Shown one piece after another: positions 1 through 64,000 of a stretch of DNA of 64,000 bases. Where the stretch lies: contig NZ_LIOL01000002.1 of the NCBI RefSeq assembly GCF_001418005.1, positions 428,990 through 492,989 on the forward strand, in the 5' to 3' direction. The stretch's first letter is position 1. Every line of letters starts with the position of its first letter. Under the pieces are notes generated by a model. It had not been told where the DNA came from, did not search any database, and worked only from the letters and a program-made list of their open reading frames with translations. This stretch comes from Chelatococcus sambhunathii (GTDB taxonomy: Bacteria > Pseudomonadota > Alphaproteobacteria > Rhizobiales > Beijerinckiaceae). The position numbers and the translations under genes are program-made.

Positions 1-908
1 CTGAGCCGCTCTTCCGAGCCACGGATCTGCATGCGCACACCCGGGCGGAAGGCAGTGGCCAGCGTGATCTCGCCGTCGACTGCGTCCGGCCCGATTGCCT
101 CGGCCGCGTTCTTCACGAGGTTGAGCAACACCTGGATGAGCTGGTCGCGATTGCCGTAGAGCGGTGGCAGCGACGGGTCGTATTCCTCGACGAAGCGGAT
201 ATGGCGCGCGAAGCCCGAGACCGCCAGCCGCTTCACGTGGTCGAGCACGTCGTGGATGTTGACGGGGCCACGCTCTATCGGCCGCTCCTCGCCGAAGACC
301 TCCATGCGCTCGACGAGCTTCACGATGCGGTCGCTCTCGTCACAGATGAGGCGCGTGAGCAGGCGGTCATTCTCGTTGGCCGTCGCTTCGAGCAGCTGTG
401 CCGCGCCGCGGATGCCGGAGAGCGGGTTCTTGATCTCGTGCGCCAGCATGGAGCCGAGCGCGGTGATGGACCGGGCCGCGCCGCGATGGGTCAGCTGCCT
501 GTCCATTTTTTCGGCAATTGTCCGTTCTTGCAGCATCAGGACGACGCGGCCACGCGGCTCGGCGAGGGGCGTTGCGAAAACGTCGACGATGCGCGAGCCG
601 CCGAGACGCGGCGAACCGATGTCGACCCGGTATTCGCTGACGCTGGCCCCGCGCTGGCGCACCTCCTCGACGAGTGCGATGACCGGCGAACCGAACGGCA
701 GAAGCTCGCTGAGGCGCTGCCGGCGCAGGAGGTTGAGCCCCGTCTCGAAGAAGCTCTCGGCGGCGATGTTGGCCTGGGTGATGAGCCCCTCGGCATCGAC
801 CGTGATGACGGGAAGCGGCAGGACATTGACGATGGCATCGCCGTCCTGTTCGAAACCTCTGTTCATGAGCGGCAACTCTTCGCTCGCGACGATCTCCTGC
901 GCGTTCAT
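1..908 (-). CDS. ntrB: Nitrogen regulation sensor histidine kinase NtrB (3' end outside window)
   Basis: Cytoplasmic two-component sensor that phosphorylates or dephosphorylates NtrC according to nitrogen status signalled by PII. About 302 residues are visible. The N-terminal part is PAS-like (about residues 25-135). The dimerisation/phosphoacceptor box reads [15 protein letters not shown] near residue 170, with the phosphorylated His in HEIKNP. The N box, [12 protein letters not shown], lies near residue 265. The rest of the ATPase domain runs off the left edge. The ATG at 908 overlaps the dusB stop as ATGA, so the two are translationally coupled, the classical nifR3-ntrB arrangement. An NtrC gene would be expected next, outside the window. 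Identity is firm from the motifs and neighbour. Confidence 0.93.
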
Positions 909-1909
909 GCGGCATCCTCGAGCGGCACGTCGGCAAACATGGCGCGCAGCGCCGCGATGACGTGTTGGGGGGTCTCGGAGGTGACGATCCGCGCCCGCTC
1001 GACGCGGGCGAGCTTGCTGCCGAGCGCGATGGCATGTTCGGCATAGGCTGCAAGGTGCTTGCGAGCGTGCCTTAGACCCATCTCGCGGCCGTAGAGTGAA
1101 AGAAGCGTCTCATAATGCTCGATGGCAGCTGCGCCGCGCGTCGCGGCGTCGGGTGCCCCGCCCTGCCGGCCGGCATCCCCGGCGAGATCGCGGGCAATCT
1201 CGCCGACAAGCCAGGGCCGGCCCACGGCGGCGCGGCCGATCATGACCACATCGGCGCCCGACAGCCGCAAGGCCTCGCGGGCGTCTGCCGAGTCAGCGAT
1301 GTCGCCGTTGACGACGAGGGGCAAGGAGGTGGCAGCGCGCACAGCCGCGACCGCCGCCCAGTCGGCGCTGCCCTTGTAGAACTGCTGGCGTGTGCGCCCG
1401 TGTACGGTGACGAGGCGCACGCCGGCCGCTTCGGCGCGGCGGGCGAGCTCCGGCGCATTGCGGCTCGCGTCATCCCAACCGAGCCGCATCTTCAGGGTGA
1501 CCGGCACGCGAACGGCGGCGACGACGGCCTCCACCAGCCGTGTGGCATGGTCGAGATCCCGCATCAGCGCCGAGCCGGCCCAGCCGCCCGTCACCTTCTT
1601 CGCCGGGCAACCCATGTTGATGTCGATGATGTCGGCGCCCGCCTCCGCCGCGACGCGGGCCCCCTCCGCCATCCAGTGCGGATCGCAGCCGGCGACCTGC
1701 ACGACGTGCGGCGAGACGCCCTCGCCTTCCGCCCGCATGCGCGCTTCCTCGTCGCCGCGCGCCAGTTCCTGCGAGGCCACCATCTCGGACACGACGAGGG
1801 AGGCGCCGAAACGGCGCGCCAGCCGGCGCAGTCCGACGTCCGTCACGCCCGACATGGGCGCGAGGAAAGCACGTCCGTCGATTGCGACAGAGCCGATCGC
1901 TAAAGTCAT
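905..1909 (-). CDS. dusB: tRNA-dihydrouridine synthase B (NifR3 family)
   Basis: FMN-dependent enzyme that reduces uridine to dihydrouridine in the D-loop of tRNAs. It has 334 residues, normal for the family. It opens with the TIM-barrel FMN-binding segment [16 protein letters not shown]. The family signature [11 protein letters not shown], containing the catalytic Cys, lies near residue 100. The later barrel motifs VNGDI and [12 protein letters not shown] are also present. It is the first gene of the dusB-ntrB operon and is divergent from ispDF. Dyads resembling NtrC sites lie just upstream (1938-1965), in keeping with known NtrC autoregulation of nifR3-ntrBC operons in rhizobia. The start is the ATG before the conserved barrel; a near-consensus -10 (1924-1929) would leave only a very short leader. 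Confidence 0.95.
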
Positions 1910-1923
1910 CTGCCCATTTCTTG

Positions 1924-1965
1924 ATCATACACAGCGTTGCATCAAAATTGCGCAAAATCTTGCGC
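1924..1965 (-). promoter_or_regulatory. Putative dusB-ntrB promoter with NtrC-like operator dyads
   Basis: On the minus strand there is a -10-like TATGAT (1924-1929). Just upstream is TGCGCAATTTTGATGCA (1938-1954), which matches 14 of 17 positions of a classical enteric NtrC site (TGCACTATTTTGGTGCA, from memory). It overlaps a perfect dyad, GCGCAA-N4-TTGCGC (1950-1965). The dyads sit where a -35 element would be, so repression by NtrC is the simplest reading. I see no convincing sigma-70 -35 and no sigma-54 -24/-12 element. The dyads are seen directly; the factor is inferred. Confidence 0.4.
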
Positions 1966-2091
1966 TGCACAATAGGCTCGTTCGCCGCAGCCCGGTGCAT
2001 TTGCGCTGAGCGCCCCGCCGCCTTATCAGAACGGCCGGGACTCGTCTCGCCCCAACCGGGGTGGACGGTGGAAGAGGTCGAGAGCCGTTCG

Positions 2092-3303
2092 ATGCCGCTC
2101 GTTGCAGCCATCATCGTCGCCGCCGGTCGCGGCACACGGGCGCGCCCGCACGCGCTACCCAAGCAGTACCGGCTCCTGGCCGGGCGGCCGCTGGTCGCTC
2201 ACAGCCTCGCGGCGATGCTGCGTCATCCGGCCATCGCCAAGGTCCTGTGCGTCATCCATCCCGACGACCAAGCCATCTACAACCAGATCGCACGCGGTCT
2301 CGAACACGAGGGCAAGCTGCTGCCGGCCGGCTTCGGCGGCGCGACCCGGCAGGCCTCGGTCCACGCAGGCCTCGAGGCACTTGCCGGGCAGATGGGGCGC
2401 GCGCCGGACATCATCCTTGTGCATGACGCGGCGCGCCCGTTCCTCTCGCCGCAGCTCATCGACCGGGCGATCGCGGCCGCCGAGCTCTACGGCGCGGCTG
2501 TGCCCGGTCTCGCAGTGACGGATACGGTCAAGGTCGTCGGCGCCGATGGCTGCGTGGCCGAGACGCCAGACAGGGCCATGCTGCGCACGGTGCAGACGCC
2601 GCAGGCCTTCGCTTTCCCCGCACTTCTCGCCGCCCATCGCGCGGCCGCCGAGCGAGGCATCGACGGCTTCACCGACGACGGCGCCATCGCCGAATGGGCG
2701 GGCGGCACCGTCCACATCTTTCCCGGAGAGGCGCGGAACGTGAAACTGACGACCGGCGAGGACTTCGTTGAGGCGGAACGGCGCCTGTCGGCACAGCGCG
2801 ACATGACGGTGCGCTTCGGCATCGGCTATGACGTGCACACCTTCGGCGAGGGCGATCACATCATGATCGGCGGCATCGCCATCGCGCACGAGCGCGGCAT
2901 CGTCGCCCATTCGGATGGCGACGTGGTGCTGCATGCCCTAACCGATGCTTTGCTCGGCGCCATCGCGGAGGGCGACATCGGCACCCATTTCCCCCCGTCC
3001 GACCCGCAGTGGAAGGGCGCATCCTCCGACCTCTTCCTGCGCGATGCCGGCGAGCGCGTGCGCCGGCGCGGCGGCATCATCGACAATGTCGACGTCATCG
3101 TCGTCTGCGAGCGGCCCCGCATCGGGCCGCATCGCGAGGCCATTCGCGCACGGATCGCCGAGATCCTCGGCATCGGCACGGGGCAGGTTTCCGTCAAGGC
3201 GACGACCTCGGAAGGGCTCGGCTTCACCGGCCGGCGCGAGGGCATCGCCGCCCAGGCGAGCGCCACAGTGCGCCTGCCGGCATCCTCGGAGGGACAGGCA
3301 TGA
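2092..3303 (+). CDS. ispDF: Bifunctional IspD/IspF of the MEP isoprenoid pathway
   Basis: Fused enzyme of 403 residues carrying steps 3 and 5 of the methylerythritol phosphate pathway. The IspD half (about 1-230) is a cytidylyltransferase with the N-terminal nucleotide-binding motif [15 protein letters not shown] and the later HDAARPF motif. The IspF half (from about 238) starts at [14 protein letters not shown], with the metal-binding Asp-x-His of GYDVH and the motifs [11 protein letters not shown] and [10 protein letters not shown]. This fusion is typical of alphaproteobacteria. The open frame extends 70 codons upstream, but the ATG at 2092 gives the family N-terminus. The stop overlaps the next gene as ATGA. 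Confidence 0.95.
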
Positions 3304-3797
3304 TCGACGGTGCCATTCTCGCCCAGGCGGAGGCCCTGCTCGCGGCCTGCCGCCAGCGCGGCCTGAAGATCGCCACGGCCGAATCCTGCACCGGCGGGCT
3401 CGTCGCCGGCGCGCTCACAGCCATCGCCGGATCGTCCGACGTCGTCGAGCGCGGCTTCGTCACCTATTCCAACGAGGCGAAGGTCGAAGCCATCGGCGTC
3501 GATGCGGATCTGATCGGCGAACACGGTGCTGTCAGCGAGCCGGTGGCGCGGGCCATGGCCACGGGCGCCCTCGCCCGTTCGCGGGCCGATCTCGCCGTTG
3601 CCGTCACCGGTATCGCGGGCCCCGGCGGAGGCAGCGCGGCAAAGCCGGTCGGCCTCGTTCATTTCGCCGTGGCCATGCGTACCGGCAAGGTCCTCCATCG
3701 GGAGGAGCGTTTGGGCGACATCGGCCGCTCCGAGGTGCGGCGATTGTCGGTGGCGGTAGCCCTCACGATGCTCGAAGAGGCCTGTGCCGGGGCTTGA
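3300..3797 (+). CDS. pncC: Nicotinamide-nucleotide amidase PncC (CinA C-terminal domain)
   Basis: Deamidates nicotinamide mononucleotide to nicotinate mononucleotide, recycling the NMN by-product of DNA ligase and other NAD users. It has 165 residues, consisting of the CinA C-terminal domain alone without the N-terminal MoeA-like half. The signature [19 protein letters not shown] near residue 22 holds the catalytic Ser/Thr region. FVTYSNEAK and [11 protein letters not shown] follow, as in the family. It is coupled to ispDF through an ATGA overlap at 3300-3303. Genomes often annotate it as CinA family protein. Confidence 0.92.
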
Positions 3798-3804
3798 CCT
3801 GGCT

Positions 3805-4281
3805 TCAGGCCCGGGCAGCCACGCTTCCGCCTCGGCCGTAGACCTCCCGGGCCCGCTCCTCGAACGCTTCCGCGAACTTGTGGAAGGCGCGCTCGAAGAC
3901 CGCGCCCATGACGAGGCCGAGCGCCATGCTCTTGAACTCGTAGGAAATGAAGAAATCCACCTCACAGCCACCATTATCAAGGTGAAGGAAGGCCCAACGG
4001 TTCTCGAGATGACGGAAGGGCCCATCAACATATTCAACCAGGATGCGCATGCGCGGCCTGTCGAGAGTGACGCGGCTCGTGAAGGTCTCGCGGATAGCCT
4101 TGTAGCCGACTGTCATGTCGGCGACGAGGGTCTCCACCCCCTCGCCGCTGGCGGCGCGCCGGCGCACGCGCAGTGCCTCGCACAGCGGCAGGAATGCGGG
4201 ATAGCGTTCCACATCCGCCACGAGGTCGAACATCTGCGCCGGCGTGTGCGGCACGCGACGCTTGTTGCGAAACGACGGCAT
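3805..4281 (-). CDS. Coq10/RatA-like START-domain (SRPBCC) ubiquinone-binding protein
   Basis: A 158-residue single-domain protein of the Coq10/RatA family. It opens MPSFRNKRRVPHTPAQMFDLV and continues with DVERYPAFLPLCEALRV, the typical start of this fold. The C-terminal helix ALGLVMGAVFERAFHKFAEAF closes the hydrophobic cavity. Mitochondrial Coq10 binds coenzyme Q and supports respiration; the E. coli homologue RatA was described as a ribosome-association toxin. In alphaproteobacteria the respiratory role is more likely, but that is inference. It lies 8 bp downstream of lipA on the same strand, so it is probably the last gene of that unit. It meets pncC tail to tail with 7 bp between. Confidence 0.88.
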   Translation of the reverse strand: MPSFRNKRRVPHTPAQMFDLVADVERYPAFLPLCEALRVRRRAASGEGVETLVADMTVGYKAIRETFTSRVTLDRPRMRILVEYVDGPFRHLENRWAFLHLDNGGCEVDFFISYEFKSMALGLVMGAVFERAFHKFAEAFEERAREVYGRGGSVAARA

Positions 4282-4289
4282 GATGCCCG

Positions 4290-5249
4290 TCAGGCGCCCA
4301 GCCTGGCCGCGCGTGCCGCCTTCAGCCGCTCGAAATCCTCGCCGGCATGGTGCGAGGAGCGCGTCAGCGGGCTCGACGACACCATGAGGAAGCCCTTGGC
4401 ATAGGCCGTCGTCTCATAGGCCTTGAACTCGTCCGGCGTGACGAAGCGGACGATGGGATGGTGCTTCTTCGTCGGCTGCAGGTACTGGCCGACGGTGAGG
4501 AAGTCGACGTCGGCCGCCCTCAGGTCGTCCATGAGCTGCAGCACCTCGTTCCGCTCCTCGCCAAGGCCGACCATGATGCCGGACTTCGTGAAGATGGTCG
4601 GGTCGAGCTCCTTCACGCGCTGAAGGAGGCGCACCGAGTGGAAATAGCGTGCCCCCGGCCGTACCTTGAGGTACTTCGACGGTACCGTCTCGAGATTGTG
4701 GTTGAACACGTCCGGCCGCGCCTTCACCACGACCTCGAGCGCGCCTTCCTTGCGCAGGAAGTCCGGCGTCAGCACCTCGATGGTCGTCTTCGGCGAGCGG
4801 GCGCGGATGGCGGCGATGACCTCGGCGAAATGCTGCGCGCCGCCGTCGGCGAGATCGTCACGGTCGACCGAGGTGATGACGACGTGGCTGAGGCCGAGCT
4901 TCTCGACGGCCTTGGCGACGCCCTCCGGCTCGTCCCTGTCGAGCGGCTGGGGCATGCCGGTCTTGACATTGCAGAAGGCGCAGGCGCGCGTGCACGTATC
5001 CCCCATGATCATGAAGGTCGCGTGCTTCTTCTCCCAGCACTCGCCGATATTGGGGCAGCCAGCCTCCTCGCAGACCGTCACGAGCTTGTTCTCGCGCACG
5101 ATGCGATTGGTCTCGGCCCACTTGGGCGAACCCGGTGCCTTCACGCGGATCCAGTCCGGCTTGCGCATCACGGGCTGGTCCGGCCGATGGGCCTTTTCGG
5201 GGTGGCGCGGGCGTGGGTCGCGATTGAGCAGGTCGAGAACGACAGCCAT
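4290..5249 (-). CDS. lipA: Lipoyl synthase
   Basis: Radical SAM enzyme that inserts two sulfurs into octanoyl groups on the E2 and other lipoyl domains. It has 319 residues. The auxiliary cluster is bound by the N-terminal [13 protein letters not shown] cysteines near residue 60. The radical SAM cluster is bound by CTRACAFC, a CxxxCxxC motif near residue 85. The C-terminal RSSHHAGE carries the family Ser. The frame is open further upstream, but the ATG at 5249 gives the usual N-terminus and is preceded by GGAG at good spacing. It lies downstream of the pyruvate dehydrogenase genes, whose E2 and E1-beta proteins it modifies. A Coq10-like gene follows 8 bp later. Confidence 0.96.
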
Positions 5250-5439
5250 CAGACATCTCCGCGGGGTCGCCCCTCGCGGACGACCTCTCTTGGTTATGTA
5301 TTTGCAGGCCGTCTCGCAAGTAGGCAAGCCAGTTCGGGCGCGGCAAAGCGCCCTTCATCAAGGCACGGCTCCGCGCGCAGAATGTGCAATATCCTCCTCG
5401 CGCAGAACCTCAGGCGTTTTATGCGCGTGAAATCGCACG

Positions 5440-5721
5440 CTACCATCGCCGCCTGATCAGGCTGAGCAGGAACAGAAGCACAACGGCGCCGATCGTTGCC
5501 ACGACGAGGCTGACCAACAGACTTCTGCCTGCCGGCATCAGGCCGAGCGCGCCGAGGATCGACGGCCCGATCAGGGCGCCGATGAGGCCGACGATGAGAT
5601 TGGTGAGGAGACCGTGGTTGCGGTTCATCACCTTCTCGGCGATGAAGCCCGCCAGAATACCGATAAGAATGAGCCAGAGAAGATTGATGCCTTGAACTCC
5701 GAGAATACCGACCCCTTGCAT
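5440..5721 (-). CDS. GlsB/YeaQ/YmgE-type small membrane stress protein
   Basis: A 93-residue very hydrophobic protein with three predicted membrane helices. It contains the family pattern LIGILAGFIAEKVMNRNHG followed by LIVGLIGALIGPSILGALGL. The basic end SLIRRRW is expected on the cytoplasmic side. The family (transglycosylase-associated protein) is stress-induced in many bacteria, but its biochemical role is unknown. The ATG at 5721 removes a non-family N-terminal extension of 33 residues. It sits alone between lpdA and lipA on the same strand; I could not find a convincing general stress (EcfG) promoter in front. Confidence 0.88.
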   Translation of the reverse strand: MQGVGILGVQGINLLWLILIGILAGFIAEKVMNRNHGLLTNLIVGLIGALIGPSILGALGLMPAGRSLLVSLVVATIGAVVLLFLLSLIRRRW

Positions 5722-5808
5722 GAATGCCCCCTTGCAATCGAGAAAAAGAGCGCAACCAAGGATCGCTCCTCTTCGCCTCGACAGCAAGGAGTCGGTACAA
5801 GTTCTGTA

Positions 5809-5831
5809 CGCGCCGCTCATCGTGCGGCGCG
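5809..5831 (-). terminator. Possible stem-loop downstream of lpdA
   Basis: An 8-bp GC stem (CGCGCCGC / GCGGCGCG) with a 7-nt loop lies just after the lpdA stop on the minus strand. There is no clear U-run after it, so it may only stabilise the 3' end of the pdh message, or mean nothing. It is reported because it separates lpdA from the GlsB-like gene. Confidence 0.3.
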
Positions 5832-5839
5832 CACGATCC

Positions 5840-7279
5840 TCAGACGTGAATGACGCGTCCGTAGGCGTCGAGCACGGATTCGTGCATCATCTCCGACAAG
5901 GTCGGGTGCGGGAAGACGGCGTGGATGAGCTCCTCCTCCGTCGTCTCCAGGTTCATGGCGATGACGAAGCCCTGGATGAGCTCCGTCACCTCCGCGCCGA
6001 CCATGTGGGCACCGAGGAGGCGTCCGGTCTTCTTGTCGAAGATGGTCTTGACGAGGCCGTCCGGCTCGCCGAGAGCGATGGCCTTGCCGTTGCCGACGAA
6101 GGGGAAGCGGCCGACGCGCACATCGTAGCCCGCCTCTTTGGCCTTCGCCTCCGTGAGGCCGACGGACGCGACCTGCGGGTGGCAATAGGTGCAGCCCGGG
6201 ATCATCGCCTTGTCCATGGCGTGCGTGGGCAGACCCTTGATGGTCTCGACGCAGATGACGCCTTCGTGCTCGGCCTTGTGGGCAAGCATCGGCGGGCCGG
6301 CGACGTCGCCGATGGCGTAGATGCCCGGAACGTTGGTGCGGCCCAGCCCGTCGGTGACGACGCAGCCGCGCTCCGTCTTCACCCCGAGCTTGTCGAGGCC
6401 GAGGTTCTCGATGTTGCCGACGACGCCGACGGCGGAGATGACGCGATCGACCGTGATCGTCTGCTTGGCGCCCTTCTCGTCCTCGATATGGGCGGTGACG
6501 CTGTCGGCCGCCTTGTCGAGCTTCGTCACCTTGGCGCCAGTCAGGATCTTGATGCCCTGCTTCTCGAAGCGCTTGCGCGCGAAGCCGGCGATCTCGGCGT
6601 CCTCGACGGGCAGGATCTGCGGCAGCACCTCCACCACCGTGACCTCGGCGCCCATGGTGCGGTAGAAGGAGGCGAATTCGATGCCGATGGCGCCGGAGCC
6701 GACGACGAGCAGCGACTTCGGCATCTTCTCGGGCACCATGGCCTCGAAATAGGTCCACACCAGCTTCTTGTCCGGGTCGAGGCCGGGCAGCACGCGCGGG
6801 CGCGCGCCGGTGGCGACGATGATGTGCTTGGCCTGATAGGTGCCGGGCGGCTGCGCACCCTTGGGCGCCTCGATGGGCGCGCCCTGGACCGACTTCGTCG
6901 GCGCCTTGACGACGACCTCGCCCGGCTTGGTGATGTTGGCCTCGCCCCAGATGACGTCGACCTTGTTCTTCTTGAGCAGGAATCCGACGCCGGTGTTGAG
7001 CTGGCTGGAAACGCCGCGCGAGCGCTTCACCACCGCCGCCGTATCCACCTTCATCGCGCCCTCGAGCACGAGGCCGTAATCCTTGGCATGGGTGGCGTAG
7101 TGGTAGATCTCGGCCGAGCGCAGCAGCGCCTTGGTGGGGATGCAGCCCCAGTTGAGGCAGATGCCGCCGAGGTGCTCGCGCTCGACCACCGCCGTCTTGA
7201 AGCCGAGCTGCGCCGCGCGGATGGCGGTTACGTAGCCGCCGGGACCGGCGCCGATGATGATGATGTCGTAGCTGGACAT
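5840..7279 (-). CDS. lpdA: Dihydrolipoyl dehydrogenase (E3 of pyruvate dehydrogenase)
   Basis: FAD enzyme that reoxidises dihydrolipoamide with NAD. It has 479 residues. The N-terminal Rossmann motif is IIIGAGPGGYVTAIRAAQLG. The redox disulfide is in GGICLNWGCIPTK near residue 42. A second nucleotide-binding motif, VVGSGAIGIEF, binds NAD. The C-terminal HPTLSEMMHE supplies the catalytic His-Glu pair. It is the last gene of pdhA-pdhB-pdhC-lpdA, with a 54-bp gap to pdhC that contains a GC-rich palindrome. A 20-residue insertion-like stretch around 110-130 (KSVQGAPIEAPKG) is mildly unusual compared with classical E3. Confidence 0.96.
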   Translation of the reverse strand: MSSYDIIIIGAGPGGYVTAIRAAQLGFKTAVVEREHLGGICLNWGCIPTKALLRSAEIYHYATHAKDYGLVLEGAMKVDTAAVVKRSRGVSSQLNTGVGFLLKKNKVDVIWGEANITKPGEVVVKAPTKSVQGAPIEAPKGAQPPGTYQAKHIIVATGARPRVLPGLDPDKKLVWTYFEAMVPEKMPKSLLVVGSGAIGIEFASFYRTMGAEVTVVEVLPQILPVEDAEIAGFARKRFEKQGIKILTGAKVTKLDKAADSVTAHIEDEKGAKQTITVDRVISAVGVVGNIENLGLDKLGVKTERGCVVTDGLGRTNVPGIYAIGDVAGPPMLAHKAEHEGVICVETIKGLPTHAMDKAMIPGCTYCHPQVASVGLTEAKAKEAGYDVRVGRFPFVGNGKAIALGEPDGLVKTIFDKKTGRLLGAHMVGAEVTELIQGFVIAMNLETTEEELIHAVFPHPTLSEMMHESVLDAYGRVIHV

Positions 7280-7285
7280 GTCAGG

Positions 7286-7313
7286 CTCTCTCCTCCCCTC
7301 CCTGCACGGGAGG
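7286..7313. repeat. GC-rich palindromic repeat, single copy, pdhC-lpdA gap
   Basis: CCCCTCCC-TGCAC-GGGAGGGG palindrome in the short gap between pdhC and lpdA. It belongs to the same family as the paired copies at 11868-11979 and 14287-14402, sharing the CCCTCCC...GGGAGGGG core and the trailing GATT/GGTGG. In the RNA it would form a strong hairpin inside the pdh operon, possibly affecting the pdhC/lpdA ratio. Confidence 0.6.
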
Positions 7314-7333
7314 GGATTGGTGGCGCTCGCGGC

Positions 7334-8704
7334 TCAGACCAGCAGCCCCATCGGATTCTCGATGAGCTGCTTGAAGGCGGCGATCAGTTCGGCACCGAGC
7401 GCGCCGTCGACGGCGCGGTGGTCGGTCGACAGCGTCACCGTCATCACCGTGGCGACGGCGGGCGCGTCATTCTTGACGATGACCCGCTTCTCACCCGCGC
7501 CGACGGCGAGGATGGTCGCGTGCGGCGGGTTGATGACGGCCGAGAAGTCCCGGATGCCGAACATGCCGAGGTTCGACACGGCGGTGGAGCCGCCCTGGTA
7601 TTCCTCGGGCTTGAGCTTGCGGGCGCGGGCCCTCGCCGCGTAGTCCTTCATCTCGTTGGAGATGGTGGACAGCGATTTCGTCTCGGCCTTGCGCACCACG
7701 GGCGTGATAAGGCCGCCGGGGATCGAGACCGCAACGCCGACATCCGCCTGCTTGTGGCGCAGCATGGCGTTGTCCGTCCACGAGACGTTGGCGTCCGGCA
7801 CGCGCATCAGCGACAGGGCCAGCGCCTTGATGACGAAGTCGTTGACCGAGACCTTGTAGGCGGGCTTGCCGTCCTCGCCCTTCGGTGCGGCGGCGTTGAT
7901 CTGTTCGCGCAGCGCGAGCAGCGCGTCGAGCTCGCAATCCACCGACAGGTAGAAGTGGGGAATGGTCTGCTTCGATTCCGTCAGGCGGCGCGCAATCGTC
8001 TTGCGCATGGAATCGTGCGGCACCTCCTCGTAGGAGCCGGGCTCGAAAAGCTTCTTGATCTGCTCGTCGCCCATGCCGGCCGGAGCGGGCGCAGGTGCCG
8101 TCTTGGGGGCCGGGGCAGCAGCGGGGACGGCCGCTGCCGCGGGCTTGGCGCCGCCGGCGAGCGCGGATTTCACGTCCCGCTCGACGACGCGCCCGTGCGG
8201 GCCGGAACCGGCGATGGCGGCGATGTCGATCCCCGCCTCCTTCGCGAGGCGCCGCGCGAGCGGCGAGGCGAAAACGCGGTTGCCGTCGGCGACCGGCGCG
8301 GGGCCGGCCTTGGCGGCGGGGGCCGGCGCTTCGGCCCTGGTGGGCTCCACCTTGGGCTCTTCAGCCTTGGGCGCCTCGGCCTTGGCGGGCTCCTTGGCAG
8401 CTTCCTTAGGAGCTTCCTTGGTCGGCGCGCCGCCCGAGGCGGAAACCGCCTTCGGGTCCTCGCCCTCGGCGGCGAGAACGGCGATGACGTCGTTCACCGG
8501 CACGTCGCTGGTGCCCTCGGGCACCACGATCTTCGCCAGCACGCCCTCGTCGACGGCCTCCACCTCCATGGTGGCCTTGTCCGTCTCGATCTCGGCGAGG
8601 ATGTCGCCGGACTTGACGGCATCCCCTTCCTTCTTGAGCCATTTGGCGAGATTGCCCTTCTCCATCGTCGGCGACAGGGCGGGCATCAGGATGTTGATCG
8701 GCAT
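7334..8704 (-). CDS. pdhC: Pyruvate dehydrogenase E2, dihydrolipoyllysine acetyltransferase
   Basis: Core of the pyruvate dehydrogenase complex, moving acetyl groups to CoA. It has 456 residues. One N-terminal lipoyl domain (about 1-78) has the modified Lys in [12 protein letters not shown] long Ala/Pro/Lys/Glu-rich linker follows. The peripheral-subunit binding domain is [19 protein letters not shown]... near residue 145. The catalytic domain ends with the active-site motif [15 protein letters not shown]. It lies between pdhB (15-bp gap) and lpdA on the same strand. The lipoyl domain shares a 58-bp perfect repeat with the one in pdhB. Confidence 0.96.
8541..8598. repeat. 58-bp perfect direct repeat, copy in pdhC lipoyl domain
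   Basis: Identical base for base to 9957-10014 in pdhB. Both encode the segment around the lipoylated Lys. The flanks are also similar but not identical. Unchanged synonymous positions over 58 bp suggest recent duplication or ongoing gene conversion rather than protein-level conservation alone. Confidence 0.9.
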
Positions 8705-8719
8705 GGGCCCCTCCCCGCG

Positions 8720-10120
<1,401 letters not shown>

Positions 10121-10221
10121 GGGGCGATCTCGGAGCAAAGCATTACGGGCGATCGAAGCGGCGGCTCTACCCCGCCCGGCCGCATCCGCACCGGGCGGAC
10201 ACGGCGACGGGGCGGCCGGCC

Positions 10222-11289
10222 CTACTTCAGGATGTCGGTGTAGAGCTCGGTGACGTCGGGCTCGGGATCGTTCGTGGCGAACTCGGCCGCCTCGTTGACG
10301 ATCTCACGCACCTTGGCGTCGACAGCCTTCAGTTCGTCCTCGCTGAGCTTCCACTGATCGATGAGGCGGCGACGCACCTGCTCGATCGGATCATGCTCCT
10401 CGCGCATGCGCTGCACCTCGTCCTTCGAGCGATACTTCGCCGGATCGGACATGGAGTGGCCGCGGTAGCGGTAGGTCTGCATTTCCAGGATGTAGGGACC
10501 CTTGCCGGACCGGGCCCATTCGATGGCGCGCTCGCCGGCAGCCATGACGGCACGCACGTCCATGCCGTCCACCTGCTCGCCGGGAATGTTGAAGGAGGCG
10601 CCGCGCTTGGAGAAATCGGTCTGCGCGGAGGCGCGAGAGACCGAGGTGCCCATGGCGTAGCGGTTGTTCTCGATGACGAAGACCACCGGCAGCTTCCACA
10701 GCTCGGCCATGTTGAAGCTCTCGTACACCTGGCCCTGGTTGGCGGCGCCGTCGCCGAAATAGGTCAGGCAGACGTTGCCGTTCTTGCGGTAGCGGTTGGC
10801 GAAGGCGATGCCGGTGCCGAGCGAGACCTGGGCGCCGACGATGCCATGCCCACCGTAGAAGTGCTTCTCCTTGGAGAACATGTGCATCGAGCCACCCTTG
10901 CCCTTGGAGTATCCTCCGCGGCGGCCGGTGAGCTCGGCCATGACGCCCTTCGAATCCATGCCGCAGGCCAGCATGTGGCCGTGGTCACGATAGCCGGTGA
11001 TGACCTGGTCGCCTTCCTTCGTGGCCATCTGCATGCCGACGACCACGGCCTCCTGGCCGATGTAGAGGTGGCAGAAGCCGCCGATGAGGCCCATGCCGTA
11101 CATCTGCCCCGCCTTCTCCTCGAAGCGGCGGATCAGCAACATTTCGCGATAGGCGAAGAGATCCTGTTCCTTCGTGAAGCCCGCCGCGCCCTTCTTCGGA
11201 GCCTGCGACTGCGTCTTTCTTGCAGTACGCGATTTTGCGGCAGATGGCGCGGCATCCGAGCGCGATGCCTTACGAGCGGCTACAGCCAT
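10222..11289 (-). CDS. pdhA: Pyruvate dehydrogenase E1 alpha
   Basis: Thiamine-diphosphate subunit that decarboxylates pyruvate. It has 355 residues. The first 35 are basic and Ala-rich (linker-like). The catalytic domain starts near [21 protein letters not shown]. The ThDP/Mg motif is [17 protein letters not shown]...NN near residue 185. The phosphorylation-loop region [10 protein letters not shown] is also present. A GGAGG lies 6 nt before the ATG at 11289; another ATG two codons upstream abuts this GGAGG and is too close to be used, so 11289 is preferred. It is the first pdh gene. The upstream ftsB gene is on the same strand after a 188-bp gap. Confidence 0.96.
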
Positions 11290-11477
11290 GAACATCCTCC
11301 CAACGGGGTTGTTGAGCGGTGTTGTAGCGCAGCCGCGCGCCGAAGGCGAGCCCCATCGGCACAGGATAAATGGATACGTTTGAAACTAACCGGCTGATAT
11401 CAGTGTCGTTTTTTCAGTTAACCCGACTCCGGTTAAGCAACCTCGACTACCCGCCGTAGCGACTTTTCCGCACGCCT

Positions 11478-11801
11478 TCAGTGCTTCTGGGCCGGCAACA
11501 TCACGACGACATCGTTGGGATGCACGAAACCGAGCTCTTCACGCGCCAGTTCCTCTAGAATGTCCCGATCCACCGACTGGGCGCGCATGAGGGCGATGCG
11601 TGTCTCCCACTCGCCGCGCCGTTCCTTCAAGTCTGCAAGCTCGCCCTTGAGCTCCGCGATTTCCGCCTCGAACGACTGTCTGGCCTCGAGCCCGCGCGCG
11701 CCGCTGTGCGCGTGGACGACGAAATAGCCGACCACCGCGCTCGATACACCGTAGAGCACGAGCGGGATGAGGACCGAGCGAAGGCGTTTGCGAATAACCA
11801 T
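11478..11801 (-). CDS. ftsB: FtsB/DivIC family septum formation protein
   Basis: Small bitopic division protein of the FtsQLB type, 107 residues. A basic N-terminus (MVIRKRLR) precedes one membrane helix, LIPLVLYGVSSAVVGYFVV, about residues 10-30. A periplasmic coiled coil follows (FEAEIAELKGELADLKERRGEWETR is part of it), then a conserved end with ELGFVHPNDVVVM. The symbol is by family; sequence divergence makes FtsB versus FtsL/DivIC naming uncertain. An in-frame ATG at 11822 would add 7 residues; 11801 fits the family better, although neither has a good Shine-Dalgarno. A TTAA-N7-TTAA box lies immediately upstream. Eno upstream and pdhA downstream lie on the same strand. Confidence 0.85.
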   Translation of the reverse strand: MVIRKRLRSVLIPLVLYGVSSAVVGYFVVHAHSGARGLEARQSFEAEIAELKGELADLKERRGEWETRIALMRAQSVDRDILEELAREELGFVHPNDVVVMLPAQKH

Positions 11802-11824
11802 GGAGCGAGCATGGAAGCCCATGG

Positions 11825-11839
11825 TTAAGGATACATTAA
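11825..11839. promoter_or_regulatory. CtrA-type box TTAA-N7-TTAA before ftsB
   Basis: Exact TTAA (11825-11828), 7 bp, TTAA (11836-11839), the consensus for the alphaproteobacterial cell-cycle regulator CtrA. It is an AT-rich motif in a very GC-rich region. It lies 24 bp before the chosen ftsB start, and 3 bp before the alternative ATG. This close position suits repression, or a leaderless transcript. The match is seen; CtrA binding is inferred. Confidence 0.45.
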
Positions 11840-11867
11840 GGGCCAGTGCCCCGGAAAGCGCGCTGTT

Positions 11868-11979
11868 CCCTCCCCCTTAGCGGGGAGGATTAGGGAGGGG
11901 GGAGCGCACGTAGGACGAAATGCGCCATGTGTCTCGTCAAGACCCCTACCCCTACCCCTCCCCGCAAGGGGGAGGGGAA
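11868..11979. repeat. Inverted pair of GC-rich palindromic repeats between ftsB and eno
   Basis: Two copies of the same element face each other: CCCTCCCCCTTAGCGGGGAG... (11868-11913) and its near reverse complement ending CCCCGCAAGGGGGAGGGG (11942-11979). Each copy is itself a palindrome, and the pair can form one long hairpin of about 36-bp arms. It lies directly downstream of eno (minus strand) and could terminate or protect the eno transcript. The same family occurs inside thiE and between pdhC and lpdA. Confidence 0.8.
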
Positions 11980-11996
11980 CATCGGCGATCCTTACC

Positions 11997-13917
<1,921 letters not shown>

Positions 13918-13936
<19 letters not shown>

Positions 13937-14703
13937 GCGCCGGCCAGCGCCGCGACGAGACGCGCCATTTCCGCGGCGGGATCCGCCGCCCGCATAATGG
14001 AGCCCATGACGGCGATGCCGGCGGCGCCTGCTGCGAGGCAGACGCCCACATTGGCGGCGGCGATGCCGCCGATGGCGATCACGGGCACGGGGCTGGCGCG
14101 GACGATGGCGGCAAGACCCTCGACGCCCAGCGCCGGGCCGTAGCCGGGCTTGCTCGCGGTTTCGGCGAAGGGGCCGGCAATCACGTAGTCGACGGTCCCG
14201 GGGTTGAGCGTGTGCGCTTCGTCAGGCGAGTGGACGGACATGCCGATCAGCGTATGGGGAGCACCCGTAAAGCCTGGCACGCCCTGCTCCCCTCCCCCTT
14301 GCAGGGAGGGGCTGGGGGTGGGGGGCGCGCCGAGGGGTGCCGGCGGCTCGCCAGGCGGCATCACCCCCCTCCCCAACCCTCCCCCGCAAGGGGGGAGGGA
14401 GTATGCCCGGCCCAGCCTCTCTCTTGCTCCGCGCGCGTCGCCGCCGGCCGCCAGATGCACGCCGTCGAGCCCGGCCTGCCGCGCCACCTCCACCGAGCCA
14501 TGCGCCGTCAAACAGAGATCGTCTGGCAGCGCATCCCTCAAGCGCAGCGCCAGAGCGACCTGCTCGTCTTCCGCCAGATCCTTCTCCCGCAGGCTCACCC
14601 AGCGGCAGCCGCCGGCGACCGCTGCGCAGACGATGGCGACAAGCTCACCCCTCGCCTGCCGGCGATCGGTGACGAGCAGCAGCGGCGGCTGCGGCAGGGC
14701 CAC
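13918..14703 (-). CDS. thiE: Thiamine phosphate synthase ThiE with in-frame repeat insertion
   Basis: Joins hydroxymethylpyrimidine diphosphate and thiazole phosphate to thiamine phosphate. It has 261 residues, whereas the family is about 210. The barrel motifs [64 protein letters not shown] and VIAIGGI are all present. About 45 extra residues (about 101-147) are encoded by an inverted pair of GC-rich palindromes and lie in the loop just before the IGMSVHS strand. The frame stays open. The start is a GTG at 14703 just after the thiG stop. It is the last gene of thiOSGE. Whether the protein is active with this loop is unknown. Confidence 0.9.
14287..14402. repeat. Inverted pair of GC-rich palindromic repeats inside thiE
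   Basis: CCCCTCCCCCTTGCAGGGAGGGG (part; 14287-14327) and the inverted copy around CCCCCGCAAGGGGGGAGGG (14361-14402) lie within the thiE frame. They are the same family as the intergenic pair at 11868-11979. Read through thiE they give two Gly/Pro-rich strings, [12 protein letters not shown] and [12 protein letters not shown]. This resembles the protein-coding palindromic elements (RPE) known from Rickettsia, but it is a different sequence. Confidence 0.85.
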
Positions 14704-14706
14704 GGA

Positions 14707-15732
<1,026 letters not shown>

Positions 15733-15736
<4 letters not shown>

Positions 15737-16902
15737 GACGAAACCTCGCTCGGCGCATCGGCGCGCGCCTGAAAGCGCGCAAGGGTGAAGGGGCGCGCCA
15801 CATCGGCGAGCCGCCCGTTGAGGACATGGTCGGCGACCACGGCGGCGGTGACCGGCGTGAGCAGGATGCCGTTGCGGTGGTGGCCGGTGGCGTAGACGAG
15901 GCCCGCAAGCTCACCCGGTCCGAGGATCGGCGCGTCGTCGCGGCTGCCGGGCCTGAGGCCGGCCCAGGTCTCGGCGATCGGCAGTTCCTCGACGACCGGC
16001 AGGGCCCGCCAGGCGGCGTCGAGGAGCGCGAGGAGGCCGCCGGCCGTCATGCGGGTGTCGAACCCCTTCTCCTCCACCGTGGCGCCGATGATGAGGCGCC
16101 CGTCGCGGCGCGGCACGAGATAGGCGCCCGGCACCCAGGTCACATGGCTGAGGACGGGTGCAGCCGGATCCATCTGCAACGCCACAAGCTGGCCCTTGAC
16201 CGGCCGCACCGGCGGCAGGGCGGCGCGCGGCAGGCCGGCGATGCGCCGCGACCAGGCACCGGCGGCAAGGATGACGACGTCGGCATCGATCCGCCGGCCG
16301 CGGGCGACAACGCCGCGCGCCCGTCCGTCTTCGACGATGACCGATTCGACCGGACTGTCCTCGTGGATCGCCGCGCCGGCCCGCCCGGCAGCCACATGCA
16401 GGGCGGCGGCCAGCTTGCGGTTGTCGACCTGATGGTCCTCGGGACTCCACAGGCCGCCGACGATACCGGGGCTGAGGAACGGCTCGCGGCGCCGCACCTC
16501 GGCGGCATCGAGCCACGACACGGGCAGGCCGAGCCGTTCCTGCAAGGCGAGGTGGTGCCACAGCCGCGCCTGGTCGTCGGCCGAGAAGGCACAGACGAGC
16601 GTGCCTTCGGTGCGCAGATCGACGGCAAGGCCGCTCGCCGCCTCCAGTTCTCGGGCAAAGTCGGGCCACAGCGCCTGGCTCGCGCGGTTGAGGAACAGCA
16701 GCTGCTCCTCGCCCGGCTCCACCTCGGCGCAGGCGGCCAGCATGCCTGCGGCGGCATGGCTCGCGCCCGTGCCGCAGCGGCCTGCCTCGAAAAGAATGAC
16801 GTCGACACCCCGCGCGGCGAGACGCCAGGCGATGGAGAGGCCGATGACACCTCCGCCGATGATGATGACTTTATCCGGTCGCGATGATGCTTCTGCGCTC
16901 AC
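15733..16902 (-). CDS. thiO: Glycine oxidase ThiO (GTG start under TPP riboswitch)
   Basis: FAD enzyme that oxidises glycine to the imine used by ThiG; the aerobic alternative to ThiH. It has 389 residues. The N-terminal dinucleotide motif is VIIIGGGVIGLSIAWRLA. The later WAGLRPGSRDDAPILG and YATGHHRNGILL are typical of the DAAO/ThiO family. The start is the GTG at 16902, with GGGAG six bases upstream; that GGGAG is also the 3' end of a TPP aptamer, so translation should fall when thiamine diphosphate is abundant. It heads thiOSGE. Unlike many rhizobial thiC-thiOSGE operons, no thiC lies here. Confidence 0.92.
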
Positions 16903-16905
16903 CGG

Positions 16906-16985
16906 CTGCTCCCTACGCTGGCATGATCCAGACAGGTTCGATGGGTGTGATCTCAGCCGCACTGCCGTGCGGCACCCCAGGCCGA
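16906..16985 (-). promoter_or_regulatory. TPP (THI element) riboswitch
   Basis: The minus strand shows the conserved thiamine diphosphate aptamer elements in order: GGGGTGCC, CGGCTGAGATCACACCC, GAACCTGTCTGGATCATGCC and AGCGTAGGGAG. The aptamer ends in the Shine-Dalgarno of thiO, six bases before its GTG, which points to translational control; no separate terminator stem is needed. The kdsA terminator sits just upstream, so the operon must have its own promoter, probably within 16985-17030, but I could not assign it securely. Confidence 0.95.
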
Positions 16986-17002
16986 CGTGTCATATACACG
17001 AC

Positions 17003-17054
17003 AAAAAGCGCGCCGCTGCAAGTCCGGTAATGACTGCCCGGCAGCGGCGCGCTT
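17003..17054 (-). terminator. Rho-independent terminator of kdsA
   Basis: A 14-bp perfect stem (AAGCGCGCCGCTGC / GCAGCGGCGCGCTT) with a 21-nt loop is followed on the minus strand by TTTTT. It lies 33 bp after the kdsA stop and insulates the thiamine riboswitch transcript. Confidence 0.85.
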
Positions 17055-17086
17055 CTCACAAGGCGAATCAGTTTTTCAGGATAACC

Positions 17087-17929
17087 TCAGCGGGCAGCCC
17101 GCTTCTTTGCCAGCACGTCGAAGGCCTTCAGTTCCGCCAGAAGGCCCTCCATCTCCTTCAGCGGCACCATGTTGGGACCGTCGGACGGCGCGCGGTCCGG
17201 GTCCTCGTGGCTCTCGATGAAGAGGCCGGCGACGCCGACGGCCACGGCTGCGCGTGCCAGCACCGGCACGAACTCGCGCTGCCCGCCGGAGGACGTGCCG
17301 TTGCCGCCGGGCTGCTGCACCGAGTGGGTGGCGTCAAAGATGACGGGGGCACCCGTCGTCCCGGCCATTATGGGCAGCGCCCGCATGTCCGAGACGAGCG
17401 TATTGTAGCCGAAGGAGACGCCGCGCTCCGTCACCAGCACGTCGGGATTGCCAGCACCCGTGACCTTGGCGACGACGTTCGCCATGTCCCAAGGGGCGAG
17501 GAACTGGCCCTTCTTGATGTTGACCGCCCGGCCCGTCTTTGCGGCCGCGACGAGGAGGTCCGTCTGCCGGCAGAGGAAAGCCGGGATCTGCAGCACGTCA
17601 ACCGCCTCCGCGACAGGTGCGCACTGGGCCGCATCATGCACGTCGGTCAGCACCGGCAGGCCGAAGCTCTCGCGGATCTCGGCGAATATCGGAAGGGCGG
17701 CCGCAAGGCCGACGCCGCGGGCTGCGCCGGCGGAGGTGCGGTTGGCCTTGTCGAAGGAGGTCTTGAAGACGAGGCCGAGTCCGAGTCGGGTGCAGATCTC
17801 CTTCAGCGCCATCGCCATCTCCAGCGCGTGGCCACGGCTCTCAAGCTGGCACGGCCCTGCGATGATCGACAGCGGCAGGTGGTTGCCGAAGGAGACGTTG
17901 CCGATCTTGACGGTTGCGTTGGCGCTCAT
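17087..17929 (-). CDS. kdsA: 3-deoxy-8-phosphooctulonate (KDO8P) synthase
   Basis: Condenses phosphoenolpyruvate with arabinose 5-phosphate to make KDO 8-phosphate for lipopolysaccharide. It has 280 residues. The motifs IIAGPCQLESRGHALEMA, FKTSFDKANRTS, VLTDVHDAAQ and FDATHSVQQPGG (the catalytic-site end of the barrel) are present. It is probably cotranscribed with the DUF350 gene and pyrG upstream; the pyrG-kdsA-eno neighbourhood is frequent in alphaproteobacteria. It is followed by a strong terminator at 17003-17054. Confidence 0.95.
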   Translation of the reverse strand: MSANATVKIGNVSFGNHLPLSIIAGPCQLESRGHALEMAMALKEICTRLGLGLVFKTSFDKANRTSAGAARGVGLAAALPIFAEIRESFGLPVLTDVHDAAQCAPVAEAVDVLQIPAFLCRQTDLLVAAAKTGRAVNIKKGQFLAPWDMANVVAKVTGAGNPDVLVTERGVSFGYNTLVSDMRALPIMAGTTGAPVIFDATHSVQQPGGNGTSSGGQREFVPVLARAAVAVGVAGLFIESHEDPDRAPSDGPNMVPLKEMEGLLAELKAFDVLAKKRAAR

Positions 17930-18012
17930 GTTTCCCGCCCGGAAAGGTGAAGAACGGCGCTCGATGGCGCAGGAGAAAGGCCGAATTGCGTCCGCCCGCC
18001 TCTGAAGGTCAT

Positions 18013-18417
18013 TCAGAACGTCATCGCACCGGCATTAAGGATGCCGGCGGCCAGCGAAGCCGCCCCGAGAAAGAGCGCGGCCGCGATCTCGTTGTTGGCG
18101 ATGCGCTGCGACAGGTTTGGCATCGCGAGGCGCACGAGCCAGTAGGCGCTGATCTGCACGATCATGGCGACGAGGCCCCAGACCACGAGGTCCGGCCAGG
18201 TGCGCGCGTGCACCACGGCGCTCGACAGCGGCAGCGCGAAGCCGACGATGCTGAGCCCGAGGGACAGGCTGGCCGCCGCGACGTCGCGGCGGATGAGCGC
18301 GAATTCGTTGTGCGCGGTGATGAAGGTGTAGATGCCGATGTAGACGAGGACAAGGACGAGCGCGATGAGGTAGTCGACCAGAAAATCCGGCAGATTGTTG
18401 ATCGATTCAAACACCAT
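18013..18417 (-). CDS. DUF350 family integral membrane protein
   Basis: A 134-residue hydrophobic protein with four predicted membrane helices. Recognisable parts are the first helix YLIALVLVLVYIGIYTFITAHNE and the repeat-like second half with WGLVAMIVQISAYWLVRLAMP. It matches the DUF350/UPF0719 (YjfL-like) pattern, two related two-helix units. The function is unknown; members in other bacteria are often next to stress or envelope genes. It lies between pyrG (48-bp gap) and kdsA (83-bp gap) on the same strand and may simply ride in that unit. Confidence 0.8.
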   Translation of the reverse strand: MVFESINNLPDFLVDYLIALVLVLVYIGIYTFITAHNEFALIRRDVAAASLSLGLSIVGFALPLSSAVVHARTWPDLVVWGLVAMIVQISAYWLVRLAMPNLSQRIANNEIAAALFLGAASLAAGILNAGAMTF

Positions 18418-18465
18418 CGGCGCCCCCAGCCCCGTTTCCTTGCCGCCAGCCCGTGCGATGAATTG

Positions 18466-20106
<1,641 letters not shown>

Positions 20107-20227
20107 TTACTCCGAACTGTGCGATTCGGGAATGCGACTCGTGCAAGCGGCAACCGGAATCAACAAAGGCTTGTCCGCCACGCGCCGACCTGCTGCGCGC
20201 GCCGCGCGTCCTGCAAGCTCCGTTCCA

Positions 20228-20257
20228 CAAAAGGAGAGGGCCGGAAGCCCGGCCCTC
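20228..20257 (-). terminator. Rho-independent terminator of tpiA-secG
   Basis: A 9-bp stem (GAGGGCCGG / CCGGCCCTC) with a GCTT loop is followed by TCCTTTT on the minus strand, directly after the secG stop. It separates secG from pyrG. Confidence 0.8.
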
Positions 20258-20268
20258 GCTGTTGCCGA

Positions 20269-20688
20269 TTATTGTGAGGTCGGCACCTGCGGCCCGGCCG
20301 GCGGGGCCGGCGGCTGCTGTGCCGGTGCTTGGCCTGCGTCTTGCGCCGGCCCGCCCTGCAGGCGCTGCAACTCCTCGAGCACACCGGGGCCGGAGGTTGG
20401 CGCGGCAGGCCCGTTCTGGCCGGCACCGGGCGCGACGCGGTCGATGACGGAGCTCGGCGCCCCCTGGTAGCCGGCAAGCACGGACAGGAGCAGGCTCGTC
20501 GCGAAGAAGGCGGCAGCGAGAATCGCTGTCGTGCGCGTCAGCACGTTGGCCTGGCCGCGGCCGGTCATGAAGCCGGAGACGCCGCCCCCACCCATGCCGA
20601 GGCCTCCGCCTTCCGAGCGCTGGAGCAGCACGACGCCGACGAGCGCCAGCACGATGATGAGATGAACGACGATGAGGACGGTCAGCAT
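20269..20688 (-). CDS. secG: Preprotein translocase subunit SecG
   Basis: Small accessory subunit of the SecYEG channel. It has 139 residues. Helix one is LTVLIVVHLIIVLALVGVVLL and helix two is TAILAAAFFATSLLLSVLAGY, with the signature LLQRSEGGGLGMGGGG between them. The C-terminal tail is rich in Pro, Ala, Gly and Gln, as in other alphaproteobacterial SecG. The ATG at 20688 drops a non-family N-terminal extension. It is downstream of tpiA on the same strand, the usual tpiA-secG pair. Confidence 0.92.
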   Translation of the reverse strand: MLTVLIVVHLIIVLALVGVVLLQRSEGGGLGMGGGGVSGFMTGRGQANVLTRTTAILAAAFFATSLLLSVLAGYQGAPSSVIDRVAPGAGQNGPAAPTSGPGVLEELQRLQGGPAQDAGQAPAQQPPAPPAGPQVPTSQ

Positions 20689-20812
20689 GCTCTGTTCCAG
20701 AGCCGCGCGGCAGCGAGCCAGGCGCGGCGGCAAACTCAATTGGCGCGGCCTTTAGCACAGCCCGCGCCGCGGATCAAAGGACGCATCGCCGCGTCTGCGG
20801 ACGATCACTCCC

Positions 20813-21577
20813 TCACGCCATATAGGCACGCGCTATCGCCAGGAAATCCTCCGCGACGAGGCTGGCGCCGCCGACGAGGGCGCCGTCGACCTCGGCGACG
20901 CCGAGGAGCTCGCGCGCGTTGCCCGGCTTGACCGAGCCGCCGTAGAGCAGGCGCATGTTGCGGCCGGCCGCGCCGAAGCGGTCGACGAGGCTCTGGCGGA
21001 TGAAGCCGTGCATCTCGGCGACGTCGACAACCGTAGGCGTCAGCCCGGTGCCGATGGCCCAAACCGGCTCGTAGGCAACGACCACCGGCGCGCGCGCCGC
21101 TTCTTCCGGCATCGACCCGGCAAGCTGGGCACCGACCACCGCCAGCGCACGGCCGGCGTCGCGCTCCTCGCGCGTCTCGCCTACGCAGACGATCGGCGTC
21201 AGTCCCGCCGTGATCGCGGCCCGGGCCTTGGCCTTGACCATCTCGTCGGTTTCACCGTGGTCCGTGCGCCGTTCCGAATGGCCGACGATAACGTAGCTCG
21301 CGCCGACGTCGGCCAGCATCGCCGCCGAGATATCGCCGGTGTGGGCGCCATGGGTGGCGGCATGGCAGTCCTGCCCGCCGACCTTGACGGGCGTGCCGAC
21401 AGCCGCGACGGCAAAGAGGTAGATCAGCGTCGCGGGCGGGCAGACGAGCAGATCGACCTTGCTGCGCAGGCCGGCGTCGTAACCCTCGAGAATCGCGCTG
21501 AAGGTCTCGGTGGCGGCTCGCGTGCCGTTCATCTTCCAGTTGCCCGCCACGAGCGGGCGCGGTCGTTCCGTCGTCAT
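20813..21577 (-). CDS. tpiA: Triosephosphate isomerase
   Basis: Interconverts dihydroxyacetone phosphate and glyceraldehyde 3-phosphate. It has 254 residues. The substrate Lys is in AGNWKMNG, the catalytic His in [13 protein letters not shown], and the catalytic Glu in [11 protein letters not shown]. The phosphate loop [11 protein letters not shown] and GGASL close the barrel. The frame stays open for 441 codons upstream, but the ATG at 21577 gives the family N-terminus and follows AGGCAGGA. It is divergent from ppiD. Confidence 0.96.
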
Positions 21578-21638
21578 CCGTCCTGCCTCCGTTTGCGGGT
21601 GGACTAACAGAGGACGGAAAACGGAGCAACGCGCGACA

Positions 21639-21667
21639 TTGCGGGAGGCGGTGTGTCTATCTATGAT
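21639..21667 (+). promoter_or_regulatory. Putative sigma-70 promoter of ppiD-trp operon
   Basis: TTGCGG (21639-21644), exactly 17 bp, TATGAT (21662-21667). The -10 matches 5 of 6 consensus bases. The predicted start of transcription lies near 21674, giving a leader of about 54 nt before the ppiD ATG. Since ppiD, trpE, trpG, trpD, trpC, moaC and moeA follow with small gaps, this promoter could serve all of them. Confidence 0.55.
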
Positions 21668-21727
21668 CCGCCGCCTTCGCGAGGGCCATCGCCCTCCTGA
21701 AATCTCAGGGACTGGAACCGGATCGAC

Positions 21728-23641
21728 ATGCTTCAGGGTTTTCGCAATCTCGGCAAGAGCTGGCTCGGCAAGCTCGTCGTGGGCATCCTCTTCGGCCTTC
21801 TCATCCTGTCGTTTGCGATCTGGGGTATCGGCGACGTGTTCCGCGGCTATGGCGTCAACACCGTCGCCACTGTCGGCAACCGTGAAATCGGCGTCGAGCA
21901 GGTGCGCACCGCCTACCAGAACGAGCTGCAGCAGCTCTCCCGTCGCTTCGGCCGTTCCATCACCGCCGACCAGGCGCGGGCGCTCGGCCTCGAGCAGCAG
22001 CTCCTCGGCCGACTGATCGCGGAAGCGGCGCTCGACGAGCGCGCATCCGAGCTCGGCCTCGCCGTCTCGCGCGACACGGCGGGCGAAGCCATCGTCAAGG
22101 ATCCTGCCTTCCGCAACGCCAGCGGCCAGTTCGACCGCCTCGCCTTCGACAGCATCCTGCGCGCCAACGGCCTGACGGAGCAGGCCTTCATCACCGAGCA
22201 GCAAGCCGTGCTCGCCCGCCGCCAGCTGGCCGATGCGCTCACCGGCGCCATCGTGCCGCCCCTCGCGATGCGCGAGGCCATCCATCGCTACGGCGCCGAG
22301 CGCCGCAGCATCGCCTATGTCGAACTGCCCGCCTCCCTGGCCGGCAACGTCGACGCGCCGGAGGAGGCTGCGCTGCAGTCCTTTTTCGATGAACGCAAGG
22401 CTGCCTTCCGCGCGCCGGAATACCGCACCGTCTCGATTCTGTCGCTGGGGCCTGAGGATCTCGCCAAGCCCGGCGAGGTATCCGACGCCGATGCCACGGC
22501 GCGCTATGAGGAGGAGAAGGCCCGCCGCTTCACGAGGCCCGAGACCCGCAAGCTGCAGCAGCTGTCCTTCCCCTCGCAGGAAGAGGCCAAGGCCGCGCAC
22601 GATAAAATCCTCGCCGGCGCCTCCTTCGCCGATATTGCCGCGGAGCGCGGCGTGCGGCCGGAGGACATCGAGATCGGCACCTTCACCCGCGAGCAGATGA
22701 TCGATCCGGCGGTGGCGGAAGCGGCCTTCGCCCTCGCTCCGGGCGGGGTGAGCACGCCGGTCAGCGGCCGCTTCGGCGTCGTGCTCGTGCGCGCTGCCGA
22801 GGTCACGCCCGCCGCTGTGCGGCCCTTCGCGGAAGTCGCCGACGAGATCAAACGGGAGATCGCCATCGAGCGCGCGCGCTCGCACCTGGACGAGACGCAC
22901 GACCGCATCGAGGACCAGCGCATCGCCGGCAAGCCGCTCACCGAGATCGCGCGGGAGTTCTCGCTGAACGCACGCACCATTGGCCCGCTGGACCGGGGCG
23001 GCAACGGCAAGGACGGGCAGCCCGTCGCCGATATTCCCGAGCGTGAGGCCCTGCTACGTTTGGCCTTCGAGACCGATATCGGAGCCGACAACGAGGCGCT
23101 GCGCCTCGCCGATGGCGGCTATCTCTGGTACGACGTGACCAATGTAGAGGGGGCACGCGACCGCACCCTCGACGAGGTGCGCGCCGACGTCGCCGCCCAG
23201 TGGCGGGTCGACGAGATCGCCCGGCGCCTGTCGGACAAGGCGCAGGAGATCGTCACCCGGCTCGACCAGGGCGAAACCATCGAGGCCATCGCTACCGAGC
23301 TCTCGCTCGAGGCAAGGACCGCGGAAGGCCTCGCCCGCGGCCAGGCCCAGGACGGCCTGCCGGCCAATGTCGTGACCCAGGCCTTCTCCGTCCACGCCGG
23401 CAAGGCCGCCTCGGCCGGGATCGGCGACGGCGACCGCCGCGTCGTCTTCAAGGTGACGGCGGCGACGGTGCCGGCGTTCGTGACCTCGACCCAGGAGGCG
23501 GAGCGCCTGCAGGGCCAGCTCGCGACGGCGATCACGGACGACGTCCTCGGCGAATATGTCGCCAGCCTGCAGAGCGAGCTCGACGTGCGCATCAACCAGC
23601 AGGCCCTGCGCACGGCGCTGGGCACCAGCGGCGAGTTCTGA
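21728..23641 (+). CDS. ppiD: PpiD-like periplasmic folding protein (SurA_N / parvulin)
   Basis: Membrane-anchored chaperone that faces the periplasm near the Sec exit. It has 637 residues. A short cytoplasmic end precedes one membrane helix (about 14-35, [21 protein letters not shown] is its core). A SurA_N-like chaperone region (about 45-200) follows, then a parvulin-type PPIC domain (about 250-350, with [14 protein letters not shown] and GRFGVVLV), then a C-terminal SurA-like part. It is followed by trpE after 6 bp, an arrangement common in Rhizobiales. Confidence 0.9.
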
Positions 23642-23647
23642 GCCGCC

Positions 23648-25168
23648 ATGCAGCCGACACCTTCTTTCGAGGATTTCGCCGCCGGCTACGAGAAAGGCGC
23701 GGCAGGCGTCGTGAGCGCGACGCTGGTCGCGGATCTCGAGACGCCGGTCGCAGCCTTCCTCAAGCTCACGGACGGCGGGCAGGCGCCCGCCTTCCTGCTC
23801 GAGTCGGTCGAGGGCGGCGCCGTGCGCGGCCGCTATTCCATGATCGGCCTCAGGCCCGACCTCATCTGGCGATGCCGGAACGGGCGGGCCGAGATCAACC
23901 GGGATGCCCTCAACCGGCCACAGGACTTCGTGCCGGAGGCCGCAGCCCCGCTCGACAGCTTGAGAGCCCTCATCACCGAGAGCCGCATCCCGCTCGCCGG
24001 CGACCTGCCTCCGATGGCGGCGGGCATCTTCGGCTATCTCGGCTACGACATGGTGCGCCTCATGGAGCGCTTGCCGCACCAGCCAGCCGATGCGCTGGAC
24101 CTGCCGGATGCGGTCCTGGTGCGCCCCACGGTCATGGCGGTCTTCGACGCCGTCAGGGACGAACTCTCGCTCGTCACGCCCGTGCGCCCGAAGGAGGGCG
24201 TTTCCGCCCGAGCGGCCTACGAGGCTGCGCTGGCACGACTCGACGCCGCCCTCGAGGCGCTGGAGCGCCCCCTGCCCCACGATGCACGCCTCGATCCCAC
24301 CGCCATCGCGGCGCCGGCGCCCATCTCCAACACCACGCCGGAAGAATTCAAGGCCATGGTGGCGCGGGCGAAGGAATACATCACCGCCGGCGACATCTTC
24401 CAAGTGGTGCTGTCGCAGCGCTTCGAGGCGCCGTTCACGCTGCCGGCGCTGTCGCTCTACCGCTCGCTGCGGCGGCTGAACCCTTCGCCCTTCCTCTGCT
24501 ATCTCGATTTCCTCGACTTTCAGATCGTCTGCTCGAGCCCGGAGATCCTCGTGCGGGTGCGCGACGGCAAGGTCACCATCCGGCCCATCGCCGGCACGCG
24601 CCGGCGCGGGGCGACGCCCGAGGAGGACAAGGCGCTCGCCGAGGAGCTGCTGGCGGACCCGAAGGAGCGGGCCGAGCATCTCATGCTGCTCGACCTCGGC
24701 CGCAACGACGTCGGCCGCGTCAGCGAGATCGGCTCGGTGACGGTCACCGACAGCTTCTTCCTCGAATATTACAGCCAAGTGATGCACATCGTCTCGAACG
24801 TCGAAGGCCGGCTCGATCCGCGCCGCGACGCGCTCGACGCCCTCGTCGCCGGCTTTCCGGCCGGCACGGTCTCCGGCGCGCCCAAGGTCCGCGCCATGGA
24901 GATCATCGACGAACTGGAGAAGGAGAAGCGCGGGCCCTATGCCGGCTGCATCGGCTACTTCGGCGCCGACGGCGAGATGGACACCTGCATCGTGCTGCGC
25001 ACCGCCGTGGTGAAGGACGGGCGCATGGCCGTGCAGGCCGGCGCCGGCATCGTCTATGATTCCGACCCGGAATTCGAGCAGCAGGAATGCATCAGCAAGG
25101 CGAAAGCCCAGTTCCGCGCCGCCGAGGATGCGGTACGCTTCGCCATGCGCGCACGACGGGGGCAATGA
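23648..25168 (+). CDS. trpE: Anthranilate synthase component I
   Basis: Makes anthranilate from chorismate with ammonia from TrpG; first step of tryptophan synthesis. It has 506 residues. The N-terminal regulatory part has LLESVEGGAVRGRYSMIGL, which contains the Ser of the tryptophan-binding LLES motif. The chorismate-binding C-terminal part has RPIAGTRRRG, DLGRNDVGRVS, VMHIVSNVEG and AGTVSGAPKVRAMEII. Component I is separate here, not fused to TrpG as in some rhizobia. Its ATG lies only 7 bp after ppiD, so no attenuator fits in front. Confidence 0.97.
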   Translation: MQPTPSFEDFAAGYEKGAAGVVSATLVADLETPVAAFLKLTDGGQAPAFLLESVEGGAVRGRYSMIGLRPDLIWRCRNGRAEINRDALNRPQDFVPEAAAPLDSLRALITESRIPLAGDLPPMAAGIFGYLGYDMVRLMERLPHQPADALDLPDAVLVRPTVMAVFDAVRDELSLVTPVRPKEGVSARAAYEAALARLDAALEALERPLPHDARLDPTAIAAPAPISNTTPEEFKAMVARAKEYITAGDIFQVVLSQRFEAPFTLPALSLYRSLRRLNPSPFLCYLDFLDFQIVCSSPEILVRVRDGKVTIRPIAGTRRRGATPEEDKALAEELLADPKERAEHLMLLDLGRNDVGRVSEIGSVTVTDSFFLEYYSQVMHIVSNVEGRLDPRRDALDALVAGFPAGTVSGAPKVRAMEIIDELEKEKRGPYAGCIGYFGADGEMDTCIVLRTAVVKDGRMAVQAGAGIVYDSDPEFEQQECISKAKAQFRAAEDAVRFAMRARRGQ

Positions 25169-25256
25169 TGAGACGGGAGCGATGGCGCCGGCTTCTGGAG
25201 GCTTGACCCACCACTGCCCCGACGGGCAAAGCTTTGACTCTCAGAAAGCCACGCGC

Positions 25257-25868
25257 ATGCTCCGCATCCTTCTCGTCGACAATTACGATTCCTTCACCTG
25301 GAATCTCGTGCACCTCATCGGGGCGCTCGGCCCCGCGATCGACGTGCGCCGCAACGACGCCATCAGCGCCGACGAGGTGCTGGCGCTCGACCCCGATGCC
25401 ATCGTCCTCTCGCCCGGTCCGTGCACGCCCAACGAGGCGGGCATCTGCCTCGAGCTCATCGAGAAGGCTGCGCCGAGCGTACCCATGTTCGGCGTGTGCC
25501 TCGGCCTGCAGGCCATGGGCCAGGCCTTCGGCGGCGAGGTGGTGCGCGCGCCCCTGCCGATGCACGGCAAGATCTCGCGCGTGCATCACAAGGGCGAGGG
25601 CCTCTTCCGCGGCATCAACGGCCCATTCGAGGCCACGCGCTACCACTCGCTCATCGTGGCGCGCGAGAACTGCCCGGCCGACCTCGCCGTCACCGCTGAG
25701 AGCGAGGACGGCCTCGTCATGGCCATGGCGCATCGGCGGTTGCCGCTCCACGGCGTGCAGTTCCACCCCGAGAGCATCCTCTCAGAGCACGGCGCGACCA
25801 TAATGCGCAATTTCCTCGATATCGCCGCGCGCTGGAATGAGACCGGGCGCCCCGCAAGAACGAGCTGA
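25257..25868 (+). CDS. trpG: Anthranilate synthase component II (glutamine amidotransferase)
   Basis: Releases ammonia from glutamine for TrpE. It has 203 residues. The N-terminus is [17 protein letters not shown]. The catalytic Cys is in [16 protein letters not shown], and the His-Glu pair in [14 protein letters not shown]. It could also serve folate synthesis (PabA). The ATG at 25257 gives the family start; the open frame runs back into trpE. The 88-bp gap after trpE contains no obvious terminator. Confidence 0.95.
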
Positions 25869-25878
25869 CGGAGCACCG

Positions 25879-26892
25879 ATGGACGCCTTCAAACCCTTCA
25901 TCGCCAAAGTCGCCACCGGTGTCTCGCTGAGCCGCGAGGAAGCCCGTCAGGCTTTCGACACCCTGCTCTCGGGCGAGGTGACGCCGGCCCAGAGCGGCGC
26001 CTTCCTGATGGCGCTGCGCGTACGCGGCGAGACGGTGGATGAGATTGCCGGCGCGGTCGAGGCGCTGCGCGCACGCATGGTGCGCGTCAGCGCTCCGGCG
26101 GGCGCCATCGACATCGTCGGTACCGGCGGCGACAACGCGGGCAGCTACAATGTCTCGACGCTCGCCGCCATCATCGCCGCCGCCTGCGGCGTACCGGTCG
26201 CCAAGCACGGCAACCGGGCCGCCTCCTCGAAATCCGGCGCCGCCGATGTGCTCGCCGCACTCGACGTCAAGGTGGGCCTCGACCCGGCTGGTATCGAGCG
26301 CTGCCTTGCCGCGGCGGGTGTCGGCTTCATGTTCGCGCCCGCTCACCACGCCTCCATGCGCCATGTGGCGCCGGTGCGCGTCGAGCTCGGCACCCGCACC
26401 GTCTTCAACCTCATCGGGCCGCTCGCCAATCCGGCCGGCGTGCGCCGCCAGCTGCTCGGCGTCTATTCCGAGAGCTGGCTCGAGCCGCTCGTCGAGGTGC
26501 TCGCCGCCCTCGGCGCACAGCGTGTCTGGGCCGTGCACGGATCGGACGGGCTCGACGAGATGACGACCACCGGGCCGACCTCGGTGGTGGCGCTGGAGGA
26601 TGGGCGCATCCGCCGCTTCACCGTCACGCCGGAGGATGTCGGGCTTGCCCGGGCGTCGATCGCCGACCTGCGCGGCGGCGAGGCCGAGCATAATGCGGCC
26701 GCGCTGCGCGCCGTGCTCGCCGGGGAGAAGACGCCCTACCGCGACATCGCCGTCCTCAATGCCGCCGCCGGCCTCGTGGTCGCCGGCAAGGCCGCGGATC
26801 TCAAGGAGGGCGTTGCGGCCGCAGGGGCGGCGCTCGACAGCGGCGCCGCACGCGCTACGCTCGAGCGGCTCGTTGCCGCGTCGAATGCCTGA
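25879..26892 (+). CDS. trpD: Anthranilate phosphoribosyltransferase
   Basis: Transfers phosphoribose from PRPP to anthranilate. It has 337 residues. The PRPP and metal motifs are [19 protein letters not shown] and [19 protein letters not shown]. The downstream [20 protein letters not shown] is diagnostic. It starts 10 bp after trpG and ends 7 bp before trpC. Confidence 0.96.
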
Positions 26893-26899
26893 GGGCCCC

Positions 26900-27706
26900 A
26901 TGAGCGACATTCTGGCGAAGATCGAAGCCTACAAGCGCCGCGAGATCGCGGCGGCAAAGGCGCGCATCGCGCACGAGGAGATGGTGCGCCTCGCCCATGC
27001 CGCCCCGGCCCCGCGCCCGTTCCTCGCCGCCGTCGAGGCCCATCTGGCCGAGGACCGGCCGGCCCTCATCGCGGAGATCAAGAAGGCGAGCCCGTCGAAG
27101 GGCCTCATCCGCGCCGATTTCGACCCGCCGGCGCTGGCGAAGGCCTATGCGGACGGCGGCGCGAGCTGCCTGTCGGTGTTGACGGACGGCCCCTCCTTCC
27201 AGGGCCATCCGGACTATCTCGGCGCGGCGCGCGCGGCCTCCGGCCTGCCCGCCCTGCGCAAGGACTTCCTGTTCGAGCCCTATCAGGTCTACGAAGCGCG
27301 CACGTGGGGCGCCGACTGCATCCTCGTCATCATGGCCTCCATCAGCGACGAAGAGGCGCGCGCCCTCGTCGCCGCGGCCGAGGAACTTACGATGGACGTC
27401 CTCGTCGAGGTGCACGATGCCGAGGAACTCGACCGCGCGCTGGCCCTCGGTGTGCGCATGATCGGCATCAACAATCGTGACCTGCGCACCTTCGAGACAT
27501 CGCTCGCCGTCAGCGAGGCGCTGGCGCCACGCATTCCCTCCGGCCACATCGTCGTCGGCGAGAGCGGCATCTTCACCCATGCCGACATCGCGCGGCTCGC
27601 GGGTGTTGGCATCCGCACCTTCCTCGTCGGCGAGAGCCTGATGCGCCAGACGGACGTGACGGCCGCGACCCGCGCCCTCCTCTTCGGCGAGGCTGCAGCG
27701 GCATGA
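26900..27706 (+). CDS. trpC: Indole-3-glycerol phosphate synthase
   Basis: Closes the indole ring in tryptophan synthesis. It has 268 residues, the monofunctional form without TrpF. The motifs [13 protein letters not shown] with the catalytic Lys, [21 protein letters not shown] and [12 protein letters not shown] are present. The ATG at 26900 starts [15 protein letters not shown], as expected. The stop overlaps moaC as ATGA. Confidence 0.96.
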
Positions 27707-28206
27707 CGCGGCTCACGCACGTCGACGCCTCGGGCAAGGCCAACATGGTCGACGTGGGCGACAAGGCCGTGACGCAGCGTATCGCGCAGGCGGAGGGCCA
27801 TGTCGTCATGCTGCCGGAGACGCTCGCCCTCATCCGCTCGGGCGAAGCCAAGAAGGGCGACGTGCTGGCTACGGCCCGCATCGCCGGCATCATGGCGGCG
27901 AAGCGGACCCATGAGCTCATCCCCCTCTGCCATCCGCTGAACCTGACCAAGGTGAAGGTGGACTGCACCATCGACGAGGCGCTTCCGGGCGTACGCGTGA
28001 CGGGCGAGGCGCGCGTCACGGGTCAGACCGGCGTCGAGATGGAGGCGCTGACCGCCGTCTCCGTCGCCTGCCTCACCATCTACGACATGGTGAAGGCCGC
28101 AGACCGGGCCATGCGCATCGAGGGCATCCGCCTCCTCGCCAAGAGCGGCGGCAAGTCCGGCGATTTCCGCGCCGGCGACCGGCCGGACGCGGAGAAGACG
28201 GCATGA
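27703..28206 (+). CDS. moaC: Cyclic pyranopterin monophosphate synthase MoaC
   Basis: Second enzyme of molybdenum cofactor synthesis, which turns the MoaA product into cyclic pyranopterin monophosphate. It has 167 residues. The motifs [19 protein letters not shown] and [25 protein letters not shown] (key part: TGVEMEAL) are those of MoaC. It is coupled to trpC by a 4-bp overlap and followed by moeA. Linking trp and molybdopterin genes is a common alphaproteobacterial arrangement. Confidence 0.96.
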
Positions 28207-28228
28207 GGAGGCCAGCATGAGGAGGCCA
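28201..28228 (+). repeat. 14-bp tandem duplication carrying the moeA ribosome site
   Basis: GCATGAGGAGGCCA occurs twice head to tail (28201-28214, 28215-28228). Each unit contains a GAGGAGG Shine-Dalgarno. The first unit holds the moaC stop, and the second places GAGGAGG five bases before the TTG start of moeA. The ATG in each unit opens only a frame of a few codons. Confidence 0.85.
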
Positions 28229-28230
28229 GC

Positions 28231-29442
28231 TTGGCCCTGACGCCGGTCGCCGATGCGCTCGCCGGCATCCTCGCCGGCGCGAGCCCCGTTCGCGAGCACG
28301 AGACCGTGCCGCTGCACAGGGCCGCCGGCCGCACGTTGGCCGTCGACCTCGCCTCCCTGCGCACCCAGCCGCCTTTCGTCGCCTCCGCGATGGACGGCTA
28401 TGCCGTGCGTGCCGCCGATGTCACGGCCGTTCCCGCGCGCCTCTCGCTGATCGGCACCAGTGCCGCCGGTCATGCCTTTGCGGGCGCGGTCCGGCCCGGC
28501 GAATGCGTGCGCATCTTCACCGGCGCGCCCCTGCCGGCGGGCGCCGACGCCATCCTGATTCAGGAGAATGCCCGCGCCAACGGCGACCAGATCGAAGCGC
28601 TGTCGACGGTGGCGGCCGGGCGCTTCGTGCGCGAGGCCGGGCTCGATTTTCGCGAAGGCGAGATCCTGCTGCAGGCCGGCCGGCAACTCGCCCCCTCGGC
28701 AGTTGCGCTCGCCGCGGCCATGGGCCATGCGGCGCTGCCAGTGGTGCGGCGGCCGCGCGTTGCCATTCTGGCAACCGGAGACGAACTCGTCCGCCCCGGC
28801 GAACCGAGCCGACCCGATCAAATCGTCGCCTCCAACACCTATGCCGTTGCGGCCATCGCCGAACGGGCCGGGGCCGAAGCCATCGACCTCGGCATCGCCG
28901 GTGACGATCTCGCCGCGCTCTCTGCCGCGATCGATGCGGCCAAGGAGGCCCGGGCCGACGTGCTCGTGACACTCGGCGGCGCCTCGGTGGGCGATCACGA
29001 TCTCGTGCAGCGCGCCCTTTCGGCGCAGGGATGGCAGCTCGGCTTCTGGCGCATCGCCATGCGCCCGGGCAAACCCCTGATGCACGGGCGCCTCAGCGCC
29101 ATGGCCGTGCTCGGCCTGCCGGGCAATCCCGTCTCCAGCATCGTGTGCGCGCTCATCTTCCTCGCGCCGCTCGTGCGGGCGCTGAGCGGCGATCCGGATG
29201 CGGCCGAAATCGCGACCCTGCCGGCCCGGCTCGGCAGCGATTTGCCGGCCAATGACGAGCGGCAGGACTATCTGCGCGCCCGCCTCGCGACGGCCGACGA
29301 CGGCACCCTCGTCGCCAGCCCCTTCCCGCGCCAGGACAGCTCCATGCTGCGCCTCATGGCGGAGGCCGAGGCGCTCGTCGTGCGTGCGCCCCATGCCCCC
29401 GCCGCCCGGGCGGGCGAGCCCTGCCGCATCATCCGGCTCTGA
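28231..29442 (+). CDS. moeA: Molybdopterin molybdotransferase MoeA (TTG start)
   Basis: Inserts molybdate into adenylylated molybdopterin. It has 403 residues. The motifs PPFVASAMDGYAVRAADV, IFTGAPLPAGADAILIQEN, ILATGDELV, TLGGASVGDHDLV and MRPGKPLMHG are present (key part: GKPLMHG), as well as VLGLPGNPVSS. The start is inferred to be TTG at 28231, with GAGGAGG five bases upstream; no in-frame ATG lies near, and the N-terminus ALTPVADAL fits the family. The gene is followed by lexA after a regulatory gap. Confidence 0.93.
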   Translation: MALTPVADALAGILAGASPVREHETVPLHRAAGRTLAVDLASLRTQPPFVASAMDGYAVRAADVTAVPARLSLIGTSAAGHAFAGAVRPGECVRIFTGAPLPAGADAILIQENARANGDQIEALSTVAAGRFVREAGLDFREGEILLQAGRQLAPSAVALAAAMGHAALPVVRRPRVAILATGDELVRPGEPSRPDQIVASNTYAVAAIAERAGAEAIDLGIAGDDLAALSAAIDAAKEARADVLVTLGGASVGDHDLVQRALSAQGWQLGFWRIAMRPGKPLMHGRLSAMAVLGLPGNPVSSIVCALIFLAPLVRALSGDPDAAEIATLPARLGSDLPANDERQDYLRARLATADDGTLVASPFPRQDSSMLRLMAEAEALVVRAPHAPAARAGEPCRIIRL

Positions 29443-29465
29443 ACTTCGCCTCGGTCGAACTTGCG

Positions 29466-29480
29466 GAACACACCGGGAAC
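29466..29480. promoter_or_regulatory. LexA (SOS) box of lexA
   Basis: GAAC-ACACCGG-GAAC, the reverse of the alphaproteobacterial LexA box GTTC-N7-GTTC, lies 77 bp before the lexA ATG. A degenerate second site, GTTC-N7-GTTT, follows at 29491-29505. This fits LexA autoregulation. Confidence 0.8.
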
Positions 29481-29556
29481 GTCTAATCTCGTTCATGATT
29501 TGTTTTCGACTCGCATCGACAATGCGATTCGACGAGGGGGAGCGAGATCGCCGGCC

Positions 29557-30255
29557 ATGCTGACGCGCAAACAGCACGAACTCCTGCGTTTCATCCACGA
29601 ACGCCTGCGTGAGACCGGCGTGCCGCCGTCCTTCGACGAGATGAAGGAAGCCCTCGATCTTAAGTCGAAATCCGGTATCCATCGCCTCATCGTGGCGCTG
29701 GAGGAGCGCGGCTTCATTCGCCGGCTTCCGAACCGCGCCCGGGCGCTCGAGGTGCTGCGCCTGCCCGACGGCGTCGCCGCAGCCCCGCGCGGGCGCTTCA
29801 ACCCGAGCGTGGTCGAGGGCGGGCTTGGCAAGGTGCGCGCGCCGGCGCCTCAGGCGGTCGAACCCGCTGTCCAGACAGTTGCGATTCCTGTCATGGGCCG
29901 GATTGCTGCCGGCACGCCCATTTCCGCCATCCAGAGCCGCAGCCACACCGTCTCGCTGCCGCCGGACATGCTGGGCAGCGGCGAGCACTTCGCGCTCGAG
30001 GTGCGCGGCGATTCGATGATCGAGGCCGGCATCCTGGATGGCGATACGGTCGTCATCCGCAAGCAGGATACGGCGAATACAGGGGATATCGTCGTCGCCC
30101 TGATCGATGACGAGGAGGCAACGCTGAAGCGCCTGAGGCGCCGCGGCTCCTCCATCGCGCTCGAGGCGGCCAACCCGGCCTACGAGACGCGCGTGCTCGG
30201 CCCCGACCGGGTGCGCATCCAGGGCAAGCTCGTCAATCTGCTGCGTCGCTACTGA
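29557..30255 (+). CDS. lexA: SOS repressor LexA
   Basis: Represses DNA-damage genes and self-cleaves when RecA is activated. It has 232 residues. The N-terminal winged helix-turn-helix spans about 1-70, with the recognition region [19 protein letters not shown]. The cleavage site is the Ala-Gly of RIAAGTPIS, near residue 117. The catalytic Ser is in [13 protein letters not shown], and the catalytic Lys in EATLKRL. The ATG at 29557 gives [10 protein letters not shown], the family start. It overlaps the end of convergent comEC by 23 bp. An SOS box lies upstream. Confidence 0.97.
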
Positions 30256-32524
30256 CGTCGGGCTCCTGATCCTCCCCGCCCGTCTCATCGGCTGACGCGG
30301 GCGATGGCCGGCCCGTCGCGGCGCCGGCCGCCGTGGACAACGGTCGTGAAGGAAGCGCCTGCATCCAGGCGCGGCGCTCGTCGGAGGGCAACTGGCCGAT
30401 GAGCCGATCGCTGCCGCCATTCCCGAGGATGACGGCCATTGCGCCGTTCTCGCGCAGCTTCGTGCGGTCGATGACCACGGGCGCTGCACAGCCGGGCGGG
30501 ACGGTGAGCGCAGTGACGAGGATGTCGGCCCGCCGGCAGTCCTCGACGAAGGCCGAGGGGCGGCGCACCAGGGCGACCATGCGGCCGTCGACCGCCTGCA
30601 TGGTGCAGCCGTCGCGGTCGCAGAAGACTCCGCTTTTGAGGCTTTCGTCGCCCGGCTGCCTCGCATCGCCGTCTGCGCGCAGCCATTGGGCGACGACGAA
30701 GGACGAGGCGCGGCCGAGCACGGCGAGACGCCCCTCGACACCCCGGACGGCCGCGCTCGCACCGTTGCGGTCGACGAAGATGTCCGGCCGCGCCGCTCCC
30801 GCGGCGATGGCGAGGGCGGCGGCCGCGGGCACGGCGGCGAGCCAGCGCAGCGGCGAGATGCAGATGGTCAGCACAAGCAGCGCCAGCGAGAAGAGGATGA
30901 GCGCGCTGCCCGGAAAGGCCGGTATCGCCATCACGGACAGGCGCCAGTCCTGCATGGCGTGGGAGACCGCGAGCACGATGGCCGTGCCCTGCCCCATCAG
31001 CCACCAGATGGGCGCGTCGAGGCCGAAGGGGTTGAGCAGAACCCCGAGCACAGCCGCCGGCATGACGATGAAGGAGACGAAGGGCAGCGCGATGCCGTTG
31101 CCCACCACGCTCAGCGGCATCGCCGTCTGGAAGTGATAGGCGCCATAGGCCCCTGTCGCCAGGGAGGCGACCAGGGTCGTGACGACGAGGGTGACGGTCC
31201 ATCGCCACGCATGGCACAGGGCGCGCGCGACCGGACCGAGCGACGCCTCGCCCCTGCCCGGACGGGCCGCCTGCCATTCCGCGAGCGCCACGAGACAGGC
31301 CACTGCCGAGAACGACATCTGGAAGCTCGGCCCGAGCACTGCCTCCGGCTCGAGGGCGAGACACAAGATGGCGGCGAACGCGAGATTGCGCATCGAGAGC
31401 GCCGGCCGGTCGGCGAGAATGGCGCCGAGCATGGTCAGTGTCATGATCAGCGCCCGCTGGGTGGCGACGTCAGCACCCGAGAACAGGCAGTAGCCCACGG
31501 CCCCCGCCATGGCCGTCGCGGCGGCGATCTTCTTGATCGGCCACGTGAGGGCGATGGCCGGAAAGAGCGCGAGGAGCGCGCGCACGGCCCAGAACACCGT
31601 GCCGGCGGCGAGCGCCATGTGCAGACCGGAGATCGACACGATGTGATAGAGGCCGGCGGCGCGCAGGGCCTCGTTGGTATCCTCGGTGATGAGGCCGCGC
31701 TTGCCGGTGACGAGCGCAGCCGAGACAGCCCCCTCCTGCCCGCCGGCGGCACGGGCGATGCGCGTCGTCAGCGCATTACGCGCCTCGTCAAGCCATGTTG
31801 CAAGGGCCAGGCGCCAGTCCGGCACGCGCGGCGGGGCACTGATTTCCACACGCCCCACAAGCGAGCCGACGGCGCCGATGCCGCGGAAGAAGGCGTCGCG
31901 CGTGAAATCATAGCCGCCCGGCCAGGCCGCCCCGGGCGGCGGCATCAGGCGAGCGGTGGCCTCGATGAAATCGCCGGCGCGCAGCCGGGCCGGCTCGCGC
32001 ATCGACACCCGCACACGCGCCGGGCGCTCGCCGTCGCCGAGGTTGCCGAGCGTCTCGACCCGCACGACGGCCCGCGGCCCCTGAGGCCGCTCCTCCACGC
32101 TTTCGACGAAGCCGGTGAGCGGCGCGATGGTCACGCGTGCGAGCACCGGCGCCTCCACGCGCGCCGTCCGTGCCGCACCGGCGAGGAAGCCGGCGAAGAG
32201 AAAGGCGGCGGCAACCGCCGCGACGAAAGTCACATGACGTCGCGAAACGGCTGCCAATCCGACGGCGATGGCGAGGGCGGCGACAGGCGCCCAGACGCTC
32301 GGCTCGCGGTCGGCCGCGAAATAGAGCAGCACCCCGATGCCGAAGCTCACCGCCGCCCAAGGGAGCAGGCGCCGGTGCGTGCTCTCCTCGTCTAGGCAGC
32401 GGACAAGGAAAGGGGTGATATCGGCAAGGGACAGGCCACCAGCCCGAACGGCGCCGCGTCCGCCGGTCGCGCGATCAAGCACGGCGGCAACGGCACGGGC
32501 CTGGCGAGATCGTTCCGGCGGCAT
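30233..32524 (-). CDS. comEC: ComEC/Rec2 family membrane protein without nuclease motif
   Basis: Inner-membrane channel protein of the DNA-uptake family. It has 763 residues. An N-terminal DUF4131-like region with several membrane helices spans about 50-230. The Competence domain, about 255-540, contains [15 protein letters not shown] and [13 protein letters not shown]. The last 200 residues are soluble and contain CDRDGC and VPPGC, but lack the HxHxDH motif of the metallo-beta-lactamase domain. Alphaproteobacterial ComEC proteins are often of this kind. Whether the cell is transformable cannot be told; no other com gene is near. It is convergent with lexA and divergent from gltX. Confidence 0.9.
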
Positions 32525-32684
32525 GCGGAGCGAGGAATTCCTTACGTCGGACGGCAGGTCATGCTACACGAGCGCCCGCTGCATTGAACCATCAAGTCGC
32601 CGGATTTTGCGAGCAGCAGAACCGAGGCATGCGGCACGCTCGCATCGATTCGCCACCGCCACCTTCCGAGAGTTCCGAACACCC

Positions 32685-34106
32685 ATGTCAGGCACGGTCG
32701 TCACCCGCTTCGCGCCTTCGCCCACGGGCTTCCTCCACATCGGCGGTGCCCGCACGGCCCTGTTCAACTGGCTCTTCGCTCGCCACCACGGCGGCAAGAT
32801 GCTGCTGCGGATCGAGGATACCGACCGGGAACGCTCTACCGAGGCCGCGATCCAAGCGATCCTGGACGGCATGACCTGGCTCGGCCTCGATTGGGAGGGC
32901 GAGGTCGTGCACCAGTTCGCGCGCGCGGCGCGCCATCGCGAGGTGGCAGAGGAGCTGTTGCGTCGGGGCAAGGCCTATTACTGCTACGCCACGCCGGAGG
33001 AGCTCGAGGAAATGCGCGCCCTCGCCCGCAAGGAGGGGCGGCCGATGCGCTACGACGGCCGCTGGCGCGACCGCGATCCCGCCGAGGCGCCGGCCGGCGT
33101 CAAGCCGGTGATCCGCCTCAAGGCGCCGCAGACCGGCGAGACGGTGGTGGACGATCAGGTCCAGGGCCGCGTGACGTGGCAGAACAAGGACCTGGACGAC
33201 CTCGTGCTGCTGCGCTCGGACGGGACGCCGACCTACATGCTGGCCGTCGTGGTCGACGATCACGACATGGGCGTCACCCACATCATCCGCGGCGACGACC
33301 ACCTGACGAACGCGGCGCGGCAGACGCAGATCTACGAGGCGCTCGGCTGGGCGGCGCCGGTGATGGCGCATATCCCGCTCATCCACGGACCGGACGGCGC
33401 CAAGCTGTCCAAGCGGCATGGGGCGCTCGGCATCGACGCCTACCGCTCGATGGGCTATCTGCCGGCGGCGCTGCGGAACTATCTCGTGCGCCTTGGCTGG
33501 AGCCACGGCGACCAGGAGATCTTCTCTACCGAAGAGATGATCGCGGCCTTCAATCTCGCCAGCATCGGCCGCTCTCCCGCCCGTTTCGATTTCGCCAAGC
33601 TGGAGAACCTCAACGGCCACTACATGCGCCTTGCGCCGGACGAGGAGCTTGTTCGAGCCATCGAGGCGCTGCTGCCGGAGATCGGTCCGGCCCGCGGCCT
33701 CGGCACCTCGCTGGAGCCGGCGCTGCGGGCCAAGCTCCTCGCCGCGATGCCTGGCCTCAAGGAGCGCGCCAAGACCCTGATCGAGCTCCTCGACAGCGCG
33801 TCCTATCTTTATGCATCTCGTCCCCTGCAACTCGACGAGAAGGCGCGCGGCATTCTCGACGACGACGCCCGGACCCGACTCGGCCAAGTGCTCCGCCGCC
33901 TCGAGAGCCTCGATGCGTGGACGCCGGCGGGAACGGAGGCTGCCGTGCGCGCGGCCGCCGAGGAGGCGGGCGTGAAGCTCGGCCTGATGGCACAGCCGCT
34001 ACGCGCGGCGCTAACGGGGCGCTCCACCTCGCCCGGCCTGTTCGACGTCATGGAGGTGCTCGGCCGCGAGGAGAGCCTGGCGCGGTTGCGTGATCAGACC
34101 CGCTGA
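32685..34106 (+). CDS. gltX: Glutamate--tRNA ligase
   Basis: Class I aminoacyl-tRNA synthetase charging tRNA-Glu (and possibly tRNA-Gln, as is common in alphaproteobacteria using GatCAB). It has 473 residues. The N-terminal motif is [22 protein letters not shown] with a HIGH-type HIGG, and the KMSKS-type loop is KLSKRHGAL. The ATG at 32685 gives the family N-terminus; the frame is open for 116 codons upstream. No ribosome site is obvious in front. GltA follows on the same strand after 260 bp. Confidence 0.95.
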
Positions 34107-34366
34107 CGGGCCTCCACCGGGCGGGTTGATGCGGCGCAGCAACGACTTCTCCCAAGGGTTGCGGCGCCGGCATTGTTGCCGGTCAAGTCCCGCTTCCGGC
34201 GCTGCTTGAACGCATGCCGCGAATGCGATACGCAGGCCTCGATCTTATCTCGATCGGATCGAAAAACCGCGGGACGGCGGAGCGGAAAGGCAATCACAGC
34301 CAAGGGGCAACCCCTGCCGATGAGCCGTTGTCCTGTGCGCTTTACCCGAAGAAAGGGGATGCATCC

Positions 34367-35659
<1,293 letters not shown>

Positions 35660-35675
35660 GCGGTTCGGACCAACG

Positions 35676-35701
35676 AAAGGGCCCCTCGCGGGGCCCTTTT
35701 T
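35676..35701 (+). terminator. Rho-independent terminator, gltA (possibly bidirectional with lpxB)
   Basis: A 9-bp stem (AAGGGCCCC / GGGGCCCTT) with a TCGC loop is followed by TTTTT, 17 bp after the gltA stop. Reading the other strand, the stem is followed by TTTCGTTGG, so it could also end the long lpx transcript that arrives from the right. Confidence 0.9.
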
Positions 35702-35736
35702 GTTTTCTCGTCGTTCTGCCTCGGCTTCCTCGCTGC

Positions 35737-36900
35737 TCAGCGCCCGACGACGGCGAGCACGATGCGCGCAGCCCTCTCGCTCGGTGCCTCGTCGCCGATG
35801 CGCATCGCCGCATCGAGGCGGGCGAGCGCGGCGAGCTGGGCCTGCCTTTCCGGCCCTTCCTCGATCAGCGGCGCGAGCGTACCGGCAAGCTTCTCGGGCG
35901 TGCAGTCCCATTGCAGGCGCTCGGGAATGGCGCTCTCGCCGAGGATGAGATTGGCGAGGGTGATGGTCGACACGGTGAGGAGGTGCCGCACCTGGGATTC
36001 GAGCCAGCCCACCTTGTAGGCGACCACCATGGGCACGCCGGACAATGCAAGCTCCAGGGTGACCGTGCCGGAGGCGGCGAGGGCCGCGTGGGCCTGCCGG
36101 AAGGCCGCCAGCTTGGCCGCGGCGCCGTGGACGATCTGCGGCTTCACTGGCCAGGTGGCGACAGCGGCCTCGATCTCATCGGCGAGGTGCGGCACGACCG
36201 GCATCAGCCAATGCAGCGGCCGCCGGCTCGCGGCCTCGACCAACGGCAAGGTTTCGCGGAAGACCGGCATGAGCCGCGACACCTCGGAGCGGCGGCTGCC
36301 AGGCAGCACCAGAACCGTCGCGGGCGCCCCTTCGGCAAGGGCCGGCCGCTCCCCGCTTGCCGGGCGCAACTCGGCCAGCCGCTCGATGAGCGGATGGCCG
36401 ACATAGCTGCATTGAGGGCCGCCGAGACGCGCGTGGGCCGCCGGCTCGAAGGGCAGCAGCGCCAATACGTGGTCGACATAGGCGCGCATCTTGCGGGCCC
36501 GGCCGGGACGCCAGGCCCAGACGCTCGGGCTGACATAGTCGACCACCGGCAGGTCGGGCAGGCGCTTGCGCACCCGCTTCGCCACTGCGTGGGTGAAATC
36601 GGGGCTGTCGATGATGACGAGGATATCCGGCCGGGCCGCCACGGCGGCATCGACCGTGCGATGCACGCGATCGATGATCGTTCTGAGACGGCCGATGACG
36701 GCGGTGAAACCCATGACGGCGATGTCGTCGAGCGGGAAGAGACTCATCAGCCCTTCGCCGGTCATGGCGTGGCCTCCAACGCCCGAAAAACGGATGTCCG
36801 GATGCCGGGCCCGCAGCGAGCGCATGAGCTTGAAGCCAAGCTGGTCGCCCGATTCCTCCCCGGCGACGATGAAAACGTGCAATCCCGCCTGCTGCTGCAT
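35737..36900 (-). CDS. lpxB: Lipid-A-disaccharide synthase
   Basis: GT19 glycosyltransferase that joins UDP-2,3-diacylglucosamine and lipid X at the inner face of the inner membrane. It has 387 residues. The N-terminus has VFIVAGEESGDQLGFKLMRSL, followed by FSGVGGHAMTGEGL, DSPDFTHAVAKRVRK and VLPGSRRSEVSRLMPVF. The start overlaps the lpxI stop as TGATG. It is the last gene of the long envelope run and meets gltA tail to tail. Confidence 0.95.
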   Translation of the reverse strand: MQQQAGLHVFIVAGEESGDQLGFKLMRSLRARHPDIRFSGVGGHAMTGEGLMSLFPLDDIAVMGFTAVIGRLRTIIDRVHRTVDAAVAARPDILVIIDSPDFTHAVAKRVRKRLPDLPVVDYVSPSVWAWRPGRARKMRAYVDHVLALLPFEPAAHARLGGPQCSYVGHPLIERLAELRPASGERPALAEGAPATVLVLPGSRRSEVSRLMPVFRETLPLVEAASRRPLHWLMPVVPHLADEIEAAVATWPVKPQIVHGAAAKLAAFRQAHAALAASGTVTLELALSGVPMVVAYKVGWLESQVRHLLTVSTITLANLILGESAIPERLQWDCTPEKLAGTLAPLIEEGPERQAQLAALARLDAAMRIGDEAPSERAARIVLAVVGR

Positions 36901-37757
36901 CAGCTCTCGATCCTGTCGTGCCGTCGCTCGATGCCGAGGAGGAAGAGGCCGCGCCGGTCCGCCTCGGCGATCGTGCCGGGCCCGTCGACGATCAGCGTTG
37001 CACCGGCGCCGATGGCGATGCCGGCAAGGCCGGCCCGCGCCGCGCAGGCGACGGTGCGCGGCCCGATGGTCGGCAGGTCGACGCGCAGGTCCTGTCCGAC
37101 CTTCGCCATCTTGACCATCACCCCGCCGTGGACGGCGCGCAGGCGAGGGCTGCGCCGCAGGCGGCGCGCGCGCGCCAGCATCGCGTCGGTGCCCTCCGGT
37201 CCCTCGATGGCAACGACACGCCGCGCGGCAACGACCACCGCCTGTCCGACGTCGAACGGTGACAGTGCCTCGAGCACCCCCTGCCCGGCCGCCGCGGCCG
37301 CAAGGCTCGGCTCGTCGGGCATCACCGCGCCGAGAACGCCTGCGCCGGCAAGCAGCTCCGGCGCCAGCCGATCAATGCCGCCCACGGTAAGACCGCGTTC
37401 CTCGAGGAGACGGATAACGCCGGCGAGCAAGCCGTCATCCCCAGCCCCGAGGATCGCGGCGATCTCGTCGCGGTTCCGGAATGCCGCAAGCGCTCCAGCG
37501 AAGGCCGTGGGCTTCGGCCGATGCACTGTGCCGACGAGCACCACCTCGGCCGGCGCCCAGGCCTCGAGCTGTGCGAAGATACGCTTGTAATCAAGGATGT
37601 CGACGACAACGTCCGCTTCGCGGACAAGCCCGCGCTCGGCAAAGCCGCGCAGGGCAAGGACCCGAACGCTCCGATCGCGCCGCAACAGGGCTGCGCGAAG
37701 CAGGCCCGGCAGGGCCCCGCCGCCGGCAAGCAGGGCGACCGGTGCGCCAGCGGCCAT
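36900..37757 (-). CDS. lpxI: UDP-2,3-diacylglucosamine pyrophosphatase LpxI
   Basis: Hydrolyses UDP-2,3-diacylglucosamine to lipid X, the alphaproteobacterial replacement for LpxH. It has 285 residues (DUF1009 family). The N-terminus VALLAGGGALPGLLRAAL and the C-terminal half with EGPEGTDAMLARARRL, GGVMVKMAKVGQDLRVDLPTIGP (key part: KMAKVGQDLRVDLPTIG) match LpxI. It sits between lpxA and lpxB with 2-bp and overlapping junctions, as in Caulobacter and rhizobia. Confidence 0.95.
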   Translation of the reverse strand: MAAGAPVALLAGGGALPGLLRAALLRRDRSVRVLALRGFAERGLVREADVVVDILDYKRIFAQLEAWAPAEVVLVGTVHRPKPTAFAGALAAFRNRDEIAAILGAGDDGLLAGVIRLLEERGLTVGGIDRLAPELLAGAGVLGAVMPDEPSLAAAAAGQGVLEALSPFDVGQAVVVAARRVVAIEGPEGTDAMLARARRLRRSPRLRAVHGGVMVKMAKVGQDLRVDLPTIGPRTVACAARAGLAGIAIGAGATLIVDGPGTIAEADRRGLFLLGIERRHDRIES

Positions 37758-37759
37758 GG

Positions 37760-38560
37760 TCAGTTCTCGTCGGAAGCCCGCGGAGTGCAGATGGAGCGCT
37801 TGCCGCCCTCGCGGATGAAATCGAGGATCTCATGCACGACGGCGTGGTTCTGGAACTCCGCCGCCACGTCCTCCACGCGCTCGCGCAGGCTGCCCTCGTC
37901 CGCGAAAAGCAGGCGGTAGGCGCGCCGGACAGTGTGGATATCATCGCGCGAGAAGCCGCGACGCTGCATCCCGACGATGTTGAGGCCCGACAGATAGGCA
38001 CGGTTGCCCATCGCCATGCCATAGGGGATGAGGTCGTTCTCCAGGCCCGACATGCCGCCCACGAACGCATGCGCGCCAACACGCGCGAACTGGATGACCG
38101 CTGCCCCGCCGCCGATGATGACGTAGTTGCCAACGGTTACGTGGCCCGCCAGCATGACGTTGTTCGATAGGATGACATTGCTGCCGACGTGGCAGTCGTG
38201 CCCAACGTGCGAATTGGCAAGGAAGGCGCAGCGGTCGCCGATGACCGTCTTCATGCCCCCACCTTCGGTGCCGGGATTGAGCGTGACGCCCTCACGGATG
38301 ATGCAGTCGCTGCCAATCTCGAGCGTCGAGGGCTCGCCGCGATACTTCAGGTCCTGCGGCTGATGGCCGATGGACGCGAAGGGAAAGATCCGCGTGCGGG
38401 GCCCGATGCGGGTACGGCCCGCGACAACCGCGTGGCTGACGAGTTCGCAACCGTCTCCCAGCGACACCTGCGGGCCGACATGGCAATAGGGCCCGATGCG
38501 CACGCCCTCGCCGAGGCGCGCACCCTCCTCGACAATCGCCGTCGGATGAATCTGCGACAT
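37760..38560 (-). CDS. lpxA: UDP-N-acetylglucosamine acyltransferase
   Basis: First step of lipid A synthesis; left-handed beta-helix trimer. It has 266 residues. Hexapeptide repeats fill about 1-180. The catalytic His is in the FLANSHVGHDCHVG stretch. The C-terminal helical part has GLNIVGMQRRGFSRDDI and the YRLLFADE motif. It lies between fabZ and lpxI, tightly packed. Confidence 0.96.
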   Translation of the reverse strand: MSQIHPTAIVEEGARLGEGVRIGPYCHVGPQVSLGDGCELVSHAVVAGRTRIGPRTRIFPFASIGHQPQDLKYRGEPSTLEIGSDCIIREGVTLNPGTEGGGMKTVIGDRCAFLANSHVGHDCHVGSNVILSNNVMLAGHVTVGNYVIIGGGAAVIQFARVGAHAFVGGMSGLENDLIPYGMAMGNRAYLSGLNIVGMQRRGFSRDDIHTVRRAYRLLFADEGSLRERVEDVAAEFQNHAVVHEILDFIREGGKRSICTPRASDEN

Positions 38561-38564
38561 CAGC

Positions 38565-39029
38565 TCACTCTACGACCAGCATGGCGCTGACTTCAGCCTC
38601 GCAGACGAGCACGCCATTGACCTTCGCCTCACCACGATACCACCACATGTTGCGGCGATTGGCGAGCTTGGTCATGTGATACTCCACCGTGTCGCCGGGC
38701 ACGACCGGCTTGCGGAACTTGGCCTTGTCGATGGTCATGAAATAGACCTCCTTCGGCCGCGCCTTCTGGGCGAGCTTGGAGGCCACGCACATGGCTCCGG
38801 CGGTCTGGGCCATGCCCTCGATCATGAACACTCCGGGGAACAGCGGACGGCTGGGGAAGTGCCCCATGAACTGCGGCTCGTTGTAGGTGACGTTCTTGAT
38901 GCCGATGCAGCTCTCGTCGCCCTTCATCTCGATGATGCGATCGATGAGCAGGAAGGGATAACGGTGCGGCAGATAGCTCAGGATCTGCACGATATCGGCA
39001 GCCTCGAGGCCCGTGGTCGCATCGTTCAT
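38565..39029 (-). CDS. fabZ: 3-hydroxyacyl-ACP dehydratase FabZ
   Basis: Dehydrates beta-hydroxyacyl-ACP in fatty acid elongation, sharing the hydroxyacyl-ACP pool with LpxA and LpxD. It has 154 residues. The hot-dog fold motifs [13 protein letters not shown], the catalytic His of [13 protein letters not shown] and the catalytic Glu of [10 protein letters not shown] are present. It lies between lpxD and lpxA, the usual order. Confidence 0.96.
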
Positions 39030-39080
39030 GTATCGTCGTCTCCCCGCACAACGCAGACGCCGGGCGCCCGCAGTGGTTCC

Positions 39081-40133
39081 TTATCCTTCACCGGCGTCGC
39101 CGCGCCGGGCTGCCAGGTTCTTCAAGGTCATCAGTTCCCGCAGCCAGACCCGCATGGGCTTGGCGGGCGAGCCGCCCCACCTGACGCCCGCAGGCACGTC
39201 GGTCGCGACATTGCTCGTCGCCGCGATCTGTGCGCCCATGCCGATGCGAACGTGGCCGACGACACCGACCTGACCGCCGAGGACGACGAAATCCTCCAAG
39301 GTGGCGCTGCCGGCGATACCGACCTGCGAGACGATGACGCAATGGCGGCCGATGACGACGTTATGACCAATCTGCACCAGGTTGTCGATCTTGGTCCCTT
39401 CGCCGATCACCGTGTCGCGGCTGGCGCCCCTGTCGACCGTGGTGTTGGCGCCGATCTCGACATCGTCCTGGATGATGACGCGCCCGATCTGCGGCACCTT
39501 GAGATGACCTTCGGCGCTCATGGCGAAGCCGAATCCGTCCTGCCCGATCTTGGCGCCCGCATGCAGAATGACGCGGTTGCCTATCAGCGCGTGCTGCAGT
39601 ACCACACCCGGCCCGACGGAGCTGTTGCGGCCGATGCGCACGCCGGGACCGACCACGGCATTCGACGCGATGACCGTTCCGGAGCCGATCTCGGCTCCCG
39701 GTCCCACGCTTGCCCCCGGATCAACGATGACGCCCGCCTCCAGCCGCGCCTGGGGATGCACATAGGCGCCGGGCGAGATGCCGTCGGCAGCGAACTGCGA
39801 GCCAGGCCGCACTGCCGCCGGATACATTGCCGTGAGCACCTTGGCGAAGGCACGGTAAGGCTCGGCGACCACGAGCGCGACGCAGCCGGCGGGCACCCGC
39901 GCGGCAAAACGCTTCGAGACGAAACAGGCACTTGCCTGCGTGACGTCGAGCGCAGCCGCATAGCGCGGATTGTCCATATAGGCGAGATCGCCCTGCGCCG
40001 CGCTTTCGAGCGGCGAAACTCCGCTCAACACCATCTGCGGGTCGGCGCCCGCAGGCAGCGTCACTCCGGTAAGAGACGCCACCTCGGCGAGCGTCGGGCG
40101 CACGGCCTGAACGAAGAACACCGGATCCGACAT
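39081..40133 (-). CDS. lpxD: UDP-3-O-acylglucosamine N-acyltransferase
   Basis: Third step of lipid A synthesis; adds the N-linked hydroxyacyl chain. It has 350 residues. The N-terminal uridine-binding domain (about 1-100) contains [11 protein letters not shown]. The beta-helix of hexapeptide repeats (about 105-310) has the catalytic His in [15 protein letters not shown]-terminal helix is seen with [15 protein letters not shown]. It follows bamA after a 61-bp gap with a hairpin. Confidence 0.95.
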
Positions 40134-40160
40134 CGCCAGAAATGTCTTTCGCCTGAAACG

Positions 40161-40184
40161 GAAGCGGCCCTTGCGGGCCGCTTC
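40161..40184 (-). terminator. Hairpin between bamA and lpxD
   Basis: A 10-bp perfect stem (GAAGCGGCCC / GGGCCGCTTC) with a 4-nt loop lies in the bamA-lpxD gap. It is followed on the minus strand by CGTTTCAG, so the U-run is weak. It may be a partial terminator or a processing/stability element that lowers lpx expression relative to bamA. Confidence 0.45.
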
Positions 40185-40194
40185 GAGGAGAGCA

Positions 40195-42528
40195 TCAGAA
40201 ACTCGTGCCGCCCGAGAAGCGGAAGGCCTGGGTCTGATCCCCTGTCGCCTTCGACAGCACGAAGGCGTAATCGAAACGCAACGGGCCGAGCGGCGACTGC
40301 CAGAGCAGGCTCACGCCGACCGAGGAGCGGATCTTCTTGTCATCCCGGACGTTGAGGCATTCCGGCTCCTGGCTGAGCGGATTGGTGCCTGCCGCCGGGC
40401 AATAGATCGAGCCGTCGCCGTTGAGATCGAAGAACCTGTTGCCCTCGTAACCGAAGAGCGAACCTGCATCGGCGAAGACAGCGCCCCGCAGACCGAACTC
40501 GCGCGGCAGGCCGAAGATCGGGAACTGCACCTCGAGCGTGCCGCCGAAATAGGTCGTGCCGCCGAGCGCGTTGGCGCGGTAGTCACCGGTCATGTCGCGT
40601 GGCCCGATGCCGGACGGGGCGAAGCCGCGCACCAGCGAGGGGCCGAGGAAGAAGTTGTCGACAATGCGCAGGTCATTGCCGCCGAAGGCGCGGATGTGAC
40701 CGCCCTGCACCTTGATCATGCCGACAACGTCGTCGAACAGCTCGTGATAGTAGCGCGCCTCGGCCGTGGCGCGAATGAACCGCGAATCGCCACCAAGGCC
40801 AGCGATCTCCGGCTTCACCTCAGCATAGAAGCCGGAACGCGGATCGCGGATGTTGTCGAGCGTATTGTAGGACAAAGTGGCGCCGACCAGTGACGTCCAG
40901 GTTGTCCCGACCGCTTCCTTGACCGCGATCGACGCTTCGCCGTTCCACGTGCAATTCGGGTAGGTCGCCGTGCCGTTGGGATTGACCGGCGTCAGCCCCG
41001 GCAGCGGAATGGAGCAGTCGTTATACGGCTTCGAGTAGGTATTCGGGATCTTGAGCTCGGACTGATACAGGGAGTAGCGCAGCGTCAGCGTGACCTCTTC
41101 GGTGATCGGCAGGCCGAGACGCAGCTGCCCGCCGGTCACGCGGTTCTCGTAGCGCGAATAGTTGGTGTTGTCGGTGTACTTCGAGAACAGGTCGACGCCG
41201 AAGGCCATGCGCTGGCCGAGGAAGTAAGGCTCCGTGAAGGAGAACTCCACGCCCTGCGTGCGCTGACCCCAGGTGCCGGCGAGGCGGACATACTGACCAC
41301 GCCCGAGGAAGTTCGACTCGGAAACCGCGACCTCGCCGATGAAGCCGTCGGAGGTCGAATAACCGCCCGACACCGAGAACTGGCCGGTGGACTGATCCTC
41401 GACATCCACATTGACCACCACGCGATCCGGCGTCGAGCCGGGCTCGTTGGTGATGCGGACAGTCTTGAAATAGCCGAGATTGTTGAGGCGCCGAACGGCA
41501 CGGTCGATCAGCACCTGATTGTAGGCGTCACCTTCGCCAATGTCGAACTCGCGGCGGATGACATAATCGCGTGAGCGCGTGTTGCCGCGCACATTGATGC
41601 GCTCGATATAAACGCGCGGCCCCTCTTCCACCACGTAATCAAGTGCGATCGTGTGGGAGGCCGGATCGCGCGTGCCGCGCGGGCGCACAACCAGGAAAGG
41701 GTACCCCCGGCGACCGAGCTCAGCCGTCATGTTGGTGAGGGTCTTCTCGACGGCCTCAGCATTGTACACGTCGCCCGAGGACAGGCGCGTCAGCCGCTGC
41801 AGCTCCGCAGCCTGCACTTCCGGTACGGTTGAATCGACCGTGACACCGCTGACGCGATACTGCTGACCCTCGTCGACAGTGATGGTGACGATGTAGCCCT
41901 CGCGAGCCGCGTCGAACACCGCATCCGCCGAGACAACGCGGAAATCGGCATATCCGTTCTTCAGGTAATAGCGACGGATCAGCTCGAGGTCGGCAGAAAT
42001 GCGATCAGGATCGTAGACGTCGGTATTTTTGAGGAACGACAGGAAATTCATTTCCGTCGTCGTCATCAGGTTGCGCAGCCTCGACGACGAGAAGGCATTG
42101 TTGCCGACGAAGTTGATTTCCTTGACGCCGGTCTTGTCGCCCTCGTCGATGGTGAAGACGACATCGACCCGGTCGTTCGACAGCGGCACCACGCGGGCAT
42201 CGACCTTGGCGAGGCTGCGGCCGCCGCGGCGATAGATCTCGCGGATGCGCTCAATATCACCGTCGACCACCGACTGGCTGAGGGGCGTGCGCGCCTGGGT
42301 CTGCATCTCGGGGCCGAGCTGCTCGGACTTCAGCTTCTTGTTGCCCTGAAACACGACGCGATTGATGAGCGGAGCGCCGACAGTCGCCGTCTGCGCACCC
42401 GCACGCGCGCCACGTGCCGACTGGGCGGTGGCAACCTGGGCGCTCGCAACGATGGCCACGCTGGCAAGGAGCACGCCCGTCAGGCGGCGCGCCACTCTGG
42501 CCCGGCGGTTGTTCACATTCCGCGTCAT
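40195..42528 (-). CDS. bamA: Outer membrane protein assembly factor BamA
   Basis: Central barrel of the BAM machine that folds outer-membrane proteins. It has 777 residues. A signal peptide is seen (about 1-35, [19 protein letters not shown]). Five POTRA domains follow up to about residue 380, e.g. [17 protein letters not shown] and [20 protein letters not shown]. The C-terminal barrel has [13 protein letters not shown], the VRGF motif of Omp85 proteins, and ends in Phe (FSGGTSF). It lies between rseP and lpxD, the common order. Confidence 0.96.
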
Positions 42529-42676
42529 CAGGTGCCTACCCTCTTTATTCTTTCCCGAACGAACCGTCTCGATTGCCCGGAGTATGGGTCGAAGACGCTT
42601 CTACAGAGTTTACGCCGGTCTGCAAACGGGCCGAAGGCGCCATGCGCGCATTTTTCGAGCAAGCGTTGCCCGTCGG

Positions 42677-43840
42677 TCACGTCGCTCCGAGACCGAAAGC
42701 GGCGCCCAGATGCTGCAGATCGTTCCACGTCACGAAGAGCATGAGCATGAGCACCAAGGCAAGCCCGATTCTGAAGCCGATTTCCTGCGCCTGCTCGCTG
42801 AGCGGGCGTCCGCGCACGGCCTCGATGGCGTAGAATAGCAGATGGCCACCATCGAGCATCGGCACCGGAACGAGATTTATCAAGCCAATAGAGACAGATA
42901 GGATCGCCGCCAGATTGATGAGGCCGGCAAGCCCGCCCATCGAGGCGACCTCCCCGGAAACCTGTGCGATGCGGATCGGGCCCGAGAGCTGATCGGTCGA
43001 TTCCCGGCCCGTCAGGAGCTTTCCGACATAATCGCCGGTGCGCTCCACGATGTACCAAGTATCCGTTAACCCTATCCGCAGAGAATCGACGATGCCGTAT
43101 TGCTTCACGGTCCAGTCGCCGGGGTCGCGGGAGGCGCGCAGGCCGAGCAGGCCGATGCGCTGCTTGCCGAATGGTGTCGTCATCTCGCGCAGGTCCGGTG
43201 TCGCCGTGAGCATCACCTCGCTGCCGTCCCGTTCGACGGTGACGGCCAGCGCCTCGCCCGGGCGGGCGCTGATGATGCGCTGCATGTCGGCGAAGCTTTC
43301 CACGGGGCGCCCGTCGATGGAAAGCACGAGATCGCCCGGACGGATGCCGGCGCGCTCGGCGGCGCTGCCCGCCTCCACGGCGTCGACCCGCGGCAGGAGA
43401 ATGGCCCGGCCGCCCAAATAGACACTCGCGGTGAAGATGGCGATGGCGAGCAGGAAGTTGGCGATGGGACCGGCGGCCACAATCGCCGCGCGGGCGCCGA
43501 CACCCTTGTGGTAGAAGCTACCGCGCCGTTCGGCCTCGGACATGGTGTCGAGCGCGTCGCGGTCCGGCATGCTGGCGCTGTTGGCATCGCCGGCGAATCT
43601 CACATAGCCGCCGAGCGGGATCGCCGAGATGCGCCAGCGCGTTCCCTGGCGATCCGTCCAGCCGACAAGTTCCCGGCCGAAGCCGATGGAGAAGGCCTGG
43701 ACGGCGACGCCACAGCGGCGGGCGACCCAGAAGTGGCCGAGTTCGTGGAAGAAGACCACGACCGTCAGCACGAACAGGAAGGGAACCACATAGCTCAGGA
43801 GCCCCCACCCCGCGCCGATCACCGTGCCCGCTATGTCCAT
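42677..43840 (-). CDS. rseP: RseP-type site-2 intramembrane metalloprotease
   Basis: Zinc protease that cleaves membrane-anchored regulators inside the inner membrane. It has 387 residues. The zinc motif is VVFFHELGHFWVARRCGV near residue 30. One PDZ-like domain lies around 120-220 (GIRPGDLVLSIDGRPVESF). The second zinc ligand is in NLVPVPMLDGGHLLFY. Four membrane helices are expected. It follows dxr by 33 bp and precedes bamA by 148 bp. Confidence 0.95.
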   Translation of the reverse strand: MDIAGTVIGAGWGLLSYVVPFLFVLTVVVFFHELGHFWVARRCGVAVQAFSIGFGRELVGWTDRQGTRWRISAIPLGGYVRFAGDANSASMPDRDALDTMSEAERRGSFYHKGVGARAAIVAAGPIANFLLAIAIFTASVYLGGRAILLPRVDAVEAGSAAERAGIRPGDLVLSIDGRPVESFADMQRIISARPGEALAVTVERDGSEVMLTATPDLREMTTPFGKQRIGLLGLRASRDPGDWTVKQYGIVDSLRIGLTDTWYIVERTGDYVGKLLTGRESTDQLSGPIRIAQVSGEVASMGGLAGLINLAAILSVSIGLINLVPVPMLDGGHLLFYAIEAVRGRPLSEQAQEIGFRIGLALVLMLMLFVTWNDLQHLGAAFGLGAT

Positions 43841-43873
43841 CGTCCACTCCTCGCCGGGCTCACTTGCGCCCGT

Positions 43874-45034
43874 TCAGCATGATTGCTGCAGAAGCGCGCG
43901 GGCTCGCTCCCGCGCGGCAAAGTCCACCGCGAGCGCTTCCTCGATCCCTGCCGGCGCGGCGCTCGCGCCCTCGCGCGTGCATACCGCCTCGACCAAGCGG
44001 GCGATATCCCCGAACCTGATGCGTCCTGCAAGGAACGCTTCCACCGCGACCTCGTTGGCCGCGTTGAGCACCGTCGGCGCGGCCCCACCCTGCTCCAGGG
44101 CTTCACGCGCCAGCCGCAGCGCGGGAAAGCGTGCGGTGTCGGGTTCGGCGAAAGTAAGGCAGCCCATTGCGGCAAGATCGAGCCGCGGGATCTGTGTTTC
44201 AACGCGCTCGGGCCAGCTGAGGCAATGCGCCACCGGCACCCGCATGTCGGGTACCGCAAGACCGGCCGAGAGCGACCCGTCCCGGAAATGCACGATGCCA
44301 TGGACGATCGACTGCGGATGCACCAGCGCTCTCAGCCGCGCGGCAGGCAGGCCGAAGAGATGATGGGCCTCGATCAGCTCGAGGCCCTTGTTCATGAGCC
44401 CGGCGGAATCGACGGTGATCTTCGCCCCCATCGACCAGTTGGGGTGCTTCAAGGCCTCCTGCGGAGTCGCCTCGGCAATGGCCTTCGCCGGCCAGTCACG
44501 AAAGGGTCCGCCGGAGGCCGTCAAGGTCATCGCCTCGACACTCTCGATGGGAGCCTCGCCCAGAGCCTGGAAGAGCGCGTTGTGTTCGGAATCGAGCGGC
44601 AGGATCGTCGCACCGGCCGCGGCGGCATCGCGCATGAAGGCGGCGCCCGCGCTGACGAGACATTCCTTGTTGGCGAGCGCGATGCGGCGGCCGGGGCGAA
44701 GCGCACGATGGGTCGGGCGCAGCCCGGCCGTGCCGGCGATCGCGGCGACGACGAGGTCACAGTCCCGATCCACGGCCTCGAGCACCGCCGCCTCGCCCGC
44801 CCCGTTCGCGATGCCACTGCCGGACAGGGTCTCCGCAAGAGCCGCCCCGCCCTCGCCGTCCGCCAGCACGGCGCAGCGCGCGCGCAGCCGCAACGCCACG
44901 CCGGCGAGCGCGCGCGCATCGCGGCCGGCGACGACGGCCTCGACTTCGAAACGCCCGGGATGGGCGGCGACCACATCGGCCACTGCCCGGCCGACGGAGC
45001 CGCTGGCACCGAGGATGGTGAGACGTGTCGCCAT
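43874..45034 (-). CDS. dxr: 1-deoxy-D-xylulose 5-phosphate reductoisomerase
   Basis: First committed MEP-pathway enzyme, making methylerythritol phosphate with NADPH; the same pathway as IspDF at 2.1-3.3 kb. It has 386 residues. The NADPH-binding start is LTILGASGSVGRAVADVV. The active-site regions are LPLDSEHNALFQAL, LTASGGPFRDW and HPNWSMGAKITVDSAGLMNKGLE (key part: NWSMGAKITVDS). It lies between cdsA and rseP. Confidence 0.96.
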   Translation of the reverse strand: MATRLTILGASGSVGRAVADVVAAHPGRFEVEAVVAGRDARALAGVALRLRARCAVLADGEGGAALAETLSGSGIANGAGEAAVLEAVDRDCDLVVAAIAGTAGLRPTHRALRPGRRIALANKECLVSAGAAFMRDAAAAGATILPLDSEHNALFQALGEAPIESVEAMTLTASGGPFRDWPAKAIAEATPQEALKHPNWSMGAKITVDSAGLMNKGLELIEAHHLFGLPAARLRALVHPQSIVHGIVHFRDGSLSAGLAVPDMRVPVAHCLSWPERVETQIPRLDLAAMGCLTFAEPDTARFPALRLAREALEQGGAAPTVLNAANEVAVEAFLAGRIRFGDIARLVEAVCTREGASAAPAGIEEALAVDFAARERARALLQQSC

Positions 45035-45043
45035 CGCTGCCCC

Positions 45044-45919
45044 TCACAGCGCCGGAGCCCGGACGGTGGAGTTGACGACGAGCCCCAAGCCGACGAGAAC
45101 CGCCACGGCCCAGAAGGCATCGAGCCGATCCATCACGCCCCCGTGGCCCGGAATGATGTGTCCGGAATCCTTCACCCCGGCCCGGCGTTTCAGCGCGGAT
45201 TCGGCGAGATCGCCGAGCTGGCCGAGCGCCGAGGCGATGGCCGAACAGCAGCCGACCAGCCACAGCGGGACAGCCTGCGCGACGCCGTTATCCTGCGCGA
45301 CAGCGACGACAGCCATGCCGGCAAGGCTGCCCGCCAAAAGTCCGCCAAAGAAGCCTGACCATGTCTTCTTCGGGCTGATGCTCGGCCACAGCTTCGGCCC
45401 GCCGAGACTGCGGCCGGTGAAATAGGCGGCGATATCCGTCATCCAGACGACAGCGAACATCCACAGGATGACGACGAGGCCGACCTCCGGCAGGGCGCGG
45501 GCAGCAACGGGAACGAGCCCGATGACCGCCGCATAGAGAAGACCGGCCAGCGCCCACAGGCGCGAGGTGCGATCACGCCCGAGGGCGGCAAGGCCGGCGG
45601 CCCCCACCGCAAGCGCGGTCAAGGCAGACGGCAGGTGGCCGCTCACCGACAGAACCACACTGGCGACGGCCACGGCCGCGGCGCCGCCAAGAGCCAGGAC
45701 GGGCTGGTCGCGCGCCGGCGATAGCGCCACCCATTCGCGGCAGACGAGCGCGCCCGCCAGGGCCCAGAGGATGTCGAAGGCAAGTCCGCCCCACCAGGCT
45801 GTGCCGAGCGCCACGGCGACGAGGGCGATGCCGGACAAAATGCGCCGGCCGAGCTCGGATGAGAGGAAGGAACCAGTGCTGCGGGGCGTGGCCGGCGGTC
45901 GCGGCTCTGGAGAAGCCAT
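45044..45919 (-). CDS. cdsA: Phosphatidate cytidylyltransferase
   Basis: Makes CDP-diacylglycerol, the precursor of the membrane phospholipids. It has 291 residues with about eight hydrophobic segments. The family signature near the C-terminus is intact: SALKRRAGVKDSGHIIPGHGGVMDRLD (key residues KRR, KD, HGG, DRLD). The N-terminal 40 residues are Pro/Arg-rich and probably cytoplasmic. It lies between uppS (5-bp gap) and dxr (9-bp gap). Confidence 0.95.
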   Translation of the reverse strand: MASPEPRPPATPRSTGSFLSSELGRRILSGIALVAVALGTAWWGGLAFDILWALAGALVCREWVALSPARDQPVLALGGAAAVAVASVVLSVSGHLPSALTALAVGAAGLAALGRDRTSRLWALAGLLYAAVIGLVPVAARALPEVGLVVILWMFAVVWMTDIAAYFTGRSLGGPKLWPSISPKKTWSGFFGGLLAGSLAGMAVVAVAQDNGVAQAVPLWLVGCCSAIASALGQLGDLAESALKRRAGVKDSGHIIPGHGGVMDRLDAFWAVAVLVGLGLVVNSTVRAPAL

Positions 45920-45924
45920 GACGC

Positions 45925-46695
45925 TCAGGCGCTCGCCGTCAGGCCGCCATAACGCCGCTCGCGCCGGGCGAATTCAGCAAGCGCCTCGTCGAAGGCGGCC
46001 TCGTCGAAATCGGGCCACAGCACCGGCAGGAAGACGAGTTCGGCATAGGCCGCCTGCCAGAGCAGGAAGTTCGACAGACGCTGCTCGCCCGAGGTGCGGA
46101 TGATGAGGTCTGGATCGGGAACGCCGGCCAGGTCGAGCCGGGCAGCGACGGCATCGGCGTCGATGGTGTCAGGAGCGAGGCGGCCGGCGGCGACCTCCTC
46201 GGCGAGGCGCCGGGCGGCACGAACGATCTCCTGCCGCGAGCCGTAGTTGAAGGCGACGACGAGGGTCAGGCCGGTGTTGTCGCGCGTGACGCTTTCGGCC
46301 TCCTCGAGCAGGGCCGTGATGTCGGGCTTGAGATTGGCCCGCTCCCCGAGGATGCGGACACGGACATTCGCCCGGTGCAGCTCGGCAAGGTCGCGGCGCA
46401 CGAAGAGCTTCAGGAGGTTCATGAGGTCGGCGATCTCGGTTGCCGGCCTGCGCCAGTTCTCTGACGAGAAGCTGTAGATGGTGAGATAGCGGATGCCTCG
46501 CGCCGCGGCGGCACGCACGGCACGGCGCAACGCCTCGACGCCCCGCCGGTGGCCCTCGGCCCGCGGCAGGTGGCGCTTCTGCGCCCAGCGGCCGTTACCA
46601 TCCATGATGATGGCGACATGCGCCGGCACGCCGGCCTCGCCTGCCGCCGCCCGCACATCTTCCGCTGCCGTTGCCGGCTCGGTCATTACCGTCAT
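45925..46695 (-). CDS. uppS: Undecaprenyl diphosphate synthase
   Basis: cis-Prenyltransferase that makes the C55 carrier lipid for peptidoglycan and O-antigen. It has 256 residues. The pyrophosphate-binding motif is [25 protein letters not shown] (key part MDGNGRWA). [13 protein letters not shown] and [18 protein letters not shown] are typical (key part [11 protein letters not shown]). The ATG at 46695 follows GAGGAC; an alternative ATG is at 46686. It is directly upstream of cdsA and downstream of frr. Confidence 0.95.
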
Positions 46696-46759
46696 CGACC
46701 CGTCCTCACGGCGCCATCGGCCCCGACGTCGCACCGCGCCGCCGCCCCCGTCATGCAGA

Positions 46760-47320
46760 TCAGACCTGCATGATCTCCTTTTCCTTGGCCGCGAGAAGCT
46801 GATCGATCTCGGCAATCGCCTGGTCGGTCGCCTTCTGGACGAGATCGGCCTCGCGGGCGTGGTCGTCCTGGCTCATGTCGCCGTCCTTCTCGAGCTTCTT
46901 CAGCGTGTCGAGGCCGTCGCGGCGGACGTGGCGCACCGCGATGCGCGACTCCTCCGCATATTTGTGCGCGACCTTGACCATCTCCTTGCGGCGCTGCTCA
47001 TTCATCTCGGGAATGCGCAGGCGGATCACCTGCCCCTCCGTCTGCGGGTTGAGGCCGAGATCGGAATCGCGAATGGCCTTCTCGACGGCCGAGACCATGC
47101 CGCGGTCCCACACCTGCACGCTGAGGAGGCGCGGCTCCGGCACGCTGATGGTCGCGACCTGGTTGATGGGCATCAGGCTGCCGTAAGCGTCAACCTGGAT
47201 GGGCTCGACAAGGCTGGCCGAGGCGCGGCCGGTGCGCAGTCCGCCAAGGTCGTGCTTCAGGGCCTGAACGGCGCCCTGCATGCGACGCTTGATGTCGGCG
47301 AGGTCGTATGTCTGGCTCAT
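46760..47320 (-). CDS. frr: Ribosome recycling factor
   Basis: Splits post-termination ribosomes together with EF-G. It has 186 residues, the usual length. Signature parts include [21 protein letters not shown] (key part RTGRAS), [14 protein letters not shown] and [20 protein letters not shown] (key part EQRRKE). It lies between pyrH (103-bp gap) and uppS, the standard order. Confidence 0.96.
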
Positions 47321-47423
47321 TGTTTTTGCTCGCTCCCTGCAAGATATCGCGGCGACGTTGAGCGCGCCCGAGCCTCCGGGTCAAGACCTTCGTCTCGAAT
47401 CGGTGAACACGGGCGCGTGCGCC

Positions 47424-48137
47424 TCACGTCGCGGGAGCAACGATGGTGGCCCGCCCCCCACCCTCGAGCACGGCCCCGATGGAGCCCGGCTCCGCAAGGG
47501 AGAAGACGACGATGGTGAGCCCCGCCTCGCGCGCAAGAGCGAACGCGGCCGTGTCCATCACTTTGAGATTGCGGGCGATGGCTTCGTCGTGAGTTAGGCG
47601 CTCGAAGCGGGTGGCAGTCGGGTCCTTCTTCGGATCTGCCGTATAGACGCCGTCGACGTTCGTCGCCTTCATGAGCAGCGCGCACGACAGCTCGGCCGCA
47701 CGCAGCGCCGCGCCGGTGTCGGTCGTGAAATAGGGATTGCTGGTGCCGCCGCCGAGGATCACGACCTTGCCATGGGCCATGTGGTCGAGGGCGCGCTTGC
47801 GCGCATAGCTCTCGCACAGAGACGGCATGGGCACCGCCGACATGGCGCGCGCGGGTACTCCAGCCGATTCGATGGCGTGCTCCAATGCCAGGGCGTTCAT
47901 AACCGTGCCGAGCATGCCGATGGAATCGGCCGTCGGCCGGTCGAGACCCTTGGCAAGGCCTTGCACCCCACGGAAGAAATTGCCGCCACCGACGACGACG
48001 GCGATCTCGTGGCCGACACCGGCGGCCGTGGCGATGTCGTTGGCGAGCGCAGTCAGGGTTTCGCCATGGATGCCGGCTCCGCCCGGTCCCGCCAGTGCCT
48101 CACCCGACAGTTTGATCAGCGCCCGTTTGCCAGCCAT
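47424..48137 (-). CDS. pyrH: UMP kinase
   Basis: Phosphorylates UMP to UDP, supplying the UTP used by pyrG and by UDP-sugar enzymes such as LpxA. It has 237 residues, amino-acid kinase fold. The motifs ALIKLSGEALAG, VVVGGGNFFRG, VNGV-like TNVDGVYTADPKKDP and MDTAAFALARE are present. The ATG at 48137 follows AGAAGGGA; the frame is open 26 codons further upstream. A tsf terminator lies in the 181-bp gap before it. Confidence 0.95.
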   Translation of the reverse strand: MAGKRALIKLSGEALAGPGGAGIHGETLTALANDIATAAGVGHEIAVVVGGGNFFRGVQGLAKGLDRPTADSIGMLGTVMNALALEHAIESAGVPARAMSAVPMPSLCESYARKRALDHMAHGKVVILGGGTSNPYFTTDTGAALRAAELSCALLMKATNVDGVYTADPKKDPTATRFERLTHDEAIARNLKVMDTAAFALAREAGLTIVVFSLAEPGSIGAVLEGGGRATIVAPAT

Positions 48138-48273
48138 CGTCCCTTCTGCCTCCGCCAGGGCCTGCAGCGATCCGACTGGATCTCGACAGGCGTTGCAACC
48201 GTCATGACAGGGCATTTCGCCGACGCGATCCGCAATACCGCCGGCAGAAATGCCTCCAACCGCTTCATCCTAC

Positions 48274-48300
48274 AAAAACGGCGGCGCTTGGCGCCGCCGT
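48274..48300 (-). terminator. Rho-independent terminator of rpsB-tsf
   Basis: A 10-bp stem (ACGGCGGCGC / GCGCCGCCGT) with a 3-nt loop is followed by TTTTT on the minus strand, 18 bp after the tsf stop. It separates rpsB-tsf from pyrH-frr, though partial read-through is possible. Confidence 0.88.
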
Positions 48301-48318
48301 CTTCTGGACATTCCGGTC

Positions 48319-49236
48319 TCAGCCGCCGACCGCCGCCGCCACCTCGGCGGCAAAGTCGGTTTCCTCTTTCTCGATGCCCTCGCCGAGGCTGTAGCGCACG
48401 AAACCCGTCAGCGAAACGGGCGCGCCGACCCTGCCTTCGGCCTCCTTGAGAGCCTGGGCGACCGTCTTGGATGGATCGTGGATGAAGGCCTGGTCGAGAA
48501 GGCAGACCTCCTTGTAATACGTCTTGAGGCCGCTCTCGACGATCTTCTCGATCACGTTGGCCGGCTTGCCGGCATGCTTCTCGCCGAGGATTGCCTTCTC
48601 GCGCTCCACCGTCGCCGGATCGAGGCCCGCCGGGTCGAGCGCCAAGGGGCTCGCCGCAGCGATATGCATGGCGATCTGGCGGCCGAGCGCCGCGAGCTCA
48701 TCGGTCTTGCCGGCCGAGTTGAGGCCGACGAGCACACCGATGCGGCCGAGGCCCTCGCCCGAGGCGTTGTGGATGTAGGAGGCGACGACGCCCTGCGGCA
48801 CCGAGATGGAGGCGGCGCGGCGCAGCGTCATGTTCTCGCCGATGGTGGCGATAGCGTTGGCGATGGCGTCGGCGACCGTGCCCCCGCCCGGATAGGCCGC
48901 GGCCTTGATGGCCTCGACATCGTCGCCGACCGTAAGGCCGACACGGGCGATATTGGCGGCGAGCGCCTGGAACTGGTCGTTGCGCGCAACGAAGTCCGTC
49001 TCGGCATTCACCTCGACGACCACACCCTTGGCGCCGTCGATGGCGAGCGCGACAAGGCCCTCGGCCGCGACGCGGCCCGACTTCTTGGCGGCCTTGGCGA
49101 GACCCTTCTTGCGCAGCCAGTCGACCGCCGCCTCGACGTCACCGTTGGTCTCCGCGAGCGCCGTCTTGCAGTCCATCATGCCCGCGCCGGTCTTGTCGCG
49201 GAGCTCCTTGACCATCGCTGCGGTGATATTAGCCAT
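48319..49236 (-). CDS. tsf: Translation elongation factor Ts
   Basis: Nucleotide exchange factor of EF-Tu. It has 305 residues. The N-terminal UBA-like part [24 protein letters not shown] is clear (key part: [13 protein letters not shown]). The core has [13 protein letters not shown], the EF-Tu contact motif TDFV. The C-terminal part with [16 protein letters not shown] is typical. It lies downstream of rpsB and ends before a strong terminator. Confidence 0.96.
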
Positions 49237-49309
49237 TTCGTCCTCATAATCGTCGATGCGGCGCGGCCCGGCACCGAAGCGCCAGGCCGCACCATGCCCC
49301 GGACATCAT

Positions 49310-49329
49310 CGTGCCGCTCAAGCGGCACG
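49310..49329 (-). other. Stem-loop in the rpsB-tsf gap
   Basis: CGTGCCGC / GCGGCACG, 8 bp with a 4-nt loop, 15 bp after the rpsB stop. No U-run follows. It may be an RNA processing or stability element that sets the S2 to EF-Ts ratio. Confidence 0.35.
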
Positions 49330-49343
49330 GAATTGCGAAGCGG

Positions 49344-50348
49344 TCAAACAGACTCGCTCAGGGTGCGGGCAAGCGCCACCCAGCCGTCGCGTTCGATGCG
49401 GCCGTTGAGCTTGAGCTCCGCGTCGAGCTTGGCGACATCGGCCTCGCCCATGGCGGCGATCTGCCAGTAATGGAAGATGCCGGCCTCGTTCAGGGTCTTC
49501 TCGAGCTGCGGACCAACGCCCGCGATCTTGGTGAGATCGTCGGGCGCACCGCGCGGGGCATCGAGCAGTTCGAAGGCCTCGCCCGCCTGCTCGATCTCCG
49601 CCGGCAAATCCTCGACCAGTGGAGCTTCGGAGGCGCCGATGTCGATGCCAAAATCGCCCTGGCTGCGCGAAATGCCGTCGATCGCCGCGCGGGCCACGAG
49701 ATCGCAGTAGAGCGCGATGGCCCGACCCGCGTCATCGTTGGCCGGCACGGGATAGGTGATCCCGTCAGGATCGCAGTTCGTATCAACGATCGCGGCCACC
49801 GGGATGCCGAGGCGCTGCGCCTCCTTGATGGCGAGTTGCTCCTTGTTCGTGTCGATCACGAAGAGCAGGTTCGGCGTGCCGCCCATGTCCTTGATGCCGC
49901 CTAGGGCACGTTCGAGCTTGTCGCGCTCGCGCGACAGCATCAGACGCTCCTTCTTGGTCAGGCCCTGCGCGCCGCCGGCCAGCATCTCCTCGACCTTGCG
50001 CAGGCGCTGGATGGACGCCGAGATCGTCTTCCAGTTGGTCAGCATGCCGCCGAGCCAGCGGGAGTTGACATAGTACTGGGCCGAGCGCTTGGCCGCATCG
50101 GCGACGGCATCGGCCGCCTGGCGCTTGGTGCCGACCATCAGCACGCGACCGCCGGCCGCCACCGTGTCGGAGATCGCCTGCAGCGCACGGTAGAGCGCCG
50201 GCACCGTCTGGGCGAGGTCGATGATGTGGATGCCGTTGCGGGCGCCGAAGATGTAGGATTCCATCTTCGGGTTCCAACGGTGGGACTGGTGTCCGAAATG
50301 CGCGCCAGCCTCAAGCAGCTGACGCATCGAGAATTCAGGAAGCGCCAT
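49344..50348 (-). CDS. rpsB: 30S ribosomal protein S2 with C-terminal helix-hairpin-helix extension
   Basis: Small-subunit protein needed for bS1 binding. It has 334 residues; ordinary S2 is about 240-255. The S2 core ends near residue 225 and contains [24 protein letters not shown] (key part: GAHFGHQ), [12 protein letters not shown] and [14 protein letters not shown]. The extra 105 residues have an acidic linker and then a helix-hairpin-helix-like unit, [20 protein letters not shown]. Similar tails occur on S2 and L21 of other Rhizobiales. A good promoter precedes it at 50447-50475. Confidence 0.94.
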
Positions 50349-50446
50349 TACGATTTCTCCGGTTCAAGCCTCCGCGGAGTTGCGACCGACGCTGGCGTCG
50401 GCCACCGGATGCTCTTCGAGCGTTCTCCGCGTGTGGGATGGCGGCG

Positions 50447-50475
50447 CTTATACGGGCGCCGCGGCCGCGACGCAA
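50447..50475 (-). promoter_or_regulatory. Putative sigma-70 promoter of rpsB-tsf
   Basis: On the minus strand TTGCGT (50470-50475), exactly 17 bp, TATAAG (50447-50452), the -10 matching 5 of 6 bases. The predicted start is near 50440, giving a leader of about 92 nt before rpsB. Confidence 0.6.
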
Positions 50476-50816
50476 GCCTCCGGGCGCTTCACGGCGTGGC
50501 AATTTTCGCGGGACCTCGTACCAAAGCGCGATGGCGGCAGGCATCAGCATTCCACCCTCGAGGGCGGATGCGTGGGAATGCGGGGATCGGGAGAGCAGGC
50601 GGCTCGGGATCAAGCGCCGGGCCCCGGCTCGCATTCCGTTCCGCCGCGTTTCCCTGCATCCGTCCGCGATCACGGTTCTCCCGGTCAGGCCCTCGTTTCC
50701 CGGCCCGCGTGCGCGCAGCGCGGGCGAGCGCCGGGAACCAGCGCATGGCCCGATACCCGTCAGGTTATCATCGCATGGCGGCATGACCCAGCACGTCCGG
50801 CCGCACTGCGCAGCGG
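50476..50816. other. Noncoding stretch between dnaE and rpsB
   Basis: Several open frames cross this 341-bp stretch on both strands, but they are Arg/Ala/Gly/Pro-rich, lack ribosome sites and resemble no family I know. I see no tRNA, repeat or clear terminator for dnaE. It probably holds only the upstream region of the rpsB promoter. Confidence 0.5.
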
Positions 50817-54287
<3,471 letters not shown>

Positions 54288-54425
54288 CGTTCGTTCCGTC
54301 CTCGTCCCTTCGGCCCCGGCGACTCGCTGCTGATCCATCCGATCGCTCGGAAGCGCCGCAGTATCGCCTTGACCGGTCGGCGCCGTCGAGGGTCGGCGTC
54401 CCACCGGCTGTGGACGGTCTTTCGA

Positions 54426-54530
54426 TCAGACGGGAGGCGCGCTGGCAACCGTGGCCCAGACGCCGATCATGGTGACGAAGACGCCGAGCGATGCGATCTC
54501 GACAAGTGAGGTGACAACGGTCTTGAACAT
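54426..54530 (-). CDS. 34-residue single-pass membrane peptide, candidate SOS division inhibitor
   Basis: A short gene, clearly built: ATG at 54530, GGAG six bases upstream (54537-54540 on this strand), TGA at 54426. The peptide begins MFKTVVTSLVEIASLG and ends WATVASAPPV. A basic/short N-terminus, one hydrophobic helix (about residues 13-30, with Phe, Met, Ile, Trp) and a small tail suggest an inner-membrane peptide. Two tandem LexA boxes sit 14-50 bp upstream. In Caulobacter, SidA is a 29-residue, LexA-controlled membrane peptide that blocks division through FtsW/FtsN. Size, topology and regulation match; I cannot show homology. It lies between dnaE and the 54.8-60.9 kb island. Confidence 0.7.
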   Translation of the reverse strand: MFKTVVTSLVEIASLGVFVTMIGVWATVASAPPV

Positions 54531-54544
54531 GTCTCGCTCCTCTT

Positions 54545-54559
54545 GTTCGTCTTATGTTC
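54545..54559. promoter_or_regulatory. LexA box 1 of the small membrane peptide gene
   Basis: Perfect GTTC-GTCTTAT-GTTC, the alphaproteobacterial SOS operator, 14 bp before the ATG at 54530. It overlaps the predicted -10 region (GAACAT on the minus strand, 54554-54559, 17 bp after TTGAAC at 54577-54582). Confidence 0.85.
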
Positions 54560-54565
54560 ACAATT

Positions 54566-54580
54566 ATTCACTTTTTGTTC
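54566..54580. promoter_or_regulatory. LexA box 2 of the small membrane peptide gene
   Basis: ATTC-ACTTTTT-GTTC, one base from the SOS consensus, starting 21 bp (two helical turns) from box 1. Its right half-site is part of the TTGAAC -35 candidate. Tandem operators on one face of the DNA suggest tight repression. Confidence 0.7.
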
Positions 54581-54810
54581 AAGTCCCGGCGCGTGTTTGA
54601 GTCAATAAATCATTACCGTCGCCGGCGCTCCGTGCGGCGTGCCTTCAGGGATGGCGGCGCGAAGCAGCCGGAGCGCGGGCGCTCGCCTGCGCACGCGGTA
54701 GCAATCGGTTCGTGGTGACTGTCACCGAGGCACCCGACGCCTCGGCCACTCTCAAGACCGGCGGATCGCTGGCCCCTGGAACTGATAGCGCGATGTCGCG
54801 GGAACCGCCG

Positions 54811-55506
54811 TCAGATCGGCCATTGCGTCATCGGGCGCTGGACGCGCAGACGGTCCACCACCTCGCTGACGCCTGGCTCGTTCTCCGCCAGCACGCGCAG
54901 GGCATCACGTACGCGCTCGTCATCGACCGTGCCGTCGAGTTCGACCTTGCCGGCGTTGACCACGACGTCGAGGGAGGCGTTCGACACCCAGCCCTCGCGA
55001 TCGACCTCTTCGAGGATGCGCCGGCGGATGTCCATGTCCTCGGCGGTCGCCTGCGCCGCGTCCTCCAGCCGGCGCGCAAGAACGCGCAGGAAATTGGCCC
55101 GGCTCACGATGCCGACAACCTTGCCGTCACGCACCACGGGCAGGCGCTTGAAGCCGCGTCGCTCCATCAGATCCACCGCATCGGTGAGCGGCGCGTCGGG
55201 GGCAACGCTCTGGGGGTCCTGCGTCATGACGTCCGACACCTTGCGGCCGTGGCTGCGCACGTAGTCCTCGGCTCGCGCAGCCGGATCCATGAGAAAGCTG
55301 AGCCAGCGCGGACGCCGGTGCTCGGTGCCGGTCTCAGCGCGCCGCAGCAGGTCGCGCTCGGTCACCATGCCGACGAGCCGCCCCTCCTTGTCGACGACGG
55401 GCACGCCGCTGATGCCATGATGAAGCATCAGTTGCGCCGCCTCGAGGACGGACGTGTCCGGATGTACCGTCGCCGCGCCCATGGTCATGATGTCGCCAAC
55501 GTTCAT
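54811..55506 (-). CDS. CBS-pair and BON domain protein
   Basis: A 231-residue cytoplasmic protein with two CBS motifs (about 1-60 and 90-150; VGDIMTMGAATVHPDTSV and VSDVMTQDPQSVAPDAP) and a C-terminal BON domain (about 160-225; NAGKVELDGTVDDERVRDALRVLAE, key part VELDGTV). CBS pairs usually bind adenosyl ligands such as AMP or ATP; BON domains may bind membranes. Members of this type recur in low-oxygen and stress regulons. It is divergent from the host-attachment gene, with an FNR/FixK-type dyad in the shared 253-bp gap. The actual target is unknown. Confidence 0.9.
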   Translation of the reverse strand: MNVGDIMTMGAATVHPDTSVLEAAQLMLHHGISGVPVVDKEGRLVGMVTERDLLRRAETGTEHRRPRWLSFLMDPAARAEDYVRSHGRKVSDVMTQDPQSVAPDAPLTDAVDLMERRGFKRLPVVRDGKVVGIVSRANFLRVLARRLEDAAQATAEDMDIRRRILEEVDREGWVSNASLDVVVNAGKVELDGTVDDERVRDALRVLAENEPGVSEVVDRLRVQRPMTQWPI

Positions 55507-55685
55507 CGTCCTGCCTCCTCATGCTCACTGCCATGACGCTCCGCCAAAAGCGGGCGTTCGTGAGACGCTCCGCCCTTCTCCCGGCTCGCTTGCCGTCTGT
55601 CCGGCGGCCTTGCTGTGGCACAGACGGGCCCGAAAAGCCTTGCGTTACATCAACGGCCGAACGGCTGCGCGGTTTCGACGCCAGG

Positions 55686-55699
55686 TTGCGGTCGATCAA
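55686..55699. promoter_or_regulatory. FNR/FixK-type dyad between CBS-BON and host-attachment genes
   Basis: TTGCG-GTCG-ATCAA fits the relaxed FNR/FixK consensus TTG(A/C)-N6-(T/G)CAA. Its centre is 41.5 bp upstream of a hypothetical start at 55734, with ACTATC at the -10 position (55722-55727), the geometry of class II activation towards the host-attachment gene. Confidence 0.55.
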
Positions 55700-55759
55700 T
55701 GAGCGTCCCCGCGCAGGCGCGACTATCGGCACCATCACCGTTCGCCTTTGGAGATTCTC

Positions 55760-56206
55760 ATGCAGCTTTCCCTCCCCCACGATGCCCTCGTCGTCGTGTG
55801 CGATGCCCGCAGGGCCCTCTTCCTGCGGAACGAGGGCGACGAGCTCTTCCCCAATCTTCAGGTCGAACGGCATGCCGAGGCTCCCGAGAACGGCGTCGAT
55901 GCGGCTGCCGGCACGGACCGGCCCGGCCGCCGGCAGAATGCCGTTGGTCCGGCGAGTGCAGTCGAGAGTGCGGACCGGCACCGCGAGGCCAAGGTGCAGT
56001 TCGCAGAGGAGACGATGCGGACGCTTGAATCCCTTCACAAGGCGATGCAGCCGCCCGGCCTTGTGCTCGTGGCGCCGCCGCGCATGCTGGCGGCCTTGCG
56101 CGAATGTCTCGCCGATGACATGCGCGCGACGCTGCTGGCCGAGGTCGGCAAGGACCTGACCAAGCATCCGGTCTACGAGATCGAGCGGCTCCTGACGAAC
56201 GCATGA
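55760..56206 (+). CDS. Host attachment family protein (BaeRF12-like)
   Basis: A 148-residue protein of the family named for Agrobacterium attachment genes and later grouped with bacterial release-factor-like domains. It opens with LPHDALVVVCDARRALFLRNEGDEL (key part VVVCDARRALFLRN). The conserved end is LVAPPRMLAALRECL...EVGKDLTKHPVYEIERLL (key part KDLTKHP). The role is uncertain; a real adhesion function is doubtful and a ribosome or stress role is possible. The ATG at 55760 follows GGAG at good spacing. The FNR-type dyad lies 61 bp upstream. It meets the NAPRT gene tail to tail. Confidence 0.88.
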   Translation: MQLSLPHDALVVVCDARRALFLRNEGDELFPNLQVERHAEAPENGVDAAAGTDRPGRRQNAVGPASAVESADRHREAKVQFAEETMRTLESLHKAMQPPGLVLVAPPRMLAALRECLADDMRATLLAEVGKDLTKHPVYEIERLLTNA

Positions 56207-56275
56207 CCGATGGTGCCGGCCGCCCCGGGGACAGCCGAAGACCGCCCCTGTCGCTGCGACGCTCGCCCCCGTCCG

Positions 56276-57998
<1,723 letters not shown>

Positions 57999-58031
57999 CG
58001 CCGCCGGCGAGGCGGTCTATAACCTTACCGC

Positions 58032-59141
58032 ATGTTCGCGCCTTCGACACCGCGTCTCACGGCCGAGACCGCGCCGGATGTTCCGTTTGCGGACAAGGTG
58101 CGTTTCCTCAGTCAGCCGGAGTGTCTTGCCCTGCCCGCCAGCACCGTCGAGGCGCGCGAGACGCACATGTCCTGGCTGTTCCTGACCGAGCGGCACGTCT
58201 ACAAGCTCAAGAAGCCCGTGCGGTCCGCCTGTCTCGATTTTTCGACTACCGACCGGCGGGCTGCGGCCTGCCGCACCGAGTTGGCGCTGAACCGCCGCCT
58301 TGCGCCCGACGTCTATCTGGATGTCATGCCGCTCAGGCGGACGCCGGACGGCCTGTCCTTCGGCGCGGTCGGAACGATCGTCGACTGGCTCGTCCTCATG
58401 CGCCGTCTCGACGAGCGCCATACCCTCGAGACCCACGCCCGCGAGCAGCACCTGACGCGGGCGGACGCAGAGCGCCTCGCCGCTCGGCTCGCGACATTCT
58501 ACCGGCGGGTTCGCCGCCTTCCCGTCGCCCCCGCCGTGCATCTGGCGCGCTGGCGGCGAGCCTTGCTCGAGAACGAGCAGCTCCTGCGCGATCCGCGCTT
58601 TCACCTCCCGGAAGGCACGATCGCGCGCATCTGCCGCGCGCAGCGCGCCTTCCTTGCCCGACGACCGGGCATTCTTGTCCGGCGGGCGCGCCGGGTCGTG
58701 GAGGCGCATGGGGATCTCAGACCCGAGCACATTTGGCTGACCGATCCCGTTATCGTCATCGACTGCCTCGAGTTTTCGGAACCGCTGCGTGCGCTCGACC
58801 CGCTCGACGAAATCGCCTTCCTCCATCTCGAATGCGAGCGGCTTGGCGTTGGCTGGGCAGGAGAAGCGCTGCGGCACCGCCTCGCGCGTCTGCTCGGCGA
58901 CCGCCGTGGCAACGGCCTCTTCCTGTTCTATCGCAGCTACCGGGCCCTGCTGCGGGCGCGCCTCGCCATCACCCACCTTCTCGATGCCGAGCCCCGCACG
59001 CCGGAGAAATGGCCACCCCTCGCGCGCACCTACATCGATCTTGCCCTTGCCGATGCAGGACGGCTCGAGCGCATTCTCAATAGACGAACAGATCGGCGAG
59101 TGCCTGGCCGGTGTGCAGCCGCGCGATCGCCTCGGCGATGA
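58032..59141 (+). CDS. COG2187-type aminoglycoside phosphotransferase-like kinase
   Basis: A 369-residue protein of unknown substrate with a kinase-like fold. The N-terminal part has the probable nucleotide Lys in MSWLFLTERHVYKLKKPV. The catalytic loop is VEAHGDLRPEHIWL near residue 228, followed by the metal-binding Asp in VIVIDCLEFSE. Such proteins are often found in hypoxia or nitrogen-oxide response clusters, but not characterised biochemically. No Shine-Dalgarno precedes the ATG at 58032, and the predicted start of transcription is within 2 bases of it, so the mRNA may be leaderless. The last 65 bp overlap convergent prs. Confidence 0.85.
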   Translation: MFAPSTPRLTAETAPDVPFADKVRFLSQPECLALPASTVEARETHMSWLFLTERHVYKLKKPVRSACLDFSTTDRRAAACRTELALNRRLAPDVYLDVMPLRRTPDGLSFGAVGTIVDWLVLMRRLDERHTLETHAREQHLTRADAERLAARLATFYRRVRRLPVAPAVHLARWRRALLENEQLLRDPRFHLPEGTIARICRAQRAFLARRPGILVRRARRVVEAHGDLRPEHIWLTDPVIVIDCLEFSEPLRALDPLDEIAFLHLECERLGVGWAGEALRHRLARLLGDRRGNGLFLFYRSYRALLRARLAITHLLDAEPRTPEKWPPLARTYIDLALADAGRLERILNRRTDRRVPGRCAAARSPRR

Positions 59142-60105
59142 GCGGCGCAACGGGCACGACGTCGAGCTTGTCGCGTACAGGCCCTTGCGGCAGCCGGAAC
59201 GGCGGCACGCTGTCGCTCGACACGACACGATCGATGGCGGGATCTGCGAGCGCCGTCTCGGCGCCCGGCATGAACAGGCCGTGCGTCACGCAGGCGATGA
59301 CGCTCCGTGCGCCGCCCGCCCGGGCTGCCTTCGCGGCACGCGCCAATGTGCCGCCCGTGCTGACGAGGTCGTCCACGATGATGCAGGTCGCGCCCGCGAC
59401 CTCGCCGACGAAAAGATCCCCAGAGACGATGCCGCCGCTGCGCCGCTTCTCGGCGAAAGCCTTGCCCGCCGCGCGGCCCGTCACCGCTTCCAGCACCTCG
59501 CGGAACAGATCAGCCCGCTTGCCGCCGCCGAGATCGGGCGAGACAACGCACAGCGGCTCCGTTGCAAGGCCCGCGGCGAGGTGGCGGACGAGCAGCGGGG
59601 CCGCCGAAAGCGCCACCGTCGGCAGACGGAAGGCGTTCTCGAAGGCGGTTTCGTTGTGCACGTCGAGCGCGACGACCGCATCGGTCCCCATGGCCTCGAA
59701 AAGGCCGGCGACATAGCGCGTGATGACGGGATCGAGCGCCTTGGTGCGCCTGTCCTTGCGCGCATAGCAGAGATAGGGCGTGACGGCCGTGACGCGCGCT
59801 GCGCCTGCATCCTTGAGGGCGCCGATGAAGAAGAGGAGCCTGCACAGCTTGTCGTTGGCGCTTCCATCCGGGCCGCCATGCAGCGAGTGGATAACATAGA
59901 CATCGGCACCGGCAACGGGCTCGAGCGGCCGCGCCTTGTGCTCGCCGTCCTCGAAATCCCGCTCCTCGTGCCGGGCCAGCTCCTGCCCGATAAGGCGCGC
60001 GACCGCGTGCCCGAGATCCTGCGAGCCGACAAGCGCAAAGATCTTCAGCCGGTCGGTCGCAACGGACCGTACATCGGCGGGTGACCAAATCGTGGCTGGC
60101 GGCAT
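59077..60105 (-). CDS. prs: Divergent ribose-phosphate pyrophosphokinase
   Basis: Makes PRPP from ribose 5-phosphate and ATP. It has 342 residues, more than the usual 310-320. Two phosphoribosyltransferase-fold halves are seen: VYVIHSLHGGPDGSANDKLCRLLFFI (key part NDKLCRLLF), PYLCYARKDRRT with the catalytic region, and the PRPP loop CIIVDDLVSTGGTLARAA. The flexible loop reads RTKALDPVITRYV, unlike the housekeeping enzyme, so this is probably a second, specialised copy. A GGAGG six bases upstream supports the ATG at 60105. ChaB lies 10 bp upstream. PRPP is the co-substrate of the nearby NAPRT. Confidence 0.9.
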   Translation of the reverse strand: MPPATIWSPADVRSVATDRLKIFALVGSQDLGHAVARLIGQELARHEERDFEDGEHKARPLEPVAGADVYVIHSLHGGPDGSANDKLCRLLFFIGALKDAGAARVTAVTPYLCYARKDRRTKALDPVITRYVAGLFEAMGTDAVVALDVHNETAFENAFRLPTVALSAAPLLVRHLAAGLATEPLCVVSPDLGGGKRADLFREVLEAVTGRAAGKAFAEKRRSGGIVSGDLFVGEVAGATCIIVDDLVSTGGTLARAAKAARAGGARSVIACVTHGLFMPGAETALADPAIDRVVSSDSVPPFRLPQGPVRDKLDVVPVAPLIAEAIARLHTGQALADLFVY

Positions 60106-60115
60106 CGCGAGCCTC

Positions 60116-60331
60116 CTATCGACCATCGCGGGCAACCCAGAGTTCACCCCGCTTGACATAGGAACGCTTGACGGCCGCCCATGCAATGCGATGGGCGATT
60201 TCCTCCCGCCGGGGGTCATCTGAATGATCGGCGAAGGCACGGTTGAAGGCCGTCCGATAGATGTCCTGTGCATGCGCCGGCAGATGCGCGCGCACGGCCG
60301 GCGGCAGGTCGCTGTTGTCGCGGTACGGCAT
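60116..60331 (-). CDS. chaB: ChaB family protein
   Basis: A 71-residue soluble protein with the ChaB fold. It starts MPYRDNSDLPPAVRAHLPAHAQDI, with the family's P-(Y)-x-x-x-x-D-LP pattern, and continues AFNRAFADH and HRIAWAAVKRSYVKRGELW (key part AWAAVKRSY). E. coli ChaB was named a regulator of the ChaA cation antiporter; elsewhere it is a frequent neighbour of stress genes and its role is unclear. It is packed between the DUF3775 gene (26-bp gap) and prs (10-bp gap). Confidence 0.92.
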   Translation of the reverse strand: MPYRDNSDLPPAVRAHLPAHAQDIYRTAFNRAFADHSDDPRREEIAHRIAWAAVKRSYVKRGELWVARDGR

Positions 60332-60357
60332 GGCAACCTCGCGCGATGCCGCAAGGA

Positions 60358-60777
60358 TCAGAGGTGCTCGCTCTCCATGTCACTGCAAGACAGGCCGAAC
60401 TGCGACAGCCCCTCCTCCAGATAGTCGGCAAGCAGCGGGATTCCCATGAGGTAGCGGGCCGTGCGGGTGTTATGCGCGCGCTCGGCTTCGGCCCGCAGGT
60501 CCACCCAGCCGTCGAGGCCGGCATCGCCGCGCCCCAGCCAGGCCAGTGCCACGAGATCGATCTGCTCATCCTCGTTGAGCGCGGCAATGGCAGCGGCGAG
60601 CTCGGCCGCCACGGGATCGTCGCGATGGTCCTCCAGCACCGAGCGCATGCCGTCATCACTGGCGTTCGAGGCAGGGTGCGGCTCGGTGACGTCGTCCTTC
60701 ACGTCGAACTGGCGCGCCTTGATGATGATGAAGCAGACCTTGTCCAGTGCAATGGAGAGATTCGGCGGCCTCGGCAT
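60358..60777 (-). CDS. DUF3775 domain protein
   Basis: A 139-residue acidic protein of unknown function. Recognisable parts are ALDKVCFIIIKARQFDVKDDV near the start, and DEQIDLVALAWLGRGDAGLDGWVDL in the middle (key part LVALAWLGRG), followed by RTARYLMGIPLLADYLEEGL. DUF3775 proteins are common in alphaproteobacteria with no assigned activity. It is the first gene of DUF3775-chaB-prs. An FNR/FixK-type dyad lies 77 bp upstream. The ATG at 60777 gives MPRPPNLSIALD; the frame continues upstream into lolD territory but without family similarity. Confidence 0.82.
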   Translation of the reverse strand: MPRPPNLSIALDKVCFIIIKARQFDVKDDVTEPHPASNASDDGMRSVLEDHRDDPVAAELAAAIAALNEDEQIDLVALAWLGRGDAGLDGWVDLRAEAERAHNTRTARYLMGIPLLADYLEEGLSQFGLSCSDMESEHL

Positions 60778-60853
60778 GGTGTGGCTCCCCGATTCCGCAG
60801 ACGACGGTGCCTGCAGGTCCCCACCAGCATGTGTCCTATCTTGCAGCCAGCCA

Positions 60854-60867
60854 TTGCGCAGAATCAA
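60854..60867. promoter_or_regulatory. FNR/FixK-type dyad before DUF3775-chaB-prs
   Basis: TTGCG-CAGA-ATCAA, the same type as the dyad at 55686-55699. At the class II distance downstream on the minus strand lies CATGCT (60826-60831), a weak -10. It sits in the 112-bp gap after lolD. Confidence 0.55.
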
Positions 60868-60889
60868 TGGCGCAATATGTGCCGTCCCC

Positions 60890-61582
60890 TCAGTCGAGGC
60901 TGACCACGAGGCCGTCGCGGATGGTGACGCGGCGGTCCATGCGTGCGGCAAGGTCGAGATTATGGGTCGCGATGACCGCCGCGAGGCGCGAGGCACGCAC
61001 CAGCGCGACCAGCATCGAAAAGACGTAGTCCGACGTCTTCGGATCGAGATTGCCGGTCGGCTCGTCGGCGAGGAGCACCCGCGGCGCATTGGCCACGGCG
61101 CGGGCGATGGCGACGCGCTGCTGCTCGCCACCGGAGAGCTCCGCCGGCCGGTGGACAAGGCGCTCGCCGAGGCCGAGGAAGCTCAGCACCTCGGCGGCGC
61201 GGGCCTCCGCCTCCCGGCGCGCCAAGCCGCGGATGAGCTGTGGCAGGGCGACATTCTCGAGCGCCGAGAACTCCGGCAGCAGGTGGTGGAACTGGTAGAC
61301 GAAACCGATATCGAGGCGCCTCAGGCGCGTGCGTCCGGCATCGTCGAGCTCCGTCGTCGGCTCGCCGCCGACGTAGACCTCGCCGCTATCGGGATGCTCC
61401 AGGAGGCCGGCGATGTGCAACAGCGTCGACTTGCCTGTGCCGGACGGCGCGACCAGCGCGACGATCTCGCCTGGCCACACGGCGAGGTCCGCGCCGCGCA
61501 GGATGTCGAGCATCGTCTCGCCCTGGGGGTAACGGCGTTCGATCTTGGAGAGGAACAGGGCCGGCGTCTGGGGCGTCGTCAT
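60890..61582 (-). CDS. lolD: Lipoprotein-releasing system ATP-binding protein LolD
   Basis: ATPase that drives extraction of outer-membrane lipoproteins. It has 230 residues. Walker A is [13 protein letters not shown], the ABC signature [19 protein letters not shown], Walker [13 protein letters not shown], and the switch His is in [12 protein letters not shown]. It follows lolC by 6 bp. In most Rhizobiales dnaE is the next gene; here the 6.4-kb cluster intervenes. Confidence 0.95.
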
Positions 61583-61588
61583 GCCGTC

Positions 61589-62869
61589 TCACCCGTAGCG
61601 AAGGGCTTCGACGGGGTCGAGGCGCGCCGCCCGCCAGCTCGGGTAGAGCGTTGCCACGAGCGACAGGACGATCGCCATGAGCACCACGGTCGTCACCTCG
61701 CCCGGGTCGATCTCGGCCGGCAGGCGGCTGAGGAAGTAGAGTTCGGCCGGGAAGAGGTTGGAACTCGTCAGCTGCGACAGGAAACTGCGGATCGCCTCCA
61801 CGTTCCACGCGAGCGTCAGGCCGAGCAGGAAGCCGGCGAGCGTGCCCACGATGCCGATGGAGGCGCCAGTGATGAGGAAGACCCGCATCACGGAGCCGCG
61901 CGTCGCCCCCATCGTGCGCAGGATGGCGATGTCCTCGCTCTTGTCCTTCACCAGCATGATGAGGCCCGAGACGATGTTGAGGGCCGCCACCAGCACGATC
62001 AGCGTCAGGATGAGGAACATCACGTTGCGCTCGACCTCGAGCGCACCGAAGAAGGTGCGGTTCCGCTGGCGCCAGTCGGTGATCATGATCGGCCGGCCCG
62101 CGGCTTCTTCGATGCGCGGGCGCATGGCGCCGACATCATCGGCATTGTTCAGGAAGACCTCGATGACGCTGACGTCGCCGTCCCGGTTGAAATAGGCCTG
62201 CGCCTCGCCGAGCGGCATGTAGACGAAGGTGTTGTCGAACTCGGACATGCCGATCTCGAACACCGCGACGATGGGGTAGGCCTTGATCCGCGGCGCGGTG
62301 CCGAAGGCCGTCGCGGCGCCGCGCGGCGAGACGATGGTGAGTGAATCGCCGACACGAAGGCCGAGATATTCGGCCATGCGCCGGCCGATAGCGACGCCGC
62401 CCTTCTCGTCGAAATCGCGCAGGGTGCCCTGCCGGATGGTATCGGCGATGAAGGGAATGCTGGCGATGTCGGCCTCGCGCACCCCGCGCACCAGAGCGCC
62501 GCCGGAGGCCGCGGTGGAGGAGACGAGCGCCTGGCCCTCCACCATCGGCACGACGAGCTTCACCCCCGAGAGGTCGGCGAGCCGCTTCGACACGGCGTCG
62601 AAATCGGTCAGCGGGGAATCGATCGGCTGGATGAACATGTGGCCGTTCACGCCGACGATCTTGTCGAGCAGCTCCTTGCGGAAGCCGTTCATCACCGACA
62701 TCACGACGATCAGCGTCGCAACCCCGAGCATGATGCCGAGGAAGGAGAAGCCGGCGATGACGGAGATGAAGCCCTCGCGCCGGCGCGCCCGCAGATAGCG
62801 GGCCGCCAGCAGCCACTCGAAGAGCGCAAAGGGTCTCGTCGAACCGCTCTCGGCCGCGCGTCCGCTCAT
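61589..62869 (-). CDS. lolC: Lipoprotein-releasing system permease LolC/LolE
   Basis: Inner-membrane permease of the Lol exporter. It has 426 residues with four membrane helices: one near residues 30-50 after FEWLLAARYLRARRREGFISVIAG, and three in the C-terminal FtsX domain (about 270-420). A large periplasmic domain lies between, with NGHMFIQPIDSPLTDFD. A single LolC/E-type permease (LolF-like homodimer) is normal in alphaproteobacteria. It lies between proS and lolD. Confidence 0.93.
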   Translation of the reverse strand: MSGRAAESGSTRPFALFEWLLAARYLRARRREGFISVIAGFSFLGIMLGVATLIVVMSVMNGFRKELLDKIVGVNGHMFIQPIDSPLTDFDAVSKRLADLSGVKLVVPMVEGQALVSSTAASGGALVRGVREADIASIPFIADTIRQGTLRDFDEKGGVAIGRRMAEYLGLRVGDSLTIVSPRGAATAFGTAPRIKAYPIVAVFEIGMSEFDNTFVYMPLGEAQAYFNRDGDVSVIEVFLNNADDVGAMRPRIEEAAGRPIMITDWRQRNRTFFGALEVERNVMFLILTLIVLVAALNIVSGLIMLVKDKSEDIAILRTMGATRGSVMRVFLITGASIGIVGTLAGFLLGLTLAWNVEAIRSFLSQLTSSNLFPAELYFLSRLPAEIDPGEVTTVVLMAIVLSLVATLYPSWRAARLDPVEALRYG

Positions 62870-62894
62870 GCCGCTCCCCGCCCCTGCCTCGCCG

Positions 62895-64000
62895 TCAGCC
62901 CGCGATCCGCGTCACGGCATCCTCGATCGACAGAAGCTCGCGCTCGCCCGTGGCGCGGCGCTTCACCTCCACCTTGCCGTCGGCAAGCCCCTTGGGGCCG
63001 ACGAGGATCTGCCACGGCATGCCGACGAGGTCGGCCGTCGCGAACTTGGCTCCGGGACGCTCGTCCCGGTCGTCGTACAGCACGTCGAGGCCGCGCAGGG
63101 CGAGCGCCCGATGGAGATGCGCGCAGGCCTCGTCCGTCGCTGTGTCACCGACCTTGATGTTGATGAGCGAGACGTCGAAAGGCGCGATCGGATCCGGCCA
63201 GACGATGCCGGCCTCGTCGTGGCTGGCCTCGATGATGGCGGCGACGAGCCGCGACGGGCCGATGCCGTAGGAGCCCATGTGCACGGGATGCTCCCTGCCG
63301 TCCGGCCCGGTCACCGTCGCCTTCATCGGCAGGGAGTATTTCGTGCCGAAATAGAAGATGTGGCCGACCTCGATGCCACGCGCCGACACCTTCCGGTCAT
63401 TCGGAATAGCAGCGAAGGCGGCCTCGTCGTGCTTCTCGGAGGTCGCGGCGTAGAGCGACGTCCACTTGTCGACGATCGACTGAAGGCCGGCGACGTCGTC
63501 GAAATCCGTGTCCGCGGCCGGGATCGGAAAGTCGAGGAAGTCGCGGTGGCAGAACACCTCGCTCTCGCCCGTCGAGGCCAGGATGATGAACTCGTGGCTG
63601 AGGTCACCGCCGATCGGGCCCGTATCCGCCTGCATGGGGATGGCCTTGAGGCCGAGGCGGGCGAAGGTGCGCAGGTAGGCGACGAACATCCTGTTGTAGG
63701 AATGGCGCGCGCCGGCCTGGTCGATGTCGAAGGAATAGGCATCCTTCATCAGGAATTCGCGCGAGCGCATGGTGCCGAAGCGCGGCCGGATCTCGTCCCG
63801 GAACTTCCACTGGATGTGATAGAGATTGAGCGGCAGGTCCTTGTAGGAGCGCACGTAGGACCGGAAGATGTCCGTGATCATCTCCTCGTTCGTCGGCCCG
63901 TAGAGCATCTCGCGCTCGTGCCGGTCGGTGATGCGCAGCATCTCCTTGCCGTAGGCGTCATAGCGCCCCGATTCACGCCACAGATCGGCCGACTGGATGG
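62895..64000 (-). CDS. proS: Proline--tRNA ligase (5' end outside window)
   Basis: Class II aminoacyl-tRNA synthetase charging tRNA-Pro. The visible 368 codons cover motif 2 ([25 protein letters not shown], key part [10 protein letters not shown]), [12 protein letters not shown], motif 3 ([21 protein letters not shown], key part [10 protein letters not shown]) and the anticodon-binding domain. It lacks the editing insertion between motifs 2 and 3, so it is the short form typical of alphaproteobacteria. The first part of the gene, about 75 codons, lies beyond the right edge. It is followed by lolC after 25 bp. Confidence 0.95.

Follow-up and report, generated by a model that had tools for sequence, protein, structure and literature searches.

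A SidA-like membrane peptide gene behind predicted LexA boxes upstream of dnaE1 in Chelatococcus sambhunathii: a candidate SOS division inhibitor

Background

SidA of Caulobacter, the closest described system, is presented as a 29-residue inner-membrane protein that is induced upon LexA cleavage and blocks division through FtsW and partly through FtsN, the FtsW variants A246T and F145L being named as suppressors (PMC4211646). Caulobacter cells that lose lexA are described as filamenting to an extreme degree owing to the expression of sidA (PMC12700426), and the gene corresponds to CCNA_02004 (PMC10769358). Among the matches listed in the open-access literature, none dealt with SidA homologues outside Caulobacter or with an SOS division inhibitor in Hyphomicrobiales, and the available portions of PMC13384398 and PMC10769358 make no mention of SidA homologues.

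In this study we examined a short gene next to dnaE1 in Chelatococcus sambhunathii, for which an original prediction had proposed a SidA-like, LexA-controlled membrane peptide inhibiting division. We describe its locus, assess its conservation across related genomes, and weigh its relationship to SidA against other explanations of its position and control.

Results

The window, i.e. the whole stretch of 64,000 nucleotides analysed here, contains a 34-codon gene (54426-54530, minus strand; 105 nt including the stop codon, with an ATG start) predicted to encode a SidA-like single-helix membrane peptide. It is preceded by the Shine-Dalgarno sequence GAGGAG (54537-54542, minus strand), which leaves 6 nt between GGAG and the ATG. 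A perfect LexA-type box of the form GTTC-N7-GTTC (GTTCGTCTTATGTTC in plus-strand letters, 54545-54559) is separated from the start codon by 14 nt, an arrangement that recurs in relatives, and a second box with one mismatch (ATTCACTTTTTGTTC in plus-strand letters, 54566-54580) is found 21 nt beyond the first. The reading frame with its ribosome-binding site and the two boxes at their proposed distances were thus confirmed, and two relatives (L010 and L011) carry the second box with a spacing and a mismatch identical to those of the window. The proposed hydrophobic helix was likewise borne out, both by hydropathy (the highest 17-residue Kyte-Doolittle mean is 2.0) and by an AlphaFold2 model (helix from residue 2 to 29, mean pLDDT 95.6). 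A plausible promoter overlapping the boxes had also been claimed; this found no support in a promoter scan, which, using the E. coli consensus, returned no sigma-70-like site at the locus. The peptide matched no Pfam and no NCBIfam family.

The next gene downstream is dnaE1 (50817-54287, minus strand; PF07733, 347 bits), coding for the replicative DNA polymerase III alpha, whose start was taken to be the ATG at 54287, the frame staying open up to a GTG at 54404. Both genes lie on the minus strand, separated by 138 nt from the stop codon of the peptide. The window also harbours lexA, the presumed repressor gene (29557-30255, plus strand), with a match to TIGR00498 of 186 bits (cut-off 111); its ATG was picked by eye, and the frame was translated from 29554 for this comparison. 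A pattern scan located a perfect LexA-type box upstream of it (29466-29480, minus-strand letters), in agreement with the earlier claim of a lexA carrying its own box. A third perfect GTTC-N7-GTTC box (43772-43786) falls inside a frame named by eye as an RseP-like protease and is most likely due to chance. Elsewhere in the genome, which is rated 100% complete, we found one gene of the FtsW/RodA family (G000:C1:230340-231350, L309), which fitted FtsW best: its translated part reached 318.6 bits with the FtsW model, whose cut-off of 337.5 it did not attain, and 221.9 bits with that of RodA; no separate RodA gene was seen in the genome search. Another gene for DNA polymerase III alpha (G000:C10:117672-118436, L140) is perhaps the DnaE2 of an imuA-imuB-dnaE2 cassette.

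The box by itself is not rare. Perfect GTTC-N7-GTTC occurs three times in the window against 1.25 expected, a number reached in 12 of 100 shuffles, and 76 times genome-wide against 50 for a reversed control pattern. It is the combination of box and peptide that is rare. We formulated a strict rule (ATG start, Shine-Dalgarno-like word, 24-55 codons, a hydrophobic stretch, and a perfect box 8-75 nt upstream) and a loose one, and applied both to the upstream regions of the 121 dnaE loci, out of 130, in which the dnaE1 start could be placed. The strict rule was passed by 56 of the 121 loci, by none of their 121 reverse complements, and by none of the sequences in 20 rounds of dinucleotide shuffling; the corresponding numbers for the loose rule were 64 real loci, four reverse complements, and a shuffle mean of 0.95. 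Twenty-one of these loci came from a single-sequence peptide search (which at E 1 had hits, many due to chance, in 38 of 100 genomes) and 100 from the position of dnaE alone, and among the latter the strict rule was passed by 38.

Within the window's order, taken to be Hyphomicrobiales, but outside family f1, strict matches were obtained at 31 of 66 loci and in 23 of 46 families, the other 23 sampled families showing no strict hit at dnaE. Other orders yielded strict matches at seven of 34 loci and none at the remaining 27. Finally, 27 further dnaE loci of family f1, mostly from genomes with no clear peptide match earlier, gave seven strict passes; two of the genomes concerned (G056 and G058) were already known to have the peptide.

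The reading frame evolves under purifying selection, with a pN/pS of 0.23 over nine independent pairs outside Caulobacteraceae and of 0.21 over 36 pairs inside that family. The window gene itself differs from L010 by two synonymous and no nonsynonymous changes, and from L011 by 12 synonymous and six nonsynonymous ones. Three sequences with a non-ATG start, no Shine-Dalgarno sequence or a poor box (L073, L130, and L135) were excluded before the profile tests, and L045 was additionally left out of the pN/pS estimates. The frame, the boxes, and the synteny with dnaE are kept in many families, as the original prediction required of relatives. A merely accidental meeting of ORF and box draws some plausibility from the abundance of GTTC-N7-GTTC in the genome, but the strict rule was never passed by its controls and the frame is under selection, and we consequently rejected this explanation, the probability of which we regard as negligible.

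To place the gene beside sidA, a Caulobacterales set was assembled by a CtrA search, which led to family f104, and by collecting the dnaE loci of relatives from the same order. One of its genomes (G605), whose dnaE query matched a Caulobacter record at 100%, codes at dnaE for a peptide of 29 residues that matches the SidA family model NF033228 over its full length with 59.7 bits (cut-off 35). Of the 80 named loci, with titles referring to Caulobacter, Phenylobacterium, Brevundimonas, Caulobacterales or broader groups, 79 had enough upstream DNA, and a peptide of 29-31 residues together with a box was found before dnaE in all 79 under the loose rule; the box was perfect in 66 of them, and 55 passed the strict rule. 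Among loci taken from 30 of 60 Caulobacterales genomes, chosen as the best DnaE matches, 19 passed it. The NF033228 match and the uniformity of the 79 loci therefore indicate that in Caulobacteraceae sidA immediately precedes dnaE and has a LexA-type box in front of it, as does the window gene. Four loci fetched from another family of Caulobacterales, f223 (L151, L163, L165, and L169), displayed neither a fitting peptide nor a perfect box before dnaE, possibly as a result of lineage-specific loss.

The window gene shares with sidA its place immediately upstream of dnaE1 on the same strand, a predicted LexA-type site just upstream of the start codon, and a product consisting of one hydrophobic helix some 30 residues long. 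At the sequence level, the window peptide is missed by NF033228 (div_inhib_SidA, cut-off 35 bits) and is not filed as a member, and the model exceeded its cut-off in none of 100 relatives, producing only chance-like matches below it; among 14 control genomes it did so in one, Caulobacter vibrioides being among the seven that "ring". Under a profile built from 54 order peptides, 59 of the 61 distinct SidAs of Caulobacteraceae outscored the 99th percentile of 6,100 decoys obtained by shuffling, and a comparison of this profile with that of SidA returned a probability of 95%. The reverse comparison was weak, the SidA profile placing 16 of the 54 order peptides above the 99th percentile of the decoys, and so was the score of the window peptide under the SidA profile (3.6 bits against 5.3). 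When the profile was built without the window's own family, all 18 family peptides exceeded the decoy 99th percentile, the window peptide scoring 12.7 bits. An alignment of 33 of 53 peptides plus two SidAs (A2) revealed a conserved D/E before the hydrophobic core and a Phe present in at least 90% of the rows.

Homology with sidA has points against it: the NF033228 misses, the weak reverse profile, the families of the order and the loci of other orders with no strict hit, the negative promoter scan and, from a profile screen described below, 45 genomes with no match and two loci (L252 and L265) with a frame but no box; moreover, hydrophobic helices resemble one another anyway. The locus is nonetheless identical to that of Caulobacteraceae sidA, and the same gene, box, and position recur in many families, the peptide found there in Caulobacteraceae being SidA according to NF033228. 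The proposal of a SidA-like, LexA-controlled membrane peptide is accordingly supported, and on sequence and synteny we consider the window peptide to be very probably a syntenic homologue of SidA and probably its ortholog.

The same locus was identified in rhizobia, and the stretch 1-25000 of the window had its best matches in Sinorhizobium and Shinella records (about 79% over 24-29%). In Sinorhizobium meliloti (CP090106.1, L311), a 28-codon frame with a GGAG and two perfect boxes sharing a half-site occupies the gap that separates dnaE from an ABC-transporter ATPase gene, for which a gene table that is incomplete lists no gene. Sinorhizobium sp. M103 codes for the same peptide, with two perfect boxes, and Shinella sp. 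PSBB067 for a close relative of it, with one; in a record of Methylobacterium bullatum (L310), 800 nt contained neither the peptide nor a box. The peptides of S. meliloti and Shinella scored 28.2 and 29.6 bits under the order profile, above the best of 2,000 shuffled decoys, and 11.3 and 13.5 bits under the SidA profile, where the best of 2,000 decoys reached 11.0; NF033228 matched neither of them. The S. meliloti peptide resembles that of the window in being hydrophobic and encoded before dnaE behind a GGAG and LexA-type boxes, but has a shorter tail and no Trp. Together with the Shinella peptide, it raised our confidence in the homology with sidA. A translated small ORF detected by ribosome profiling in the 5'-UTR of S. 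meliloti dnaE1, sORF25, is described with no function given (PMC10117765), and judging from its place the frame in L311 is likely to be this ORF. The suggestion that the window gene is probably unannotated agrees with the lack of Pfam and NCBIfam matches; the accompanying view that it is too short for most gene finders calls for one caution, a translated ORF before dnaE1 having already been reported in S. meliloti.

Two further features deserve mention. Overlapping boxes sharing a half-site, in steps of 11 nt, precede the peptide at several loci (L311, L313, L042, L262, and L267), which might allow competition or cooperation between two LexA dimers. In addition, three chromosome-sized records carrying dnaE (CP090106.1, NZ_CP104127.1, and NZ_CP069303.1) are filed as plasmids, e.g. 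a 'pSymB' of 3.7 Mb, and are probably mislabelled.

The proximity to dnaE raises another explanation, in which the peptide would be a translated leader or uORF regulating dnaE1 and the LexA boxes would serve dnaE1. The short same-strand distance in the window, with no terminator-like site found by a scan between the two genes, is compatible with it, as is the inclusion of Caulobacter crescentus dnaE among the SOS-regulated genes (PMC3323433); furthermore, the authors of the S. meliloti study suggested that 5'-UTR sORFs, naming sORF25, might be regulatory uORFs (PMC10117765). Bearing on this point, we screened with the profile 70 genomes that lacked an earlier rule match or whose dnaE region had yet to be inspected. 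At E 0.05, matches were obtained in 25 genomes and none in the other 45, and 22 of the 27 matches were inspected. Fifteen of the 22 had dnaE on the same strand, with a perfect box in 12 of the 15; L255 had one-mismatch boxes only, and L252 and L265 a matching frame at dnaE with no box within 130 nt. One match (L263), lying on the opposite strand, is probably a chance frame.

The remaining six of the 22 had no dnaE nearby (G018, G057, G036, G011, G505, and G022); in G018 and G057, about 160 kb separate it from the peptide. Perfect boxes were present near three of these relocated peptides (L258, L267, and L269) and one-mismatch boxes near the others (L254, L256, and L272), some of the profile hits being weak (L267, E 0.0023; L269, E 0.0076; L272, E 0.017). 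None of the six genomes had a perfect box in the 700 bp upstream of dnaE; one-mismatch boxes there were absent from four and numbered two each in G036 and G022, where about 0.46 per region would be expected by chance. Thus, the boxes tend to accompany the peptide. The relocated peptide of G018 had no match in plasmid records. At L272 (G022), the peptide lies behind genes that by eye resemble lolC and lolD, and dnaE is found about 280 kb from there, as though it had moved out of its former neighbourhood.

A leader peptide would be expected to remain coupled to dnaE, and the six relocated peptides, with boxes near them and no perfect box at dnaE, do not show such constant coupling; besides, the distance between peptide and dnaE varies, and it is the sequence of the peptide itself, not its place alone, that is conserved. 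We therefore rejected a role as dnaE leader, which we consider very improbable. The SOS listing of C. crescentus dnaE may instead reflect the site of sidA; the presence of a candidate in many families also suggests that the LexA site attributed to dnaE is that of an overlooked gene.

Discussion

The best explanation of these results, to which we assign a probability of roughly 0.8, is that the window gene is a homologue of sidA, most likely an ortholog, silenced by LexA, induced by DNA damage, and arresting division at FtsW/FtsI/FtsN. The conserved frame, the purifying selection, the box architecture, and the coincidence of the locus with that of Caulobacteraceae sidA are direct observations, while LexA control and division arrest by this peptide are suggested by analogy with established knowledge of LexA and SidA. 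According to this model, LexA bound at both boxes would keep the gene silent; following DNA damage, RecA would trigger the self-cleavage of LexA and the 34-residue peptide would be made, which presumably enters the inner membrane as a single helix. There it would hold the septal FtsW/FtsI/FtsN complex inactive, with FtsW as its putative target, and division would wait for repair. The designation as a division inhibitor proposed initially is backed for SidA by its published role (PMC4211646), and would apply to the window peptide by analogy.

An SOS-induced membrane peptide could also have a different job, such as a TisB-like depolarisation or the control of another membrane enzyme. The single helix, the LexA-type box, and the small size would fit such a function equally well, yet the gene sits where sidA does, and SidA is reported to inhibit division through FtsW (PMC4211646), and the conserved D/E and Phe positions suggest a specific partner. 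We consider a different job unlikely.

That this peptide gene lies exactly where Caulobacter has its sidA suggests that the checkpoint is old and widespread in alphaproteobacteria. More tentatively, SidA could be an ancient alphaproteobacterial SOS checkpoint missed by gene catalogues, acting in this lineage maybe on the only SEDS-type cell-wall polymerase of the cell, a proposal we regard as possible but doubtful. If the proposal were true, DNA damage would switch off the one SEDS polymerase available to a cell whose growth may be polar and independent of RodA. Since a candidate is recognisable in many families, including that of the laboratory organism Sinorhizobium meliloti, the DNA-damage checkpoint of rhizobia and their relatives becomes directly testable.

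Compared with known systems, the window gene is closest to sidA, with which it shares the position directly upstream of dnaE, the LexA-type box, and a product formed by a short hydrophobic helix, approximately 30 residues in length. A motif (D/E)-x2-ALAS-x3-F-x2-M occurs in SidA as well as in some of the order peptides, whereas the window peptide has ASLGVF in place of ALAS-x3-F. It is also longer than SidA (34 versus 29 residues), has a longer C-terminal tail, carries its Trp four residues after the Met and not just before it, and unlike the SidA of G605 lies below detection by NF033228. The genes for DidA of Caulobacter, YneA of Bacillus, SosA of Staphylococcus, and SulA of E. coli are not known to be related to the window gene and lie at other places. 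These four proteins are, like SidA, damage-induced division inhibitors (PMC4211646 for DidA and SulA); DidA and YneA are described as small membrane proteins, DidA being induced by DriD and not by LexA, and the target of SulA is given as FtsZ (PMC4211646).
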